A DNA stretch of 57,314 nucleotides from Thermoplasmata archaeon (GTDB lineage: Archaea; Thermoplasmatota; Thermoplasmata; Lutacidiplasmatales; UBA184), in the NCBI GenBank assembly GCA_022750115.1, contig JAKIWI010000004.1, positions 195,108-252,421 on the forward strand. Direction: 5' to 3'. A program made the translations under genes and the position numbers. The stretch's first letter is position 1; each line of letters starts with the position of its first letter. Positions 1-57,314 of this stretch are shown piece after piece. Under the pieces are notes generated by a model. The model was not told the origin of the DNA and searched no databases. It was given only the letters and a program-made list of their open reading frames with translations.

Positions 1-282
1 CTCGTCCACCGACCACCGGGGTCGTCGACGGCACTCAACCCTGTTTGCGGCGCGCAAGATTTCGCCCTGCCAATCTCCCTGACTCTGTGGGGCGAAGCCG
101 TGCCGTCGGACGGACGGGCAGCGCAACCGTCTGGGTGGTCGTGAAACCGATGCCCAGGTCTGCCTGGCCGTTCCCGCGATGTTTGGTGAAAGGTGAACGA
201 AGACATGGCCGGTCTCACCGTTGAACGTCCCCGAGAAGTACTCGGCGTAGACCAGGGGAGGTAGCCGTGGGGGTCAATTTCC
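1..282 (-). pseudogene. Possible remnant of a decayed or partial protein gene
   Basis: Read on the minus strand, the stretch from about 282 down to 190 gives a protein-like segment (VYAEYFSGTFNGETGHVFVH) that follows an in-frame stop and has no ATG, GTG or TTG. Lower down the same frame turns arginine-rich and unconvincing, while a neighbouring frame gives LGIGFTTTQTVALPV at about 155-110, as expected if a frameshift lies near 155. I recognise no family. It may be a decayed gene or the end of a gene lying left of the window. I see nothing else convincing between 283 and 638. Confidence 0.2.
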
Positions 283-638
283 CGTTCGATCTCTCCCGGA
301 TCGCAGAAGGCCCGGGTCAGATATCCTTCTGGGGGCAGTGAAGGTCGTGACGACGCCCGTTCGGCCGGGGTGGAATTCACTCCGCGGCGGTGAGTGGAGG
401 TACCTCGGGGGCTCTTCCGGCGACGGAACTCACCACTCGGGAAGAGGCTCCCGCCAACACCCAGGTGGCCTCGCGTCCCGGAGGGCCCGTGCTCCGGCTG
501 GGTACGAAACCGACCCTGGCTCGGGATCGCCGCCGCTGCCGCATGGAAGGGGGGCCGCGACCGAGGCTCCCCTGCGCTATCCGTGACCTCGGAGTTGTCC
601 CGCTCGTTCCCGCAAGCTCTGTCCCCCAAGGGCCCTCG

Positions 639-1496
639 ATGCAGCTCGCTTTAGCGGGGCGACATACTACGAGCCGTTGGAGTCCATCGAAAGTGGGTCC
701 CGCAGGGCGGCGCGATCGCGCCACAAGCGTACGCGTCGAGGTGGCGGGTCTGTCGCTCGTGATCGTCCTCGCACTGCTCATTCTCCCCGGTCCGTCGGTT
801 CTGAGTTCCATATCCACTTCCGTCCCGTCTCGGATTTCAGCGTCAGTCCACGGTCCACCTCCCAACAGCTGGCTGCCTCCGTTCTACCTCGCGTCGGCGT
901 TCTCGAACGTCACGGTGCAAGGGGTTGGTTGTCGCTCGGAACTCGTCTCCGTCGTTCCCCGGGCCCACCCCTACACTGGATTGGTTGTCACAACATCGAA
1001 CGTGACCGCAATCAGGGTTCCGGCCTGCCCGACGAGCGCGAACAACCTGAGCACAGTGGCGGGATTCTTCGGTCCGCGGTTTCAACCAGTCGTGTCTGGC
1101 CCCCACACGGTGCTGTTTCGCTGGCAGGTCAGTTGGATGGTTTCCTCGGGGGGAATGGGCCTCGGGGGGGCGGCGCAAGCGAACTTGTTCGCCGATGTCT
1201 TCGACAACACGACGGGAGTCTGGGTTTTGGGCGGGGCCTCCGCGTCCGGTGTTGTGCAACTCATCTCGAGTTGCTCCTCGCACCCGATGTGCAACAAAAC
1301 CGGCGTGCTGCAGAACCTGACAGTCCGAGTCCGCGCCAACCTGACGGCGGGAGACGACTACGTGTTCTACACGGGAGTAAGCACCTTCATCGAAGGGTGC
1401 GACGGGTGCGGGACGCACACAGGGACCTCCTGGGCCAGCGTCGACATCGGGTCTTCCGGACGCGGCGCTTGGTTGCGCAGCATCGCCGTCCGCTAG
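639..1496 (+). CDS. Putative exported or membrane-anchored surface protein
   Basis: From ATG 639 this encodes about 285 residues. A single hydrophobic segment (AGLSLVIVLALLIL) begins near residue 36 and fits a signal peptide or anchor. The rest is Ser/Thr/Val/Asn-rich with many NxT/S sites and six or more cysteines (CSSHPMC, CDGCG), typical of an archaeal surface protein. A GTG at 741 starts just before the hydrophobic segment and is an equally good start; the frame also runs further upstream, but with arginine- and proline-rich noise. No clear TATA element is visible. The TAG stop at 1494-1496 straddles the left end of the insertion sequence that follows. No family recognised. Confidence 0.5.
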   Translation: MQLALAGRHTTSRWSPSKVGPAGRRDRATSVRVEVAGLSLVIVLALLILPGPSVLSSISTSVPSRISASVHGPPPNSWLPPFYLASAFSNVTVQGVGCRSELVSVVPRAHPYTGLVVTTSNVTAIRVPACPTSANNLSTVAGFFGPRFQPVVSGPHTVLFRWQVSWMVSSGGMGLGGAAQANLFADVFDNTTGVWVLGGASASGVVQLISSCSSHPMCNKTGVLQNLTVRVRANLTAGDDYVFYTGVSTFIEGCDGCGTHTGTSWASVDIGSSGRGAWLRSIAVR

Positions 1497-2636
1497 TGTC
1501 CCGTCCGATGAATGCATGAGCATATAGCCGGGGACGCGTTGTCTCCTCTGTGCGGGTTGCGCCTTCCCTGTCCCTCACGCCGGAGGAACGCTCGCAACTG
1601 GAGTCCTGGGCTCGCGGTCGGTCGACCCCGTTCCGCATCGTCCTTCGAGCCCGGATCGTCCTACGCGCCGCCGACGGCTTCAGAACAATCAGATTGCTGA
1701 GGAACTGAACACTCAGCGCAACACCTGTGCCCTCTGGCGGGGACGGTTCCACCGTCTCCGCCTTGCGGGCATCGAGCAGGATGCCCCTCGTCCTGGAGGG
1801 CCCTCTACTCTCCCCGACTCGAAGATCCGGGCGATCGTCCACGACACGCTCCACTCCAAGCCGTACAACGCCACGCACTGGTCCGTTCGCTCGATGGCCG
1901 CCAGGCACCGGGTCAGCCCCGACACGGTGGCTCGGATCTGGAAGGCCCGACGACTCCAGCCCCACCGACTCGAGCACTACAAGCTCAGTACCGACCGACA
2001 GTTCGAGGAGAAGTTGCGGGACGTGGTGGGCCTCTACCTCAACCCTCCCGAGCACGCGCTCGTGCTCAGCGTCGACGAGAAGACCCAGATCCAGGCGCTC
2101 GACCGGACCCAGGCGATCCTTCCGATCCGCCCCGGAGTTCCCGAACGGCAGACCCACGACTACCGACGGAACGGCACCACCGACCTGTTCGCCGCCCTCG
2201 ACATCGTCGAGGGACGGGTCATCGGCGAGTGCCACAAGAGACATCGGGCGAGGGAGTTCCTCGCCTTCCTCAGGACCCTCGAACGGAGCACCCCACCCGA
2301 GCTCGACCTCCATCTCGTCCTCGACAATCTGTCGACGCACAAGACCCCGGAAGTGAAGCGGTGGGTGCTGCGGCACCCCCGCTTCCACTTCCATTTCGTC
2401 CCGACCGGGTCGTCGTGGCTGAACCAGGTTGAGCGTTGGTTCAACGACCTGACCCACCGCCAGATCCGACGAGAAACGTTTCACAGCGAGCGGGAACTGA
2501 TCGAGATGCTGAAGCTCTACATCGAGAGGTACAACGAGGTCCCTCGGCCCTTCGAATGGCGAGCGACCGCCGACGAGATCCTCGTCAAGGTCACCCGGAA
2601 CCGGTTAAGCGTAGGTCTGGCTGGTACACCACACTA
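1494..2636 (+). mobile_element. IS630-family insertion sequence flanked by TA
   Basis: The element is bounded by TA dinucleotides at 1494-1495 and 2635-2636, the target duplication expected for IS630/Tc1-type transposition. Its outer ends begin TAGTGT when both are read inward, but the inverted-repeat match beyond those six bases is poor, so the exact ends are only moderately certain. It encloses one IS630-type DDE transposase, split by a frameshift. The left TA is the first two bases of the TAG stop of the upstream surface-protein gene. The first base after the right TA is G, so the pre-insertion site was also TAG. Confidence 0.7.
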
Positions 2637-2637
2637 G
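1550..2637 (+). pseudogene. IS630-family DDE transposase, split by a -1 frameshift
   Basis: The N-terminal part starts at GTG 1550 (VRVAPSLSLTPEERSQLESW, then RARIVLRAADGF) and hits a stop soon after about 1680. The rest continues in the next frame (NNQIAEELNTQRNTCALWRG) through a helix-turn-helix into the catalytic domain. The DDE triad is visible as SVDEKTQIQALDR, LVLDNLSTHK and WLNQVERWF. A single missing base near 1680-1684 explains the split; I see no run of A or T there that would suggest programmed slippage. The stop TAG at 2635-2637 uses the right-hand TA plus a flanking G. It is probably inactive unless the frameshift is an assembly error. Confidence 0.8.
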
Positions 2638-2878
2638 GTCGATCTTGGGATCCAGCCCGAGTGCGGACAGCTCCTGGCGGACGACCAAATGCACTGGGTC
2701 GACCAACGCGAGTGGGGTACCACAATCGGCACCCCGGGCCGGTATTGCGGGACTTCACGTCTCTCCATTCGCTCCACCGAGGCAGCCAATCTTCGCCGCC
2801 CGTCGTTCGAATCGTAACGAGACAGATTGTGAGCCGTCGGACATTTCCTACCCGCGGGAAATCAGTCTGACCCAGTCC

Positions 2879-3277
2879 GTGCACGTCGTGAGGTCGGAGC
2901 TGGTCGCGTTCGTCGGCCCGAAGGACTCGGCCCGTCCGGCGGGTCTGATGGCCCTACCCCGCCAACGATCCTGGGGGTCGGTGGTCGAAGACTTCGTCCG
3001 GCAACATGACCGGAGGTGCACATTCGACGGGGAGGGACGAGCGGTCCGGAGGCACATCCTTGTCCGGGCCAAGAACTTGGTCGGCCTCGGCAAGGAGGCG
3101 AACCGAATCGAGGACAGCCGAGTGCTCGGGCTCGCCGGTACACGGCGTCGAGCCAAGCGGTACGTGAATCCGGACCCGTTTAAGGGGAGCGCGACGGAGG
3201 TCGCGAAGAGGCTCGGGGTGAGCCGGAGGACGGTGTTCGACCTACGGCGCGGACGACGTGAGCGGTTCGCCCGCTGA
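2879..3277 (+). CDS. Hypothetical protein with C-terminal helix-turn-helix
   Basis: From GTG 2879 this encodes about 132 basic residues. The C-terminal end (ATEVAKRLGVSRRTVFDLRR) reads as a typical helix-turn-helix of the resolvase or sigma-like kind, suggesting a small DNA-binding protein. The middle (SVVEDFVRQHDRRCTFDGEG) is protein-like but unrecognised. The frame stays open upstream to about 2645 with poor composition, so I chose the later start; only a weak A/T-rich patch (GAAATCAG, near 2858) lies before it. The last 36 bases overlap the convergent PH-like gene. The 240 bases between the insertion sequence and this gene hold nothing I recognise. Confidence 0.4.
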   Translation: MHVVRSELVAFVGPKDSARPAGLMALPRQRSWGSVVEDFVRQHDRRCTFDGEGRAVRRHILVRAKNLVGLGKEANRIEDSRVLGLAGTRRRAKRYVNPDPFKGSATEVAKRLGVSRRTVFDLRRGRRERFAR

Positions 3278-3712
3278 GCGGCGGGCGGCAGTCCACTCAT
3301 CACGAATCCGCCCCGACATCGACTCCGCCGCAGGGTCCTCCCCGACCGGGAAGTTCCTCGGCCCCAAGATCAGGGCCCGATTGCTTGGCAGAGCCGTCGG
3401 GTGGCCAAACTCGACTCGACCGAGGGACGGCTCGGGGAGTTCACTCAGTTTCGAGTCAAGCATGACGTGCCACTGTCCCATGTCCCGCATGAAACTCGAG
3501 CTGGGCTTCCTGAGGGATATTCGTCCGGCAAGCCCGGCCACGACCCGCGCGGTCGGCAACTGGAGCACGATCAGTCGCTCATTGGTCAAGAGGAACCGAG
3601 TGAGAATCCGGGCAACTGGCGACTGCTTCATCTCTAGCGAGAAGTCCCATCGGCCGATCTGCCTCTCCTTTGCTCCGAGTGAAGTCTCGGGAGGCATAGC
3701 TGGAAGGCCCAT
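3242..3712 (-). CDS. PH-like domain protein
   Basis: About 156 residues. The segment ILTRFLLTNERLIVLQL followed by basic and beta-rich sequence (GRISLRKPSSSFMRDM, then HVMLDSKLSELPEPSLGRVEF) resembles the bacterial/archaeal PH-like fold, in which a 'T.eRl' strand is followed by a beta sandwich. No membrane segment or catalytic motif is seen. The start at ATG 3712 is chosen because a TATA-like box (TATATTGG on this strand) lies about 26 bases upstream, giving a leaderless message; ATG 3697 is the alternative. The function is unknown and the fold call is tentative. Confidence 0.6.
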   Translation of the reverse strand: MGLPAMPPETSLGAKERQIGRWDFSLEMKQSPVARILTRFLLTNERLIVLQLPTARVVAGLAGRISLRKPSSSFMRDMGQWHVMLDSKLSELPEPSLGRVEFGHPTALPSNRALILGPRNFPVGEDPAAESMSGRIRDEWTAARRSAGEPLTSSAP

Positions 3713-3733
3713 GACGGGGGCTGACGATTGGGA

Positions 3734-3742
3734 CCAATATAC
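3734..3742 (-). promoter_or_regulatory. TATA box of the PH-like gene
   Basis: TATATTGG on the minus strand, centred 26 bases before ATG 3712. The spacing is that of an archaeal TATA element driving a leaderless transcript. Confidence 0.6.
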
Positions 3743-3801
3743 ACTTGCCAAGGCGGGGGTAGTGAAGAAAACATCGAATCGGTACTACCCCTGTCGCGCG
3801 G

Positions 3802-3874
3802 TGGGCCGGGACGGATTCGAACCGTCGATCTCCGCGTTGTAAGCGCGATGTCCTAACCGCTAGACCACCGGCCC
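3802..3874 (-). tRNA. tRNA-Val (UAC)
   Basis: A full cloverleaf can be drawn: acceptor GGGCCGG/CCGGCCC, anticodon stem TCGCG/CGCGG around loop CTTACAA with anticodon TAC (Val, GUA), and T-arm GACGG-TTCGAAT-CCGTC. It is 73 bases with discriminator A, no encoded CCA and no intron. It lies 23 bases after the archaeosine synthase stop on the same strand. I see no good promoter between them, so cotranscription is plausible. Confidence 0.95.
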
Positions 3875-3897
3875 GACGGAAACAGAAGGCCGTCCGT

Positions 3898-5727
3898 TCA
3901 AGTCAGTGTCGGTGGAGCGAGGCCCGAGCGACTCCGGTGGCGTACCTGCACCGCGAGCCCGTGCTCCAGCTCCGTCATGAGCGGACCGGGAAGCTCCGCT
4001 TCGCCCACCGCGAGCAGGCGTTGGTTTCGGGTGAGGAGGACCGCGTCGCCGGCCCGAATCGCTGGGTCGGCGGACTCGACGCCGGGAACGAACAGGTCGC
4101 CGTTGAGCGGCACCTCGGCGCGCACCACGACCTGGAGAGTCCGGGCCGACAGGAGGCGTTCGCCCCCGGCCACCGTGAGTTGGAACAGCCCACGCTCATC
4201 CCGCCACGTGGCAAGGTCCGTCCCGCCGGGGTCCGTGACCCGCTGGAACCATGGGCGCCCATGGAGGCGGACGGGCGGCGCAAACAGACCGGCGGCAGCC
4301 GCGGGTCCGAACTGGAACGCGGCAATCGCCTCGAGCTCCTCGCGGACGATGGTCAGGGGTCCCCCGTCGGGAGCCCGAGTGTCGCCCAGAGCGTCCACGG
4401 CCGCCTCGTGCAGCGCCGAGAGAGACGTGGACGAGGTCGAGCGCCCGTCCGAGATCGTCCAGACCGGACGGAGCGACTCGGGAACCGCGGGGCGGAGGAA
4501 CGAATACTCACTCGGGTCGAGGTGAACGATGGCGCGCTCGTAGGCGCCGGTCACCAGCAACCGCTCGACCGACTCTCGGACCGTCCGTCGCTCCACCTCG
4601 TCCCAGTCGCCGGTGACGGGGATGTCGTAGTGCCGTGCGGGCGGCACATCCTCGAGCTCCCTCGGGACGACCCCAAGGGGCGAGGTGACCGAGACCACGT
4701 GGATCCGGGCGGCTCCCGTCAGATCCTCGAACGCGGAACGGAATCTTCGGTGCGAACGCGAGTTGCGGTACGGCTTGGTCTTGGAACACGGCACGAGGAG
4801 CAGAACGCGCTTCGAGGGCGGCGCCCGGTAGCGCGTCAGGAATCGCTCCTGGTACCGTCGGATCTCCGGGCGACGATGGGACTCGCGAAGAACGTAGGTG
4901 CGGATCCCGTGCGCGACGACCGGAGTTCGCTCGTCGAGGAGGTCGGTGAGATGTCCGTCGATGTAGCGCAACAGTTCCGCGAGCAGCGGCTCGGCGGCTA
5001 GTCGTCCTTCGCAACGCTCGCGGAGCAGCCCCGCTCCGATCGCCGTTCGGACGGCTCGCCGCTCCCGTTCGAGAAGCGCGAGCCCATGGACGACCCGGTC
5101 CGGGGCTCCGTCGGCACGACATCCGACGCAGTCGCAAGCCCGGTCGGCTGCCGTCGCCGCGGGCTCGGAGCGGCCCAGCTCGAGGTCGAAGTACGTCCCC
5201 TCGGTCGCCTGCCAGACGGTCTCGGTCGCGTCCAGCACATCGAAGCCGAGGTAGGTCAACAACGCGAGTCGGTGGGGTGTGGTCACCCGCGGGGCCCAGA
5301 CGAGCGGGCGCGCGCCGAGCTTGCGACGAAGCTCGTGCACCGCCCGGATCAACGGCTCCCCTTCGGCGAGGAGAACGCGTGCGTTCGCGAGGACGACGAG
5401 CTCGGGCCGCGCGGCCGCGAGAGACGTCCACTGGCCCTCGTCGAGCGGCCAATGGACGACCCAGGTGCCGTCTCCCGCGGACTGGGCGGATCCCGGGACT
5501 CCGGAGACCTCCGGCGCCGGGACCGCGTACTCGAGACGCAGCGACTGGGTTCCGTCGGTGATCTCGAGCGCGCGGTGGGCCGGTTCGGCGTCCGCGATCG
5601 ACCGAACCGAAGGCCGCCCGCCCGTCGACGGGCCGACGGACAGGACGGTCGGAACGCGGAATCGGAGAGGGCCGACGGTCGCGACGCCCTCGAGGATGAG
5701 TCCGTCCGAACGCTCGACGTGCCGCAG
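3898..5727 (-). CDS. arcS: Archaeosine synthase (ArcS, tRNA-guanine transglycosylase-like)
   Basis: ArcS acts on preQ0 at position 15 of tRNA on the way to archaeosine. Evidence: an N-terminal TGT-like region, a C-D-C-x-x-C cluster near residue 200, the family motif VPCSKTKPYRNSRSH near 313, and a C-terminal PUA RNA-binding domain from about 528. The start is unusual. In this frame there is no ATG, GTG or TTG between ATG 6018, which lies deep inside the upstream gene, and TTG about 5351, inside the conserved domain. A CTG at 5727 sits about 7 bases after a strong Shine-Dalgarno-like GGAGG and begins at the expected family N-terminus (RHVERSDGLILEG), so I place the start there; this is inference. 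About 609 residues, near the family length. tRNA-Val follows downstream. Confidence 0.85.
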   Translation of the reverse strand: MRHVERSDGLILEGVATVGPLRFRVPTVLSVGPSTGGRPSVRSIADAEPAHRALEITDGTQSLRLEYAVPAPEVSGVPGSAQSAGDGTWVVHWPLDEGQWTSLAAARPELVVLANARVLLAEGEPLIRAVHELRRKLGARPLVWAPRVTTPHRLALLTYLGFDVLDATETVWQATEGTYFDLELGRSEPAATAADRACDCVGCRADGAPDRVVHGLALLERERRAVRTAIGAGLLRERCEGRLAAEPLLAELLRYIDGHLTDLLDERTPVVAHGIRTYVLRESHRRPEIRRYQERFLTRYRAPPSKRVLLLVPCSKTKPYRNSRSHRRFRSAFEDLTGAARIHVVSVTSPLGVVPRELEDVPPARHYDIPVTGDWDEVERRTVRESVERLLVTGAYERAIVHLDPSEYSFLRPAVPESLRPVWTISDGRSTSSTSLSALHEAAVDALGDTRAPDGGPLTIVREELEAIAAFQFGPAAAAGLFAPPVRLHGRPWFQRVTDPGGTDLATWRDERGLFQLTVAGGERLLSARTLQVVVRAEVPLNGDLFVPGVESADPAIRAGDAVLLTRNQRLLAVGEAELPGPLMTELEHGLAVQVRHRSRSGLAPPTLT

Positions 5728-5764
5728 CGACCGCCCTCCTTCGAAGACCGGGGCGAGAGCGGAC

Positions 5765-6121
5765 CTAGGCTCCGTCCGTGGCCTTCGCGCCCTTCCTCGC
5801 CCGGCGAGGAGGCGCCGATGGACCGGGGAAGAACGATTGCCACTGCGCGACCAGGGCCTCGCGCCGTTCGGCGCCGGCCTCGGATCGTCCCCGTCGACCG
5901 ATGAGCGGGTCGTGGGTGTCGCGGACCTGCTGCAGGAACTCCCCCGGGCTTTCGCTCGCCTTCTCGAAGCCGTAGAGGATGAGCTGACGAAGGAAGCTCG
6001 AGCGTCCGCGCCAGCCAATCCGACGGCGAACAGCCGGGTTCAGGTGGCGCTTCGCCATCCGCCAGACGTCGTTCGTGGTCCGGTAGTCGCGCGCCGAGAG
6101 CCCGATCATCACCTGCGGCAT
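5765..6121 (-). CDS. Small basic conserved-looking protein, function unknown
   Basis: About 118 residues from ATG 6121 (MPQVMIGLSARDYRTTNDVW). The first 75 residues are well ordered and aromatic (FLRQLILYGFEKASESPGEF), followed by a basic tail (PPRRARKGAKA). I do not recognise it. An upstream ATG at 6196 exists, but the extra residues look like leader sequence. A TATA-like TCTAATCC lies about 32 bases before ATG 6121, so it probably has its own promoter 110 bases after the UbiA stop. It ends about 38 bases before the proposed ArcS start and may be cotranscribed with it. Confidence 0.6.
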   Translation of the reverse strand: MPQVMIGLSARDYRTTNDVWRMAKRHLNPAVRRRIGWRGRSSFLRQLILYGFEKASESPGEFLQQVRDTHDPLIGRRGRSEAGAERREALVAQWQSFFPGPSAPPRRARKGAKATDGA

Positions 6122-6230
6122 GGTCCAGGGGCGTGGCAGGTTCAGTGGCGGATTAGACTTCTCGGGCCGATCTCGCGCGGGCGACGAGTGCCCCAACCCG
6201 GCGCGCGAGCGGAGGCCCCGATTCCGGCCG

Positions 6231-7103
6231 TTACCCGAACCCCGACGGCAAAAACTCCGCGAGCGCGACGCCGACCAGGAAGATCGCTCCGAGCGCCGTG
6301 TGAAGGCGGAACGGCCAGCTCACGCGGTCGGGGGCTCGGGCCACGGCGACGTCGACGCCAACGGTCAGCACCGCCATGGCCGCCACGGCGAGGTAGAACG
6401 GCGCCGAAAGTCCGGCGAGCCGCCCGAACACCACGAACAGCACGATCGCCCCGGCGTGGAGGCAAGGAACGAGGGCGACCGAGAGCCGCTTCCCGAGGCG
6501 AACCGGGATCGAGGAAAGTCCCGCCGCCCGGTCCGCATCCACGTCTCCTAGAGAATGGATCGTCTCGAACGCCGTTCCCCAGGCGATCAGGGCGGCCATC
6601 GCGGCGAGCGCTTCGAGAGGAATCGCCCCACGGACGGCGATGTAGATGGCGACGGGAACGATCCCCTCGACGACACCGAGAAAGACGGTCGTGAGGGCGG
6701 TGAACCGCTTCGTGTAGCTGTAGCCGAACACCGCGAGCAGCGCGACGGGCGCCAGGACGAAGGCGAGTGGGTTGAGCAGGTAGGCCGCGAGGACCATCGC
6801 GACGGCGCTCGCGGTGACGACCGCCGCCGCGAAGGCGATGGAGTAGCGACCCGTGACGAGGGCCCGATTCCGGGTCCGGGGATTCTGGCGGTCGAACTCT
6901 CGGTCGACGATCCGATTGAACGCATGGCCCGCATTCCTCCCCGAGACGAACGCGACGATCGTCCAGAGGACGACCCAGACCGACGGGTGCCCGACGGACG
7001 CTGTCAGGAGGAAGGCGAGGGCGAACGGAAGGTTGAGCCCGAGATTCTGGATCTCGAGGAACCGGCCGATCCCGGGGGCCGGCTCGGGGTGGGAAGCGCT
7101 CAC
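6231..7103 (-). CDS. ubiA: UbiA-family prenyltransferase
   Basis: A membrane-embedded enzyme that transfers a polyprenyl chain to an aromatic acceptor. The two Asp-rich motifs of the family are visible: NRIVDREFD in the first half and DVDADRAAG in the second. About eight hydrophobic segments separate them. The start is GTG 7103, overlapping the UbiD stop as GTGA, which implies translational coupling; about 290 residues, normal for the family. Pairing with a UbiD decarboxylase, and a UbiE/MenG methyltransferase elsewhere in the window, points to menaquinone (possibly futalosine route) or a related quinone. The acceptor cannot be read from sequence. Confidence 0.9.
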   Translation of the reverse strand: MSASHPEPAPGIGRFLEIQNLGLNLPFALAFLLTASVGHPSVWVVLWTIVAFVSGRNAGHAFNRIVDREFDRQNPRTRNRALVTGRYSIAFAAAVVTASAVAMVLAAYLLNPLAFVLAPVALLAVFGYSYTKRFTALTTVFLGVVEGIVPVAIYIAVRGAIPLEALAAMAALIAWGTAFETIHSLGDVDADRAAGLSSIPVRLGKRLSVALVPCLHAGAIVLFVVFGRLAGLSAPFYLAVAAMAVLTVGVDVAVARAPDRVSWPFRLHTALGAIFLVGVALAEFLPSGFG

Positions 7104-8584
7104 TTCCCATTGGAGCGAGCGAACAGACGGGCCACGGTCGGGTCCGACTTCGCGAGCGCATCGACCCGGGCCACGACCGCCGGATCCATCCGGATCTCTT
7201 CCGGCCACGGCCTCGGGAACCCGTCGGAGGGCCCCTTCTTCGTCGCGTCGACGCCGACCTTCCCCCCGATGTTCGGTACCGCATTCGAGATCGACAGCTG
7301 GTCGACGGGTCCGGTCGCCAGCTCGAGGTCCCGGGCGGGATCGGCCTGGAGCCCGACGCGATAGAGGACCTCCCCCATGTCGTGGACGTCGACGTCCGCG
7401 TCGACCACGATGACGTAGCGGGAGAACATCAGCTGCCCAAGTCCCCAGAGCGCGTGCATCACCTTTCGAGGGTGCTCGGGAAACGACTTACGGATCGAGA
7501 CGACGACGACGTTGATGAACAGCCCCTCGACGGGCAGGTTCATGTCGACGATTTCGGGAAGCACGAGCCGGACGACCGGGAGGAACAGTCGCTCGACCGC
7601 CTTCCCGAGGACCGCGTCCTCGGTGGGCGGTTTCCCCGTGACGGTGGAGAGGTAGACTGGATTCTTTCGGCGGGTGATGTGCGTGACGTGGAAGACCGGG
7701 AACTCCTCCGGCGCGGAGTAGTACCCCGTGTGGTCGCCGAACGGACCTTCGATCTTCCGCTCCGATGGGTCGACGTACCCCTCGAGGACGATTTCGGCCT
7801 GCGCCGGGACCTCCAGGTCGACGGTTTCGGCGCGGACCAGCTCGAGCGGCTCGGAGCGCACGAAGCTCGCGAACACCCAGTTCGAGATCCCCTCCGGGAC
7901 CGGGGCGAGTCCGCTGAGGACCGTCGCAGGGTCGGCGCCGAGGACCGCGGCGACCGGCATCCGCTCCCCGCGGGCGGCCCACGCCCGGTAGTTCGCCGCC
8001 CCGACTCGATGCAGCTGCGCGTGGAAGCCGAGCGTGTCGCGGCCGTACTGCTGGAGTCGATAGATCCCGGTGTGCGACTCGCCGGTCTCAGGGTTCTTGG
8101 TCACGACGACCGGGAAGGTGATCGTGCGGCCTCCGTCCCCCGGCCAGCAACGAAGTAGGGGGAGGGAGTCGAGGTCGACGGCGTCCGTCGAGACCTCTTG
8201 GCACGGGGCGCTGGTGACCCGCTTCGGACCGAGGGAGCGCACGGTGTCGAGAAGGGCGAGCGTCCCGCTGATGTCCTTCAAGGCCGCCACAACCCCAGCG
8301 GGCGGACGGAGCCGCGACAGGGCGCCGATTCGTCCTGCGGCCTCGTCGATCGTGGCGGCCCCGAGTCCCAGGGCGATGCGGCGAGCCGAGCCCAGCACGT
8401 TCATCGCCACGGGCATCGTCGCGCCGCGGACGTTTTCGAACAGCAGCGCCGGCCCGTCGTTCGAGATCGTGCGGCGGGCGATCTCGGCGACCTCGAGGTC
8501 CCGGTTGACCTCGGAGCGAATCCGAACCAGGTCCCCTCGTTTCTCGAGTTCGGCGAGGAACTCGCCGAGCGACCGGAACGCCAT
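7100..8584 (-). CDS. ubiD: UbiD-family decarboxylase
   Basis: UbiD enzymes decarboxylate aromatic or alpha,beta-unsaturated acids using prenylated FMN. The whole-length family pattern is clear across 494 residues: the N-terminal MAFRSLGEFLAELEKRGDLV, the central ISNWVFASFVRSEPLELV and EGPFGDHTGYYS, and a C-terminal LWGLGQLMFSRYVIVVDADV plus SISNAVPNIGGKVGVDATKK. The Arg/Glu catalytic network is usually carried by these segments. Start ATG 8584 is 28 bases downstream of a TTAAATA box, so a leaderless message. It is the first gene of the ubiD-ubiA operon. No UbiX flavin prenyltransferase is in the window. Confidence 0.93.
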   Translation of the reverse strand: MAFRSLGEFLAELEKRGDLVRIRSEVNRDLEVAEIARRTISNDGPALLFENVRGATMPVAMNVLGSARRIALGLGAATIDEAAGRIGALSRLRPPAGVVAALKDISGTLALLDTVRSLGPKRVTSAPCQEVSTDAVDLDSLPLLRCWPGDGGRTITFPVVVTKNPETGESHTGIYRLQQYGRDTLGFHAQLHRVGAANYRAWAARGERMPVAAVLGADPATVLSGLAPVPEGISNWVFASFVRSEPLELVRAETVDLEVPAQAEIVLEGYVDPSERKIEGPFGDHTGYYSAPEEFPVFHVTHITRRKNPVYLSTVTGKPPTEDAVLGKAVERLFLPVVRLVLPEIVDMNLPVEGLFINVVVVSIRKSFPEHPRKVMHALWGLGQLMFSRYVIVVDADVDVHDMGEVLYRVGLQADPARDLELATGPVDQLSISNAVPNIGGKVGVDATKKGPSDGFPRPWPEEIRMDPAVVARVDALAKSDPTVARLFARSNGK

Positions 8585-8608
8585 GGACGTCGTCGGAGCC
8601 GGATTCGC

Positions 8609-8615
8609 TATTTAA
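8609..8615 (-). promoter_or_regulatory. TATA box of ubiD
   Basis: TTAAATA on the minus strand, centred 28 bases before ATG 8584, consistent with leaderless transcription. A separate box (TTCATATGAG, 8638-8647) serves the divergent HTH gene. Confidence 0.7.
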
Positions 8616-8670
8616 CCGAAGGTCGGGCGGAAGCGGGTTCATATGAGAACCGGGGGTGCCGGGCCGCCCG

Positions 8671-9387
8671 ATGCAGACGGTCACGCTCGAGTTCCGGACC
8701 GAGGACCTCGTGCTCATCGGCCTGGTTCCGGCAGAGTTCTTCGAGACGTACGAGGAGCTCGAGCTTCTCGAGACGCTCCGCCTGGAGCGCGGGTGGCGGC
8801 TCCAACTGGTGCGGCTCCGCCGGCGCGGGCCTCTCCGCTCGGACGCCGACCTCGAGCGGGAATCTCGCCGGATCCGGCGGACGTACGGGCTGGACAGCTT
8901 CGAGGTGGTAGAACGCCGGCCGCGAACTCGGGACTACATCTTGCTCGTCCGACAGCGGAACCCGGCGTCGTTGCGGGCGCTCGTCTCCCTCTCCGCCGGT
9001 CGGATCTCTCCGACCGCCCCGTTCCGCATGACGCCCGAGACGACGATCGCGTCGTTCCACGGCGAGGAGCGAACCCTGCGACGGGTCCTTAGCCGGCTCC
9101 GCAAGGAGGAGGTGCCGTTTCGTGTGGTGCGAGCCTCCAAACGCCCCGTCCTCGCGGACGCGACCGCGACCCCGCTCACCCCCAAGCAGCGGGACGTGCT
9201 CGCACGGGCCTGGGCCCTCGGCTTCTTCGCGGTACCGCGGCGGATCACGCTGACGCGGCTCGCGAAGACGACCGGCCAGAGCCCGCCCGCGCTCGGCAAG
9301 ATGCTCCGGCGCGCGGAGGGCCATCTCGTGACGCGCTATCTGGCCGTTGAACTTCCCGGGGTGCTCTCGCCGGAGGAGGGTACGTGA
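8671..9387 (+). CDS. Bat-type (bacterio-opsin activator-like) HTH regulator
   Basis: About 238 residues. The C-terminal part beginning LTPKQRDVLARAWALGFF and continuing ITLTRLAKTTGQSPPALGKM is the HTH_10 domain of the haloarchaeal bacterio-opsin activator family. The N-terminal 150 residues contain beta-rich sequence (FRTEDLVLIGLVPAEFFETYEELELLE) of the kind found before HTH_10 domains in this family. ATG 8671 (MQTVTLEF) is preferred over ATG 8656 because TTCATATGAG lies 28 bases upstream. Its TGA stop overlaps the dUTPase GTG (GTGA), so the two are translated from one message. It is probably a transcriptional regulator; targets unknown. Confidence 0.85.
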   Translation: MQTVTLEFRTEDLVLIGLVPAEFFETYEELELLETLRLERGWRLQLVRLRRRGPLRSDADLERESRRIRRTYGLDSFEVVERRPRTRDYILLVRQRNPASLRALVSLSAGRISPTAPFRMTPETTIASFHGEERTLRRVLSRLRKEEVPFRVVRASKRPVLADATATPLTPKQRDVLARAWALGFFAVPRRITLTRLAKTTGQSPPALGKMLRRAEGHLVTRYLAVELPGVLSPEEGT

Positions 9388-9878
9388 CCGCGCGTTCGAG
9401 TCCCGCATCGAGACGCGGCCTGCAACGGGGCACCGCTCGCGCGGCGGGGCCGAAGGTGATCCTACAGCGCGTCGACGGCACTCCGGAGGTTCCAATTCCC
9501 GTGCGCGCGACGATCGGCTCGGCCGGCTTCGACCTCGCCAGCGCGGAGGAGGTTCGACTGGAGCGCGGGACCGTGAGCCTCGTGCGCACCGGTTGGAGGA
9601 TGCGCGCTCCCCCGGGAACGTTCCTCGAGGTCCGTCCGCGCAGCGGGCTCAGTAGTCGGGGGGTGCTGATGGTGAATGCCCCCGGCACGATCGACCGCGA
9701 CTACGCGGGGGAGGTGAAGGTCCCGATGACGTTCCTGTTCGAGGGAGGGTACTCGATCCACGTCGGCGACCGGATCGCGCAGGTTCGGCTCGTAGCGGAT
9801 CGGCCGGTGCGATTCGTCCTCGGAACGGTCTCTCCCACGACCTCGCGTTCCGGCGGGTTCGGCAGCACCGGCCGCTGA
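9384..9878 (+). CDS. dut: dUTP diphosphatase (trimeric dUTPase)
   Basis: Hydrolyses dUTP to dUMP and diphosphate, keeping uracil out of DNA. All five trimeric dUTPase motifs appear in order: GSAGFDL, RPRSGLSSRGV, GTIDRDYAGEVKV, GDRIAQVRL, and the C-terminal SRSGGFGSTGR arm that closes the active site. It has 164 residues, including a 22-residue basic N-terminal extension before the fold. Start GTG 9384 overlaps the regulator stop by four bases. The same fold includes dCTP deaminases, but the full motif 5 favours dUTPase. Confidence 0.93.
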   Translation: MTARSSPASRRGLQRGTARAAGPKVILQRVDGTPEVPIPVRATIGSAGFDLASAEEVRLERGTVSLVRTGWRMRAPPGTFLEVRPRSGLSSRGVLMVNAPGTIDRDYAGEVKVPMTFLFEGGYSIHVGDRIAQVRLVADRPVRFVLGTVSPTTSRSGGFGSTGR

Positions 9879-9884
9879 GCTTCG

Positions 9885-11483
9885 CTACCCGGGCGGGAAC
9901 TCGTCGAGGACGCGCTGGACGGCCCGGGGGGCCACTGGCGCGAGGGTCCCGCCGCGCGCCTCCGCTTCGACGCGCTCGAGCATTTCGTGCATCCGACGCT
10001 CCTTCCCGCGACTGGCCCGGTCGAGTCCGACATCGCGGGTGCCCTCGGTGACGAGCACGACCACGCGCCCGGCTCGGACCCGGCCCGTTCGCCCCCGCCG
10101 CTGGATCGTGCGGACGATGTCGGGGACCGGCTCGTAGAACACGACGAGGTCGGTCGACGGGATGTCGAGCCCCTCCTCCGCGACCGAGGTGGCGACGAGG
10201 CAGTTCAACTCGCCGGCGCGGAACTTCTCGAGCCGCTCGACCTGTTCCTTCTGGCTCATGCCCGAGTCCTCGTCCTTCGACGCCTGACCCACGAACCGCG
10301 CCGCGCGCACGACGCCCCCCTCGCCCTTGCCGAGCTCGGTGACGAGCAGCTCGGCCGTCTGACGGTACTGGGTGAAGACGATCACCCGGGCGTTCGGGGA
10401 GCGGCGCAGCTCCGTCTCGACGAGGTGGACCGCCGCAGCGACCTTCGGATGCTCGAGCCGAATGTCGGCGAGGGCGCGCTTCACGGCTTCGACGTCCGGG
10501 TCGTTCAGGAACGACCGCGCCGCGGGCGAGATCCGGCCCGACGACTGCCGGTCGAGGAACTGCCGCACCGCCTCGACGCCTTGGGTTTCGGCGAGCTCGA
10601 GCGCGTGGAGCGCCTTCATCGCCGCCGCGTGATGGGTGACCGCGCTCCAGAGGTTCGCCGCGGCAGGTTGGCCCCGGGCGCGAGCCTCTCCGAGTCCCCG
10701 GTGCAGCTGGGTCCCGAGCTGGAGAAGGTCGCGCTTCGACCCCGCACCGGGGGGGAGCACCCCCAGCTGCGAGAGGGCGTTGGTCTGTCGCAGCGCGGCG
10801 GCCCTCAATCGGACCCCGAGCTCGCGGACCTCGGGTGGCATCGTGACCGCGACCGTCTCGTAGCCGATCGCGTGGACGTACGGCCGCACGTCCGCATCGG
10901 TGGAGGTGCGGTACTCGAACCGCTCGATGTCGAGGTTGTGCCAGACCTCCCGGATCGCCTCGATCCGGGAACCGGGGGACGCGGTGATCGCGAACACGCG
11001 CGCGCGCGGGCCTTCGGCATTCGCTCGGGCGATCGCCACGTAGGGGTAGTCCCCCCGCGCCCGGTGGGCCTCGTCGAAGATGATGAGCGAGAACGTCTCG
11101 AGAGGGAACCGGCTCGCCGCGAGGTCGTTGCCGATCACTTGGGGCGTGGCGACCACGACCTGGGGCGGGTGGAGGAGCTCGGCTCGAGCCGCGGGACTCA
11201 CGGCCCCCGTCAACACCACCGGCGGCGGCGCGAGCACGGTCGTCCGGACGCTCTCGGCGTGTTGGAGCACGAGGGGCCGCGTCGGGGCTAGCAGGAGCAC
11301 CGAGCGGGTCGGATGGCGCCGGAGGAACTCGGCGGCGAGGCGGAGCGCGATCGCGGTCTTGCCGAGCCCGGTGGGGAGCACGGCGAGCGTGTTCGCCCCG
11401 GTCGCAGCCTCGGCGATCGTGGCCTGATATTGGCGGTCTTCGAGGACCCCGGGACGGAGGCGCGCGTGCGCGACCGTCTCCAT
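9885..11483 (-). CDS. Hef/FANCM-type superfamily 2 helicase without nuclease domain
   Basis: A DEAH-box branch-point helicase of 532 residues. The Hef/FANCM pattern runs QYQATIAEAATGANTLAVLP, Walker A PTGLGKTA, APTRPLVLQH, Walker B IIFDEAH, ITASPG, a helical insert, and C-terminal VIVFTQYRQTAELLV, TSVAEEGLDIPSTDLVVFYE and QRRGRTGR (motif VI). Euryarchaeal Hef usually carries a C-terminal XPF-type nuclease with HhH; here the protein ends soon after motif VI, so any nuclease must be separate. ATG 11483 is 33 bases from a TAAATAAG box shared with the divergent glycosyltransferase gene. Confidence 0.9.
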   Translation of the reverse strand: METVAHARLRPGVLEDRQYQATIAEAATGANTLAVLPTGLGKTAIALRLAAEFLRRHPTRSVLLLAPTRPLVLQHAESVRTTVLAPPPVVLTGAVSPAARAELLHPPQVVVATPQVIGNDLAASRFPLETFSLIIFDEAHRARGDYPYVAIARANAEGPRARVFAITASPGSRIEAIREVWHNLDIERFEYRTSTDADVRPYVHAIGYETVAVTMPPEVRELGVRLRAAALRQTNALSQLGVLPPGAGSKRDLLQLGTQLHRGLGEARARGQPAAANLWSAVTHHAAAMKALHALELAETQGVEAVRQFLDRQSSGRISPAARSFLNDPDVEAVKRALADIRLEHPKVAAAVHLVETELRRSPNARVIVFTQYRQTAELLVTELGKGEGGVVRAARFVGQASKDEDSGMSQKEQVERLEKFRAGELNCLVATSVAEEGLDIPSTDLVVFYEPVPDIVRTIQRRGRTGRVRAGRVVVLVTEGTRDVGLDRASRGKERRMHEMLERVEAEARGGTLAPVAPRAVQRVLDEFPPG

Positions 11484-11512
11484 GGCTGCCCCCGCGTTCG
11501 CACCGTCGACGG

Positions 11513-11520
11513 CTTATTTA
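11513..11520. promoter_or_regulatory. Shared TATA-like element between divergent genes
   Basis: CTTATTTA on plus (TAAATAAG on minus). It is centred 28 bases before ATG 11545 of the glycosyltransferase and 33 bases before ATG 11483 of the helicase, so a single A/T patch could be read in both directions. Confidence 0.55.
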
Positions 11521-11544
11521 CCCATCCGAAGCGTCGAGGCCCGA

Positions 11545-12717
11545 ATGGAGACGCTCTTCGTCATCGCGATCGCGGCGGCGACGATCGTGGCGATCCTGTT
11601 CCAGGGCCTGCCGCTCCTCTTGGCGGCCCAAATGCCGCGGCTCGGTCCGTGGTCCCTCCCGGCGGACGGCCGTCCGGCGCCCCTCGTGAGCGTGATCATC
11701 GCCGCGCGGAACGAAGAGCTCGACCTCGGCCCGGCCTTGGACGGGCTGCTCGCGCAGTCGTACTCCCCCCTCGAGATCATCGTCGTGGACGGAGGGTCCA
11801 CCGACCGGACGCGCGAGGTCGCCCACGCCCCCGGGGCCCGCATTCGGGTGATTGAGGAACCGCCGCTCCCGCCGGGATGGGTGGGCAAGAACTGGGCGTG
11901 CGACGTCGGGTACCGGGCGAGCCGAGGCGACTACCTGCTGTTCACCGACGCCGACATGCGCTACCATCCCGAGGCGGTCCGCACGACCGTCGCGTGGGCC
12001 CAGGCGGAGGGCGCGGACCTCGCGACGCTCGCCCCGGCCCTGGAGGCGCACTCGTTCTGGGAGAAGGTCGTCCTTCCGTTCTACGTCCAGATGGTGCTCA
12101 CCTACTTCCGGACCCCGCGGGTGAACCGCGATAGTTCGAGGGCGGCGATGGCGAACGGCCAGTTCACCCTCGTTGCGCGCGGACCGTACGAGGAGCTCGG
12201 CGGCCACGCCGCGATCCGAGGGTACGTGCTCGAGGATGTGGCCCTGGCGCGTCGGTACCGCGCCGCCGGCAAGCGGCTCCGGGTCGCCTGGGCTCCGGAG
12301 CTACTGACCACGCGCATGTACCGGGACCGCACGGAGCTGTTCGAGGGACTTCGCAAGAACGTGCACGACACCCGCTTCTCCGCGCTGCGGCAGCTCGTCT
12401 TCCTCGCCGGAATCCTCGGACTGTTCTTGCTCCCGCTGCTCGTCCTTCCCGTGGGGCTTTGGCTCGGCTCTCTCGTCCTCGAATGGCTCGGGGCGTTCGT
12501 CTGGGTCGCGTGGTTCGCGAAGCACGCGCTGTTCGCTCGAGCGATCGGGATGAGCGCGGCCCACGGACTCCTCTTTCCCATCGCCGCCGGATTCTACCTC
12601 GTCCTGGTGAGCTCCTCCCTCGTCGCGGGACTTCGCGGCCGGCCCGTGGAGTGGAAGGGACGGTCCTACGCGATGAATGGGGAGCCGACGGGCTCCGGAC
12701 CGTCGTCGGGTCGCTAG
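11545..12717 (+). CDS. Membrane-bound family 2 glycosyltransferase
   Basis: About 390 residues. One N-terminal membrane segment (LFVIAIAAATIVAILFQ) precedes a GT-A catalytic domain with PLVSVIIAARNEE, IIVVDGGSTDRT, the metal-binding LLFTDADMRYHPEA and the acceptor-site VLEDVAL. Three or four membrane segments close the protein. The layout resembles CrtQ- or hopanoid-associated GT2 enzymes that glycosylate lipids or carotenoid-like acceptors. RMYRD stands where processive enzymes have QxxRW, so single-sugar transfer is more likely. The start is set by the TATA element 28 bases upstream. The acceptor is unknown. Confidence 0.85.
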   Translation: METLFVIAIAAATIVAILFQGLPLLLAAQMPRLGPWSLPADGRPAPLVSVIIAARNEELDLGPALDGLLAQSYSPLEIIVVDGGSTDRTREVAHAPGARIRVIEEPPLPPGWVGKNWACDVGYRASRGDYLLFTDADMRYHPEAVRTTVAWAQAEGADLATLAPALEAHSFWEKVVLPFYVQMVLTYFRTPRVNRDSSRAAMANGQFTLVARGPYEELGGHAAIRGYVLEDVALARRYRAAGKRLRVAWAPELLTTRMYRDRTELFEGLRKNVHDTRFSALRQLVFLAGILGLFLLPLLVLPVGLWLGSLVLEWLGAFVWVAWFAKHALFARAIGMSAAHGLLFPIAAGFYLVLVSSSLVAGLRGRPVEWKGRSYAMNGEPTGSGPSSGR

Positions 12718-12732
12718 GCGAGCGAATCCGGG

Positions 12733-13676
12733 TTACGCCGGATGCGCCGCCCGCAGCGTCTCCACGCTCCGCGCGAACCGCCCCGGACCGAGCCAGTCGG
12801 CGTACTCGCTCGGGATCTCGGGCGGCCCTCCGCCCCGTGCGACCTCCTCGAGCCGGTCGAGGTACTCGCGCAGCCCGTCGCAGGCGCCGACGTCCGAGAC
12901 CGGTCCGTGCCCCGGCACCAGGATCCGAGGTCGGATCCGGGCGACCTTGTCGAGCGTCTCGCGCCACCGGGCGAGATCGGAGAGGCCGACCGTGGGATGG
13001 ACCCCCACCGAGACGAGATCGCCCGTGAACAGGACCTCGTCGTCCGTCACGAACAGGACCGTGTCGCTTTCGCTGTGGCCGGCGCCCTCGACGATCATGG
13101 CGCTGCGCGGGCCGGGAAACGTATGGCGCGTCTCGAAGATGGCGTCGGGGGTCCGGATCCGGACGCGGTCCCGAGCGTCCCGCAACTGGATGCGAGCGGC
13201 GAGCTCTCCCCCCAGCTCATGACGGTAGAGCGGTCGGCGCTCCTCGTCGTGGCGGATCTGCAGCGCGCTCGTTCCATCGACCCAGGTCGGGTCGGCGAGG
13301 GCCGTGACGATCGCCGAGCCGCGCTGGGCGAGTAGTTCGCGGGTGGTCTCGGTGCCGTAGATCGACGCGGCCCCGAACATCGCATTGCCGAGGCTGTGGT
13401 CGAAATGCCAGTGGCTGTTGGCGACGAACCCGGGATTGCGCCCCGTGAGGATCTGGGAGGCGGTCCGCAGGTCGGCCGCCGCGAGCGGAGTGAGGAACGT
13501 GTCGAACACGAGGGTCGTCGTGCCGAGGTCCACGATCCCCGCGTTGCTCAGGTTCGCCGAGCCGGGTCGGCCGATGGCCGCCCAGATCCGCTTGCCGACC
13601 TGTTCGAGCTGGAAGTTGTCCGACCGGAACGTACGGTTCCCTCGTCAAGACTCAGGGTCCCGGCCAGATAGCGCAT
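12733..13676 (-). CDS. Metallo-beta-lactamase-fold hydrolase with apparent N-terminal frameshift
   Basis: The zinc-binding residues of the fold are present: NSHWHFDHSLGN, GAGHSESDTVLF, FTGDLVSVGVHP and PGHGPV. Substrate unknown. The main frame begins with a GTG at 13533, but clear homology-like sequence continues upstream (FRSDNFQLEQVGKRIWAAIG, then ANLSNAGIVDLGT) to about 13640 with no ATG, GTG or TTG. A natural N-terminus, MRYLAGTLSLDEGTVR from ATG 13676, sits in the adjacent frame. Adding one base near 13628-13633 joins them into about 314 residues. Either the gene carries a 1-base deletion or the assembly has an error. A shorter protein from GTG 13533 would lack the first strands of the fold. 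Confidence 0.75.
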
Positions 13677-13773
13677 TCCGCCGCGGGGAGCGACCTCGGC
13701 ACGCCGTACCGAGCCCTTGGAACGCTCGGTCGGCGAGACGCTATGTGGGGCCCGTTTCTCCCCGTGCCCTCGC

Positions 13774-15252
13774 ATGTCGACACCCCTCGACCGTCCGTTC
13801 GACCTCCTCATCGGCGGCTCGGAAACCCCCGGTACCCGCGGCGAACGCGCTCCGGTCAAGAATCCGGCCTCGAACGAGGACCTCGCCCCGGTCGCCGTCG
13901 GCCACGCCGACGACGCCCGCCACGCGATGGAGGTCGCCCAAGCGGCGTTCGAGGGAAGCTGGTGGGCGAGCGACGACGGCGGCCGCCGCGCGAAGGCGCT
14001 GTGGAAGCTCGCGGGCTTGCTCGAAGCGCGCCTCGAGGAGTTCGCGCGCCTCGAGACGCTCAACATGGGCAAGACGCTCAAGGAGGCGCGCGGCGACATG
14101 GGGTTCGTCGTCCGCTCGATCGAGTACGTCGCCGGCCTCGCCGATAAGGTCGAGGGCGAGACCGTCCCCGTACCGGGAGCCCGTCTCGACTACACGATCC
14201 GCGAGCCCTTCGGTGTCACGGTCCACATCGCGCCCTGGAACTATCCCCTCCTGCTCGCCATCCGCGGCGTCGCCCCCGCGCTCGCGGCAGGGAACGCGGC
14301 GGTCCTCAAACCGGCCAGCCTCACCCCGCTCACCGCGATCGCGTTCGGACGCCTCGCGAAAGACGCCGGGATCCCGGACGGGATCCTCAACGTAGTCGCC
14401 GGTCCCGGTGGAGAGGTCGGCGAGGCGCTCGTGAACGACCTGCGGTGCAAATCGGTCTCGTTCACCGGCAGCGGGGACGTGGGCCGCCGGATCGCCGAGC
14501 TCGCCGCGCGACGCACGATCCCGGCGACGCTCGAGCTTGGGGGAAAGAGCCCGGTCGTCGTGTTCCCGGACGCCGACCTCGACCGCGCGGCGCGCGGCAT
14601 TGCCTTCGGGATCTTCGGGAACGCCGGCCAGATGTGCTGGGCCGGCTCCCGCCTCATCGTCCACGACAGCATCCACGCCGCCCTCGTCGAGCGGGTCGCC
14701 AAGATCGCGAGCGCGATGCGCCTCGGCCCCGGGATCGCCCCGGAGAGCGAGATGGGTCCGCTCGTCTCGCCCGGCCAGCTCGAGCGGGTGGCGGAGTTCG
14801 TCGAGTCGGCGCGCTCCGAGGGCGGCCAGGTCCGGACCGGGGGCGCGCGGGCGTCCGCCGGAGAACTCGCCCAGGGGAACTTCTACCCTCCCACCATCGT
14901 CGATGACGCGCCGCCGAGCGCGCGCGCGGTGCGCGAGGAGATCTTCGGCCCGGTCCTCGTCGTCCACCCGTTCGCGAGCACCGACGACGCGGTCCGACTC
15001 GCGAACGCGACCGACTTCGGACTGTTCGCGGCGCTCTGGACGAAGGACCTCGCGACCGCCCACACGGTCGCCCGCCGCCTCGAGGCGGGCATCGTCTGCG
15101 TCAACGAAGCGCCGGTGACGTTCCCGCAAACCCCGTTCGGTGGGTTCAAGCAGAGCGGGCTCGGGTTCGAGCAGGGCTCCGAGGTCGTGCGCTCGTACAC
15201 CCGGCGCAAGAACGTCGTCGTGAACCTCTCCGTCCCGAAGCCGAAAGGCTGA
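13774..15252 (+). CDS. NAD(P)-dependent aldehyde dehydrogenase
   Basis: About 492 residues of the classic ALDH fold. It has the nucleotide-binding segment TVHIAPWNYPLLLAIRGVAP, the KPASLTPLTAIAFG region, the catalytic Glu in TLELGGKSPVVV, the catalytic Cys in GNAGQMCWAGSR, and the C-terminal EEIFGPVLVV and PFGGFKQSGLG. Substrate specificity (betaine, succinate-semialdehyde or other aldehydes) cannot be fixed from these motifs. I chose ATG 13774 (MSTPLDRPFD); earlier in-frame codons look like untranslated sequence, and an A/T-poor box (CTATGTGG) lies about 31 bases upstream. It is transcribed divergently from the MBL gene. Confidence 0.93.
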   Translation: MSTPLDRPFDLLIGGSETPGTRGERAPVKNPASNEDLAPVAVGHADDARHAMEVAQAAFEGSWWASDDGGRRAKALWKLAGLLEARLEEFARLETLNMGKTLKEARGDMGFVVRSIEYVAGLADKVEGETVPVPGARLDYTIREPFGVTVHIAPWNYPLLLAIRGVAPALAAGNAAVLKPASLTPLTAIAFGRLAKDAGIPDGILNVVAGPGGEVGEALVNDLRCKSVSFTGSGDVGRRIAELAARRTIPATLELGGKSPVVVFPDADLDRAARGIAFGIFGNAGQMCWAGSRLIVHDSIHAALVERVAKIASAMRLGPGIAPESEMGPLVSPGQLERVAEFVESARSEGGQVRTGGARASAGELAQGNFYPPTIVDDAPPSARAVREEIFGPVLVVHPFASTDDAVRLANATDFGLFAALWTKDLATAHTVARRLEAGIVCVNEAPVTFPQTPFGGFKQSGLGFEQGSEVVRSYTRRKNVVVNLSVPKPKG

Positions 15253-15323
15253 CCGCCCCCGGCGCCGCCTCGGTTCGTACGAAGGCCCCTTAGCCGTACC
15301 GCCGGCTCGGACGCCCGTCCGAA

Positions 15324-15929
15324 ATGGCCGGTCCGCGCGACTCCGAGTGGGGCACCTGCGCCGTCTGCGGGGAGGCGTTCCCGCCCGGCACGGGCACCTG
15401 CCCGACCTGCGGCGCTCGGGAGCCGATCCGAGCGGGGTCCGAATCCGCGCTCCCGACCCGGGGTCGTCGCAAGTTCCAGGCAATCCGGGTGCTCCGCGTC
15501 CTCGCGATCGTCGGCGTCATCCTCGGGCTCGGGTGGGCGACTCTCTCGGCCGGACTTTCCGGACCGCCGACGTTGGACGACCCATTGACGACCGCCGGCT
15601 GGCACGACGTCGGGGCCGGGAACTACACCACGCTCTCCGGGCCGATCACCGGGGAGGACTACATCGTGGGCAACTTCTCGGTCGCGAACCCGCCGGGGGC
15701 GCCGCTCACGTTCGAGGTGTTCAACTCGACCGGCTTCTCCGCGTTCGTCCTCCACGCGCCCGCGACGCCCCTCGCCGTCCAGAACACCTCCTCGAGCCGG
15801 ATCATCTTCGCCGCGCCGTACACGGACACGTTCTACCTCGTGTTCGTGAACTCGTTCGCGCCGTCGACGGGCATCGACCTCCACGTCTACCTTGTGACCA
15901 ACTACGAGACGAACGTCGTCGTCAACTGA
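15324..15929 (+). CDS. Zinc-ribbon protein with one membrane segment and external domain
   Basis: 201 residues. The N-terminal zinc ribbon (CAVCGEAFPPGTGTCPTCG) is cytoplasmic if the single membrane helix (VLRVLAIVGVILGLGW, about residues 56-72) spans once. It is followed by a beta-rich, NxT-containing domain (GEDYIVGNFSVANPPGAPLT, then FYLVFVNSF) resembling small pre-peptidase or lectin-like beta sandwiches. The architecture of cytoplasmic zinc ribbon, helix and outside beta domain is common in GC-rich archaea. The function is unknown. Confidence 0.75.
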   Translation: MAGPRDSEWGTCAVCGEAFPPGTGTCPTCGAREPIRAGSESALPTRGRRKFQAIRVLRVLAIVGVILGLGWATLSAGLSGPPTLDDPLTTAGWHDVGAGNYTTLSGPITGEDYIVGNFSVANPPGAPLTFEVFNSTGFSAFVLHAPATPLAVQNTSSSRIIFAAPYTDTFYLVFVNSFAPSTGIDLHVYLVTNYETNVVVN

Positions 15930-15980
15930 CGCGGGCCCGTGGTTCGGGGCCGGGCCCCGCCCGCCGCGCGAGCCGAAGCC

Positions 15981-16637
15981 CTACGCGGCGTTCGCGGTGG
16001 GCGGCGGCTCGTGGCGGGCGAGGAACTTCGCCGGCACCTGGTCGGCGAGGAAGACGGTTTTGCCGGCCCGCATGATGACGATCCCCTCGGCCTGCGCGGC
16101 CTCGGCGTTGACCGCCAAGATCACCGGGTCCGGCGTTCGGACGACGCCGGCGGCCCGCGCGTCCTCGGCGGTGCGCGACAGGTGGACTTTGCGGCGGTCG
16201 GACGGCTTGAGTCCGACTTCGAGGACGATCGACGCCTCGTCCGGGGTCACGGGGAAGTACAGCTCGACCGGGACGTTCTCGGTCGGAAGGTCGAGGTTCA
16301 CCTCGATGGTGTGGCCGTAGGTGGCCCGCACGCGGTCGTCCTTCACTTCGTAGCGGCCTTTCGGGTCGCTCTCGGCGATCGCGACGAGGTGGTGGACGCG
16401 GAGCCAGTGGTAGCCGCGGTGCCGTTCCTGGACCGCCCGGACGAGCGTCGGAAGGGGCACCCATCCCCGCTCCTCGATCGTGAGGCCGTACTTCTCGGGG
16501 AAGTGGCGGAGGATCCCCGTCATCACGCGCCCGAGGTGGTCGAGCTCGCGGTCGTTCATCAGGAACCGACCGGAGCCGCCGCACACCGGGCAATTCTCGG
16601 CTCGGAAGTACCCGTGCTGCGCGCACTCCTTCAGCAT
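15981..16637 (-). CDS. kptA: RNA 2'-phosphotransferase (KptA/Tpt1 family) with zinc ribbon
   Basis: Tpt1/KptA removes a 2'-phosphate from RNA using NAD+. Family features over 218 residues: GILRHFPEKYGLTIEERGWV, VHHLVAIAESDPKGRYEV, the active-site-like RATYGHTIEV, YFPVTPDEASIVLEVGLKPS, RRKVHLSRTAEDA and the C-terminal VFLADQVPAKFL. The N-terminal CAQHGYF..CPVCGGS zinc ribbon is an add-on seen in archaeal members. It begins 18 bases after the rpoL stop, with GGGAG before its ATG, so it is the second gene of an rpoL-kptA operon. Confidence 0.88.
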   Translation of the reverse strand: MLKECAQHGYFRAENCPVCGGSGRFLMNDRELDHLGRVMTGILRHFPEKYGLTIEERGWVPLPTLVRAVQERHRGYHWLRVHHLVAIAESDPKGRYEVKDDRVRATYGHTIEVNLDLPTENVPVELYFPVTPDEASIVLEVGLKPSDRRKVHLSRTAEDARAAGVVRTPDPVILAVNAEAAQAEGIVIMRAGKTVFLADQVPAKFLARHEPPPTANAA

Positions 16638-16655
16638 CGCGGGCGCACTCCCGGA

Positions 16656-16943
16656 TTACGCCTTGATCTTCTCGGCCTTCTTGTCGAAGTCCTGGAGGAC
16701 GTCACCGTACTGGTCGGCGAGGTCCTTCAGCACCCGCTTGAGGACCGCTTGGGGCTTCTCGCCCTTCGTCTTCACGTAGAGCGTCGGCCGGTCGAGGAGC
16801 GGGTGGCCGAAGTAGTAGCGCGCCTCGATGACGTGCTCCTCCGCCTGCAGCGCCTCAACGAGGGGGACGAGGAGGGTCTCCTCGGTCCGCGGAATCTCGA
16901 TGCGGAGCGCGTCGTGCTCCTTCTCGACGACCTGGATGTCCAT
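16656..16943 (-). CDS. rpoL: DNA-directed RNA polymerase subunit L (Rpb11-like)
   Basis: A 95-residue subunit that pairs with RpoD (Rpb3-like) in the assembly platform of the polymerase. The diagnostic segment ARYYFGHPLLDRPTLYVKTK sits mid-protein, followed by the C-terminal helix ending KKAEKIKA. The start is ATG 16943 (MDIQVVEKEHDALRIEI); the frame continues upstream without protein-like sequence. A GCTTAAGAAC box lies about 33 bases before it. First gene of the operon with kptA. Confidence 0.92.
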   Translation of the reverse strand: MDIQVVEKEHDALRIEIPRTEETLLVPLVEALQAEEHVIEARYYFGHPLLDRPTLYVKTKGEKPQAVLKRVLKDLADQYGDVLQDFDKKAEKIKA

Positions 16944-17035
16944 GGCGTCGAGCGCGCCCACACGGGTGCGGTTCTTAAGCGTGGCGACCCCGAGGTTTCT
17001 CGTCGGCGGGAGAACGGCCCGCGCGGGCATCACGG

Positions 17036-17043
17036 CTATATGT
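17036..17043 (+). promoter_or_regulatory. TATA box of purD
   Basis: CTATATGT centred about 29 bases before ATG 17069, consistent with leaderless transcription. Confidence 0.65.
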
Positions 17044-17068
17044 CGCGCACCCCCCACGAGCCGGATCG

Positions 17069-18481
17069 ATGCGGGTCCTGGTCGTCGGCTCCGGAGCGCG
17101 CGAGCATGCGATCGCCGCCACCCTGGTGCGGTCGCACGCGACGATCGTGGCGGCGGGACCGCGGGCGAACCTCGGCATCGACCCGATCGCCGAGGCAACG
17201 CTCCGCGCCGAGCCGACCGCGACGGCGCCCATCGTGGCGTTCGCAAAGGCCCAGCGGGTCGACTACGCGGTCATCGGCCCCGAGGCTCCGCTCGCGGCGG
17301 GACTGGGCGACGCCCTCCGGGCCGCGGACGTACCGGTCGTGGGACCCTCGAGGGCAGGGGCCCAGATCGAGACCTCGAAGCAGTTCTGCCGCGAGCTTCT
17401 CGCGAAGTACAAGATCGAGGCGTCTCCGCGGTTCCTCGCACTCCGGAGCGTCGACGAGGTCGACGTCCGCGTGGCCGAGATTCGTGCCCCGTTCGTCGTG
17501 AAGCCGGTCGGACTGACGAGCGGCAAGGGCGTCTGGGTCCAGGGCGTGGATTTCCAACAGCCCTCCGAGGGGGCGGCCTACGCGAAGACGCTCCTCGCGA
17601 GCGGCGGCGACGGCGTTCTGCTCGAGGAGAAGGTCGAAGGAGAGGAGTTCAGCCTGATGGCGTTCGTCACGGACTCGGGGGTCTACCCGATGCCCCTCGT
17701 CCACGACTACAAGCGGGTCCTCGAGGGCGACGCGGGGGGCAACACCGGCGGGATGGGCTCGTTCTCCCAGCGCGACCACCTCCTCCCGTTCGTCTCCGCG
17801 AGCATGCGCGACCGCGCGCTCGACATCGTTCGCAAGTGCGTGGAGGCGCTGCGCCAGGAGGGGATCCCGTACCGGGGCGTCCTCTACGGTGGGTTCATGC
17901 TCACCGCGCACGGGCCGGTCCTGATGGAGTTCAACGCGCGCTTCGGCGACCCCGAGGGCGTCAACGTCCTCGCGCTCTACGAGGAGGGCGACTTCGACCG
18001 ATTGATGTACGGCGTCGCCACCGGTCGAGTCGACCCCAATCTGATGTCGTTCCGGCTCCGGGCGACGGTGGCGAAGTACGTCGTCGCTCCCGGGTACCCC
18101 GCGGCGCCGAAGGCGGGCGCGGAGGTCCGCATGGACCTTCCCTCGGTCGAGACGGACGGGGTCCGGGTGTTCTTCGCGGACGTCACCTCCCCCCAACCGG
18201 GGAAGTTCGTCCTCGGCGCGTCCCGGGCCTTCGCGCTCCTGGGGGAGGCGAGCGCGATCCACGAGGCTTCCACCCGGGTCGAGGCGTCGCTCCAGTTCGT
18301 CACGGGAGACTGCTACGTCCGCCACGACATCGCGATGAAGCCCGACCTCACAGCGCGTCTCGAGCGCATGCGCGGACTGATCGTTCCGGGCGCGAAACCG
18401 TCCCCGCTCCCTCTGTCGGTGGCGGCGGCGGACGCGCCGCCGTCCAGCGCCGCGACCGCCGACCAAGTGCTGTCGACGTAA
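17069..18481 (+). CDS. purD: Phosphoribosylamine-glycine ligase (GAR synthetase)
   Basis: Second step of purine synthesis: ATP-dependent joining of glycine to phosphoribosylamine. An ATP-grasp enzyme of 470 residues. It has the N-terminal MRVLVVGSGAREHAI, the GPEAPLAAGL loop, PFVVKPVGLTSGKGVWV (ATP binding), LLEEKVEGEEFS, the GARS signature region GGNTGGMGSFS, and metal-binding LMEFNARFGDPE. A Ser/Ala/Pro-rich tail of about 30 residues extends past the usual end. It is transcribed alone from a TATA element with leaderless spacing. Confidence 0.95.
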   Translation: MRVLVVGSGAREHAIAATLVRSHATIVAAGPRANLGIDPIAEATLRAEPTATAPIVAFAKAQRVDYAVIGPEAPLAAGLGDALRAADVPVVGPSRAGAQIETSKQFCRELLAKYKIEASPRFLALRSVDEVDVRVAEIRAPFVVKPVGLTSGKGVWVQGVDFQQPSEGAAYAKTLLASGGDGVLLEEKVEGEEFSLMAFVTDSGVYPMPLVHDYKRVLEGDAGGNTGGMGSFSQRDHLLPFVSASMRDRALDIVRKCVEALRQEGIPYRGVLYGGFMLTAHGPVLMEFNARFGDPEGVNVLALYEEGDFDRLMYGVATGRVDPNLMSFRLRATVAKYVVAPGYPAAPKAGAEVRMDLPSVETDGVRVFFADVTSPQPGKFVLGASRAFALLGEASAIHEASTRVEASLQFVTGDCYVRHDIAMKPDLTARLERMRGLIVPGAKPSPLPLSVAAADAPPSSAATADQVLST

Positions 18482-18497
18482 GCCGGCCCCCCTAACG

Positions 18498-18505
18498 TCA
18501 AATAG
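18498..18505 (+). promoter_or_regulatory. TATA box of the tfs-asnS operon
   Basis: TCAAATAG centred 27 bases before ATG 18529, giving a leaderless message for transcription factor S. Confidence 0.65.
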
Positions 18506-18528
18506 CGATTTCCGGCTTCGGAGCCGAA

Positions 18529-18837
18529 ATGTTCTGTCCCAAGTGCAAGCGGCTGATGCGGCCGGACAAGGCCGCGGGTGTCTGGCGGTGCTCGGCGTGC
18601 GGCGCGAAAGTTCCGCTCGGAGCGGGGCGCGAGGTCGGACGGGTCGAGGCCTCGGGCCAAGCGATGACCGTCATCGAAACGAAGACCATCACGCTCCCGA
18701 CCGCCGAGGAGGAGTGCCCGAAGTGCGGCAACTCCCGCGCCTACTGGGTCCTCCGCCAGACTCGGGGCGCGGACGAGCCCGAGACCCGGATCTTCGAGTG
18801 CACCAAGTGCGGCCACAAATGGCGGGAGTACCAGTAG
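18529..18837 (+). CDS. tfs: Transcription factor S (TFIIS/RpoM-like RNA cleavage factor)
   Basis: TFS enters the polymerase secondary channel and stimulates cleavage of backtracked RNA. In 102 residues there are two zinc ribbons: CPKCKRL...CSACGAK at the N-terminus and CPKCGNSRAY...CTKCGHKW at the C-terminus. The acidic catalytic hairpin is GADEPETR, with the Asp-Glu pair of active TFIIS-type factors present. It is first gene of an operon with asnS, whose start follows the TAG by 32 bases. Confidence 0.95.
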   Translation: MFCPKCKRLMRPDKAAGVWRCSACGAKVPLGAGREVGRVEASGQAMTVIETKTITLPTAEEECPKCGNSRAYWVLRQTRGADEPETRIFECTKCGHKWREYQ

Positions 18838-18869
18838 CCCGCCCTCCGCCGTTCGACTCCGTTCGGGCG

Positions 18870-20141
18870 GTGTTCGCGGAGCCGGCGGTCGGCACGAGCG
18901 TCCGGCTCCACGGGTGGGTCCGGAGGGCGCGATCCTCCGGTGGGCTCCTGTTCTTGGTGATCCGGGACCGGACGGGCTCGGTCCAGGTCACCGCGAAGCG
19001 CGACGTCCTCGGCGAGGAAGCGTTCCAGAAGGCGTCGCAGCTGCAACTCGAAGGTTCCCTCGAGCTCGAGGGAACCGTCGCGACCGACCCCCGCGCACCG
19101 GGAGGCCGCGAAGTGCGCGCCACATCGATCCACGTCATCGACGCCGGGGCCCCGTTCCCGATCTTCAAGGACCAGACGGAGGAGTACCGTCTCGACAAGC
19201 GCCACCTCGTCATCCGGTCGTCCGAGCACGTCGCGACGTTCCGCGTGAAGGCGGAGCTGCTCGCCGCGTTCCGGCGGTTCCTCGCCGCCGAGGACGTTCT
19301 CGAGATGACGCCCTCGGTCCTGACGGGCAACGCGGCGGAGGGCGGCTCCGAAGCGTTCCAGTTCGACTACTTCGGCCGCCCGGGGTACCTCTCCCAGACG
19401 GCGCAGTTGTACCTCGAGGCGCTGCTCGTCCCGAACGAGCGGGTCTACGCGCTCACGCCGTCGTTCCGGGCGGAGAAGTCCCGGACGCCCCGCCACCTCA
19501 CGGAGTACCTCCACCTCGAAGTCGAGCTCGCCTGGTGCGACCTCGACAGCCTGCTCGAGTTCATCGAGCGGATGATCGCGACGTCCGTCGCCGAGGTCGC
19601 GCAACGATGCGCCCCCGAACTGAAGGAGCTCGGCCGGGCTCCCGAGGAGTTGACCTCGCTCGCGCCACCGTTCCGTCGGATGCCGTACTCCGAGGCGCTC
19701 GACCGCCTGAAGGAGAAGGGGTTCGACGTGAGCTGGGGGAGCGACCTGCGGACCGCGGAGGAAGCCGCGCTCACGATGGAGGAACGCGCGCCGATCTTCG
19801 TGACCCACTTCCCGAAGGAGCTGAAGGCGTTCTACATGCTCGAGACGCCGTCGGACGCCCGGACCGCCGAGGCCGCCGACCTCCTCGCCCCGGAAGGGTT
19901 CGGCGAGATCGTCGGGGCGAGCTGCCGCGAGACCGATATCGCGAAGCTCACCGAGCGGCTTCGCGCCAACAATGTGGACCCGGCGGAGTACGAGTGGTAC
20001 TTCGAGATCCGACGCCACGGGAACGTCCCGCACGCCGGCTTCGGGCTCGGCGTCGAGCGCGTCCTACGGTGGATGCTCCGTCGCGAACACATCCGCGAGA
20101 CCACGCCGTTTCCGCGAACGCCGTCGCGCCACACGCCCTGA
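18870..20141 (+). CDS. asnS: Asparaginyl-tRNA synthetase, archaeal type
   Basis: A class IIb aminoacyl-tRNA synthetase of about 423 residues. It has an N-terminal OB-fold anticodon-binding domain (VRLHGWVRRARSSGGLLFLV), YFGRPGYLSQTAQLYLEA, motif 2 PSFRAEKSRTPRHLTEYLHL and motif 3 HAGFGLGVERVLRWML. The SQxxQLYLE wording fits AsnRS (or the related archaeal AspRS2/AsnRS clade) better than ordinary AspRS. GTG 18870 (VFAEPAVGTSVRLHGW) is the only start that fits the family N-terminus; the frame is open further up but inside tfs. Cotranscribed with tfs. Confidence 0.9.
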   Translation: MFAEPAVGTSVRLHGWVRRARSSGGLLFLVIRDRTGSVQVTAKRDVLGEEAFQKASQLQLEGSLELEGTVATDPRAPGGREVRATSIHVIDAGAPFPIFKDQTEEYRLDKRHLVIRSSEHVATFRVKAELLAAFRRFLAAEDVLEMTPSVLTGNAAEGGSEAFQFDYFGRPGYLSQTAQLYLEALLVPNERVYALTPSFRAEKSRTPRHLTEYLHLEVELAWCDLDSLLEFIERMIATSVAEVAQRCAPELKELGRAPEELTSLAPPFRRMPYSEALDRLKEKGFDVSWGSDLRTAEEAALTMEERAPIFVTHFPKELKAFYMLETPSDARTAEAADLLAPEGFGEIVGASCRETDIAKLTERLRANNVDPAEYEWYFEIRRHGNVPHAGFGLGVERVLRWMLRREHIRETTPFPRTPSRHTP

Positions 20142-20225
20142 CCCGTCCGGGCGGCCGGGAAAGGGGCAAGATTCAAGAGCGGTGCCGCGCATGAACGCGC
20201 GTCCCGTACCGTCGGAGCAACGCGC

Positions 20226-20765
20226 GTGGCTGAGCAGACAAGTTCCGACCGGGGCGACTCCCGGGCCACCGGGACCTCATCGAAGAACGCCGCGAAGTCG
20301 GCGGTTACCGTCGAGCGGCTCTCCCACCAGGACATCCCCGAGATCTGCGCGCTCTACAAGCATGTCTGGGAGACGTTCCGTCCCGAGCTCCCTGCCCCGT
20401 TGGTGAAGTCGTGGGCGCCGACCCCGCTCGAGTTCACGAGCTGGATGGAGGGCGTCACCTACTTCGCGGCCCGTCGTGACGGCCGGATGGTCGGCGCCGT
20501 CGGATGCGAACTGAACGACGGCGCGTGCCGCATCGTGCACCTCGTCGTCGACCCCGATGTGCGCCGCCAGGCGATCGGCTCTGCGCTCGCGAACGCCGCC
20601 GTCGAGTGGGCGAAGCACAACAACTCGAGCGAGATCTGGGTCGACGCGCTCTCCCGGTTCAGCGCCGCCGCCGAGATGCTGAAGAAGCTCGGGTTCGCGG
20701 AAGCGGGCGTCCTCCACCGGCACCGGTGGACCGAGGACGTCAGGCTGTTCGAGAAGCTCCTCTAG
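20226..20765 (+). CDS. GNAT-family N-acetyltransferase
   Basis: 179 residues. The acetyl-CoA site is visible as IVHLVVDPDVRRQAIGSALA (V-x-P-x-x-R-x-x-x-G-x-A variant), followed by the C-terminal WVDALSRFSAAAEMLKKLGF typical of GNATs. The first 30 residues are Ser/Thr-rich and probably disordered; GTG 20226 is the annotated start, with no later in-frame ATG before the fold. The substrate is unknown. Its last 26 bases overlap the convergent gene. Confidence 0.8.
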   Translation: MAEQTSSDRGDSRATGTSSKNAAKSAVTVERLSHQDIPEICALYKHVWETFRPELPAPLVKSWAPTPLEFTSWMEGVTYFAARRDGRMVGAVGCELNDGACRIVHLVVDPDVRRQAIGSALANAAVEWAKHNNSSEIWVDALSRFSAAAEMLKKLGFAEAGVLHRHRWTEDVRLFEKLL

Positions 20766-21693
20766 GGTCGAGTCCCGCGCTCGACTCGGCCGAGGGCCCG
20801 ACCGAGTGGATCTGGGCGAGGATCCGCAGGCGCCGCAGCGCCTCTTCCGGGTGGCCCTCGACGAACGCCTTCGCACCGCGCGCGAGCTCGGCGGACTCGA
20901 CCTCGACCGCGACGCCCTCGGAGCGCTCGCGCACGAGGTACTCGCCGTAGCGGCTCACGTACTCTGGGAGCGACGCCTTGAGGCGGCCCATCGCCTGGAG
21001 GCGGAGGGCGCGCAGCTGCTGTTTGAGGGGCGCGAGGCGCCCGCTGCGGAGCTCCCGTTCGAGGTCGTCGGCGATCTCCGCCGGGTCGACGGGAGGCTCG
21101 AGCCGCAGCGCCTGCATGTCGCGGAACAGCGAGACGAGGCGCTCGAGCTCGTCGCGCGCCTGGTCGAGGTGCTTCTCTTTGAGGGTGACCACGCGGTCGA
21201 CCTGCTGGTACGTCGTCAGTGCCTGCGAGATCTCCCCGGTGCGCGCCGCGTGGAGGACGTCGTCCATCTGCTCGCGCTCGAGCCGGCCATCGACCGAGTA
21301 CGCCTCGAGCCGCGAGAGGCGGCTCTTCGTCTGGCGCTCCCACTGCTCGAGGGCGGTGACGACGGCGCGCTGCGCGAGCCGCTCGACGCCGCGGACGACC
21401 TCGAGCCATCCGTCGGGGTCGGTGCTCCGCCGGGCGGCGCCCTCGGCCCAGGAGGGCAGCTGGGCGACGCGGACCCCGAGGGGCTCCGCCTGCTCCTGCC
21501 ACTGTTGCAGACGAGCCTGGCGGCGTGCGAACTCGCCCGTGGGCGCCCCGGATTCACCGGCCGGCTCGCCGTCGGCCACGGGAGCGATGGCCTGCGGACC
21601 CGGATCGATCACGGCTCCGCAGACGGGGCAGCTGTCCTCGCCACCGTCGAGCGTGCTGCCGCATTGGGGGCACGGTGCCCGCTCAATCGCCAC
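20740..21693 (-). CDS. Zinc-ribbon protein with long coiled coil
   Basis: 317 residues. An N-terminal zinc ribbon (CPQCGSTLDGGEDSCPVCG) is followed by a Pro/Gly linker and about 230 residues rich in Glu, Arg, Leu and Gln (RRQARLQQWQEQAEPLG, QVDRVVTLKEKHLDQARDEL) with a heptad-like pattern, suggesting coiled coil. No membrane segment. I recognise no family. It starts at GTG 21693, only 21 bases after the 3' end of tRNA-Leu on the same strand with no promoter-like patch between, so it is probably read through from the tRNA promoter. Confidence 0.7.
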   Translation of the reverse strand: MAIERAPCPQCGSTLDGGEDSCPVCGAVIDPGPQAIAPVADGEPAGESGAPTGEFARRQARLQQWQEQAEPLGVRVAQLPSWAEGAARRSTDPDGWLEVVRGVERLAQRAVVTALEQWERQTKSRLSRLEAYSVDGRLEREQMDDVLHAARTGEISQALTTYQQVDRVVTLKEKHLDQARDELERLVSLFRDMQALRLEPPVDPAEIADDLERELRSGRLAPLKQQLRALRLQAMGRLKASLPEYVSRYGEYLVRERSEGVAVEVESAELARGAKAFVEGHPEEALRRLRILAQIHSVGPSAESSAGLDPRGASRTA

Positions 21694-21714
21694 GAGACCC
21701 TCCGGGGGTCGGGA

Positions 21715-21799
21715 TGCAGGGGGTGAGATTTGAACTCACGAACTCCTACGAGACCAGGACCTCAACCTGGCGCCTTTGACCAAGCTGGGCCACCCCTGC
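21715..21799 (-). tRNA. tRNA-Leu (GAG)
   Basis: An 85-base class II tRNA: acceptor GCAGGGG/CCCCTGC, anticodon stem CCAGG/CCTGG with loop TTGAGGT and anticodon GAG (Leu, CUC), a long variable arm (TCTCGTAGGAGTTC) as required for Leu, T-loop TTCAAAT, discriminator A, no encoded CCA, no intron. AAAGGTTATGG on the minus strand about 30 bases upstream is a plausible promoter. Confidence 0.95.
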
Positions 21800-21929
21800 G
21801 CGGCCGCGCGGCGTACGGCTCCTCGACCATAACCTTTGCCGCGAGAGGCAGTCCAACGGCCCGAGCCCCCGCGGGAGAATGGCCCCGACGCGAGAAAAAG
21901 GCTTGTACGGCCACCCGCATTCACCGGCG

Positions 21930-22289
21930 ATGGTCGAACCGCCGGCGGCCGCATCGACGAAGGAGCGGTCGACCGTGTTCATCGGGCCCCGGCCGACCAT
22001 GACCTACGTCTTCCAGGTCGTCGCCGAGTTGAACTCGGGGGCGGGGCCCGTGGTCGTGAAGGCGCGCGGCAATGCCATCGCGAAGGCGGTCGACGTCGCC
22101 GAGGTCGTCCGCCGAAGGTTCCTCGAGGGCCAGGTCGGAGTCGGGCCCGTCACGATCGACACCGAGCGCCTCGTCAACCGCGACGGACGCGAGGCGCGGG
22201 TCTCCTCGATCGCGATCAGCCTCACCCGGCTCGGAGCGCTGCCGGTGCGCTCGCCCCCGGCGGCGGAGTCGTCAACGGCTGCGCCGTAA
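21930..22289 (+). CDS. albA: Alba-family DNA/RNA-binding chromatin protein
   Basis: About 119 residues. The Alba fold is recognisable from VFIGPRPTMTYVFQVVAELN, then VVVKARGNAIAKAVDVAEVV (the conserved K-A-R-G-x-A-I-x-x-A-V-D core with the nucleic-acid-binding Lys), and the beta hairpin with ARVSSIAISLTR. Alba dimers coat DNA and RNA in archaea. ATG 21930 (MVEPPAAAS) is chosen over ATG 21879. A weak A-rich box (GAGAAAAAGG) lies about 33 bases upstream. The last 68 bases overlap the 3' end of the convergent membrane-protein gene. Confidence 0.92.
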   Translation: MVEPPAAASTKERSTVFIGPRPTMTYVFQVVAELNSGAGPVVVKARGNAIAKAVDVAEVVRRRFLEGQVGVGPVTIDTERLVNRDGREARVSSIAISLTRLGALPVRSPPAAESSTAAP

Positions 22290-24009
22290 CGACCCAGGTC
22301 CCCGCCAAAACGTCGCCGATCCGCTGGGATTCGGCGCTCCAGGAGATCGCGAGCCCCCCGGCCGCCGTCGGGATCGAGACCCCGAGCACGAGCACCACGA
22401 GAAGGGCGACGACCGCCGTGAGGAACGGGACGATCCCGGCGGGGCCCACCGTGAGGTCGGCCCCGCCCCGCAGGGCGAGGAACGTGAGGTCCGCGCCGAC
22501 GATGCCGATGACGAACAGGGGGACGAGCTTCGGCAAGTTCCGCAGCAACGCGGGGATGGGCGCCGGGCGACGGAGCGCCCGGTCGGTGACCACGAGACCG
22601 AGCCACCGCTTGCCGAGCGTAGTGCCGAACGCCGCCTCGGCGACGACGAAGTAGACGAGACCCCAGGCGGCGTACCCGACGGCGGCGGCGTTGAACCACG
22701 CGCTCGTGATCAGCGCGGTCGCCGAGCCGGTCGAGCCGAGGTCGATCGCCAGCCAGAGCGCGAAGGCCGGCACGAGCAGGACGGCTGCGTCGACCGAGCC
22801 GGCCGTGAGCCGAAGGCTGGGACGCGCGAATCGCTTCCGTGAGATGTCCCGCGCCACGCGGACCAGCCAACGGGCCGTCCACCAGGCGCGCGGGGCGTCC
22901 CGGGGTCGGCGCTCTCGCGAGGTGACCAGGGCCCGTAGGTTCCGGTGGTCGAGGTCCACCCAGGTCGGCACCGGCAATCCGGACCACGGTCGGTCGGGAG
23001 GGGAGGGCGGCGCGCCCGTGAGAAGCCGTGCCCGAGCGACCGCCACATCCGCCGCCTCCCCGGCGAGGCGAGTGGCGGTCGCGGGGTCGCCCGAGAGCGC
23101 CACGGTCACGGCGCTGCGGAGCAGAACCTCAGGGACCGCGAGGGTGGGCGCCTCGGGCACCGGCCGACTGGTGGGCCGGTGCAGGACCCGGTCGAAGCCC
23201 CAGGCGGCCACGACCGCAACGAGCCCCGACAGGTAGAGGAGATCGGTCGGTCCCGCCCCGCCGATGACGAAGAACTGTCCGACGCCCGGACCGTAGAGCG
23301 GCGGCTGCCGGAGCACATCGGCGCCGATCAGGACCCCGATCGTGGCGGTCGAGTACGCCAGGGGGAAGGCGGAGAAGCTCGGGAGGTGCAGCGCCTCGAT
23401 GACGGCGACGGCGACGACCCCCACGCCGACCGGGGCGAACAGGTAGAACGGGAACTCCGAAACGATCCCGTAGCCGACCTCGCTGGAGGTCGCGAGGAAG
23501 GTGACGACGATCGCGGCGGAGATGAGCGCGAAGGCGGCTCCCAGCGCCGGGGCGACGGGGGGTGCAAAGCGGTTGATCGCCACCGCCGATGCCACCAGGG
23601 CGCAGACGAGCACGGCAAACGGGGCGAACAGCCCCGGGAGCACGACCACCGCAACGAGCGCGGCGGCGGTCTCGGCGGCGATCAACCCCGCGAACGGGAG
23701 GTGCGACTGGCGCGAGTCCGCGGAGAGACGCACGAGAAAGATCGTCGAGAGGACGAGCGGGATCAGGCCGCCGGCGACGCTGATCCCCAGGACGAACCGC
23801 CCGATCGGTAGGATCGGGATGTCCCCCAGAATGCCGAGGATTCCGCCGACAACCAGCAGCCAGAAGGTCGATCGCCCGAAGCCGGCGGCCTTGGCCCGTC
23901 CGGAGTCCTCCCACGTGAACAGGTAGAGAAACAGCCAGAGGAGCGGTGTCGCCGCGAGGAACGCCACCGTCTGGGCGATGTTCCAGACGACCGACCCCCC
24001 GTCGACCAC
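22222..24009 (-). CDS. Polytopic membrane protein with C-terminal RDD domain
   Basis: 595 residues. The first half has about eight membrane helices (QTVAFLAATPLLWLFLYLF onward) in a region I do not recognise. A cytoplasmic stretch of about 120 residues follows. The C-terminal part fits the RDD family: RLTAGSVDAAVLLVPAFALW carries the Arg...Asp pair, FGTTLGKRWLGLVV the usual second conserved block. RDD proteins are linked to sodium or small-molecule transport in some bacteria, but no function can be assigned here. It starts at GTG 24009; a GGATATAACC box about 57 bases upstream implies a leader of roughly 30 bases. The Pro/Ala tail overlaps Alba's 3' end. Confidence 0.75.
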   Translation of the reverse strand: MVDGGSVVWNIAQTVAFLAATPLLWLFLYLFTWEDSGRAKAAGFGRSTFWLLVVGGILGILGDIPILPIGRFVLGISVAGGLIPLVLSTIFLVRLSADSRQSHLPFAGLIAAETAAALVAVVVLPGLFAPFAVLVCALVASAVAINRFAPPVAPALGAAFALISAAIVVTFLATSSEVGYGIVSEFPFYLFAPVGVGVVAVAVIEALHLPSFSAFPLAYSTATIGVLIGADVLRQPPLYGPGVGQFFVIGGAGPTDLLYLSGLVAVVAAWGFDRVLHRPTSRPVPEAPTLAVPEVLLRSAVTVALSGDPATATRLAGEAADVAVARARLLTGAPPSPPDRPWSGLPVPTWVDLDHRNLRALVTSRERRPRDAPRAWWTARWLVRVARDISRKRFARPSLRLTAGSVDAAVLLVPAFALWLAIDLGSTGSATALITSAWFNAAAVGYAAWGLVYFVVAEAAFGTTLGKRWLGLVVTDRALRRPAPIPALLRNLPKLVPLFVIGIVGADLTFLALRGGADLTVGPAGIVPFLTAVVALLVVLVLGVSIPTAAGGLAISWSAESQRIGDVLAGTWVVTAQPLTTPPPGASAPAALRAG

Positions 24010-24124
24010 GGATTCCCCTCGGTGGCGCCCGGCGAACGGCGCCCCGTTGGCAGAGCGAGGCGCGGTTATATCCCGCCCCGGGCGCGAGGCGAACCGAGCG
24101 AGCCCGATCCCGCCGACTCTCGTC

Positions 24125-24754
24125 CTACTTCGCTCGTCGGATCCGGAACGCTACCGCATCCTCGTGGGACCGGAAGTAGAACGACGACTGCGAGTCGATC
24201 GCCATCTCGTGCGCGCGCGCGACCGTGAGCACGGCCTCGTACGCCTCGCGCGGCGTTCGGCAGATCAGCCGAAACGGAGCTTGAACGATGACGGCGTACC
24301 GCCAGACTTCGTCGTCAACCGCGTAGCTCCTTCCCGCCGGGATGCGGGAAACATCGTAGACATCGACCAGGAAGCGGGGATTCGCCCATGCGAGGGTACG
24401 AACCCGGCCCTTGGGGTCGGTGAACTGGAGCCCCCCCTCGTTGATTTGGAGGCGCGCGACGCCGCCGGTCCCAACCACGTAGGCGACGAACACGCCGAGT
24501 CCCGCGAACAGCACGCCGCCGCCCAGGCCGAGCAGGGTGCTCGTCGGATCGCCCGGAGTTCGGGAGGCGAGGCGGAGGATCGCGAGGGCCGCGATGACCA
24601 TCCCCACGGGGACGAGGGCGAGCCCGCCGACTCGGATCGGAAGGCGCGCGCGGCGGAGTCGAGGGATGCCCTCTCGCAGGTCCAGGTCGGCGACCGGCAG
24701 TTCCGCGGCTCCCAAGGATGGTCCCGGAGGGGGAAGGAACACCCCCTCGGCCAA
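24125..24754 (-). CDS. Membrane protein with two helices and a soluble C-terminal domain
   Basis: 209 residues. Two adjacent hydrophobic segments (VGGLALVPVGMVIAALAI and LLGLGGGVLFAGLGVFVAYV) are followed by a beta-rich soluble part (LQINEGGLQFTDPKGRVRTL, WRYAVIVQAPFRLI) that looks PH-like or YcxB-like. The annotated start is TTG 24754; GTG 24742 is possible. No good TATA element is seen. The function is unknown. The 115 bases to the RDD gene contain that gene's promoter. Confidence 0.6.
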   Translation of the reverse strand: MAEGVFLPPPGPSLGAAELPVADLDLREGIPRLRRARLPIRVGGLALVPVGMVIAALAILRLASRTPGDPTSTLLGLGGGVLFAGLGVFVAYVVGTGGVARLQINEGGLQFTDPKGRVRTLAWANPRFLVDVYDVSRIPAGRSYAVDDEVWRYAVIVQAPFRLICRTPREAYEAVLTVARAHEMAIDSQSSFYFRSHEDAVAFRIRRAK

Positions 24755-24859
24755 ATCCGTTGCGAGTGGCGGAGCCCGGCCGAGCCGCTCGCGCGGGATC
24801 GGCCGGCCGCCGCGGGTTTCCCCGCAAACGATTATGGGTCGGCCCCGCTCGCGGGCTCA

Positions 24860-26260
24860 ATGGGAGCGACCCGCACCGAGACAGACTCGCTCGGTCCGCG
24901 CGAGGTCCCGGCCGACGCCTACTACGGCATCCAGACCCTCCGCGCCAGGGAGAATTTCCCCGTCAGCGGCCTTCGTTCGTCGCCGCACCTTCGGCGGGCC
25001 TACGCGCTGCTGAAGCTCGCCTGCGCCCGCTCGAACGTCGTGCTCGGGGTGCTCGACGCGCGCCTCGGCGCGGCGATCGAACAGGCGGCGAAAGAGACCG
25101 CCGAAGGGCGGTTCTCCGACCAGTTCATCGTCGACGTCTTCCAAGCCGGAGCCGGGACCTCCTACCACATGAACGTCAACGAGGTCCTGGCGAACCGGGC
25201 TCTCGAGATCCTCGGGGAGCCGCGTGGATCCTACACGACGGTGAGCCCGAACGACCACGTGAACCGCGGCCAGTCCACGAACGACACCTACCCCTCCGCG
25301 GCGCAGGTCGCCACGCTGTTCGCTCTTGCCGAGCTGAAGGGCTCGCTCGGGGTCCTCACCGAGAGCCTCCGCCGCAAGGGCCGCGAGTTCGCCGCGGTCC
25401 CGAAGGCGGGGCGGACTCACCTGAAGGATGCGATGCCGGTGTCGCTGGGCGCCGAGTTCGACGGCTACGCGGCGAGCCTCGAGCATGTCCTCGAGCTCCT
25501 GCCGTCGGTCGAGCGGGGTCTGGCGGAGATTCCGCTGGGCGGCAGCGCCGTCGGCAGCGGGATCAACTCGGCCCCCGGGTTCCGGTCGCGGACCGTGGGG
25601 GACTACGCCCGGCTCACCGGACTTCCGCTCACGGTCGCCCGAGACCCGTTCGAGTCGATGCAGAGTCGTTGGCCGCTCGGGGCGACCGCCGCGTGGCTCC
25701 GGGCGCTCGCGCAGGAGCTGGTCCGCATTGCGAACGATCTCCGCCTGATGTCGAGCGGACCGGCGACCGGGTTCGACGAGATCCACCTGCCCGAGATCCA
25801 ACCCGGGTCCTCGATCATGCCGGGGAAGGTCAACCCGTCCGCGGCCGAGTGCCTCGACCAGGTCGCCTTCCACGTCATCGGCGCCGACCTCGCGACGTCG
25901 CTCGCCGTCCAGGCGGGGCAGCTCGAGATCAACGTGATGATGCCCCTCGCCACGTTCGAGGTGCTGTTCTCCGCCGAGATCCTCACGAACTACCTCCCCG
26001 TCTTCGCCCGGAGCTGCATCGACGGGATCCAGCCGAACGAGGCGAAGCTCGAGCGCTACCTCCTCGAGTCCGCGGCGCTCGCGACGATCCTGACGCCGCG
26101 CTTCGGCTACCTGAAGGTCGCCGAGCTGATCCACGAGTCGGCGCGAACGGGCACGCCGGTGAAGACGCTCCTCGTGGGCCACGGACTCCTGAAGCCCGAG
26201 GAGGCCGAGGCGCTTCTCGGGAAATCGGCCCTCGTCGGGCTGACGAAGCCCGTTCCGTAG
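24860..26260 (+). CDS. aspA: Aspartate ammonia-lyase (class II fumarase/aspartase family)
   Basis: About 466 residues. The superfamily signature GSSIMPGKVNP is present, as is the conserved GRTHLKDAMPVSLG segment. The N-terminus DSLGPREVPADAYYGIQTLR and AGQLEINVMMPLATFEVLFS agree with aspartases better than class II fumarases; fumarase is the alternative. It would release fumarate and ammonia from aspartate, feeding the citric-acid cycle alongside the glutamate dehydrogenase in the window. ATG 24860 is 27 bases from GATTATGGG, so the message is leaderless. Confidence 0.88.
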   Translation: MGATRTETDSLGPREVPADAYYGIQTLRARENFPVSGLRSSPHLRRAYALLKLACARSNVVLGVLDARLGAAIEQAAKETAEGRFSDQFIVDVFQAGAGTSYHMNVNEVLANRALEILGEPRGSYTTVSPNDHVNRGQSTNDTYPSAAQVATLFALAELKGSLGVLTESLRRKGREFAAVPKAGRTHLKDAMPVSLGAEFDGYAASLEHVLELLPSVERGLAEIPLGGSAVGSGINSAPGFRSRTVGDYARLTGLPLTVARDPFESMQSRWPLGATAAWLRALAQELVRIANDLRLMSSGPATGFDEIHLPEIQPGSSIMPGKVNPSAAECLDQVAFHVIGADLATSLAVQAGQLEINVMMPLATFEVLFSAEILTNYLPVFARSCIDGIQPNEAKLERYLLESAALATILTPRFGYLKVAELIHESARTGTPVKTLLVGHGLLKPEEAEALLGKSALVGLTKPVP

Positions 26261-26315
26261 GGGACCCTCCCCCGCCGACAGGGATTTACAACGGCGGGTC
26301 GCTCGGGAGCGCTCG

Positions 26316-27068
26316 ATGCCAACGGTCGAAGAGGTCGCCGCCGCGCTCGGGAACGACGGCTCGGAGGAGTACCGGCGCGCGGTCGAGGTCCTCGGGAAGG
26401 TCGGTCTCACCGTCTACGAGGCGCGGGCGTACATCGCCCTGGTCGGCCGCGGCGTCGGGGACGCGAGCGCGCTCGCGCTGACCGCTCGCATCCCGCGCAC
26501 CTCCGCCTACAAGGTCCTTGAGTCGCTCGCCGAGAAGGGGTACGCCACACCGGGCGGCGGAAAGCCGATCCTGTTCCGGCCGACCCCGCCGCTCGAGGCC
26601 GCCGAGTCCCTGAAGGCCTCGATCGCCGAGGTGTTCGACAAGCTCGAGGCGCTGCATCGCGCCGTCGCCGAGCACGGCGAGCCGCAGCTCGTCTACCTGT
26701 TGTCGGGTCGCGAGCGGGTCACCGGCAAGATCTCCGAGCTCCTCGACCAGTCGACGTCGGCGTTCATCCTCACGACCCCGCAGCTCGCCGACCTCCGCGA
26801 CGAGCTCGGCAAGAAGGTCCTCTCGGCGGTCAAGCGCGGCGTCAAGGTGACGTTCGTGACCGCGGCGCACCAGAAGGTCCCGGAGGGCGTCCAGTACGTA
26901 TCGCGCGAGAACCTGATCGCGACGGAGGTGCTCGCCGACGGGCAGCATGCCCTGCTCGCCGCCCCCGGGCTCGACGCCTGCGGCTTCACCGACAACCCGA
27001 TCCTGACGGCGCACCTCAAGCAGTTCCTTGAGGTCATCCTCGCCCCGGTCGGCGAACCGTCCTCGTAG
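26316..27068 (+). CDS. TrmB-family transcriptional regulator
   Basis: 250 residues. The N-terminal winged helix has the TrmB wording: GLTVYEARAYIALVGRGVGD, ARIPRTSAYKVLESLAEKGY and PILFRPTPPLEAAESLKASI. The C-terminal half (FILTTPQLADLRDELGKKVL, VTFVTAAHQ) fits the PLD-like effector domain that follows in this family, although TrmB members respond to varied ligands. ATG 26316 is 29 bases after GATTTACAA, so leaderless. A Taw2-type gene follows by 19 bases and is probably cotranscribed. Confidence 0.85.
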   Translation: MPTVEEVAAALGNDGSEEYRRAVEVLGKVGLTVYEARAYIALVGRGVGDASALALTARIPRTSAYKVLESLAEKGYATPGGGKPILFRPTPPLEAAESLKASIAEVFDKLEALHRAVAEHGEPQLVYLLSGRERVTGKISELLDQSTSAFILTTPQLADLRDELGKKVLSAVKRGVKVTFVTAAHQKVPEGVQYVSRENLIATEVLADGQHALLAAPGLDACGFTDNPILTAHLKQFLEVILAPVGEPSS

Positions 27069-27087
27069 CACCCCATCGACGGCCCCG

Positions 27088-27945
27088 ATGGTTCGTGAGC
27101 GCGGAAGCCCGGTCGAGCGCGCGCGCCGACGGGTGCGGGCGCAGCACGGCGAGGGGGTCGCCGAGGCGCTCCCCGACGGATTTCAGCGGGTCGGCAGCGT
27201 CGTGGTCCTTCGACTTCCGGAGCGGCTACGGCCGGCGTTCCCGGCGATCGGGAAGGCCTACCGGGACGAGCTCGGGGCGAGCGCGGTGCTCCGGCATCGA
27301 GGTCCGGCCTCGGGGGAGCGACGCCTGCCGTCGCTCGAGTTCATCTCCCGCGGAGCGACGGAGACCGAGGTCCGGGAGCATGGGGTCCGATTCCAACTCG
27401 ATGTCGCTCGCGTGATGTTCAGTCGCGGGAACGAGATCGAGCGGGCCCGGGCCGGCCGACTGACGCGTCCGGGCGAGACCGTCCTGGACCTGTTCGCCGG
27501 GATCGGCTACTTCGTCCTGCCCGCCCTCGTCGTCGGGCGAGCGGCGCGCGCCTACGCCGTCGAGGAGAACCCGGATTCCTACCGGTACCTGGTCGCAAAC
27601 CTCGCGCTCAACGGCGTCGAGGACCGGGCCGACGCGCTGTTGGGCGACAACCGAACCGTTCCGCTTCCTCCGCGCTCGGCCGACCGGGTGTTCCTCGGCT
27701 TGCTTCCGAGCGCGGTCCCGTGGATCCCGCGCGCGATGTCGCTCGCGAAGCCCGGCGCCACGCTCCACGTCCATCTGGTCGTCGACGCGAACGGCGACCT
27801 CGCCTCCGGCGAGCAGCAGGTGGCGCGTGCCGTCGACTCCGCCGGGGGCGCGCTCGAACGCTCGAGCGCGCGGCGCGTGAAGGCGTACGGACCGGGTCGG
27901 TCGCACGTCGTGGTCGACGCGACCGTCACGCCGCCCGCGGCGTGA
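27088..27945 (+). CDS. taw2: Class I SAM-dependent tRNA-modifying enzyme, Taw2/Trm5 family
   Basis: 285 residues. The fold is read from FQLDVARVMFSRGNEIERAR and the SAM motif VLDLFAGIGYFVLPALVVG, followed by YAVEENPDSYRYLVANLALN. The GYF wording after DLFAGI resembles Taw2 (Tyw2-like aminocarboxypropyl transfer to 4-demethylwyosine at tRNA-Phe position 37) rather than Trm5, which has GPF. The NPP[Y/H]-type motif is absent at the expected spot (LGLLPSAV), again as in Taw2. ATG 27088 follows the regulator by 19 bases. The last 20 bases overlap the convergent aminotransferase. Confidence 0.8.
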   Translation: MVRERGSPVERARRRVRAQHGEGVAEALPDGFQRVGSVVVLRLPERLRPAFPAIGKAYRDELGASAVLRHRGPASGERRLPSLEFISRGATETEVREHGVRFQLDVARVMFSRGNEIERARAGRLTRPGETVLDLFAGIGYFVLPALVVGRAARAYAVEENPDSYRYLVANLALNGVEDRADALLGDNRTVPLPPRSADRVFLGLLPSAVPWIPRAMSLAKPGATLHVHLVVDANGDLASGEQQVARAVDSAGGALERSSARRVKAYGPGRSHVVVDATVTPPAA

Positions 27946-29056
27946 CCGCGCCGGCGCGGAGCCGGTCGACGGCCGCCGGGAACGCGGCGGCGAACTTCGC
28001 CACCTGTTCGGGCGGATTGGAGAACGAGGCACGCACGAACCGTCCGCCGAACTTCGGGGAGAGGTAGTTGCCGGCGCGGACGAAGACGCCGTCGTCTTTC
28101 AGGAGCGTCTCCTGGAGCCGCTCGGGTGCGATGCCGGTCGCGGAGATGTCGATCGCGAACATGTTCGCTTGCGACGGGTAGACCGGGAGGAAAGTGCCCG
28201 GGGTCGACTCGACCGCGGCCCGGATCGTCGCCTGGTTGTGACGCGTCGTTGTCCGGACCGACTCGATCCAGGTGGACTTGCTCCGGAGGTCGGCGAGCGC
28301 GGCGACCTGCGCGAGGATGTTCACGCCCAGATCGTTCGTGTTGAACCGTCCGACCGCCTTCGTGACGTCGGCTGGGGCGGCGAGACCCCCGAGCCGCAGC
28401 CCGGCGAGGCCGCAGTTCTTCGACACGGACCACACCGTGAGGGTGCGGTCCGGATGGAACGGGTAGGCGAGGGTGTGCCGGTCCGCGAAGTCCCGGTAGG
28501 TGATGTCGTTTAGCAGCCACAGCCCGTGGTCCTTTGCGACCTCGGCGATGGCCCGAACCTCCTCGGGCGGATACCCCGATCCGAGCGGGTTGAGCGGGTC
28601 GATCAGGAGGATCATCTTCGTGCGCGGACCGATCGCCTCGCGGATCCGGTCCGCCGTCAGCCGGTACGGGGGTGCATAGATCTCGAGCGGGACCGGGCGC
28701 GCTCCCGAGAGCTCGATGAATTTGTGGATGATGAGGTAGCTCGGGTCGCTCGCGATGACCTCGTCGCCCGGAGCGAGGAGAGCGCGCGCCAGCATGTAGA
28801 GCGCCTCGGTCCCCCCGGCGCTCACGATGCAGCCAAGGTCCGCGGGCAGGCCCAGGTCGGCAAGGACGAGGGTCTTCAGCTCCGCGAGGCCGGGCGCGTA
28901 CGGATACCCCTCGTATCGCCGCTCCTCGAGGGCTTCCCGCACGGCCGTCGTCGCCGGTCCCGGGGGAACGAGATGGTTCGTGTTCTGGCTCATCCAGACG
29001 ATCTCGCGCCGTCGGGCGTGCGCGTAGACGAACGGGTCGAACGCCTCGGCGGGCAT
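27926..29056 (-). CDS. Class I/II PLP-dependent aminotransferase
   Basis: 376 residues of fold type I. It has VSAGGTEALYMLARALLAPG (phosphate-binding loop), DPSYLIIHKFIELSGARPVP, LIDPLNPLGSGYPPEE, NDITYRDFADRH (pyridine-binding Asp region) and the Schiff-base Lys in TVWSVSKNCGLAGLRLGG. The C-terminal arginine for the substrate carboxylate is likely in GRFVRASFSN. The amino donor or acceptor is not evident; aspartate or aromatic types are likely. ATG 29056 is 28 bases from a GCGTTATGG box, so leaderless. Confidence 0.88.
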   Translation of the reverse strand: MPAEAFDPFVYAHARRREIVWMSQNTNHLVPPGPATTAVREALEERRYEGYPYAPGLAELKTLVLADLGLPADLGCIVSAGGTEALYMLARALLAPGDEVIASDPSYLIIHKFIELSGARPVPLEIYAPPYRLTADRIREAIGPRTKMILLIDPLNPLGSGYPPEEVRAIAEVAKDHGLWLLNDITYRDFADRHTLAYPFHPDRTLTVWSVSKNCGLAGLRLGGLAAPADVTKAVGRFNTNDLGVNILAQVAALADLRSKSTWIESVRTTTRHNQATIRAAVESTPGTFLPVYPSQANMFAIDISATGIAPERLQETLLKDDGVFVRAGNYLSPKFGGRFVRASFSNPPEQVAKFAAAFPAAVDRLRAGAVTPRAA

Positions 29057-29157
29057 GGGTCGGTTTGGACCCCGCGCGGCCATAACGCCTGCTCCCGCCC
29101 GACCCGTCTCCCTGGGTCCGGCGCCGTCGTCCCTCTGCGGAAATCCAGGAGTTTCGA

Positions 29158-29940
29158 TCAGAGGGAACCGGAGGCTTCCGCCAGGTAGGTCGTCACGATC
29201 CCACTGGATTGCGGGATTGCGACCACCCGACCAAACCCGGCTCCCCGCATCCGGTCGATCATCTGCTGCCGCGGGGGAAGCGATCGAAGGGACTCGGGGA
29301 GATATCGATACGGTCCGGCCCTCCCGATCGCCGCGCCCAGCCACGGGACCACGGAATCGAAGTAGGCGTGGAACAGCCCCGCGACCAGCCGGCTCGGGGG
29401 CTCGGTGATCTCGAGCGTGAGGAGGGTCCCGCCGGGCCGGAGCACGCGTCGCAACTCGCGGAAGGCCGCGTCGAGGTTCGGCAGATTACGGACGACGAAG
29501 GCCGAGACGGCGACGTCGAACGTCGCCGGCGCGAACGGGAGGCCGCCCGCACTCGCTCGGACAAACCCGATGCGGGAGGAGGCGCGGCGCCCCCGGGTCC
29601 GTCGTGCCGCGGCGGCCAACATCGGTCCGGTGAAGTCCGCTCCGACGACCGAGGCCGCCGGGAACTCGCGCGCGAACTGCCGGGTGAGCTCGCCAGTCCC
29701 ACAGCCGATATCGAGGGCCCTGCGGACCTCGGGCTGCCCTCGACGGAATCGTTGCAGGGCCCAGAGCGCGCGGGGCCTCCACAAGAGGTCCTGGCCGAGC
29801 GAGGCGACGTGGTCGAACGTCTCGTAGCCGTCGGCGATCTCCGAGAACATCGCCCGCACCTCCCGATCGAACGTGCTCCCGGCCCGGTCGGGGTACGACG
29901 AGCCGTCGGGGGCGGTCCGGGGGGATGCCGGAGCGGACAC
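29158..29940 (-). CDS. ubiE: UbiE/MenG-family quinone C-methyltransferase
   Basis: 260 residues. Family features: MFSEIADGYETFDHVASLGQ, WRPRALWALQRF, the SAM motif ALDIGCGTGELTRQFARE, VVGADFTGPMLAAA, and the post-motif VVRNLPNLDAAFRELRRVLR then GGTLLTLEITEP. It would C-methylate demethylmenaquinone or a related intermediate, consistent with the UbiA and UbiD genes. It starts at GTG 29940, 21 bases after the STAND ATPase gene, so it appears to be the third gene of that operon. Confidence 0.88.
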   Translation of the reverse strand: MSAPASPRTAPDGSSYPDRAGSTFDREVRAMFSEIADGYETFDHVASLGQDLLWRPRALWALQRFRRGQPEVRRALDIGCGTGELTRQFAREFPAASVVGADFTGPMLAAAARRTRGRRASSRIGFVRASAGGLPFAPATFDVAVSAFVVRNLPNLDAAFRELRRVLRPGGTLLTLEITEPPSRLVAGLFHAYFDSVVPWLGAAIGRAGPYRYLPESLRSLPPRQQMIDRMRGAGFGRVVAIPQSSGIVTTYLAEASGSL

Positions 29941-29961
29941 GAATCGAGAGCCCCGCGGTCC

Positions 29962-32400
29962 CTACGCCGCTTTGGGGAGGGCCCGGAGCCGCTGCTCGGT
30001 CTCCTCGAGGCGCCCTGCGAGGTCGCCGCGCATCCGCAGCAGTCCCGCCTCGCGGGCGCCGTCGAGCCACGTGCGGGCGGACGGGGCGTCGCCGCGGGAC
30101 ACGGCGAGCCCGCCGAGCCGAAGTTGCATCTCGGCGATCTCCGGTTCCAGCCCGAGCTCGCGCGCGGACGCGAGCGCCGAGTCGTAGGACGCCTGCGCGT
30201 CCTCGAACCTCTGCTCGACCTCCGCGATCATCCCGCGCGCCATCGTGGCCTGCTGGTCGGCGAGCTGGTCCCCCAGCGGGGCGAGTTGGACGACGGCGCG
30301 GTCGAGGGAGCGCCGCGCGGCCTCGACGTTCTTCAGCTCCGCCTGGAACTGGGCCATGTTGAGGTGGCAGTAGCCGATCCACATCCGCGAGCGGCCGCGC
30401 TCGGCGGCCTCGATCGCCTCGGCGAGGTCGCGCACCGCCTCGTCCATGCGGCCGCTGTTGTGGGCGAGCAGCGCACGATTCATGAGAACCCGCGCCCGAG
30501 CCGAGTGGTCGCGCGTCTGGGCGAACATCGCGGCGGCCCGGTCGTACAGCTCCGTCGCCTCCGCGACGCGCTCGGCCCCGCGTCCGACGAGCGTGTTCGC
30601 GAGGTCGATCAGGGCGTGGCCGCGCTCGCTCGCCGAACCGGCCCCCTCGGCGAGACGGATCGCTTCACGGTGGTGGCCCTCGGCCGCGTCCAGGTCGCCG
30701 AGTCGCCAGCAGTCGACGCCGAGCACCCGATGCGCCACCAGGAGACCGCGTTCGCTGCGGCGCTGCTCCATCGCGTGGAACGCTTCGGTCGCGAGCTCGC
30801 GCGACGCCCCGTACCGGCCGAGGTCGTAGAGGGTCCGGGCAAGGCCCAGCAGGGCGAGTCCGAGCTCTCGCTCGAGGGTCGGCTCGGCCCGCGCGCGCGC
30901 CACCGCGTCGAGGAGGACCTCCTCCGAACGTCGAAAGTCGCCGAGCTCGTTGAGGACGCCCCCCAGCTCGATCAGGAGCCGAAGTTCGGCGCCGGTGTCG
31001 CGGGGAACGAGGCGTCGCGAGGACTCGAGAGCCCGTTCGAGGTGGACGACCGCCGACTCGAAGGCGAACGACGCCGCCGCGAGGTCCGCGGCGCGCCGGT
31101 TGTACTCGACCGAGCGGGAATCGTCACGGCCCAGGTAGGACTGGCGTGCGAGCTCGAACGTCGCCGCCGGGCCGTCGGCCCGCTCCTCGATCGCCACCGC
31201 GGCCTTCCGGTGGAGGATCCTTCGGCGAGTTTCCGTCAGCTCCGCGTAGATGTCGGCGCGGGAGCGCTCGCTGACGAACTCGTAGACTTCGCCGCCCTTC
31301 TCCCGGAGGATGCCGCCGTGGACGAGGCGGTCGAGGCTCTCGGAGAGGCGCTCCTCCTCCTGGCCCGACGCACGGATCAGCGTGGGAAAATCGAATTCCT
31401 TGCCGAGCACCGCGGCGTAGACGAGCACCCGGCTGTCGGATTCGGCGAGGTCGTGGATCCGACTCCGGAGGACCTCCTCGAAGTCGGTGCCCGCGCGCTC
31501 GTTCGAGCTCGCGCTCGTCCCGACGCCGAGCGAGCCGCGCACGAGGTGCTCGACGAACAACGGATTCCCCTCCGTCTGGGTGAACCACCGCATCACGGCG
31601 TCGCGGCCGGGTTCGCGCCCGTTCAGGAGCCAGCGCACGAACTCCGCGACGTCGGGCTCGGCCATGGCGCGCAACGAGATGCGAGTCGTCTCGGGCGCGT
31701 CGACCAACCGCTCGAGCTGCGACTGGCTGCGGGCGGGAGCGCTCGCGAGCGGGACCGTCGTGCCGACGATCGCGACGCGCCGCTCGCGCGCAGCCTGCGC
31801 GAACTCGACGAGGAATTCGAGCGACGGGTCGTCGGCGAACGCGAGGTCGTCGAGACCGATGAGGAGGGGTCGGCTCTCGGAGAGTTGGAGCAGGAAATCG
31901 GTGAGTTGGCCGGCGAGCGCCGCGCGGTTGGCCTGCACCCGCTCGACGGGATTCTCGAGCCGGCTCAGCAGTCGGTCCGCCTCCTCCGCTTCGCGGGTGA
32001 TCTCCGGCGTCGCATGGGGGCTGGTCCGCGCCGCCGCCGACGGACTCTCGAACGGAGCGAGGAACATCGGCAGGACCGGACTGTCCCCGCTCCCCTCCTC
32101 TTCGCCGTCCCGGCGGTCGAGCTCGCGCGCCGACCGCAGCACATCCCCGAGCAACGCGAACGGCTGGGGGAGGTCCGTGGGGAGCGCGCGCCCGTGGACG
32201 ACGCCGAAGCCGCCCGCCCGGGCGGTCCTCTCCAGCTGTCGGAGGACAATGCTCTTGCCGACACCCCCGTCGGCGACGAGGACGGTGAGTCCGCCGGAGC
32301 CGTCACGCGCGGCGTGCAGCCGACGGACGAGGGCTTCGACCGTGTCGGTCCGCCCGAAGACGGGACCCGAAGGAGCGACCGCGGGCTGATCGGATGCCAC
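29962..32400 (-). CDS. STAND-type ATPase with winged helix and TPR array
   Basis: 812 residues: an N-terminal P-loop NTPase with Walker A VADGGVGKSIVL (about 43-54) and Walker B PLLIGLDDLAFAD (about 182), a winged-helix region (LVYAAVLGKEFDFPTLIRAS), and from about 400 a long array of TPR-like helical repeats. This is the AAA/STAND layout of MalT/AfsR-type signalling proteins; no output DNA-binding domain is seen at the C-terminus. GTG 32400 follows the previous gene by 9 bases with GGAAGGGG before it. It lies between the ATPase-less paralogue and the MenG gene in one apparent operon. Ligand and partner unknown. Confidence 0.82.
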   Translation of the reverse strand: MASDQPAVAPSGPVFGRTDTVEALVRRLHAARDGSGGLTVLVADGGVGKSIVLRQLERTARAGGFGVVHGRALPTDLPQPFALLGDVLRSARELDRRDGEEEGSGDSPVLPMFLAPFESPSAAARTSPHATPEITREAEEADRLLSRLENPVERVQANRAALAGQLTDFLLQLSESRPLLIGLDDLAFADDPSLEFLVEFAQAARERRVAIVGTTVPLASAPARSQSQLERLVDAPETTRISLRAMAEPDVAEFVRWLLNGREPGRDAVMRWFTQTEGNPLFVEHLVRGSLGVGTSASSNERAGTDFEEVLRSRIHDLAESDSRVLVYAAVLGKEFDFPTLIRASGQEEERLSESLDRLVHGGILREKGGEVYEFVSERSRADIYAELTETRRRILHRKAAVAIEERADGPAATFELARQSYLGRDDSRSVEYNRRAADLAAASFAFESAVVHLERALESSRRLVPRDTGAELRLLIELGGVLNELGDFRRSEEVLLDAVARARAEPTLERELGLALLGLARTLYDLGRYGASRELATEAFHAMEQRRSERGLLVAHRVLGVDCWRLGDLDAAEGHHREAIRLAEGAGSASERGHALIDLANTLVGRGAERVAEATELYDRAAAMFAQTRDHSARARVLMNRALLAHNSGRMDEAVRDLAEAIEAAERGRSRMWIGYCHLNMAQFQAELKNVEAARRSLDRAVVQLAPLGDQLADQQATMARGMIAEVEQRFEDAQASYDSALASARELGLEPEIAEMQLRLGGLAVSRGDAPSARTWLDGAREAGLLRMRGDLAGRLEETEQRLRALPKAA

Positions 32401-32409
32401 GACCCCTTC

Positions 32410-33996
32410 CTAGGGGGTCTGTCCGTTATTAGCGCTCTCCGACGCGGTGGGTCCGGGGTCGGCGGCCGCCAGTTGCCGGCCGAGTTCCTCGAACGCCTTC
32501 GCGAGGTTCGGCTTGAGTCCCGGTAGATCGCCGAGGCGAGCGAGCTCGTAGGCCGCCCGCGCCGCGGCGAAGTCGCGGGTCTTGAACTTCAGGCGCGCGA
32601 GGTGGAACTGGCTCTCGGCGGCCTCGGGGGCGAGCTCGAGGAGCAGCGCCCGCTGAGTCGCCTGCTGGAGCGACTGCTCGGCCTCCTCCCACTGCCCGCG
32701 TCGTTCGTGGATCAGGCCGGAGTTCATCGCCACCTGCTGGTGCCCGAGCGGGTCGTCGGCCCGCTCGAGAAGGCGCCCCGCTTGCTGGTTCTCCCACTCG
32801 GCGGCCTCGAGCTGCCCGAGGACGAGACGCATCTCGACGCCGGAGAACAGCGCCCAGCCGGCGAGCCGGAGTTCGTGGGCGCGCTCCGCGTACTCCCGGG
32901 CCCGGGACAGTTCCTCGAGGCCCGCGGCCGGGTCGGTCTCGCCGACGGTGATCCCCAGGTTGAGGTGACCGCGCGCGACCTCGACCCAGTCCCCGACCTC
33001 GACGAGGTGGTCGATCGCGCGCTCGTACCACTCGATGGCGTCGTCGCGCAGATTGGGGCCGAGCATGCTGAACGTGTTCCCGATGTCGATGCAGAGTCGG
33101 CCGAGCACTCGCTGGTCGCTCGACTGCTGGAGGAGGTCGAGCGCCTGCATCTCCTCCTCGAGCGCGTCGCGGTAGCGACCGGAGTGGAACTGGATCCTCC
33201 CGAGGATCCGGTGGACCGAGGCGACGCCGGCGAGATTGCCGAGGGCACTGAACATCTCGAGCGCCTGGCGAGCGCCCCGCGCGGCGACGGCGACCTCGCG
33301 GTTCTCGCGCGCGACCTCGGCGCGCGCGAGCAGGAGCTGCGCGCGGGTCTTGGACGGTCGCGGGCCGACGAGGTCGAGGCCCTCGCGGTAGAGCCGGTCC
33401 GCGGCCCGCGCGTCGCCCATCGAGTAGTAGACGTTCCCGAGCCGCTCGGCGAGGTCGGCCTCGGCGACCCGATGGTCCCCCTCGAGCGTCTTCAGGTCGA
33501 TGCGCGCGCGCTCGAGGTGATGCGCCGCCTCCTCCGGGTCGCCCGCGAGCTCAGCGAGGTCGGCCGCCCGCTGGTTGAACTTGTACGCCTTCTCCGGGAC
33601 CTTGCCGAGGAAGTAGTGGCGCCCGAGCTCGCTGACGACCTCCTCGGGAACCTCGGGGTACATCTGCTCGATCGCCTCGGCGATCTTCCGGTGGAGGACC
33701 CGAAGGCGGCTCGCGGTCAGCGTCTGGTAGATGCGCGCGCGCACCTCGTCGAGGGCGAACCCGAACCGGTCGCCGCCGGCGCGCTCGCGCAGCACCCCGA
33801 GATGGACGAGCCCCTCGACGCGTTCGGCGAGCGCCTCTTCGCCCTCGCCGATCGCGGCGACGAGCAGCGAGAAGTCGAACTCCCTTCCGATGGCGCTCGC
33901 GTAGGCGAGCGTACGACGCTGATCCGGGTCCAGCCGGTCGAGGACGCCGAACGGCGGGTTGTCCGCCACTTCGGCGCTCGGGCTCCCCGGGGACAT
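32410..33996 (-). CDS. ATPase-less paralogue: winged helix plus TPR array
   Basis: 528 residues. It starts (MSPGSPSAEVADNPPFGVLD) directly at the winged helix, LAYASAIGREFDFSLLVAAI, which matches LVYAAVLGKEFDFPTLIRAS of the next gene. It then has the same 'N-Q-R-A-A-D' helix (FNQRAADLAELAGDPEEAAH) and TPR repeats; there is no P-loop. ATG 33996 is supported by CCTTAAGCGC 30 bases upstream, so the short form is the intended product and not a truncated ORF. It may serve as an adaptor or sensor for the ATPase next door. First gene of the operon. Confidence 0.8.
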   Translation of the reverse strand: MSPGSPSAEVADNPPFGVLDRLDPDQRRTLAYASAIGREFDFSLLVAAIGEGEEALAERVEGLVHLGVLRERAGGDRFGFALDEVRARIYQTLTASRLRVLHRKIAEAIEQMYPEVPEEVVSELGRHYFLGKVPEKAYKFNQRAADLAELAGDPEEAAHHLERARIDLKTLEGDHRVAEADLAERLGNVYYSMGDARAADRLYREGLDLVGPRPSKTRAQLLLARAEVARENREVAVAARGARQALEMFSALGNLAGVASVHRILGRIQFHSGRYRDALEEEMQALDLLQQSSDQRVLGRLCIDIGNTFSMLGPNLRDDAIEWYERAIDHLVEVGDWVEVARGHLNLGITVGETDPAAGLEELSRAREYAERAHELRLAGWALFSGVEMRLVLGQLEAAEWENQQAGRLLERADDPLGHQQVAMNSGLIHERRGQWEEAEQSLQQATQRALLLELAPEAAESQFHLARLKFKTRDFAAARAAYELARLGDLPGLKPNLAKAFEELGRQLAAADPGPTASESANNGQTP

Positions 33997-34106
33997 GGCC
34001 CACCGAACTAGCGTGGCCCGGCGCTTAAGGGCGCTCGTTCGACCCACGCGCCCGCCGACCGACGGGGCGTAAGGGTTATGCGAACACCAAGGTCGAATCG
34101 CCTGCC

Positions 34107-34346
34107 ATGGCCGAGGAGCCGTCCATCCCGAAGGTGCCGCTCGCCCGGATGGTCACCTTCTGGGGGTTCGCGTCGCTCGTCGTCCTCGCCGCGGTGTTCT
34201 ACCTCTGGTGGGGTCTCAGCTTCGGTGTCTGGATCGACAACGGGGTGTACGCGGTGGTTGTGGTGCTCCTCGCGTTCGGCCTCGCCGGGATGTGGCTCGT
34301 CGCGCCGAACCCTCCCATCGCGCCGGCGTCCGAACAGACGCCGTAA
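34107..34346 (+). CDS. Small membrane protein with two helices
   Basis: 79 residues with two hydrophobic segments (ASLVVLAAVFYLWWGLSFGV and YAVVVVLLAFGLAGMWLV) and short soluble ends. ATG 34107 is 30 bases after GGGTTATGCG, so it has its own promoter. No family recognised. It ends 6 bases before the convergent proS stop. Confidence 0.65.
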   Translation: MAEEPSIPKVPLARMVTFWGFASLVVLAAVFYLWWGLSFGVWIDNGVYAVVVVLLAFGLAGMWLVAPNPPIAPASEQTP

Positions 34347-34352
34347 CGAACG

Positions 34353-35777
34353 TTAGAGCGGCTGACCGGCGAGCGCCCAGCGCGCTGGAGTCGATCCGCA
34401 GGCGATGCACGGGGCGGGTTCGCCCGCATCGATGGGCAGCCGTCCCTCCGGAACCCCGAGGAGCGCACCATCGATCGCGGTCTCGATCTCATGGCCGCAG
34501 GCTTCCAATCCGCACCACGAAATCACGCGGACCGTGGAGCTGTCCTTGAGCTCGGGCAACGAGCGTGCGACCGAAAACGAGGAGGCGAATGCGGCGTCGG
34601 CCTTCGCTCGGAGACGGCGGTCGAAATCCGCCAACGCGGCGACGATCGCCGTGTCGAGGTCGGTCGGCCCGAGCGAACGCTTTTCGCCCAGACGGTCGAC
34701 CGCCGTCACGGTGCCCGCTTCTGCTTCTCGGCGACCCACGTCGAGGCGGAGCGGGACCCCGTGGGTCTCCCAACGGTAGTACTTGGCGCCGGGACGCTCG
34801 TCGGAGTCGTCCACGTGAACCCGGAGTCCGTGGGAACGGAGGCGCTCGGCGAGGGCGTTCGCGTACGGGAGTACTCCCTCGCCTCCCGAGGCGGCGACGA
34901 TCGGAACCACGACGACCTGGTAGGGGGCAATGGCCGACGGGAAGGCCGCGCCTTTCGCGTCCCCATGCACCGCCACGATGGCGCCGACGAGCCGCTCGGA
35001 GAGCCCGAACGTCGTCTGGTGCACGTTGCGGGTGGTGCCGTCCGGCGCCTCGAAATGGATGCCGTACGGGCCGCTGAAGTTCTCGCGGTAGTGGTGGGTC
35101 GTCCCGATCTGGAGCGTGCGGGCGCCGCCGACCGGGATGTCGAGCGCGACGGAGTAGAACGCCCCGGGGAACTTGTCCCACTCCGGGCGTCGGATGGCCA
35201 CGAACGGCAGCGCGAACGCGTCCGCCATCTTCGCGAATGCCGACAGGTTCGATCGGACCCGCTCAGTGGCGGCCCCCTCGTCGGCCTGGCAGGTGTGCTC
35301 CTCGAAGAAGTGGATCTCCCGCACGCGGAGGAACGGACGGGTCGTCTTCGTCTCGTAGCGGAACGTGTTGACGATCTGGTAGACGTTCAGCGGCAGGTCG
35401 CGGTGCGACCGGATCCAGAGCGCGAACACCGGGTACATCGCGGTCTCGCTGGTCGGGCGGAGGACGAGCGGGATGTCGAGGTCGGTCGCGCCGCCCTTGG
35501 TCACCCAATAGACCTGCGCGTCGAACCCCTTGATGTGCTCCTTCTCTTTCTGGAACTCCGTCTGGGGGATCAGGGTCGGGAACTCGACCGGCTTCGAGCC
35601 CGTGCGCTCGATCTCGCGGATCATCACGGCATCGAGCTGGCGCCGCGCCTGGAACCCGTAGGGGGTCCAGACGTTCATCCCCTTCACGGGGTAGCGCTTG
35701 TCCGTGAGCTCGGCCGCCTCGACGACCTCGAGGTACCAGTCGATGAACTTGGAGGCCTTGTCCGGGAACGTCGCCAT
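34353..35777 (-). CDS. proS: Prolyl-tRNA synthetase, archaeal/eukaryotic type
   Basis: A class IIa synthetase of 474 residues. It has GMNVWTPYGFQARRQLDAVM, VEFPTLIPQTEFQKEKEHIK, the motif 2 region NTFRYETKTTRPFLRVREIH, TTHHYRENFSGPYGIHFE, the anticodon-binding domain (VVVVPIVAASGGEG) and a C-terminal zinc-binding domain with CGLEACG and CIACG. The length and C-terminal Zn domain identify the archaeal type, not the bacterial one with an editing insert. A CACTTATTGAG box lies about 32 bases upstream of ATG 35777. Transcribed alone. Confidence 0.95.
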   Translation of the reverse strand: MATFPDKASKFIDWYLEVVEAAELTDKRYPVKGMNVWTPYGFQARRQLDAVMIREIERTGSKPVEFPTLIPQTEFQKEKEHIKGFDAQVYWVTKGGATDLDIPLVLRPTSETAMYPVFALWIRSHRDLPLNVYQIVNTFRYETKTTRPFLRVREIHFFEEHTCQADEGAATERVRSNLSAFAKMADAFALPFVAIRRPEWDKFPGAFYSVALDIPVGGARTLQIGTTHHYRENFSGPYGIHFEAPDGTTRNVHQTTFGLSERLVGAIVAVHGDAKGAAFPSAIAPYQVVVVPIVAASGGEGVLPYANALAERLRSHGLRVHVDDSDERPGAKYYRWETHGVPLRLDVGRREAEAGTVTAVDRLGEKRSLGPTDLDTAIVAALADFDRRLRAKADAAFASSFSVARSLPELKDSSTVRVISWCGLEACGHEIETAIDGALLGVPEGRLPIDAGEPAPCIACGSTPARWALAGQPL

Positions 35778-35894
35778 CGTCTGGGTCGGCGAGGGGAGCC
35801 ACCCCTCAATAAGTGTCTAGGCCCCGCCGCAGCGCCCCTCTTTGGGCGACGGCGGGCGGCGCGAGCGAATGGCGCTTCGAGGAGCCCGGCGGCG

Positions 35895-36680
35895 CTACGG
35901 CTCCGGTGCGGACGACGGGAGCTGGTAGTCGTACATCCCGGGTCGACGGGCCCGCGCCTCGTGACGCCGAAGTCGAGCGAGCCCGCGCAGGTAGCCGACC
36001 ACGATTCCCGCCGCGGAGAGGGCAGAAAGGCCGGCGAGACCTTCCCAAACGTAGTCCCCGATTGGGTCTGCGAACGACGTGGCGGTCAACGCAGCGCCGT
36101 CCGCATGCAAGACGAGAGATCCGTTCGTGCCGGTCACGGTGCCAACGAGGGAGACGATGTCGCCCACGGCATACCATTCGTGGGAGTCGTCCGACTGCGG
36201 AGCCCCATACACGTGGTTGCCCAACCCGGAATCGTCGACCCAGACGAAGGCGGACCCTTGGGCCAGCTCGAACGGGCGACTCGACCAGGTCCAGTGCCCA
36301 CTCTTTCCGGAGCTCGTCCACACGGCCGTGAGCGGAGCCGAGGTCGTCCCGGCGATTGCGCCGGTGACTCTCACCCGCTCGCCGCTCACGAGGTCCCGGA
36401 CGAACACCGCCGGGGTGGATTGGAGCCCGTTTCGGTAGCTCGCCTCCGCGAAGAACACCCCGGCGAAGATCGCGCCGAGGACCAGGCCCACAATGGCGAG
36501 CCCGAAGACCGGGGAAAGAGAGGTCGCGACCGGATGGTCGCAGAACGGACATCGATGGGGACCTTTCGGCACGTTCGCCGGGGTGCATTTCGCGCAGAGG
36601 AACATCGCATCGTGCTCGCACCAGAGCGCGTTGACCGGGGAGTGCAGGAAGAATCGATTCCCGCACTTGGCGCAGTTCAT
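35895..36680 (-). CDS. B-box-like zinc-finger membrane protein
   Basis: 261 residues. The N-terminus has closely spaced metal ligands (CAKCGNRF, LWCEHDAMFLCAKC, CPFCDHP) resembling a B-box plus zinc ribbon. A membrane helix (VFGLAIVGLVLGAIFAGVFF) follows, then an OB-like beta domain of about 120 residues (GERVRVTGAIAGTTSAP, VGDIVSLVGTVTGTNG) and a second helix (GLSALSAAGIVVGYL). The arrangement suggests an external beta domain tethered by two helices with a cytoplasmic zinc module. The function is unknown. An ACTCTAAGAGT patch about 26 bases upstream could be the TATA element. Confidence 0.7.
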   Translation of the reverse strand: MNCAKCGNRFFLHSPVNALWCEHDAMFLCAKCTPANVPKGPHRCPFCDHPVATSLSPVFGLAIVGLVLGAIFAGVFFAEASYRNGLQSTPAVFVRDLVSGERVRVTGAIAGTTSAPLTAVWTSSGKSGHWTWSSRPFELAQGSAFVWVDDSGLGNHVYGAPQSDDSHEWYAVGDIVSLVGTVTGTNGSLVLHADGAALTATSFADPIGDYVWEGLAGLSALSAAGIVVGYLRGLARLRRHEARARRPGMYDYQLPSSAPEP

Positions 36681-36866
36681 CGGCCGGACGATTGAACCGT
36701 GACTCTTAGAGTTCCCGTTCTCCCCGAATCAGGGTCTCGGCCCACCCCGGACCGCGCGCCGGCGTGGGGTCGTGACACAAGAGAACCGTTGGCAAACTGA
36801 GATTGGGTGGAGTTGAAGGTCGCACCAGCTAAATTAAGGGACCACGGGGCGTAGTACTTCTTCCCT

Positions 36867-38012
36867 ATGCGGCTAGTCGTCTGCGTCGACCGCGACGACG
36901 ACCTCGGCCGGAAGGCCGGCGTCGTCGGCCCCGTGGTCGGCCGCGAGAACGTCCTCGCCGCCGCCCTCAAGCTCGGGACGGCCGACCCCGAGGACGCGGA
37001 CACGAACGCGATGTTTGCGGCGATCCACCTCCTGGACCAGATTCGCGAGACGGGCGAAGAGGCGGAGGTCGTCGTCCTCACCGGTTCGCCGAAGGTCGGG
37101 GTGCTCTCCGACCGGAAGGTCGCGGAGCAGTTCGACCGGGTCTTGCGCGAGCGCCCCGCCACCTCCGCCCACTTGGTCTCGGACGGTGCGGAGGACGAAT
37201 ACCTGTTCCCGATCCTCGCTTCGCGCGTACGGATCGACGGTGTGCGGCGTGTGTTCATCCGCCAGAGCGCGAGCCTCGAGTCCACGTACTACACCGTCGT
37301 GCGGGCCCTCAAGGACCCGAAGCTGCGGGCGAAGACGGTGCTGCCGTTCGCCATCGTGCTGCTGATCCTCGGGATTGCCGCCGCGAGCGGCGTCATCTGG
37401 TGGGGCGTCATCGGCCTCTCGATCCTCCTCGGCGTCTACCTGATCTTCTGGACGTTCGATATCGACGAGGCGCTCATCGATTCGGTCCGGTCCGCCTCGA
37501 CGGACATCCGGCAAGGTTCCGTCGCGTTCGGCTTCGGCCTGTTCTCGATCGCCCTCGTCGGCGTCGGGTTCCTGACCGGCTACAACATCTTCATCAGCCA
37601 CCCGGCGGACACGCCGATCGACCGTCTCCTCCGGTTCGCGGCCGTCGGTCTTCTCTGGTGGCTGTTCGCGGCCGAGGTGTGGGAGAGCGGGCGCGCGATT
37701 CGCCGCTACTTCGTCCACGGCCGGCTCCCGCGATCCTACCCGGTCGCCACGATCTCCATCGTCGGGATCGGACTGGTCTGCTATGGCATCGTCTACACGC
37801 TCGCCTTCCTCGAGGCCCTGCCGCTCTCGGGGCTGCTTGGTCCCGCCCAGCTGCCGCTCATCGTGACGCTGATCGTCGTCGGCCTCGCCCTCGTGATCGG
37901 AGCCGGCGCCTTCTACCAGTACCGGAAGGCGCGCACGATCCCTCCTGCGCCGGGCGAGGCCGCCGACGCGGCGGACGACCTGGCGAACCCGGGCGACGGC
38001 GCCGGACTGTAG
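36867..38012 (+). CDS. DUF373-family membrane protein
   Basis: 381 residues. The cytoplasmic N-terminal 140 residues start MRLVVCVDRDDDLGRKAGVV and include GRENVLAAALKLGTADPEDADTN (here split by reading) and VVLTGSPKVGVLSDRKVAEQ, the conserved pattern of archaeal DUF373. Seven or eight membrane helices follow (VLPFAIVLLILGIAAASGV to LPLIVTLIVVGLALVIGAG), then an Asp/Ala-rich tail. No catalytic role is established for this family. ATG 36867 is about 33 bases after TAAATTAAGG. I see no gene in 36681-36866. Confidence 0.85.
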   Translation: MRLVVCVDRDDDLGRKAGVVGPVVGRENVLAAALKLGTADPEDADTNAMFAAIHLLDQIRETGEEAEVVVLTGSPKVGVLSDRKVAEQFDRVLRERPATSAHLVSDGAEDEYLFPILASRVRIDGVRRVFIRQSASLESTYYTVVRALKDPKLRAKTVLPFAIVLLILGIAAASGVIWWGVIGLSILLGVYLIFWTFDIDEALIDSVRSASTDIRQGSVAFGFGLFSIALVGVGFLTGYNIFISHPADTPIDRLLRFAAVGLLWWLFAAEVWESGRAIRRYFVHGRLPRSYPVATISIVGIGLVCYGIVYTLAFLEALPLSGLLGPAQLPLIVTLIVVGLALVIGAGAFYQYRKARTIPPAPGEAADAADDLANPGDGAGL

Positions 38013-38112
38013 GGCGCCCCTCCGGCCGAATCCGAGCCCCCGGTTCGCCGCTCGGGAGGGGCCGGACGGAGATGGGGCTCGATCCCTGAGAGCGGAGCCC
38101 GGGTCGACGAGG

Positions 38113-40233
38113 TCAGCGCGATCGTTTTCGCCAGGTCCAGAGAATAGTTCCGGCGACTCCCGCCGCGACCAGTCCGCCGATGAGCCCGTAGGTTTCGGTC
38201 GGCGAGAGACCGAACAGCCCGACGGCGCCAGGCGCCACCGTCAGGTTGAGCTCCCGCTGCACCGAGACTCCCTCGTGGTCGGTCACGTCGACCATGAGGG
38301 AGAACATTCCCGGTGCGGTCGGCGTGCACGACAGGACCGCGGAGTTGACCGTCGTACATCCCGTGGGCAGCCCGGCGTACCGGAACGAGTAGGGCGGGAC
38401 GCCGTGTCCGACGGAGGCGGTGAGTGCGAGCGACTGCCCGACGCGGGGTGTCGCGCTCGACGAGACGAACCCAGAGATGTCGAGGGAGAGGGCGACCTCC
38501 ACCGCGACTGGGGAGGACACCACGGTGTTGGAGTTGGCGTCGGTCGCCGAGATGTTGACGGTCGAGTTTCCCGGACGAGTCGGCGCGCAGGTGAGCACCG
38601 TTCCGTTCGCGGGTGGGGCGCAGCCGAGCGTGCTGGCGACCTCGCTCCAGTTGGAGCGGACCGCCCCGCTCCCGCCGGAAACGTCGGCCGTGAGCGTGAG
38701 CGGCGAGCCGACCTCCGTGCGATTCCGAGAGATCGCGAGTCCGGCGGACAACGGCGGCGCGACGGTCAGCGGGAACGTCACCGACGCCGTGAGGTTGGCA
38801 GAATCGAGAGCGGACACGGTCACGTTGGTGGCGCCCGTGGCGGTGTAGAAGCACCCGACGGTCGGAAGGATCGACGGCGAACATCCCGACGGAAGGCCGG
38901 TCCACAGGTAGGAGATCGGGAGCGCAGCGCCGTGCTCCGAGATCGCGAGGTCGGACCTCTGTCCGACGTCGGCTCCCCGGGAGACCGGCTCGGTTACGGA
39001 AAGTAAGAGAGGGTTCGCAAAGGTCCAGGTGTCGCTCGGCGGGCTGGGCTGCCGGAACCCACCGTACAGGACCGCGGCGTTGGCGACCGGGTCGAACGCC
39101 ATCCCCCCGTACGCCCGCGTCGATGGGGATGGGAGGGTGGGGACCTGGAACCAATCCCCGCCTCGGTACAGCCACGACTGCGAAGCGTAGGAGAGCCCCA
39201 AGTTCGACACGTTGGACCCCCCGGTTCCGCCGAACATGAGGACGGACCCGTCGTTCGGAAAGTATGCGGTCATCGCACCCCCCCGAGGTCCGGGCGAGGT
39301 TACCGGAACTCGCGCGACCCACGTTCCCCCCGAGTAGGTCCACGTCTCCCCGTGCGCGGACCAGTTGTACGCGTGCGTGACCGGCGAGACGACGAACGAG
39401 AACCCGCCGAACAGGACCACCGACTGGGTCGCCGGGTCGTCTTCAACCGAGCAGTATCCGACCGCCGGGGGCGTCACGGCTTGGGTACGGTTGGTCCAAT
39501 CGCCGCCGACGAACGACCATGTCTGGGCCGAGGCGGTCGTCCCGAATCCGCCGTACAGGAGAACGTACTGATCGGTCGAGTCGTACGTGAGGCAGGGGTC
39601 ACGGAGCGCCGGCGGGCTATGAACCGGAGCGAGGCGTTGCCACGATCCCGCGTGGAATTCCCACGTGTGCGACGAGCCGTCCCCGAACGCGAGGACCGAT
39701 TGGTCGGACCCATCGTAGGCCAGTGTCCACCCGTAGGCGGTGGGCGGCGAGACGCGGAGGCTCAGGTTCGTCCAGGTATCGTTGGCCGACCAATACGCCC
39801 AGGTCCCGTTCCAGGTGTACGCGCCGTTGTCCCCGCCGAACAGCACGGTGTAGCCTTCGGCGGCGTCGTACGCCATCGAATCGAACTCGAGCGGGGGAGG
39901 CCGCCCATGGGTGCCCCAATCGAACCAAGGATCCGAAGCGTTGCCGAGGGCCCGAAGCCGCGGGTCCGGCCCAGATGCCGGCAGACGAGATCGGGCGCCG
40001 AATGCCGGGCAGCCGCCGGCGGGGATGTGCGTGGTCCGGCACTCGACGGAGGTTCCAACTCCCATCCTGGAGGGTCCCGTCAGGCGCTCCGCCTGCGGAC
40101 CGGCCGCCGGTGCCGCAGGCCCGGCATTGCAGACGCCCGGAAGGACCATCACGGCGCCGATCGCCACGGCGAGGACGAGCGTTGCGAGTCGGGAAAGGCA
40201 GCGAAAGTGCCCCGTTGTCCCGGCGGCGAACAT
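38113..40233 (-). CDS. Surface-anchored kelch-repeat protein with Ig/PKD-like domains
   Basis: 706 residues. An N-terminal signal-type segment (LATLVLAVAIGAVMVLPG) is followed by about six kelch-type blades of the galactose-oxidase kind, with recurring 'VLFGG...TW' units (EGYTVLFGGDNGAYTWNGTW, QSVVLFGGFSF, GSVLMFGGTGG). Three PKD/Ig-like domains rich in Ser/Thr follow, and a final helix (GLIGGLVAAGVAGTILWTW) with KRSR anchors it. A beta-propeller adhesin or carbohydrate-binding role is likely but unproven. ATG 40233 is about 29 bases from GTTTAAGG, so leaderless. Confidence 0.85.
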   Translation of the reverse strand: MFAAGTTGHFRCLSRLATLVLAVAIGAVMVLPGVCNAGPAAPAAGPQAERLTGPSRMGVGTSVECRTTHIPAGGCPAFGARSRLPASGPDPRLRALGNASDPWFDWGTHGRPPPLEFDSMAYDAAEGYTVLFGGDNGAYTWNGTWAYWSANDTWTNLSLRVSPPTAYGWTLAYDGSDQSVLAFGDGSSHTWEFHAGSWQRLAPVHSPPALRDPCLTYDSTDQYVLLYGGFGTTASAQTWSFVGGDWTNRTQAVTPPAVGYCSVEDDPATQSVVLFGGFSFVVSPVTHAYNWSAHGETWTYSGGTWVARVPVTSPGPRGGAMTAYFPNDGSVLMFGGTGGSNVSNLGLSYASQSWLYRGGDWFQVPTLPSPSTRAYGGMAFDPVANAAVLYGGFRQPSPPSDTWTFANPLLLSVTEPVSRGADVGQRSDLAISEHGAALPISYLWTGLPSGCSPSILPTVGCFYTATGATNVTVSALDSANLTASVTFPLTVAPPLSAGLAISRNRTEVGSPLTLTADVSGGSGAVRSNWSEVASTLGCAPPANGTVLTCAPTRPGNSTVNISATDANSNTVVSSPVAVEVALSLDISGFVSSSATPRVGQSLALTASVGHGVPPYSFRYAGLPTGCTTVNSAVLSCTPTAPGMFSLMVDVTDHEGVSVQRELNLTVAPGAVGLFGLSPTETYGLIGGLVAAGVAGTILWTWRKRSR

Positions 40234-40338
40234 GCCGAACGTGGGCAGGCAATTCGTCCTTAAACGGTAGCGATTTTGCCGTCCGTCTCGACGGCCGGTG
40301 GTGTTCGCGCCGACCGGCGGGGGGCCGGTCGCGGGGGT

Positions 40339-40941
40339 CTATGGCTCTAGGCTGCGGGCGACATGGTCGAGTGGAAGATCGAGTCCCGACCGTTCGCGGA
40401 GCACCGCTCGGACCTGGTCGGCGTCCAACCCACCGGCCATCGCCTGGTGGACGAGGTGCCGGACGTCCTCCCAGTAGTTCCAGGGGAAGACGACCCATAC
40501 CCACGCATCTCGGGGGATCTCCTCGCCGATGTAGTCCGGGAGGAACTTGGAATGCCCGATGTGGAGGCACGCCGCCGATTCGACGCGCGACGCCCCGGCC
40601 TCCCGCACCGCGTTCGTGGCGAGGGCCAGGCTCTCCCCGGTGTCGGTGATGTCGTCGACGACGAGGACCGATTGACCTCGAACCGGTCCGCTCAGACCCT
40701 CGGTGAGCTCGGCCTTCCCGCTCGGCTGGGCGGTAACCCCCCAGTGCTGGAGGCGGATCGATACCATCCGCTTCACGCCGAGGCGGTCGGCGAGGAGGCG
40801 GCCGGGGACCCAGCCGCCGCGGGTGAGCGCGACGATCGTCTCGGGAACGTGACCCCGCGCGCGGACAGCCTGGGCAATCGTCTCGGCCCAAGAGTCGGCC
40901 TCGGCCCACGAGGTCCGGCGGCACTTCGGGAGGTCGGCCAC
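40339..40941 (-). CDS. Purine-type phosphoribosyltransferase
   Basis: About 200 residues. The PRPP-binding motif VLVVDDITDTGESLALATNA is clear, preceded by IVALTRGGWVPGRLLADRLG and followed by DAWVWVVFPWNYWED. This is the Gpt/HGPRT-like archaeal type used for purine salvage; the base cannot be told. GTG 40941 (VADLPKCRRTSWAEAD) is chosen because further upstream the frame overlaps glutamate dehydrogenase; GGAG precedes it by a few bases. It follows gdhA by 49 bases and is probably cotranscribed. Confidence 0.85.
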   Translation of the reverse strand: MADLPKCRRTSWAEADSWAETIAQAVRARGHVPETIVALTRGGWVPGRLLADRLGVKRMVSIRLQHWGVTAQPSGKAELTEGLSGPVRGQSVLVVDDITDTGESLALATNAVREAGASRVESAACLHIGHSKFLPDYIGEEIPRDAWVWVVFPWNYWEDVRHLVHQAMAGGLDADQVRAVLRERSGLDLPLDHVARSLEP

Positions 40942-40990
40942 GGACTCCGGGACGCGCGGCGCGGGAAGTGGTTGGCGCGGGTCCGCCCGA

Positions 40991-42253
40991 CTACGGGTAG
41001 ATGCCGCGGATGGTGATCGCGTCGACGACTCGCTGGACCGCGAGCACGTACGCCGCCGTCCGGTTGTGGACGTGGCGCGCCTCGCTGACCTTGTGCACAT
41101 CGTTGTAGGAGCGCACCATGATCGCCTCGAGCTTGTGGTTGACCTCGTCGAGGGGCCAGAAGAACCCCTGGATGTCCTGCGCCCACTCGAAGTAGCTCAC
41201 CGTGACGCCGCCCGCGTTCGCGAGGACGTCGGGCAGGACCGTGACCTTGCGCTCGTAGAGCACCGTGTCCGCCTCGGGAAGCGTCGGTCCGTTCGCGGCC
41301 TCGGCGACGATCTTCGCCTGGATCTTCTCGGCGACCTTCTTCGTGATCTGGTTCTCGAGCGCCGCGGGGATCAGGACGTCGGTGTGGATCTCGAGGAGCT
41401 CCTCGTTCGTGATCGACTTCGTGCCGGGGAATCCGACGACCGAGCCGGTCTTCATCTTGTGTTCCTCGACCGCGTGCGGGTTGAACCCGTCGGCGTTGTA
41501 GATCCCGCCCTTGGTGTCGGAGACGGCGACGATCTTCGCGCCCTGCTCATCGTGCAGAAGTTTCGCGGCGACGCTGCCGGCGTTGCCGAACCCCTGGACC
41601 GCGACCGAGCCGCCGCGGACCTTGACGCCCGCGTGCGGGGCGGCCTCTCGGATGACGTAGGCGCAGCCGCGCCCCGTCGCTTCGCCGCGGCCCTCGGAGC
41701 CTCCGAGACCGATCGGCTTTCCCGTCACGACGCCCGGGACGGTGTAGCCCTTCATCGACGAGTAGGTGTCCATGATCCACGCCATCGTCTGGCTGTCGGT
41801 GTAGACGTCGGGTGCGGGGATGTCCATCTCCGGTCCGATGATCGGGGCGATCTCCGACGCGTAGCGGCGGGTCAATCGCTCGAGCTCGTGTTTGCTCATC
41901 GTCTTCGGGTCGCAGACGACCCCTCCCTTCGCGCCCCCGTACGGGAGGTTGACGACGGAGCACTTCCACGTCATCCAGGCGGCGAGCGCCCGGACCTCGT
42001 CGAGGGTGACCTGGGGATGGTAGCGGATGCCGCCCTTCGACGGCCCGCGGGCGTTGTTGTACTGGACGCGGTGACCCGTGAAGACCCGGTAGGACCCGTT
42101 GTCCATCCGGACGGGGAAGTTCACCGTCAGCTCGCGCTTGGGGTGCTTGAGGATCTGGCGCATCCCATCGTCGAGGCCGAGGAGGTCGGCGACGATGTCG
42201 ACTTGGCGCTTCGCAGTCTCGAACGGATTGATGGTGGAGCCTTCGTTCGCCAT
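40991..42253 (-). CDS. gdhA: Glutamate dehydrogenase
   Basis: Interconverts glutamate and 2-oxoglutarate plus ammonia; 420 residues. The family segments are complete: VQYNNARGPSKGGIRYHPQV, LPYGGAKGGVVCDPKTMS (catalytic Lys region), PAPDVYTDSQTMAWIMDTYS, the Rossmann loop VAVQGFGNAGSVAAKLLHDE, LIPAALENQI and ANAGGVTVSYFEWAQD. ATG 42253 has a CGAGGGTG Shine-Dalgarno-like motif and a TAGATTCAAG box about 46 bases upstream, so this message has a short leader, unlike most first genes here. Confidence 0.95.
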   Translation of the reverse strand: MANEGSTINPFETAKRQVDIVADLLGLDDGMRQILKHPKRELTVNFPVRMDNGSYRVFTGHRVQYNNARGPSKGGIRYHPQVTLDEVRALAAWMTWKCSVVNLPYGGAKGGVVCDPKTMSKHELERLTRRYASEIAPIIGPEMDIPAPDVYTDSQTMAWIMDTYSSMKGYTVPGVVTGKPIGLGGSEGRGEATGRGCAYVIREAAPHAGVKVRGGSVAVQGFGNAGSVAAKLLHDEQGAKIVAVSDTKGGIYNADGFNPHAVEEHKMKTGSVVGFPGTKSITNEELLEIHTDVLIPAALENQITKKVAEKIQAKIVAEAANGPTLPEADTVLYERKVTVLPDVLANAGGVTVSYFEWAQDIQGFFWPLDEVNHKLEAIMVRSYNDVHKVSEARHVHNRTAAYVLAVQRVVDAITIRGIYP

Positions 42254-42304
42254 GTGCGCACCCTCGAATGGGTGGCGCGGCCACGCGAGGTGGCCTACTT
42301 GAAT

Positions 42305-43324
42305 CTAGCCCAGCGGTTGCGACGGTCCGACACGGGCGAGAGCGGTCTCGAACGGTCGCCACCCCGCGCCCGGCATCGGTCGGAGCTCCCGGTTCCGTCG
42401 GAGATACGCCCCCTTCCCCCGCTTCACCTCGCCGACCACGGACACGAGTCCCCCCACCCGACGCACGGCCCGGATCGCGGCGGCCACGCGTGCGGCCGGC
42501 ACCGCGGCCAGGAGCTCGTAGTCGCCTCCGTAGAACACGGCGGAATCTCGTGCCGCTCCCGCGGGGATCGCCCGCAGTCCCGGGGCGAGCGGGAGCCGGT
42601 CGAAGTCGACCTCGATCCGGACTCGACTCGCTTCGGACAGGAGGCGGGCCGATTCACCGAGGCCGTCGGAGGTGTCGAGCATCGCATGGGCGAACCGGAC
42701 GAGGACCCGTCCCTCGAACAGGCGCGGTTCGACGCGGAGCAACTGCCGCCGCAGGCTTGGGGTCGGCCTCCCGCGATGGAGCGCGGCGGCCAGGATCCCT
42801 CCGCGGCCGACGGTCCCCGTCGTCACCAGGACGTCGCCCGCTCGGGCGCCGGAGCGCGGGACGAGGTGGCGGGGGTCTCCTTCGGCGAGGACCGTCCCGA
42901 CGACCGACCGGGTCGCCGAAGGCTTCGTGTCCCCCCCGACGAGCTCGCCGCCCCATTGGCGGATCTCGGCGCGAGCGCCCGCGGCGACCGCGTCCGCCCA
43001 GCTCGGAGGAGTCTGGGGGGGGAGGAGCAGGTCGAGGAGGAGGGCGATGGGGCGACCGCCCTTCGCGGCCACGTCGCTCAGACTCACTCCGACGGCCGAG
43101 CGTCCGACATCGGCCGGCGCGGAATCGGAGAGAAAATGCGTTCCCTCGACCAGCGCGTCGGTGGTGAGGAGCGCGACCTTGCCGGCGGAGATCCGGACGG
43201 CGGCGGCGTCGTCCCCGATGGGGAGGGGGATCTCGGCGGACGGGCGCCCGGCGGCCCGCAGGCGGGCGTGGAACCCGCGCTCGGAAAACACGCGAGGACG
43301 GGATCGGGAGGCCGCCCGCGTCAC
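42305..43324 (-). CDS. thiL: Thiamine-monophosphate kinase
   Basis: Phosphorylates thiamine monophosphate to the diphosphate. 339 residues of the AIR-synthase-like fold: PLPIGDDAAAVRI, LLTTDALVEGTHFL, VGVSLSDVAAKGGRPIALLL, ELVGGDTKPSATR, DVLVTTGTVGRGG, MLDTSDGLGESARLLSEA and FYGGDYELLAAVP. GTG 43324 overlaps the acyl-CoA dehydrogenase stop as GTGA, so translation is coupled. I found no other thiamine gene in the window. Confidence 0.92.
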   Translation of the reverse strand: MTRAASRSRPRVFSERGFHARLRAAGRPSAEIPLPIGDDAAAVRISAGKVALLTTDALVEGTHFLSDSAPADVGRSAVGVSLSDVAAKGGRPIALLLDLLLPPQTPPSWADAVAAGARAEIRQWGGELVGGDTKPSATRSVVGTVLAEGDPRHLVPRSGARAGDVLVTTGTVGRGGILAAALHRGRPTPSLRRQLLRVEPRLFEGRVLVRFAHAMLDTSDGLGESARLLSEASRVRIEVDFDRLPLAPGLRAIPAGAARDSAVFYGGDYELLAAVPAARVAAAIRAVRRVGGLVSVVGEVKRGKGAYLRRNRELRPMPGAGWRPFETALARVGPSQPLG

Positions 43325-44514
43325 GAGTACGGAAGGAACTCCTTGCCGAGCAGCTCGCGGCCGAGGATCATCCGCATGACGTTGAGCCCGCCCTCGGCTC
43401 CGACCATGTAGGACATCACACCCCGCAATCCGAGCTCGAGCCCGACGTCCTTCGTGTAGCCGGCCGCCCCGAACCACATCATCACCCGCTTCACCGTCTC
43501 GAACGCCACCGGGGGGGCGGTGAGCTTGACGGCGGCGACCGCCTTGGCGACCTCGGATCGGTGGGAGTCGTCCCCGCGGAGCGTGTAGCGGTCGAGGAGC
43601 CAGGCGGCCCGGCGGCACTGCCACTTGACCGCCTCGATCTGCGTGTAGAGGTCGACGGCCTCGAATTGGATCCCCTCGAACTTGCCGAGCGGTTGGCCGA
43701 ACGCGGGGCGTTGGCGGATGTACTCGAGCCCGACCTCGAGCGCCCGCTCCGCGGCGCCGACGCAGGCCGCGCTCACGAACGTGCGGGCGACGGTGAACCC
43801 CTCGACCGCGTAGCCGAACCCGCGGCCCTCCTCGCCGAGGAGGTAGCGAGCCGGGACCTTCGTGTCCGCGTAGGTGATCGCGCCCGTCGAGATCCCCATC
43901 CGCCCCATGTTCTGGAACCGCTGGGTCGTGTTGCCCGGGGCGCTCGTCGGCACGTAGAGGAAGTTGAACCCGTCCGAGTCGGTCGACTTGGTGAGCGTGA
44001 GGTGCCCTCCCCCCATCGTCCGGGCCTCCTCCACGCCGGAGAGGAACGCCTTCTCGCCGCGAACGGTGAATCCCTCGCCGTCCCTCCGCGACGTCGTCCG
44101 CATCCGGGCGAGGTCGCTGCCGCCCGTCGGCTCGGTGGTGGCGATCCCGAGGAACGTCGAGCCCTGGCACACCGGAGGCAGGATCTCTCGCTTCGCATCC
44201 TCGGTGCCGTGTCGGCTGAGCGCCCAGCCCCACCCGGCCTCGAGAAGGAAGAAGACCGCCGTCGCCATCGACAGGTCGCCGCGGCCGATCTCCTCGGCGG
44301 CGATCTCCGTCAGCACGGCGGAGGCGCCCATCCCGCCGTACTCGGTCGGGACCGGCATCGCGAGGAGGCCCAGGCGGGCCATCTCGTCGAGGACCTCTTT
44401 CGGGATCCGTCCTTCGGAGTCGATCCGCCGCTCGTTCGGTCGAAGGACCTTGTCCCCAAACCGCCGGACCGCCTCTTGGAACGCCCGTTCCTCGTCGGTG
44501 AGATCGAACTCCAT
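43321..44514 (-). CDS. Acyl-CoA dehydrogenase
   Basis: A flavoprotein of about 397 residues. It has MEFDLTDEERAFQEAVRRFG, MPVPTEYGGMGAS, the FAD-binding GIATTEPTGGSDLARM, YVEGF-type YAVEGFTVARTFVSAA, RQRPAFGQPLGKFEGIQF and the C-terminal GAEGGLNVMRMILGRELLG, where the catalytic Glu of the 'EGT' region is present. Chain-length preference is not evident. ATG 44514 is 28 bases after CCTTTAGG. First gene of the operon with thiL; the functional link is unclear. Confidence 0.92.
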   Translation of the reverse strand: MEFDLTDEERAFQEAVRRFGDKVLRPNERRIDSEGRIPKEVLDEMARLGLLAMPVPTEYGGMGASAVLTEIAAEEIGRGDLSMATAVFFLLEAGWGWALSRHGTEDAKREILPPVCQGSTFLGIATTEPTGGSDLARMRTTSRRDGEGFTVRGEKAFLSGVEEARTMGGGHLTLTKSTDSDGFNFLYVPTSAPGNTTQRFQNMGRMGISTGAITYADTKVPARYLLGEEGRGFGYAVEGFTVARTFVSAACVGAAERALEVGLEYIRQRPAFGQPLGKFEGIQFEAVDLYTQIEAVKWQCRRAAWLLDRYTLRGDDSHRSEVAKAVAAVKLTAPPVAFETVKRVMMWFGAAGYTKDVGLELGLRGVMSYMVGAEGGLNVMRMILGRELLGKEFLPYS

Positions 44515-44620
44515 CGGCGGTTCGGGACCGTACTTCCCCCTAAAGGTTCGTGGTTCCCGGAATGCGACGACGGTAGCCCCTTTATGGTCAGGCCGGGTCG
44601 GTCGCGCTGGTCGCGGACGG

Positions 44621-45643
44621 ATGAAGGTCAAGGTCGCCGTCAACGGCTACGGGACGATCGGCAAGCGCGTCGCCGACGCCGTCGTCCGGCAGCCCGACAT
44701 GACCCTCGTGGGCATCGCGAAGACCCGCCCGAGCTTCGAGGCGCGGCGTGCGGTCGAGCGCGGGTATCCGATCTTCCTCGCGGGCAGCGGCTCTCGCCCC
44801 GAGTTCGAGCAGGCGGGACTTCCCGTCGCCGGCACGATCGACGAGCTGATCGGCCTCGCCGACATCGTCGTCGACTCCGCCCCCGAAAAGGTCGGGAAGG
44901 AGAACGCGAAGAAGTACCGCGACGCCGGGGTCCGCGCGATCTTCCAGGGGGGCGAGAAGAGCGACGTCGCCGAGATGTCGTTCAACGCGCTCGCGAACTA
45001 CGACCGCGCCGGCGAGAAGCGGACGGTACGCGTCGTCTCGTGCAACACCACCGGGCTCGCCCGCGCGGCGAGCGTCGTCGTCCCGCACTGGGGCGTCCAG
45101 CACTGGGAGGCGACGATCGTCCGCCGGGCCGCGGACCCCTCGGAGTCGGACCGGGGACCGATCAACGGCATCATGCCCACTTTCCATCTTCCGTCGCACC
45201 ACGGACCCGACGTCCGGACGATCTTCCCCGACCTCTCGATCGCGACGACCGCGGTCGTCGTCCCGACGACCTTGATGCACGTCCATGTGAACCACGTCCG
45301 CATGGCGCGTCCGCCCCCGGATGCCCAGCACGTCATCGACCGCTTCCGCCGGACCCCTCGGTTCCACATCTTCGCGCCGTGGGAGCACGTCGACGGCACG
45401 CCGCAGGTGATGGAGTTCGCCCGCGACCGGCCGAACGGTCGCCCGGACATGATGGAGAATGTGCTCTGGGAGGCCGGGGTCCGGGTCGACGGCGAGGACC
45501 TTTACTTCTTCCAGGCGATCCACCAGGAGTCGATCGTCGTTCCCGAGAATATCGACGCGATCCGCGCGATGTTCGGCCTCGCGCCCGACGCTGAGGCCTC
45601 CATGGCGATCACCGACGCGGCGCTCGGGATCCCGCACCCCTAG
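44621..45643 (+). CDS. gap: Archaeal (type II) glyceraldehyde-3-phosphate dehydrogenase
   Basis: A phosphorylating GAPDH of 340 residues. It has the archaeal N-terminus VKVAVNGYGTIGKRVADAVV, the Rossmann-associated VGIAKTRPSFEARRAVERGY, catalytic Cys in VVSCNTTGLAR, MPTFHLPSHHGPDVRTIFPD and TTLMHVHVNHVRM. It works in glycolysis and gluconeogenesis. ATG 44621 lies about 38 bases after CTTTATGG, suggesting a leader of about a dozen bases. Its TAG stop shares CTAG with the convergent peptidase stop. Confidence 0.95.
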   Translation: MKVKVAVNGYGTIGKRVADAVVRQPDMTLVGIAKTRPSFEARRAVERGYPIFLAGSGSRPEFEQAGLPVAGTIDELIGLADIVVDSAPEKVGKENAKKYRDAGVRAIFQGGEKSDVAEMSFNALANYDRAGEKRTVRVVSCNTTGLARAASVVVPHWGVQHWEATIVRRAADPSESDRGPINGIMPTFHLPSHHGPDVRTIFPDLSIATTAVVVPTTLMHVHVNHVRMARPPPDAQHVIDRFRRTPRFHIFAPWEHVDGTPQVMEFARDRPNGRPDMMENVLWEAGVRVDGEDLYFFQAIHQESIVVPENIDAIRAMFGLAPDAEASMAITDAALGIPHP

Positions 45644-47172
45644 CCGGCGTCGGCGACCCCGCGGGCGAACGGGCCCGCCGAGAGCGGGGAACCGGTGACG
45701 TCGCGCAGCCGATCGGTCCAGTCGAACCGGGCCCCCAGGGTGAGGAACGACTCGGTGAGCCACGGCCCGGCCCGCGGGTTTGGCCAGAACGGGCCGCCAA
45801 TCGCGCGCTCCATCGCCTCGACGACCTGGGCGCGGAACAGAGGAGCGAGCAGGTAGCTCTGCATGTAGATGGGATGGGTGACGAAGAACGGCGCCGCCCA
45901 GCTGAGATCGCGGTACGCGTCGTAACCGAACCTCCGGCGGGCGAGGGTGTGCGTGGAGGGGCGGGGGTCGCGCCCGGGCCGCTCGTACAGGCGAAGCTCG
46001 GTCTCCAGGGAGAGCGCGGTTTGCCCCGCCTCGATCAACGCCACCCACGTCCTCGCGCGGGCGAACCCGGCGACCAGTCCCGAATCGAGCCCGCGGACGG
46101 TCGCGAGCCAGTTCGCGTCCTGGGCGACCTGCTCGAACACCCCCGCGATCCCTTCGGCGAAGCCGGCATAGCCGGGGTCGGTCGTGCGGAGGAGATGCGT
46201 CGGCTGGTCGATCGACGCCGCGTGGACGGCGTGCCCAAACTCATGGAACAGGACCATGTAGTACTCCCAACCGCCCTTGGGGTGGACGAGGATCCGGACG
46301 TCCCGCGGGAGCTCGACCGAGATCGTGAGACCCCCGAACGGAAGGTCACAGCGGGCGATCTGGAACGTGCGGCGGCGCGCGGGGATCCCCCAGGCGCCGA
46401 GGGCGCTCCGGATGGCGGTGACCATTCGCCCGCCCGGAAACGGCCCGGTCGGCAGCCGGGCCCGCTGCTCGAGTGCGAAGCGCACGTCCCACGGGGCCCA
46501 GCCCTCGTCGGAGGAGCGCGTCTTCGCTTCCGCCCGGAGCCGCGCCGCCGCTTCGGGCAAACCAACGAGTGCCTCGGCCGACAGGGTTCGGAGGTGGTCC
46601 GGAGAAAGACCCTCGTAGGACAACCGCAAGGCGGCGAAATTGCGGTGTCCGAGGGCGCGCGCGTGATCGTTCCGGACCTCGATGAGCTCGCGCAGGGGAC
46701 CCTCCAACGAGCGCCGAAGAGGGTCATCGGCCCTCCAGGCCCGCTCCCGTTCGCCCCGGTCCGGGGCGCTCCGCAGAGCATCGTAGACCTCTGCCCGGCC
46801 GACCTTTCGGCCGTGCCAGGTGGGACGGAAGCGGACGATGCGACCTTGGAGGCGCGAACGGACGCGCACTACATCGGGCGACTGCTCGACTTCCGCGTCG
46901 AAGACCACTCGCTGGAGCAGTTCGACTCTCCGTTCGAGGAGGGGAGCTCCGAGGCGTCCGGAGAGGCGGCCGAGCAGACGCCGGCGCTCCGGGGCACGGA
47001 GGAACCGGGCCCGCTCGGTCTGCCATCGCACCGTCGCCCGCTCATCGGCCCGGCCGGTGTAGAGGTTCCACTCCGCGAGAGCGATTCGGCGGTCGAAGGT
47101 GCCCAGCCGGCGTTCGAGACGGTCGAGCTCCCGCACGGCGTCGCGTTGTGCGACGCCGGCGGTCCGAACCAT
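45640..47172 (-). CDS. M3-type (oligopeptidase-like) zinc metallopeptidase
   Basis: 510 residues. The zinc site is VLFHEFGHAVHAASIDQP (HExxH), followed by the expected downstream Glu region (GYAGFAEGIAGVFEQVAQDA). The helical N-terminus (LERRLGTFDRRIALAEWNLY, LIEVRNDHARALGHRNFAAL) and the C-terminal PIYMQSYLLAPLFRAQV fit the M3/M32-like alpha-helical fold. No signal peptide, so a cytoplasmic oligopeptidase is likely. ATG 47172 is 28 bases after CCAGTTATCC. Its stop overlaps that of gap in CTAG. Confidence 0.82.
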   Translation of the reverse strand: MVRTAGVAQRDAVRELDRLERRLGTFDRRIALAEWNLYTGRADERATVRWQTERARFLRAPERRRLLGRLSGRLGAPLLERRVELLQRVVFDAEVEQSPDVVRVRSRLQGRIVRFRPTWHGRKVGRAEVYDALRSAPDRGERERAWRADDPLRRSLEGPLRELIEVRNDHARALGHRNFAALRLSYEGLSPDHLRTLSAEALVGLPEAAARLRAEAKTRSSDEGWAPWDVRFALEQRARLPTGPFPGGRMVTAIRSALGAWGIPARRRTFQIARCDLPFGGLTISVELPRDVRILVHPKGGWEYYMVLFHEFGHAVHAASIDQPTHLLRTTDPGYAGFAEGIAGVFEQVAQDANWLATVRGLDSGLVAGFARARTWVALIEAGQTALSLETELRLYERPGRDPRPSTHTLARRRFGYDAYRDLSWAAPFFVTHPIYMQSYLLAPLFRAQVVEAMERAIGGPFWPNPRAGPWLTESFLTLGARFDWTDRLRDVTGSPLSAGPFARGVADAG

Positions 47173-47253
47173 CTTCCCGGGGACGGCACTTCGGGGATAA
47201 CTGGACTGTGGCGCGGGCCCGACTCGCACTCGAGCGCCCCACGATCGACCGGG

Positions 47254-47865
47254 TCAGTACCAATGCCAAGGGTCGGGGGTCAGGACTACAGGATGGCCAT
47301 TGATCGTCGCGGGAGATTGCTGGACAACGAACGTCAGAAAGTAGTTGCCGGAGTTTAGGGGGAGGGACAACGAATCCATGGAGACGTTGGCGTGGCCGGT
47401 CCAGACCGCCGAGCCCCAGTCGTACGCCTGACAGTCGGCTCCGTTCAAGGGGGGCGAGTGGGGGGAGTGAAATTGCGACTCGGACACGAGGTACGCCGTC
47501 GAGCTCGGGACGGACGTCCAATTCGTCGCCACTGTCCCCGGGGTGCTGGCGAAGAACTCGAACGCGTAGCACCCACGGAGGGAGATCTCGCCGAATCCAT
47601 TGGGCGAAATGATGATGGGCTGGTTGTGGGCCGCGTCGATTTCCGCGACGATGGCCAAGGAGGCCAGCACCACGACACCTACGACGACGATCGCGACGAC
47701 GCCCTTTTTGCGTCGAGACCAGGGCCGGACGGTCGGAATCCGCCAAGTTTCGGTCGTGGCCCCCCCTCCCGCCTGGGCGGTTGGGATAGAGCTCCTCGAG
47801 GTATTACCGTCGAGCCCAGAATCGGTGAACGTCCCCGAGGCGGGGTACCTTCGGTACCACCCAAT
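47254..47865 (-). CDS. Putative membrane-anchored protein without a standard start codon
   Basis: The clear part, from GTG 47673, is an external-looking domain (AFEFFASTPGTVATNWTSV, NSGNYFLTFVVQQSP). However, the frame is open and protein-like well upstream: a membrane helix (VVAIVVVGVVVLASLAIVA), a basic stop-transfer side (WSRRKK) and an N-terminal block WYRRYPASGTFTDSGLDGNT, back to an in-frame TAA at 47896-47898. There is no ATG, GTG or TTG in this extra part. ATT 47865 lies about 31 bases after a TATAATAT box and would give a leaderless product of 203 residues; a lost base is the alternative. Family unknown. Confidence 0.55.
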   Translation of the reverse strand: MGWYRRYPASGTFTDSGLDGNTSRSSIPTAQAGGGATTETWRIPTVRPWSRRKKGVVAIVVVGVVVLASLAIVAEIDAAHNQPIIISPNGFGEISLRGCYAFEFFASTPGTVATNWTSVPSSTAYLVSESQFHSPHSPPLNGADCQAYDWGSAVWTGHANVSMDSLSLPLNSGNYFLTFVVQQSPATINGHPVVLTPDPWHWY

Positions 47866-47891
47866 CGAGGCCGCGTCACCGCCGTGAATAA

Positions 47892-47900
47892 CATATTATA
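47892..47900. promoter_or_regulatory. Shared TATA box between rpoE1 and the divergent membrane-protein gene
   Basis: CATATTATA on plus, TATAATATG on minus. It is centred 28 bases before ATG 47925 of rpoE1 and about 31 bases before ATT 47865 on the other strand. The near-palindromic A/T core could be bound in either direction. Confidence 0.6.
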
Positions 47901-47924
47901 GAGGGCCCGGGTGCGCGGGCCGGC

Positions 47925-48581
47925 ATGTATTATCTCGACCATCGGCGGGACGTAGTCCGCATCCCCCCGGAGCGGCTCGGACCGAAGCTCGAGACGGTCC
48001 TCACCGAACTCGCCCAGCAGCAGTTCGAGGGGAAGCTGTTCGACGGGCAGAACCTCACCGTCATGATCCAGGGGGTCCGCCCCATCGGGGAGGGTCACAT
48101 CATTCACGGCGACGGCGGCGTCTACCAGGAGGTCGAGTACGACTCGCTCGTCTTCCGCCCCGAGATCCAGGAGGTCGTTGAGGGCTCCGTCGTCGAGATC
48201 CGCAAGTTCGGCGCGTTCGTTCGCTTCGGCCCGCTCGACGGTCTGCTCCACGTGAGCCAGATCATGGACGACCGCGTGAACATCGACGAGCACAACCAGC
48301 GGCTCGTCGGCGTCGAGACGAAGCGCGACCTGAAGGTCGGCTACAAGGTCCGCGCCCGCGTCGTTTCGCTCTCCCTCTCGGAGATCTCCCCGCGCGACAG
48401 CCGCATCGGGCTCACGATGCGCCAGCCCGGTCTCGGCCGCCTCGAGTGGGTCGTCGACGCCCACAAGAAGGCCGAGGACAAGTCGGGCGCGAAGCGCCCG
48501 GCGGTGAAGCGCGAGGGTGGCAAGGCGCTGCCGAAGCCGCCCGCGCCCAAGCCCGCCGCCCCGGGGGCGAAGGCCGCATGA
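47925..48581 (+). CDS. rpoE1: DNA-directed RNA polymerase subunit E' (Rpb7-like)
   Basis: 218 residues. The N-terminal tip domain (MYYLDHRRDVVRIPPERLG, LTELAQQQFEGKLFDGQNLT) is followed by an S1 RNA-binding domain (VVEGSVVEIRKFGAFVRFGP, DGLLHVSQIMDD). With RpoF (Rpb4-like) it forms the stalk that binds emerging RNA. A Lys/Ala/Pro-rich tail of about 38 residues extends beyond the usual end. ATG 47925 is leaderless from the shared TATA box. First of a five-gene cluster with spt4, dephospho-CoA kinase, rps24e and rps27ae. Confidence 0.95.
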   Translation: MYYLDHRRDVVRIPPERLGPKLETVLTELAQQQFEGKLFDGQNLTVMIQGVRPIGEGHIIHGDGGVYQEVEYDSLVFRPEIQEVVEGSVVEIRKFGAFVRFGPLDGLLHVSQIMDDRVNIDEHNQRLVGVETKRDLKVGYKVRARVVSLSLSEISPRDSRIGLTMRQPGLGRLEWVVDAHKKAEDKSGAKRPAVKREGGKALPKPPAPKPAAPGAKAA

Positions 48582-48766
48582 TCAGCAGCATGAAGGCCTG
48601 CAAGAACTGCAAATCCATCGTCGACGGCAACAAGTGCCCGCGCTGCGGGGGCGAGACCTCGCGCGAGTGGCAGGGCTACCTCATCGTCATCGACCCCGAG
48701 AAGTCGGAGATCGCCCGGAAGATGGGGATCCACGCGGCGGGGCGGTATGCGCTCCGCGTCAAGTGA
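48578..48766 (+). CDS. spt4: Transcription elongation factor Spt4 (RpoE'')
   Basis: 62 residues with one zinc ribbon (CKNCKSIVDGNKCPRCGG) and the Spt4 core REWQGYLIVIDPEKSEIARK followed by AAGRYALRVK. Spt4 binds Spt5 and aids processive elongation. ATG 48578 overlaps the rpoE1 stop as ATGA; ATG 48590 (MKACKNCKS) is an alternative four codons later. The next gene starts 20 bases before its stop, so these genes are translated together. Confidence 0.93.
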   Translation: MISSMKACKNCKSIVDGNKCPRCGGETSREWQGYLIVIDPEKSEIARKMGIHAAGRYALRVK

Positions 48767-49298
48767 CGACCAGGCCTGGGTCGTCCCCGAGTCCCTTCGT
48801 GGCCCGCTCTCGGAGCGGTACGGTCCGGTCCTCGCTGGCCCGGCAGCCGAGCACCGCGTTCACGAGCTTCGGAACTTCGCCGCGTGCGGCGACCGAGTCA
48901 CCGAGCTTGCGATTCGTGTCGGCAACCTGCCGATCCTCGGCATCGTGGATTTCAAGACGCAACGCCATGAGCCGATCGATCCCGCGGCGTTCGAGCCCCT
49001 CGCGGCACGGGCCCGGCGGCGCGTCGCGAACCCGGCCGGGATGCTGACGGGGCGTCTCCGCCGGGCGGTCCGGGAGATGCTCGGAACCGGCGGCGGGCTC
49101 CTCGAAGTCGTCGGCGAAGAGGACCTCGGGTCGCTCGCGCTCGTCGAATCGCTCCCTCTCGGAGCGACCGTTATATACGGCATCCCGGGTGCGGGGGTCT
49201 CGTTCGTCTCCGTCGACGCGGCAGCGAAGGATCACGTAAAGTCGCTCATCGCCCGGATGGAGCTCAGGAGGGTAGACCTTGGACCTGAAGATCGTTGA
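48747..49298 (+). CDS. GTP-dependent dephospho-CoA kinase (DUF359 family)
   Basis: The last step of archaeal coenzyme A synthesis. 183 residues. The family pattern includes ACGDRVTELAIRVGNLPILG, the VDFKTQRHEP segment (usually with Asp/Lys catalytic residues), RRVANPAGMLTGRLRRAVRE, LLEVVGEEDLGSLALVESLP and ATVIYGIPGAGVSFVSV. Always or often beside spt4 and rps24e in archaea, which supports the call. ATG 48747 overlaps spt4 by 20 bases and its stop overlaps rps24e by 20. Confidence 0.92.
   Translation: MRSASSDDQAWVVPESLRGPLSERYGPVLAGPAAEHRVHELRNFAACGDRVTELAIRVGNLPILGIVDFKTQRHEPIDPAAFEPLAARARRRVANPAGMLTGRLRRAVREMLGTGGGLLEVVGEEDLGSLALVESLPLGATVIYGIPGAGVSFVSVDAAAKDHVKSLIARMELRRVDLGPEDR
49265..49272 (+). 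promoter_or_regulatory. Shine-Dalgarno motif deciding the rps24e TTG start
   Basis: CAGGAGGG lies 7-8 bases before TTG 49279, strong enough to explain use of a TTG start inside the tail of the preceding gene. Confidence 0.65.
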
Positions 49299-49821
49299 GG
49301 AGCGGAAGAACCCGCTCCTGAAGCGGACCGAATACCGGTTCGAGATGAGCCATCCGACCGCATCGACGCCGAAGCGCGACGAGGTGCGCCAAGTGCTCGC
49401 GACGCAGCTCAAGGTCCCGAAGGAGCGCATCATCGTCGAGCGCATGCATGCGAAGTTCGGGACACCGATGAGCGTCGGCGAGGCCTCGGCCTACACCACC
49501 AAGGACGCCGCGCTCGCGACCGAGCGCGAACACATCTTGATCCGCAACGGCCTCAAGGAGAAGGCGAAACCCGCCACGCCGGGCGCCGCCTCCGAGGCTC
49601 CCGCCGCCCCTACCCCCACCGAAGCTCCGGCGGCCGAAAAGGCGCCGGCGGAGAAGCCGGCCAAGGCCGAGAAGGCGGAGAAGGCCGAAGCACCCGCCGC
49701 GGCCGCGAAGCCCGAGAAGCACGCGAAGGGGGAGAAGGCCGAGAAGGCCGAGAAGACCGACGCCCCCGCGAAGGCCGACAAGCCGGCGAAGGCCGACAAG
49801 TCCCCCGCGAAGGGAGACTAG
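49279..49821 (+). CDS. rps24e: Ribosomal protein S24e with long Lys/Ala/Glu/Pro tail
   Basis: A small-subunit ribosomal protein. Residues 1-100 carry the S24e domain: LKIVEERKNPLLKRTEYRFE, STPKRDEVRQVLATQLKVPK, IIVERMHAKFGTPMSVGEAS and AYTTKDAAL. The remaining 80 or so are a low-complexity tail with repeated AEKAEK, AEKP and KADKP units. S24e in most archaea ends soon after the core, so the tail is an extension. TTG 49279 is supported by CAGGAGGG upstream. Confidence 0.94.
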   Translation: MDLKIVEERKNPLLKRTEYRFEMSHPTASTPKRDEVRQVLATQLKVPKERIIVERMHAKFGTPMSVGEASAYTTKDAALATEREHILIRNGLKEKAKPATPGAASEAPAAPTPTEAPAAEKAPAEKPAKAEKAEKAEAPAAAAKPEKHAKGEKAEKAEKTDAPAKADKPAKADKSPAKGD

Positions 49822-49824
49822 ACC

Positions 49825-50040
49825 GTGGCGAAGGCGCGCGTCGGGTTGTACTCCACGAAAGGGGAGGCGCTCGTTCGGACGCACAAGTCGTGCCCGAAGT
49901 GCGGCCCCGGAGTGTTCCTCGCGGAGCACGCTGACCGCCGGTCGTGCGGCAAATGCGGTTTCTCCGAGCCCAAGACCGGTTCGAAGCCCGTCGCCACGCC
50001 AACTCCCGTCCTGAAGGGCCGCGTCGCGAAGACCGCCTAG
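49825..50040 (+). CDS. rps27ae: Ribosomal protein S27ae
   Basis: 71 residues. A zinc ribbon with [20 protein letters not shown] and KCGF matches archaeal S27ae, the homologue of the ribosomal part of eukaryotic ubiquitin-S27a fusions. The basic C-terminal tail ([10 protein letters not shown]) is longer than in many archaea. GTG 49825 is 3 bases after the rps24e stop, with GGGAG upstream. Last gene of the transcription/translation cluster; the next gene has its own promoter. Confidence 0.94.
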
Positions 50041-50131
50041 GGCGGGGCGTCGCAGGGCGACTCCTCGCCCCCTGGAAAGCGGCGGGATTGGCCCCGTGAC
50101 GCGACAGAGGTCCCCTCGGTTCCGAGCTTGC

Positions 50132-50140
50132 GTTTAATAG
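50132..50140 (+). promoter_or_regulatory. TATA box of the third STAND/TPR gene
   Basis: GTTTAATAG centred 28 bases before GTG 50164. It fixes the start at GTG 50164 and not at the in-frame codon 50128, which would lie upstream of the message. Confidence 0.65.
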
Positions 50141-50163
50141 TCGAGTTCACGCGTATTGCCGAC

Positions 50164-52545
50164 GTGTGGTCCCCCGCGGGCACGGTCGCGCCGCGGATCG
50201 GGCGGCCGGAGGCGTGGGCCGAACTTTTGGCCCGGCGCGACCGGGCCGCGACGGGGTCGGGCGGCCTGACCCTCCTCGAGGGGACGAGCGGCGTCGGAAA
50301 GTCCACGATCCTCGCGCACCTCGCGGCGGAGTCCCCCGCGCCCCGGTACCGCGTCGCCGCGGCGCGCGCATTCTGGGCGGACTATCTTCCCCCGTTCCAG
50401 TTGATCGAGGACGCGCTCCGCTCCCTCTCCGCCGGACCGTCGGAGACGTCCGCCCCATTCGCGAGCGCCAACGAGACCGCGCCTCTCGCCTTCCAACCGG
50501 CCGTCGAGCGGACCCGGGTCCGGTTCTCCGAGATGGACCCGCTGGCGTCGATGGACGAGGACGCACCGTCGGAGCTCGCCTCGGACCGGTTGCGGCTGTT
50601 CGGGTCGTGGGCCGAACCGATCCTCGCCGCCTCGCGAAAGGCGGTCGTCCTCGTGCTACTCGACGATGTCAATCGGGCCGACCAGGGGTCCCGCGCGTTC
50701 CTGCGCTACCTGCTGACTCGCATCGCCGACCGACCGATCTGGATTGTCGCGGCGTGCGACCCCCCGGGCGCCGCAGCGCCCGCGACGCCGGACCCAATGG
50801 CCCACCTCCGGCGAGCGGAGCACGTGGACCGCGTCGCGCTCCGGCCGCTGACCGAGGTCGAATCCGAGGAGTTCGTCCGGTGGGCGCTGCCGGGGAGTCC
50901 CCCGGTGGGGGCGGAGGTGCATCGGCTCCATGCGCGCTCCGGCGGGGTCCCCTCCCGGATCGTCCGTCTCCTCTCGCCTTCGGCGTCCCCGGCGACCCTC
51001 GAGGGGCCGTCGTCCCCGTCGACCGCTTCGGAAGGCGGAACACCGGGGGAACCGGAACCCGACGAGCTCCGGGTGCTCCACCTCGCCCTCCTGGCGGGTC
51101 CGGAGATCGAGGGACGGACGATCGCCGCCGCGGCGGGCCTCCCGGAGGGATCCACCTCGGAGCACCTCGCGCACCTCGCCTCCCAAGGCCTCCTCCACGC
51201 GACCGGACCCGGGCGGTTCGCCTTCGACCGGGAAGAGACGCGCGACAGCCTCGTGGCGCGGCTTCCGGCGGAGGCGGTTCAGCGCTACCACCGGCAAATC
51301 GCCGAGGCGCTGCTGAAGGACGGCTCGGGCGACGTTCCCTCCGTCTATCGGCTCGCCCGCCACACCTACCTCGGCGGCATGGACCGGCAAGCGGTCGAAT
51401 GGAACCAGCAGGCGGCGGCGTTCGCCGCCCGGTCGTTCCAGCCCGAGGTCGCCCTCTTGTACCTGCGCCTCGCCCTCGAGGCGCTCGGACGCTTGCCCTC
51501 GTCCGATCCGCGGACGGAGCTCCAGCTCCGTCTCGAGGTCGCCGTCCAACAGGCGCATGCCGGACCGGCCGAAGCGGCGGAGCAGCTCCTCGAGGAGATC
51601 CGCGACTCCGAACGGCTCTGGGGCGCCGCCGACCCCGTCGACCGCGCCCTGCTCGGGGTCTACCGGGCCCGGGTGTTGGCCGACCAGGGACGGTGGGACG
51701 AGGCGGAGCAGTCGCTGCAGGAGATGCCGGCCAACTTGCGCGGGCTCGACCGGGGGGACATTCCGCGCCTCGCGTACCGGCTGCAGGGGGAGATCCACTA
51801 CTACCGCGGGAACTACACCGAGGCCCTCGAGTCCCACGATGCGGCGCTCGCCGTGGCGCTGGAGGAAGGGGAACCTCGGGAGATCGCGGCCCAGCAGATC
51901 CGGCGAGCGACCGTCATCTCGATGATCCCGGGGCGCGAACCGGAGGCGCTCAGCGAGTATCGCGATGCGATCGACCGGCTCCTCGACCTCGGGGACTCGG
52001 CGGAGGCCGCGCTCGGGAGCTTGTGCCTCGGCGTCGAGCTGAGCGCGCTCGGACGGAGCGACGAGGCGCGGGCCGCCCTCGCCCAATGCGTCCAGTTCTC
52101 CGAGACCGCGAACGACCTCCGCCGCGCGGGGTGGGCGCACCTGAACCTGGCCGACCTCGAGTTCAGCCTCGGCCGCACCGTGGAAGCCGCGACGGAGGTT
52201 CGGCTGGCCAAGGTCCTGTTCGAGCGCGTCGAGGACGCTCTCGGGGCCGCGCGGGCGGCGCTGACCGAGGGCCGCGTCGCGCTCGCCCGGGGGAAGCTGG
52301 ACGAAGCGGAACGCGCCTTCACCGTCGCGGGAGAGATCTATGCCGGACGCCACCTCCTCCCCGACCAGATGGAGGTCGAGCTCCGAACCGCCGAGCTCGA
52401 GCTCGCGCGCCACGCGGTCGATCCGGCCCGCGAGCGGTTGGTGCGGCTCGTCCGGGACGGGCTCGCTCGCCTACGCCCGGACCTGATCGAGGAGGGGCGA
52501 CTCCTCGGCCAACGACTCGGACCGCCGGTCGTGGAGTTCGACTAG
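50164..52545 (+). CDS. STAND-type ATPase with winged helix and TPR array (third paralogue)
   Basis: About 793 residues with the same plan as the 29962-32400 protein: P-loop Walker A LLEGTSGVGKSTILAHL near residue 38, Walker B VVLVLLDDVNRAD near 165, a winged helix (ELRVLHLALLAGPEIEGRTI), the shared SYLG/TYLGG...N-Q-Q-A-A helix (HTYLGGMDRQAVEWNQQAAA) and TPR repeats to the end. No DNA-binding output domain is evident. A GTG start with leaderless spacing from GTTTAATAG. Its TAG stop overlaps that of the convergent MFS gene in CTAG. Confidence 0.82.
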   Translation: MWSPAGTVAPRIGRPEAWAELLARRDRAATGSGGLTLLEGTSGVGKSTILAHLAAESPAPRYRVAAARAFWADYLPPFQLIEDALRSLSAGPSETSAPFASANETAPLAFQPAVERTRVRFSEMDPLASMDEDAPSELASDRLRLFGSWAEPILAASRKAVVLVLLDDVNRADQGSRAFLRYLLTRIADRPIWIVAACDPPGAAAPATPDPMAHLRRAEHVDRVALRPLTEVESEEFVRWALPGSPPVGAEVHRLHARSGGVPSRIVRLLSPSASPATLEGPSSPSTASEGGTPGEPEPDELRVLHLALLAGPEIEGRTIAAAAGLPEGSTSEHLAHLASQGLLHATGPGRFAFDREETRDSLVARLPAEAVQRYHRQIAEALLKDGSGDVPSVYRLARHTYLGGMDRQAVEWNQQAAAFAARSFQPEVALLYLRLALEALGRLPSSDPRTELQLRLEVAVQQAHAGPAEAAEQLLEEIRDSERLWGAADPVDRALLGVYRARVLADQGRWDEAEQSLQEMPANLRGLDRGDIPRLAYRLQGEIHYYRGNYTEALESHDAALAVALEEGEPREIAAQQIRRATVISMIPGREPEALSEYRDAIDRLLDLGDSAEAALGSLCLGVELSALGRSDEARAALAQCVQFSETANDLRRAGWAHLNLADLEFSLGRTVEAATEVRLAKVLFERVEDALGAARAALTEGRVALARGKLDEAERAFTVAGEIYAGRHLLPDQMEVELRTAELELARHAVDPARERLVRLVRDGLARLRPDLIEEGRLLGQRLGPPVVEFD

Positions 52546-53858
52546 CGGGCGGAGCCTCGGTGTTCCGGCGCGGGGAGTCCGCCGTTCCCCCCCGAGGACG
52601 GACCCGAGCCGATCGACCGGAGCGACGGCGAAGCGACCGTCACGAGCCCCACGACCGCGAGCCCGAGGGCCGCGAGTGCGAATCCCGACCGCGCCCCGTA
52701 TGCCGCGATGAGGAGGCCCCCCGTCACGACCCCGACCGGCGCGACGACCCAGACGACGGTCTCCTGGAGCCCCAGGTAGCGGCCGAGCAACTCCGACGGG
52801 ACCACCCGTTGGACCAGCGTGATCGAGCCGGTCAGGACGATTCCCATCAGGATGCCCATCAGGGCGAAGGCGACCAGGGCGAACGGGAGGTTGGGGGCGA
52901 CGACGAGGAGCCCGAGGAGCCCCCCGCTCCCCACGAGCGACAGCCCGAGGACCAGGCCGAAGTGCTCGAGAAGGCGGAATCGCCCGGTGAGCAACGAGCC
53001 GACGAGGAATCCGGCGCTGTAGCCCCCGGCCAGGTAGCCGAAGAAGCTCGCGGGGAGCCCCAACGCCTGGACGGTGAACACGACGAGGTACGGGGAGAAC
53101 ATCGTCACAAAGAATCCGGCGGCGACCGCCACGGCGGTGAACCGCAGCAGCCACGCGTGACCTCGGAGGAAGCGGAGTCCATCGACGAAGTCGTCCCGGA
53201 AGCTCCGCGCCGCGGGAGGCGGCGCGGGGCGGGCGGCGGGCCGGCCCGCGATCAACGCGACCAGAATGGCCCCGACGGCGAAGACGAGGAAGTCCAGCGC
53301 AAAGCTCTCCGAGGTGCCGAGGGTGGCCAACAGTCCGGCGGCCACCGCGGCCCCCGCCGCCCAGGAGACCGACGAGAACGCCTGGGTCACGGCGTTGGCC
53401 CCCTCGATCCCGCCCGACGGGACCATCCCCGGTAGGAACACCGTGGTCACCAGCCCGAAGATCACGGTCGCCGTCTCAAACGCGAGGGCGAGCGCCAGGA
53501 CGATCCCGAGTTGAAATCCGAGGAGACGGAGCGTGAGGGGGACGAGGCCGAGGATGACGGCCTGAGCGACGGCGGTGACGACCAAGAGTCGCCGGCGGTT
53601 GTAGCGGTCGGCGAGGGCGCCGCCGAAGTAGCCGGCGGCGATCGGCGGGACCGTCTGCGCGAGGCCGACAGCGGCCACGGCGAGGGTCGAACCGGTCGCG
53701 GAGAAGACGAGCCAGACGAGCAGCACGTCGGCGAGGCCGAGCCCCGCCCAGCTCGCCGTGTTCCCGCCGAGAAAGTATCCGAGGTCCCGGGTCCAGGTCG
53801 GTCGGCCCGGCTGCAGAGCGGTCGGCGGGAGCGGCTCCCCCGGGACCATGGGCCTCAT
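52542..53858 (-). CDS. Major facilitator superfamily exporter
   Basis: 438 residues with about twelve membrane helices. The MFS loop 2-3 motif is GGALADRYNRRRLLVVTAVA. The overall wording (AVGLAQTVPPIAAGYFGGAL, LGRYLGLQETVVWVVAPVG) is that of the EntS/MFS_3 drug and siderophore exporters. ATG 53858 has a G-rich ribosome-site-like patch in front; ATG 53849 is possible. It follows the ThiF-fold gene by 73 bases on the same strand, so a product made by that enzyme is a candidate substrate. Confidence 0.88.
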   Translation of the reverse strand: MRPMVPGEPLPPTALQPGRPTWTRDLGYFLGGNTASWAGLGLADVLLVWLVFSATGSTLAVAAVGLAQTVPPIAAGYFGGALADRYNRRRLLVVTAVAQAVILGLVPLTLRLLGFQLGIVLALALAFETATVIFGLVTTVFLPGMVPSGGIEGANAVTQAFSSVSWAAGAAVAAGLLATLGTSESFALDFLVFAVGAILVALIAGRPAARPAPPPAARSFRDDFVDGLRFLRGHAWLLRFTAVAVAAGFFVTMFSPYLVVFTVQALGLPASFFGYLAGGYSAGFLVGSLLTGRFRLLEHFGLVLGLSLVGSGGLLGLLVVAPNLPFALVAFALMGILMGIVLTGSITLVQRVVPSELLGRYLGLQETVVWVVAPVGVVTGGLLIAAYGARSGFALAALGLAVVGLVTVASPSLRSIGSGPSSGGNGGLPAPEHRGSAR

Positions 53859-53931
53859 CAGGACGCCCCCCCGTCATGGACCCACCGTTGCACGCGGAGC
53901 GACCCCTCGGGTCGCCCATCGAGCGCGGTCG

Positions 53932-55041
53932 TTACGCTGCGCGGCGTCCGCGTCCGCACGCCGGACACTCCGGCCAGAACCGCGGTCGGACGACGTGCGT
54001 CTCGCCGGCGGTCCAGAGGTTCAGTTGCACCAGGACTCCGTCGTCCTGCGGCCGGAGCCCGGCGAGGAAGTAGAAGGCCCGGAGCGCGCCGAGATGGCCG
54101 GCGATCCCGGCCGTCGGGGCGATGACGGCGTTCCCGGCCGGTTCGGGGAACAGGGCCGTGCCCTCGAAGACCTTCTCGCGGCGCTGTCGCCGCTCCAGCT
54201 CGTGCTGGAGGCAACGGAGGCAGGGAGTCCGTCCCGGCACGAACAGCGCGATGGAGCACCGTGGACCGGAGTAGCTGTTGTCGAGCCACGGGGTCCCGTG
54301 CTTCACGGCGGCGTCGTTGGTCCAGAGGAGGATCTGGTGCGGGCGGTCGGCGCCGAGGACGAATAGGTCGCATCCCTCCAGGAGCGGTCCAAGTTCGCGC
54401 GGCGAAAGGACCTCCCGGCGCGCCTTCGTCACCCGAAGATGCGGGTTGATCGCCTTCAGGTGCTCCGCGGCCGCATCGACTTTCCACCGTCCGACGTCGC
54501 TCGACCGGTAGAGGGTCTGGCGGTTCAGGTTCGACACTTCCACCCGGTCGGAGTCGAGGAGGCGGAGGTGGCCGACCCCCGCCGCCGCCAAGCTCACCGC
54601 GGTCGCCGAACCGATGGCTCCCACCCCGAGGATCGTGACGCGGGCGGCCCGGAGACGCCGCTGGAGTTCGACCGCGGAAACGGACGATCCGAGCGTGACG
54701 AGTGAGAAGAAATCGAGATTCCGGGAATACCGGTCGGCCTCTGCGTCGGGCAAACCGACGCCCGAGGAACCGCCGCCCTCTTCGATCACTCCCAGGCGCT
54801 CGAGCCGAGCGACGGCGCGCCGGGTGGTCCGCTCATCCCAGCCCGGGTGGAATCTCCGAACACCCCTCGAGAGGGCGGGCAGATCCCTCGTTCCGTCCAT
54901 CAGGCGGAGGAGGCGCCAGAGCGCGTCCGACCCGTCGGATGGGATCCGCTGTCCGAGGCCGAACACGTCCCGCGCCAGGAGGATGTCGCCGTTCGCGAGC
55001 CGGAAGGGACTCAGCGAGCGTTTGGTTCGAGGACGAAGCAC
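53932..55041 (-). CDS. MccB-like ThiF-fold adenylating enzyme with N-terminal peptide-clamp-like domain
   Basis: 369 residues. Residues 10-88 form a small helical/winged domain (FRLANGDILLARDVFGLG, LWRLLRLMDGTRDLPALSRG) resembling the PqqD/RRE peptide-binding module. From 105 it is an E1-like enzyme: RYSRNLDFF, Rossmann GVGAIGSA (139-146), LLDSDRVE, Arg finger NLNRQTLY, then Cys pairs C274/C277 (PCLRC) and C359/C362 (CPAC) for zinc. Several segments (RYSRN, NLNRQ, the Asp-x-Pro and VPGRTPC regions) recall MccB of microcin C synthesis more than MoeB or ThiF. It probably adenylates a peptide C-terminus. GTG 55041 is leaderless from TTGAATTAGG. It precedes the MFS gene. Confidence 0.82.
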   Translation of the reverse strand: MLRPRTKRSLSPFRLANGDILLARDVFGLGQRIPSDGSDALWRLLRLMDGTRDLPALSRGVRRFHPGWDERTTRRAVARLERLGVIEEGGGSSGVGLPDAEADRYSRNLDFFSLVTLGSSVSAVELQRRLRAARVTILGVGAIGSATAVSLAAAGVGHLRLLDSDRVEVSNLNRQTLYRSSDVGRWKVDAAAEHLKAINPHLRVTKARREVLSPRELGPLLEGCDLFVLGADRPHQILLWTNDAAVKHGTPWLDNSYSGPRCSIALFVPGRTPCLRCLQHELERRQRREKVFEGTALFPEPAGNAVIAPTAGIAGHLGALRAFYFLAGLRPQDDGVLVQLNLWTAGETHVVRPRFWPECPACGRGRRAA

Positions 55042-55064
55042 CAGAGATGGTGAAAGATGGGGCG

Positions 55065-55074
55065 CCTAATTCAA
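55065..55074 (-). promoter_or_regulatory. TATA box of the MccB-like gene
   Basis: TTGAATTAGG on the minus strand, centred 28 bases before GTG 55041. It overlaps the stop codon of the small ORF upstream. Confidence 0.6.
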
Positions 55075-55301
55075 CCCCCGGCCCCGCCCGCCCCTGGGGC
55101 GGCCGAGAGCGGGGGGAGCGTTTCGGTCCCAGGCCGGGACAATCGGAAGACCTGAGACCGAAGGAGGCGATCGGGGCGACGGCCTACCGACGGACGGGGG
55201 TCGGGACCGGGCGCGTTTGGGCCTTCGTCAACGGCTGCAGTCGAATCCCGGCGTTCTGCTTCGTGCTCATGTTTGCCTGCACCCCCGTTCTTCGAGGGCA
55301 T
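55071..55301 (-). CDS. Short leaderless ORF, candidate substrate peptide
   Basis: 76 residues from ATG 55301 (MPSKNGGAGKHEHEAERRDS), ending in a Gly/Ala-rich stretch (LSAAPGAGGAGG). CGTTTAAGTAG is centred 27 bases upstream, exactly where a leaderless message from it would begin, which is the main support. The composition is not strongly protein-like and no family is recognised. A 28-residue ORF in another frame (55184-55270, MSTKQNAGIRLQPLTKAQTR..., ending VRR) lies inside it and could be the true product instead. It ends 29 bases before the MccB-like gene. Confidence 0.35.
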   Translation of the reverse strand: MPSKNGGAGKHEHEAERRDSTAAVDEGPNAPGPDPRPSVGRRPDRLLRSQVFRLSRPGTETLPPLSAAPGAGGAGG

Positions 55302-55323
55302 TCGTTCAATTTCTGGGTTTCCC

Positions 55324-55332
55324 TACTTAAAC
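55324..55332 (-). promoter_or_regulatory. TATA box of the short ORF
   Basis: GTTTAAGTA on the minus strand, centred 27 bases before ATG 55301. It lies in a 157-base gap between the acetyltransferase stop and the short ORF. Confidence 0.6.
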
Positions 55333-55458
55333 GTGCCCTAGTGGCCTCGCGCCGACCGGCGGCTGAGATTCCGTCGGGCTCGGGTCGGGGAGGGGGGCGC
55401 GGTGCGGAGGGAGCGTGGGACGGGCGAGTCGCGGACCCGGCGCAGGGTCCACCCGGCG

Positions 55459-56151
55459 TCATCCCGCGGTTCCGCTCGGCTCCGCACGCTTCGGCCGATT
55501 GGGGCGGATCCTGCGGGCGACGACCCACCGATGCATCGCGATCTTGCGGGACCGGACGAATCCCGCCTTCTCGAACATCCCAAGGGTCCCACTGCAGAGG
55601 AACGAACGCGAGACCTTCCGGCCCGCCACGTCCTCGGGGTACGCCTCGACCGTCCCCCCTCCGAGTCGGGCGATCTCCCCGAGTGCCTCGCGAAGGGCGA
55701 ACGTGGCGATCCCGTCCCCCCGGCGCTCCCGGTCGATGAAGAAGCAGGTGATGCGCCAATCCGGAAGGTCGCTGACGCCCTCTTCGTACGCGGTGCGGCT
55801 CCGAATGTTCGGAAGTTCCCCGGTGGGACCGAACTGGCACCAACCGACGGCCGTCGGACCGTCGAAGACGAGGGCCGCATGAGCCCGCCCTTCCCGGACG
55901 CGCGTCTCCTTCATCGCTCGGTACTCGGCGGGAGTGCGCTTCCCTTCCCCCGGCCCGAGATGGAATGAGATGCACCAGCACCCGCCAAAGATTCCGTTGT
56001 GCTTCTCGACGAGTCGCGCGAACGCGGGCCAGGTGTCCGGGGCCAGCGGTTTGGAGGTCAGGGCGTGAGCTCGACCTGGGCCCAGACGCTTGGGTGGCCG
56101 CGGCGGAGCACCTCTCCCGGCGGCGGGAGGCGCGCTCGAGTTACCGGCCAT
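55459..56151 (-). CDS. GNAT-family N-acetyltransferase
   Basis: 230 residues. Residues 1-30 are Pro/Arg-rich, then the GNAT core: FGGCWCISFHLGPGEGKRTP, ALVFDGPTAVGWCQFGP, WRITCFFIDRERRGDGIATF (acetyl-CoA binding, with the R-x-x-G-x-A/G pattern), and C-terminal GTLGMFEKAGFVRSR. The CWC-x-x-FH wording belongs to a broad GNAT group of unknown substrate. ATG 56151 follows the hydrolase stop by 18 bases, so these two are probably one transcript. Confidence 0.82.
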   Translation of the reverse strand: MAGNSSAPPAAGRGAPPRPPKRLGPGRAHALTSKPLAPDTWPAFARLVEKHNGIFGGCWCISFHLGPGEGKRTPAEYRAMKETRVREGRAHAALVFDGPTAVGWCQFGPTGELPNIRSRTAYEEGVSDLPDWRITCFFIDRERRGDGIATFALREALGEIARLGGGTVEAYPEDVAGRKVSRSFLCSGTLGMFEKAGFVRSRKIAMHRWVVARRIRPNRPKRAEPSGTAG

Positions 56152-56168
56152 GGCGAAACCCTCCGGGA

Positions 56169-57011
56169 CTATGGGCGAAGGTCCGGGAGACTCTCGACGA
56201 AGCCATGGAGCGCGGTGTCGAAGACGTCCGGTCGGGAAAGGTTGAGCAGGTGGTCCGCACCCGGGACGAGCTGCACTTGGGCACCGGCGATTCCCCGCCC
56301 TAGGAAGTTGGCGAGGTGCGGCATCGCTGGGTTGTCTCGGTCTCCGACCAGGATCCGGGTCGGGACCCGAATCTCACCGAGCCGAGCGGCCGCGGGCGCC
56401 CCGTCCCTTGTTTCGTGTCGGCCGGAACTCTCCTCGAAGATCTCTTTCGCATTCTCCCGGACCATCGTCCGGAATAGTTCTAGTGCGGACCCCGCGAGCG
56501 ACGAGGCCCACAGCTGCCGGAGGTGCTCGGTCGCTCCCTCGAGATCTCGGGCGGCCCAGGCGTCGGCCGCCGCCTTGGAGAGCCGTTCGTCGCGTTCGAA
56601 CGTCGCTTTCCCGCCAGGGACGTGGTCGTAGTCCATGCCCGAGTAGGCCGGGGCGACGAGAAGCAACGCCCCCACACGTTCCGGGTCCGCGAGGCTCAGG
56701 TCGATGGCGACCTTCCCCCCCATGCTGGGACCGACGATCAGCGGACGGGCCATGTCAAGGTGGTCGAGCAAGGCGACGAGGTCCCGCACGGGCGAATACG
56801 CGGATGTCGCGGGTGCGGAGCCACCGTACCCTCGGAAGTCGTAGCGCGCGACGCGATGGTCGCGCGCCAAGTGCGAGAACTCGCGATCCCACATGCGTCG
56901 GTCGGCGATCCCCTCGTGGAGGAGGACGATCGGCAGCCCCCGACCGGCGACTTCGTAGGTGAGCCGGCCGCCGGCGACATCCAAGCTCTGTGCGGGGAGA
57001 TGATCGCTCAT
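56169..57011 (-). CDS. Alpha/beta-hydrolase-fold protein
   Basis: 280 residues. The catalytic triad can be placed: nucleophile Ser in IVGPSMGGKVAID (G-x-S-x-G), Asp in ILVGDRDNPAMP, His in VPGADHLLNLS. IVLLHEGIADRRMWDREF carries the oxyanion loop and ARYDFRGYGGS the strand that follows. The substrate is unknown; enol-lactonase or esterase types are similar. ATG 57011 is 27 bases after TTTATGAA, so leaderless; the longer frame starting 57113 adds poor sequence. First gene of the operon with the GNAT. Confidence 0.87.
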   Translation of the reverse strand: MSDHLPAQSLDVAGGRLTYEVAGRGLPIVLLHEGIADRRMWDREFSHLARDHRVARYDFRGYGGSAPATSAYSPVRDLVALLDHLDMARPLIVGPSMGGKVAIDLSLADPERVGALLLVAPAYSGMDYDHVPGGKATFERDERLSKAAADAWAARDLEGATEHLRQLWASSLAGSALELFRTMVRENAKEIFEESSGRHETRDGAPAAARLGEIRVPTRILVGDRDNPAMPHLANFLGRGIAGAQVQLVPGADHLLNLSRPDVFDTALHGFVESLPDLRP

Positions 57012-57263
57012 CGGCGGGAGAGCCGCCCCGGGGTTCATAAACGAACCCGCGAGAGGGTGGAACGGTTCGAGATCGAGCTTCCCGCATCCGTCATCGCGGA
57101 CCCGTTCGAACATCCTGGCAGGGGTTCCACGAACCGGCCTGCCACGGCGAACTTGCTCGACGCACGGTGGGTGGGTGCCGGGAAGCTAACGGCGCGCCCG
57201 AGAACGTCGTGCGACCGGCGAAAAGCCAATACCCGCCCGAAGTTGGTCGGCGACGTCCCCGAT

Positions 57264-57314
57264 GGGCCCGTAGTATAGCTTGGACATCACAGAGGCCTCC
57301 GGAGCCTCGGACCC
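57264..57314 (+). tRNA. tRNA-Arg (CCG), cut by the window end
   Basis: The 5' part of a tRNA: acceptor GGGCCCG, D-arm TAGCTTGGAC, anticodon stem GAGGC/GCCTC with loop CTCCGGA and anticodon CCG (Arg, CGG). The window ends in the variable loop/T-arm (GGACCC). An A-rich patch (GAAAAGCCAATACCC, about 57220-57233) is a plausible promoter. Confidence 0.85.

Follow-up and report, generated by a model that had tools for sequence, protein, structure and literature searches.

A candidate TLAT-type RiPP cassette in a soil-dwelling member of the Thermoplasmata

The TLAT (ThiF-like adenylyltransferase) RiPPs described in the texts consulted (PMC12250964 and PMC12150305) are bacterial. Known TLATs adenylate a carboxylate, which is then attacked by a nucleophile (PMC12150305). 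In the enterofaecin (EnfB) and indolylamide (IndF) pathways, ATP serves to adenylate the C-terminal carboxylate of the precursor, which then undergoes intramolecular capture, and the leader recognized by EnfB carries a (V/I)RKA motif (PMC12250964, PMC12150305). MccB, by comparison, uses the C-terminal Asn of its precursor (PMC12150305). The global TLAT survey scanned bacterial RefSeq only (PMC12150305), and a word search of PMC12250964 returned no mention of archaea, actinobacteria, Streptomyces, M50, MFS or Thermoplasm-. No archaeal TLAT RiPP was found in searches of the open PMC library.

Here, we describe a locus from a Thermoplasmata soil archaeon that, judged from sequence comparisons, is probably a RiPP cassette of the TLAT kind, with a probability of roughly 0.75. 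This reading is adopted because of a conserved small ORF, tandem ORFs in the related archaeon G187, a leader motif near actinobacterial relatives and an enzyme clade that stands apart from MoeB.

The locus and its candidate precursor peptide

The window, by which we mean the whole stretch of 57,314 nt that was analyzed, encodes on its minus strand a 369-aa RRE-fused ThiF-like adenylyltransferase (53932..55041; Pfam ThiF, 6.6e-49) and an MFS transporter (52542..53858; MFS_1, 8.8e-22) that is the putative product exporter. Convergent to these lies a plus-strand AAA_16/TPR (STAND-like) gene (50128..52545; AAA_16, 2.3e-15, plus TPRs), the product of which is a candidate sensor, regulator or immunity partner. 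The neighboring GNAT (55459-56151) and hydrolase (56169-57113) genes lie outside the shared unit. Upstream of the ThiF gene, a 28-codon ORF (55184..55270, minus strand) encodes the candidate precursor peptide MSTKQNAGIRLQPLTKAQTRPVPTPVRR; the earlier note had listed no precursor, and this ORF is the piece that it missed. A TATA-like box, TTTAAGTA (55324..55331, minus strand), recognized by consensus match only, is located 61 nt 5′ of the peptide start codon, and a loose pattern places such a box at −59 to −62 in 5/8 close orthologs.

An ATG-started ORF of 27, 28 or 31 codons was found 5′ of ThiF in all eight close archaeal orthologs, with its stop codon 142-154 nt ahead of the ThiF start used. 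Among four orthologs compared, third codon positions were the most variable in this ORF; a pairwise codon test gave P ≤ 0.05 in only 6/10 pairs, which are non-independent. The peptides share the C-terminus [ST]-P-x-R-[R/K/M] (8/8), the terminal Met replacing Lys or Arg in a single ortholog. None ends in Asn or contains Trp, Cys is absent from 4/8, and Asp and Glu are both absent from the window peptide and four others (5/8), so that in these five the C-terminus is the sole carboxylate available for adenylation. Six of the peptides had no match in NCBIfam and three had none in Pfam. In a profile search of 101 genomes for solo copies of the peptide, the strongest match beyond the four that carry the cassette was in G099 (L072; E 5.6e-5), and it was read as chance.

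In archaeon G187, three tandem ORFs with an identical 18-aa leader, MAKKIAISIRPAEKWETT, and differing tails are followed by ThiF and then by an M50 protease gene. A linked short candidate precursor, as expected of a TLAT RiPP locus, is thus present in G187 as well as in the eight close orthologs. A leader motif was also detected near actinobacterial relatives, in 14 of the 20 loci examined (of 27 census matches); peptide scans showed none in the other six. The strict form of the motif occurred in 20/34 family loci versus 0/85 other loci, and in none of the reversed family loci; some of the loci counted had also served to tune it. It does not match the peptides of the close archaeal orthologs, which carry a derived version, and a looser pattern gave two matches in a 214-kb reversed control.

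The small ORF might instead act as a regulatory leader, by attenuation or as an arrest peptide, that controls an MFS gene for drug efflux, with the ThiF protein acting on something else. The foldable, GC-rich spacer between ORF and ThiF and the similarity of the MFS protein to efflux pumps would suit such a role, but spacer folding z-scores ran from −3.0 to +0.3 and were ≤ −2 in only 3/8 orthologs, leaving a terminator or attenuator unconvincing. Moreover, the window MFS was matched at 1e-10 in only 8/34 family loci, and kin of the peptide were found both 5′ and 3′ of ThiF, also in tandem arrays that combine a constant leader with a variable tail. We consider regulation by this ORF quite unlikely.

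Fold, active site and phylogeny of the ThiF enzyme

The enzyme divides into a peptide-binding domain (residues ~1-90) and an adenylating domain (~95-365). From an alignment of six close sequences, AF2 modeled the catalytic domain poorly (pLDDT 46.0), and a model from a deeper alignment was used instead. This model aligns to MccB over residues 2-365 and to PaaA over 7-356, MccB being the best full-length structural match, whereas MoeB and ThiF align only from about residue 95. The N-terminal region takes the MccB/PaaA fold and is RRE-like, as the earlier note had proposed; the ThiF/E1 fold and the same-strand MFS gene that it described are likewise confirmed. The Pfam PqqD match was weak and was seen in 3/16 enzymes. 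Among these 16 enzymes, R174, K187 and D232 are invariant. Through the MccB alignment, we take them as the likely counterparts of the Arg, Lys and Asp residues that PMC12250964 describes in EnfB, in keeping with the ATP site of a TLAT. In the tree, 35 archaeal and actinobacterial proteins, including the window enzyme, form one clade (support 98/97).

The structural match to MccB, together with a precursor-ThiF-MFS order like that of the E. coli locus, invites a microcin C-type interpretation, in which an N-P bond would link AMP to the C-terminal end of the peptide and the MFS protein would export the resulting Trojan-horse antibiotic. MccB, however, installs this linkage at Asn (PMC12150305), which terminates 0/8 precursors. 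The window MFS was not significantly similar to MccC in the one BLASTP comparison made (E 0.20), and the enzyme falls outside the MccB branch, in a part of the tree where branches are long. We reject membership in the MccB family chiefly because no precursor ends in Asn; the tree and the MFS comparison lend weaker support, and a microcin C-type product is very unlikely. Of the earlier note, we keep the idea that an RRE-fused ThiF enzyme beside an MFS gene forms an archaeal system for modified peptides, and we drop the MccB-like family label.

Side-chain activation, in which a precursor Glu or Asp would be adenylated and cross-linked as in pantocin (PaaA) or GrcB, would be compatible with the near full-length match to PaaA and with the Asp or Glu residues in the G010, G039 and G321 peptides; it is highly improbable for a family in which the window peptide and four other orthologs offer neither residue. 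That the enzyme serves a sulfur carrier or a ubiquitin-like protein, as E1/MoeB/UbaA-type enzymes do, is hardly tenable, as the tree splits the enzyme from a MoeB-type clade of 12 rows (100/97), in line with the check proposed earlier, a close ortholog occurs in only 4/101 genomes versus some ThiF-family match in 49/60 other genomes of the genus (six of those sampled group with the MoeB clade), and the enzyme has both an extra peptide-binding domain and a linked precursor. No second full-length ThiF-family gene was found in its own genome, so redundancy gives no argument against a housekeeping role.

Linked genes, distribution and proposed pathway

The MFS gene adjoins ThiF in all seven close orthologs whose contig reaches it, which upholds the pairing expected from the earlier note; the G039 MFS is partial at a contig end, G321 was left out of this count as its contig does not reach the MFS position, and in G220 the MFS gene is one gene further away. 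A close version of the AAA/TPR gene (53-64% identity, >800 bits) is present in exactly the four of 101 genomes that have the ThiF ortholog, and matches in all other genomes scored ≤390 bits. It adjoins the cassette in 6/6 close-ortholog loci with a contig reaching it, by neighbor clustering with a crude gene caller that called ThiF in 31/34 loci and M50 in 15. A profile recount raised the M50 protease to 19/34 family loci. In the close orthologs, an M50 leader protease was rejected: G000, G010 and G321 gave weak matches (E about 1e-5 to 1e-4), and none was found at 0.01 in G025, G039, G253 and G257, against a match at 1.3e-165 in G220. Leader removal there is accordingly unexplained or absent. 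A TOMM/YcaO azoline system was likewise set aside, as YcaO (PF02624) was found in 0/4 cassette genomes versus 5/14 controls (genomes 83-95% complete). No viral relatives were found with a close profile and five distant ones with a broad profile; among 25 phage records, none covered 80% of the query. None of 300 genomes from the class to which the G408 locus, titled Nitrososphaeraceae, belongs matched at 1e-50 in a search run without a positive control.

For the TLAT-type cassette, we infer the following pathway. The 28-aa precursor would be made, probably from its own promoter, and the RRE-like domain of the ThiF protein would bind part of its leader ([IV]R[VLI] and the residues that follow). 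The catalytic domain would then adenylate the precursor C-terminal carboxylate with ATP/Mg, and the acyl-adenylate would be captured inside the peptide. Our best guess is that the attack comes from the conserved Ser/Thr at the fifth position from the C-terminus, giving a five-residue macrolactone, [ST]-P-x-R-[R/K]. The MFS protein would export the product, and the AAA/TPR protein may sense it or protect against it. TPR receptors act in bacterial peptide signaling. By analogy with these, the locus could be an archaeal peptide-pheromone (quorum-sensing) cassette, with a ThiF-made five-residue lactone, MFS export and the AAA/TPR STAND protein as cytosolic receptor, a specific scenario that we regard as unlikely.

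This compact archaeal version offers a synthesizable short precursor with a single carboxylate to activate, which makes the proposed chemistry directly testable. That Thermoplasmatota and Actinobacteria share this enzyme clade and have related leader motifs points to cross-domain exchange, or a common origin, of a peptide-modifying system. With the AAA/TPR gene linked to the cassette, peptide signaling or competition among acidic-soil archaea becomes a testable possibility.

Comparison with known systems

Unnamed actinobacterial RRE-ThiF loci belong to the same enzyme clade and have 'IRRLDKIETT'-type peptides with a related leader motif. They differ in carrying the M50 protease (15/24), in that the window MFS has no counterpart at 1e-10 in any of those in the clade, and in peptide tails that are often rich in Ser, Asn and Gly. 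Microcin C (mccA-mccB-mccC) parallels the cassette in its short precursor, RRE-fused ThiF enzyme and MFS gene in the same order, its precursor being the MRTGNAN peptide of the E. coli locus; given the different C-terminus and clade, and an MFS protein without significant similarity to MccC, it is a fair analogy and not the family of the window cassette. For pantocin A, the RRE-fused ThiF fold of PaaA matches almost the entire window enzyme, but its chemistry proceeds through a Glu side chain, with Glu residues in the core, whereas five of the eight archaeal peptides, that of the window included, contain no Asp or Glu. Agr-type autoinducing peptides, which are not known to be related in sequence to the archaeal peptides, would have the five-residue ring in common if our cyclization guess is right; they are thiolactones made with AgrB and no ThiF enzyme (PMC12250964). 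In chemistry, the EnfB and IndF pathways would be similar, as activation of the C-terminal carboxylate and intramolecular capture are also proposed for the archaeal cassette, and the (V/I)RKA leader motif of EnfB is a further resemblance. Both are bacterial and act on peptides ending in WIVI or NWYFI, whereas the archaeal peptides lack Trp and end in [ST]P.R plus one residue.

The RRE-fused enzyme and its gene neighbours

The gene pair described in the earlier note is present: a 369-aa ThiF-fold protein is encoded at 53932-55041 (minus strand; Pfam ThiF, 6.6e-49), and a 438-aa MFS protein follows after a 73-bp gap at 52542-53858 (minus strand; Pfam MFS_1, 8.8e-22). The solved sequences nearest to the ThiF protein were MccB of microcin C (4.6e-26), then MoeB (6.8e-23) and PaaA of pantocin A (9e-23), and the PaaA match takes in the N-terminal part. 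One full-length ThiF-family gene, that of the cassette, was found in the source genome G000 (90% complete); among the other 60 genomes of the genus, 49 have some ThiF-family match. The second match in G000 is weak and spans 80 residues, which counts against a purely dedicated role for the cassette enzyme.

Linkage of the two genes, which the earlier note had proposed to check, proved to be conserved: among the eight close archaeal orthologs (window included), an MFS gene follows ThiF in all seven in which the contig allows the test, one of them partial. A convergent AAA/TPR gene (50128-52545, plus strand) adjoins the cassette in 6/6 testable close orthologs. Across 101 genomes (our own and 100 relatives), the close AAA/TPR version (53-64% identity, >800 bits) occurred in exactly the four genomes with the ThiF ortholog; all remaining matches were paralogs of ≤390 bits. 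BTAD regulator gene placement upstream of a ThiF-family gene on a Streptomyces plasmid (L169) is a possible parallel to this AAA/TPR partner.

The window is archaeal in character, as Rpb7-like, DUF359 and ribosomal S24e and S27a proteins are encoded on the plus strand immediately ahead of the AAA/TPR gene. The close relatives of the cassette are located in Thermoplasmata MAGs, three of which (AcS1-3, AcS13-54 and AcS5-107) are listed in PMC9287336 as pine-forest Ca. Lutacidiplasmatales. With a GC content of 0.67-0.73, the cassette genes are in keeping with the window (0.70). The upstream flanks in G000 and in a second cassette genome, G010, have nothing in common except one weak 28% match, which makes the unit look portable. 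GNAT-like and alpha/beta-hydrolase genes lie upstream on the same strand in the window (55459-57113) and are absent from the other compared cassette loci, except for the 28% identical protein in G010.

A candidate precursor and its likely chemistry

A short ATG-started ORF (55184-55270, minus strand, in the window) was found at a constant site in all eight upstream regions read, with a length of 27, 28 or 31 codons and a stop 142-154 nt ahead of the ThiF start used. In the first four compared, length was fixed at 28 and variable columns numbered 21 of 29 at third codon positions and 17 and 10 at the others. A permutation test of amino acid identity gave P ≤0.05 in six of ten pairs of the five 28-codon members; taken alone, this is modest support because the pairs are not independent. 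All eight peptides contain an [IV]R[VLI] stretch and end in [ST]-P-x-R-[R/K/M], and a TATA-like box lies 59-62 nt ahead of the start codon in five. Searched against the 101 genomes, the peptide profile matched at E <1e-15 in the four cassette genomes only, the next match being 5.6e-5.

In ThiF-like adenylyltransferases (TLATs) already known, a precursor carboxylate is adenylated and then attacked by a nucleophile (PMC12150305; PMC12250964). Asp and Glu are absent from the window peptide and four others, which leaves the C-terminal carboxylate as their only predicted candidate for adenylation. All eight peptides conserve a Ser/Thr at -5 with Pro after it, and those of G253 and G257 have no other Ser/Thr, a pattern suggestive of a five-residue lactone. 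Other possible outcomes are imide formation and amidation, both reported for the enterofaecin enzyme EnfB (PMC12250964). The MccB route of microcin C, the system to which the earlier note likened the gene pair, is unlikely because the peptides have no C-terminal Asn. As shared reactions, indolylamide formation was excluded by the lack of Trp in any of the eight peptides, and thiolactone formation by the absence of Cys from four. In the lactone route, the enzyme would adenylate the C-terminal carboxylate and the -5 Ser/Thr would attack it to close the five-residue ring; judging from linkage, the MFS protein would export the product and the AAA/TPR protein may serve in sensing of, or immunity to, it.

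Archaeal and actinobacterial relatives

Some ThiF-family match was present in 82 of the 101 genomes, and a close ortholog in only four. Of 400 class genomes surveyed, 11 had the enzyme (E ≤1e-40): the eight close ones, G220, G187 (two copies) and G262. A plasmid search returned full-length actinobacterial homologs (34-39% identical), and among 394 genomes of the class of the actinobacterial genome G407, 18 encode the enzyme at E 1e-50 or better, in 27 places, 20 of which were examined for peptides.

G187, a member of a different family, has three ORFs in tandem that carry the same 18-aa leader, MAKKIAISIRPAEKWETT, and diverge in their tails, followed by ThiF and then an M50 protease gene (L096, G187:C13, about 7420-7950); no such peptide was found beside its second ThiF copy or beside that of G262. 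Short ORFs with a comparable stretch, for example VKIRKLEKIETT and ISIRRLDKKETT, lie upstream of ThiF at three of four actinobacterial plasmid loci and downstream at the fourth. A leader pattern set on earlier loci and widened by one letter matched at 13/20 actinobacterial census loci (two matches in 214 kb of reversed sequence as a control), and a second pattern added one. The strict motif, tuned on part of the loci among which it was counted, occurred at 20 of 34 family loci; it was absent from 480 kb of control sequence comprising 85 other loci and from the reversed family loci. It misses the close archaeal peptides, which keep a derived version (IR[VLI]...), so that the case for relating them to the actinobacterial peptides depends on their position, the IR stretch and the enzyme. 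Two tandem precursors with the leader MEKIEIRxLDxLETTA and differing tails were also seen downstream of ThiF and M50 on a Streptomyces plasmid (L099, about 9440-9690). In G1102, of another Thermoplasmatota lineage, a Cys-rich candidate peptide, MRQAFSVEVLEDRTAPLSMLTVAACCCSDCC, accompanies a ThiF-family gene and then an ORF that reads as having a PqqD-like start (L178, G1102:C2, about 5430-8270).

A profile built from seven M50 proteins, all with HExxH and a distal Asp and all matching Pfam M50 at E ≤0.1 (some weakly), detected the protease gene at 19/34 family loci, of which 4 are archaeal and 15 come from the 24 actinobacterial ones; seven MFS-type genomes searched whole gave no strong match. 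The order in G220, a more distant relative among the archaea, is ThiF, M50, MFS and then a peptide, which is intermediate between the M50 and MFS types. ThiF-MFS pairs were also seen between transposase genes on an L. plantarum plasmid (L165, 1957-4415) and, with a ThiF gene outside the archaeal-actinobacterial clade, in actinobacterial G577 (L154); their MFS proteins are weakly similar to that of the window (E 4e-8 and 1.2e-12, respectively).

Relation to known systems

No archaeal ThiF-like RiPP, member of this precursor family or archaeal-actinobacterial clade was found in print in the PMC library, and neither 'biosynthetic' nor 'antibiotic' occurs in the main text of PMC9287336, the paper describing the order. 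The kind of cassette is already known, that of ThiF-like RiPPs, and the actinobacterial loci may belong to the bacterial network of PMC12150305. At L040 (5815-7638), in a MAG titled Mycobacterium, one protein joins a ThiF enzyme to a SAM methyltransferase-like domain, an arrangement reminiscent of the fusions between MccB and a carboxymethyltransferase that PMC12250964 describes for cytidine-type microcin C.
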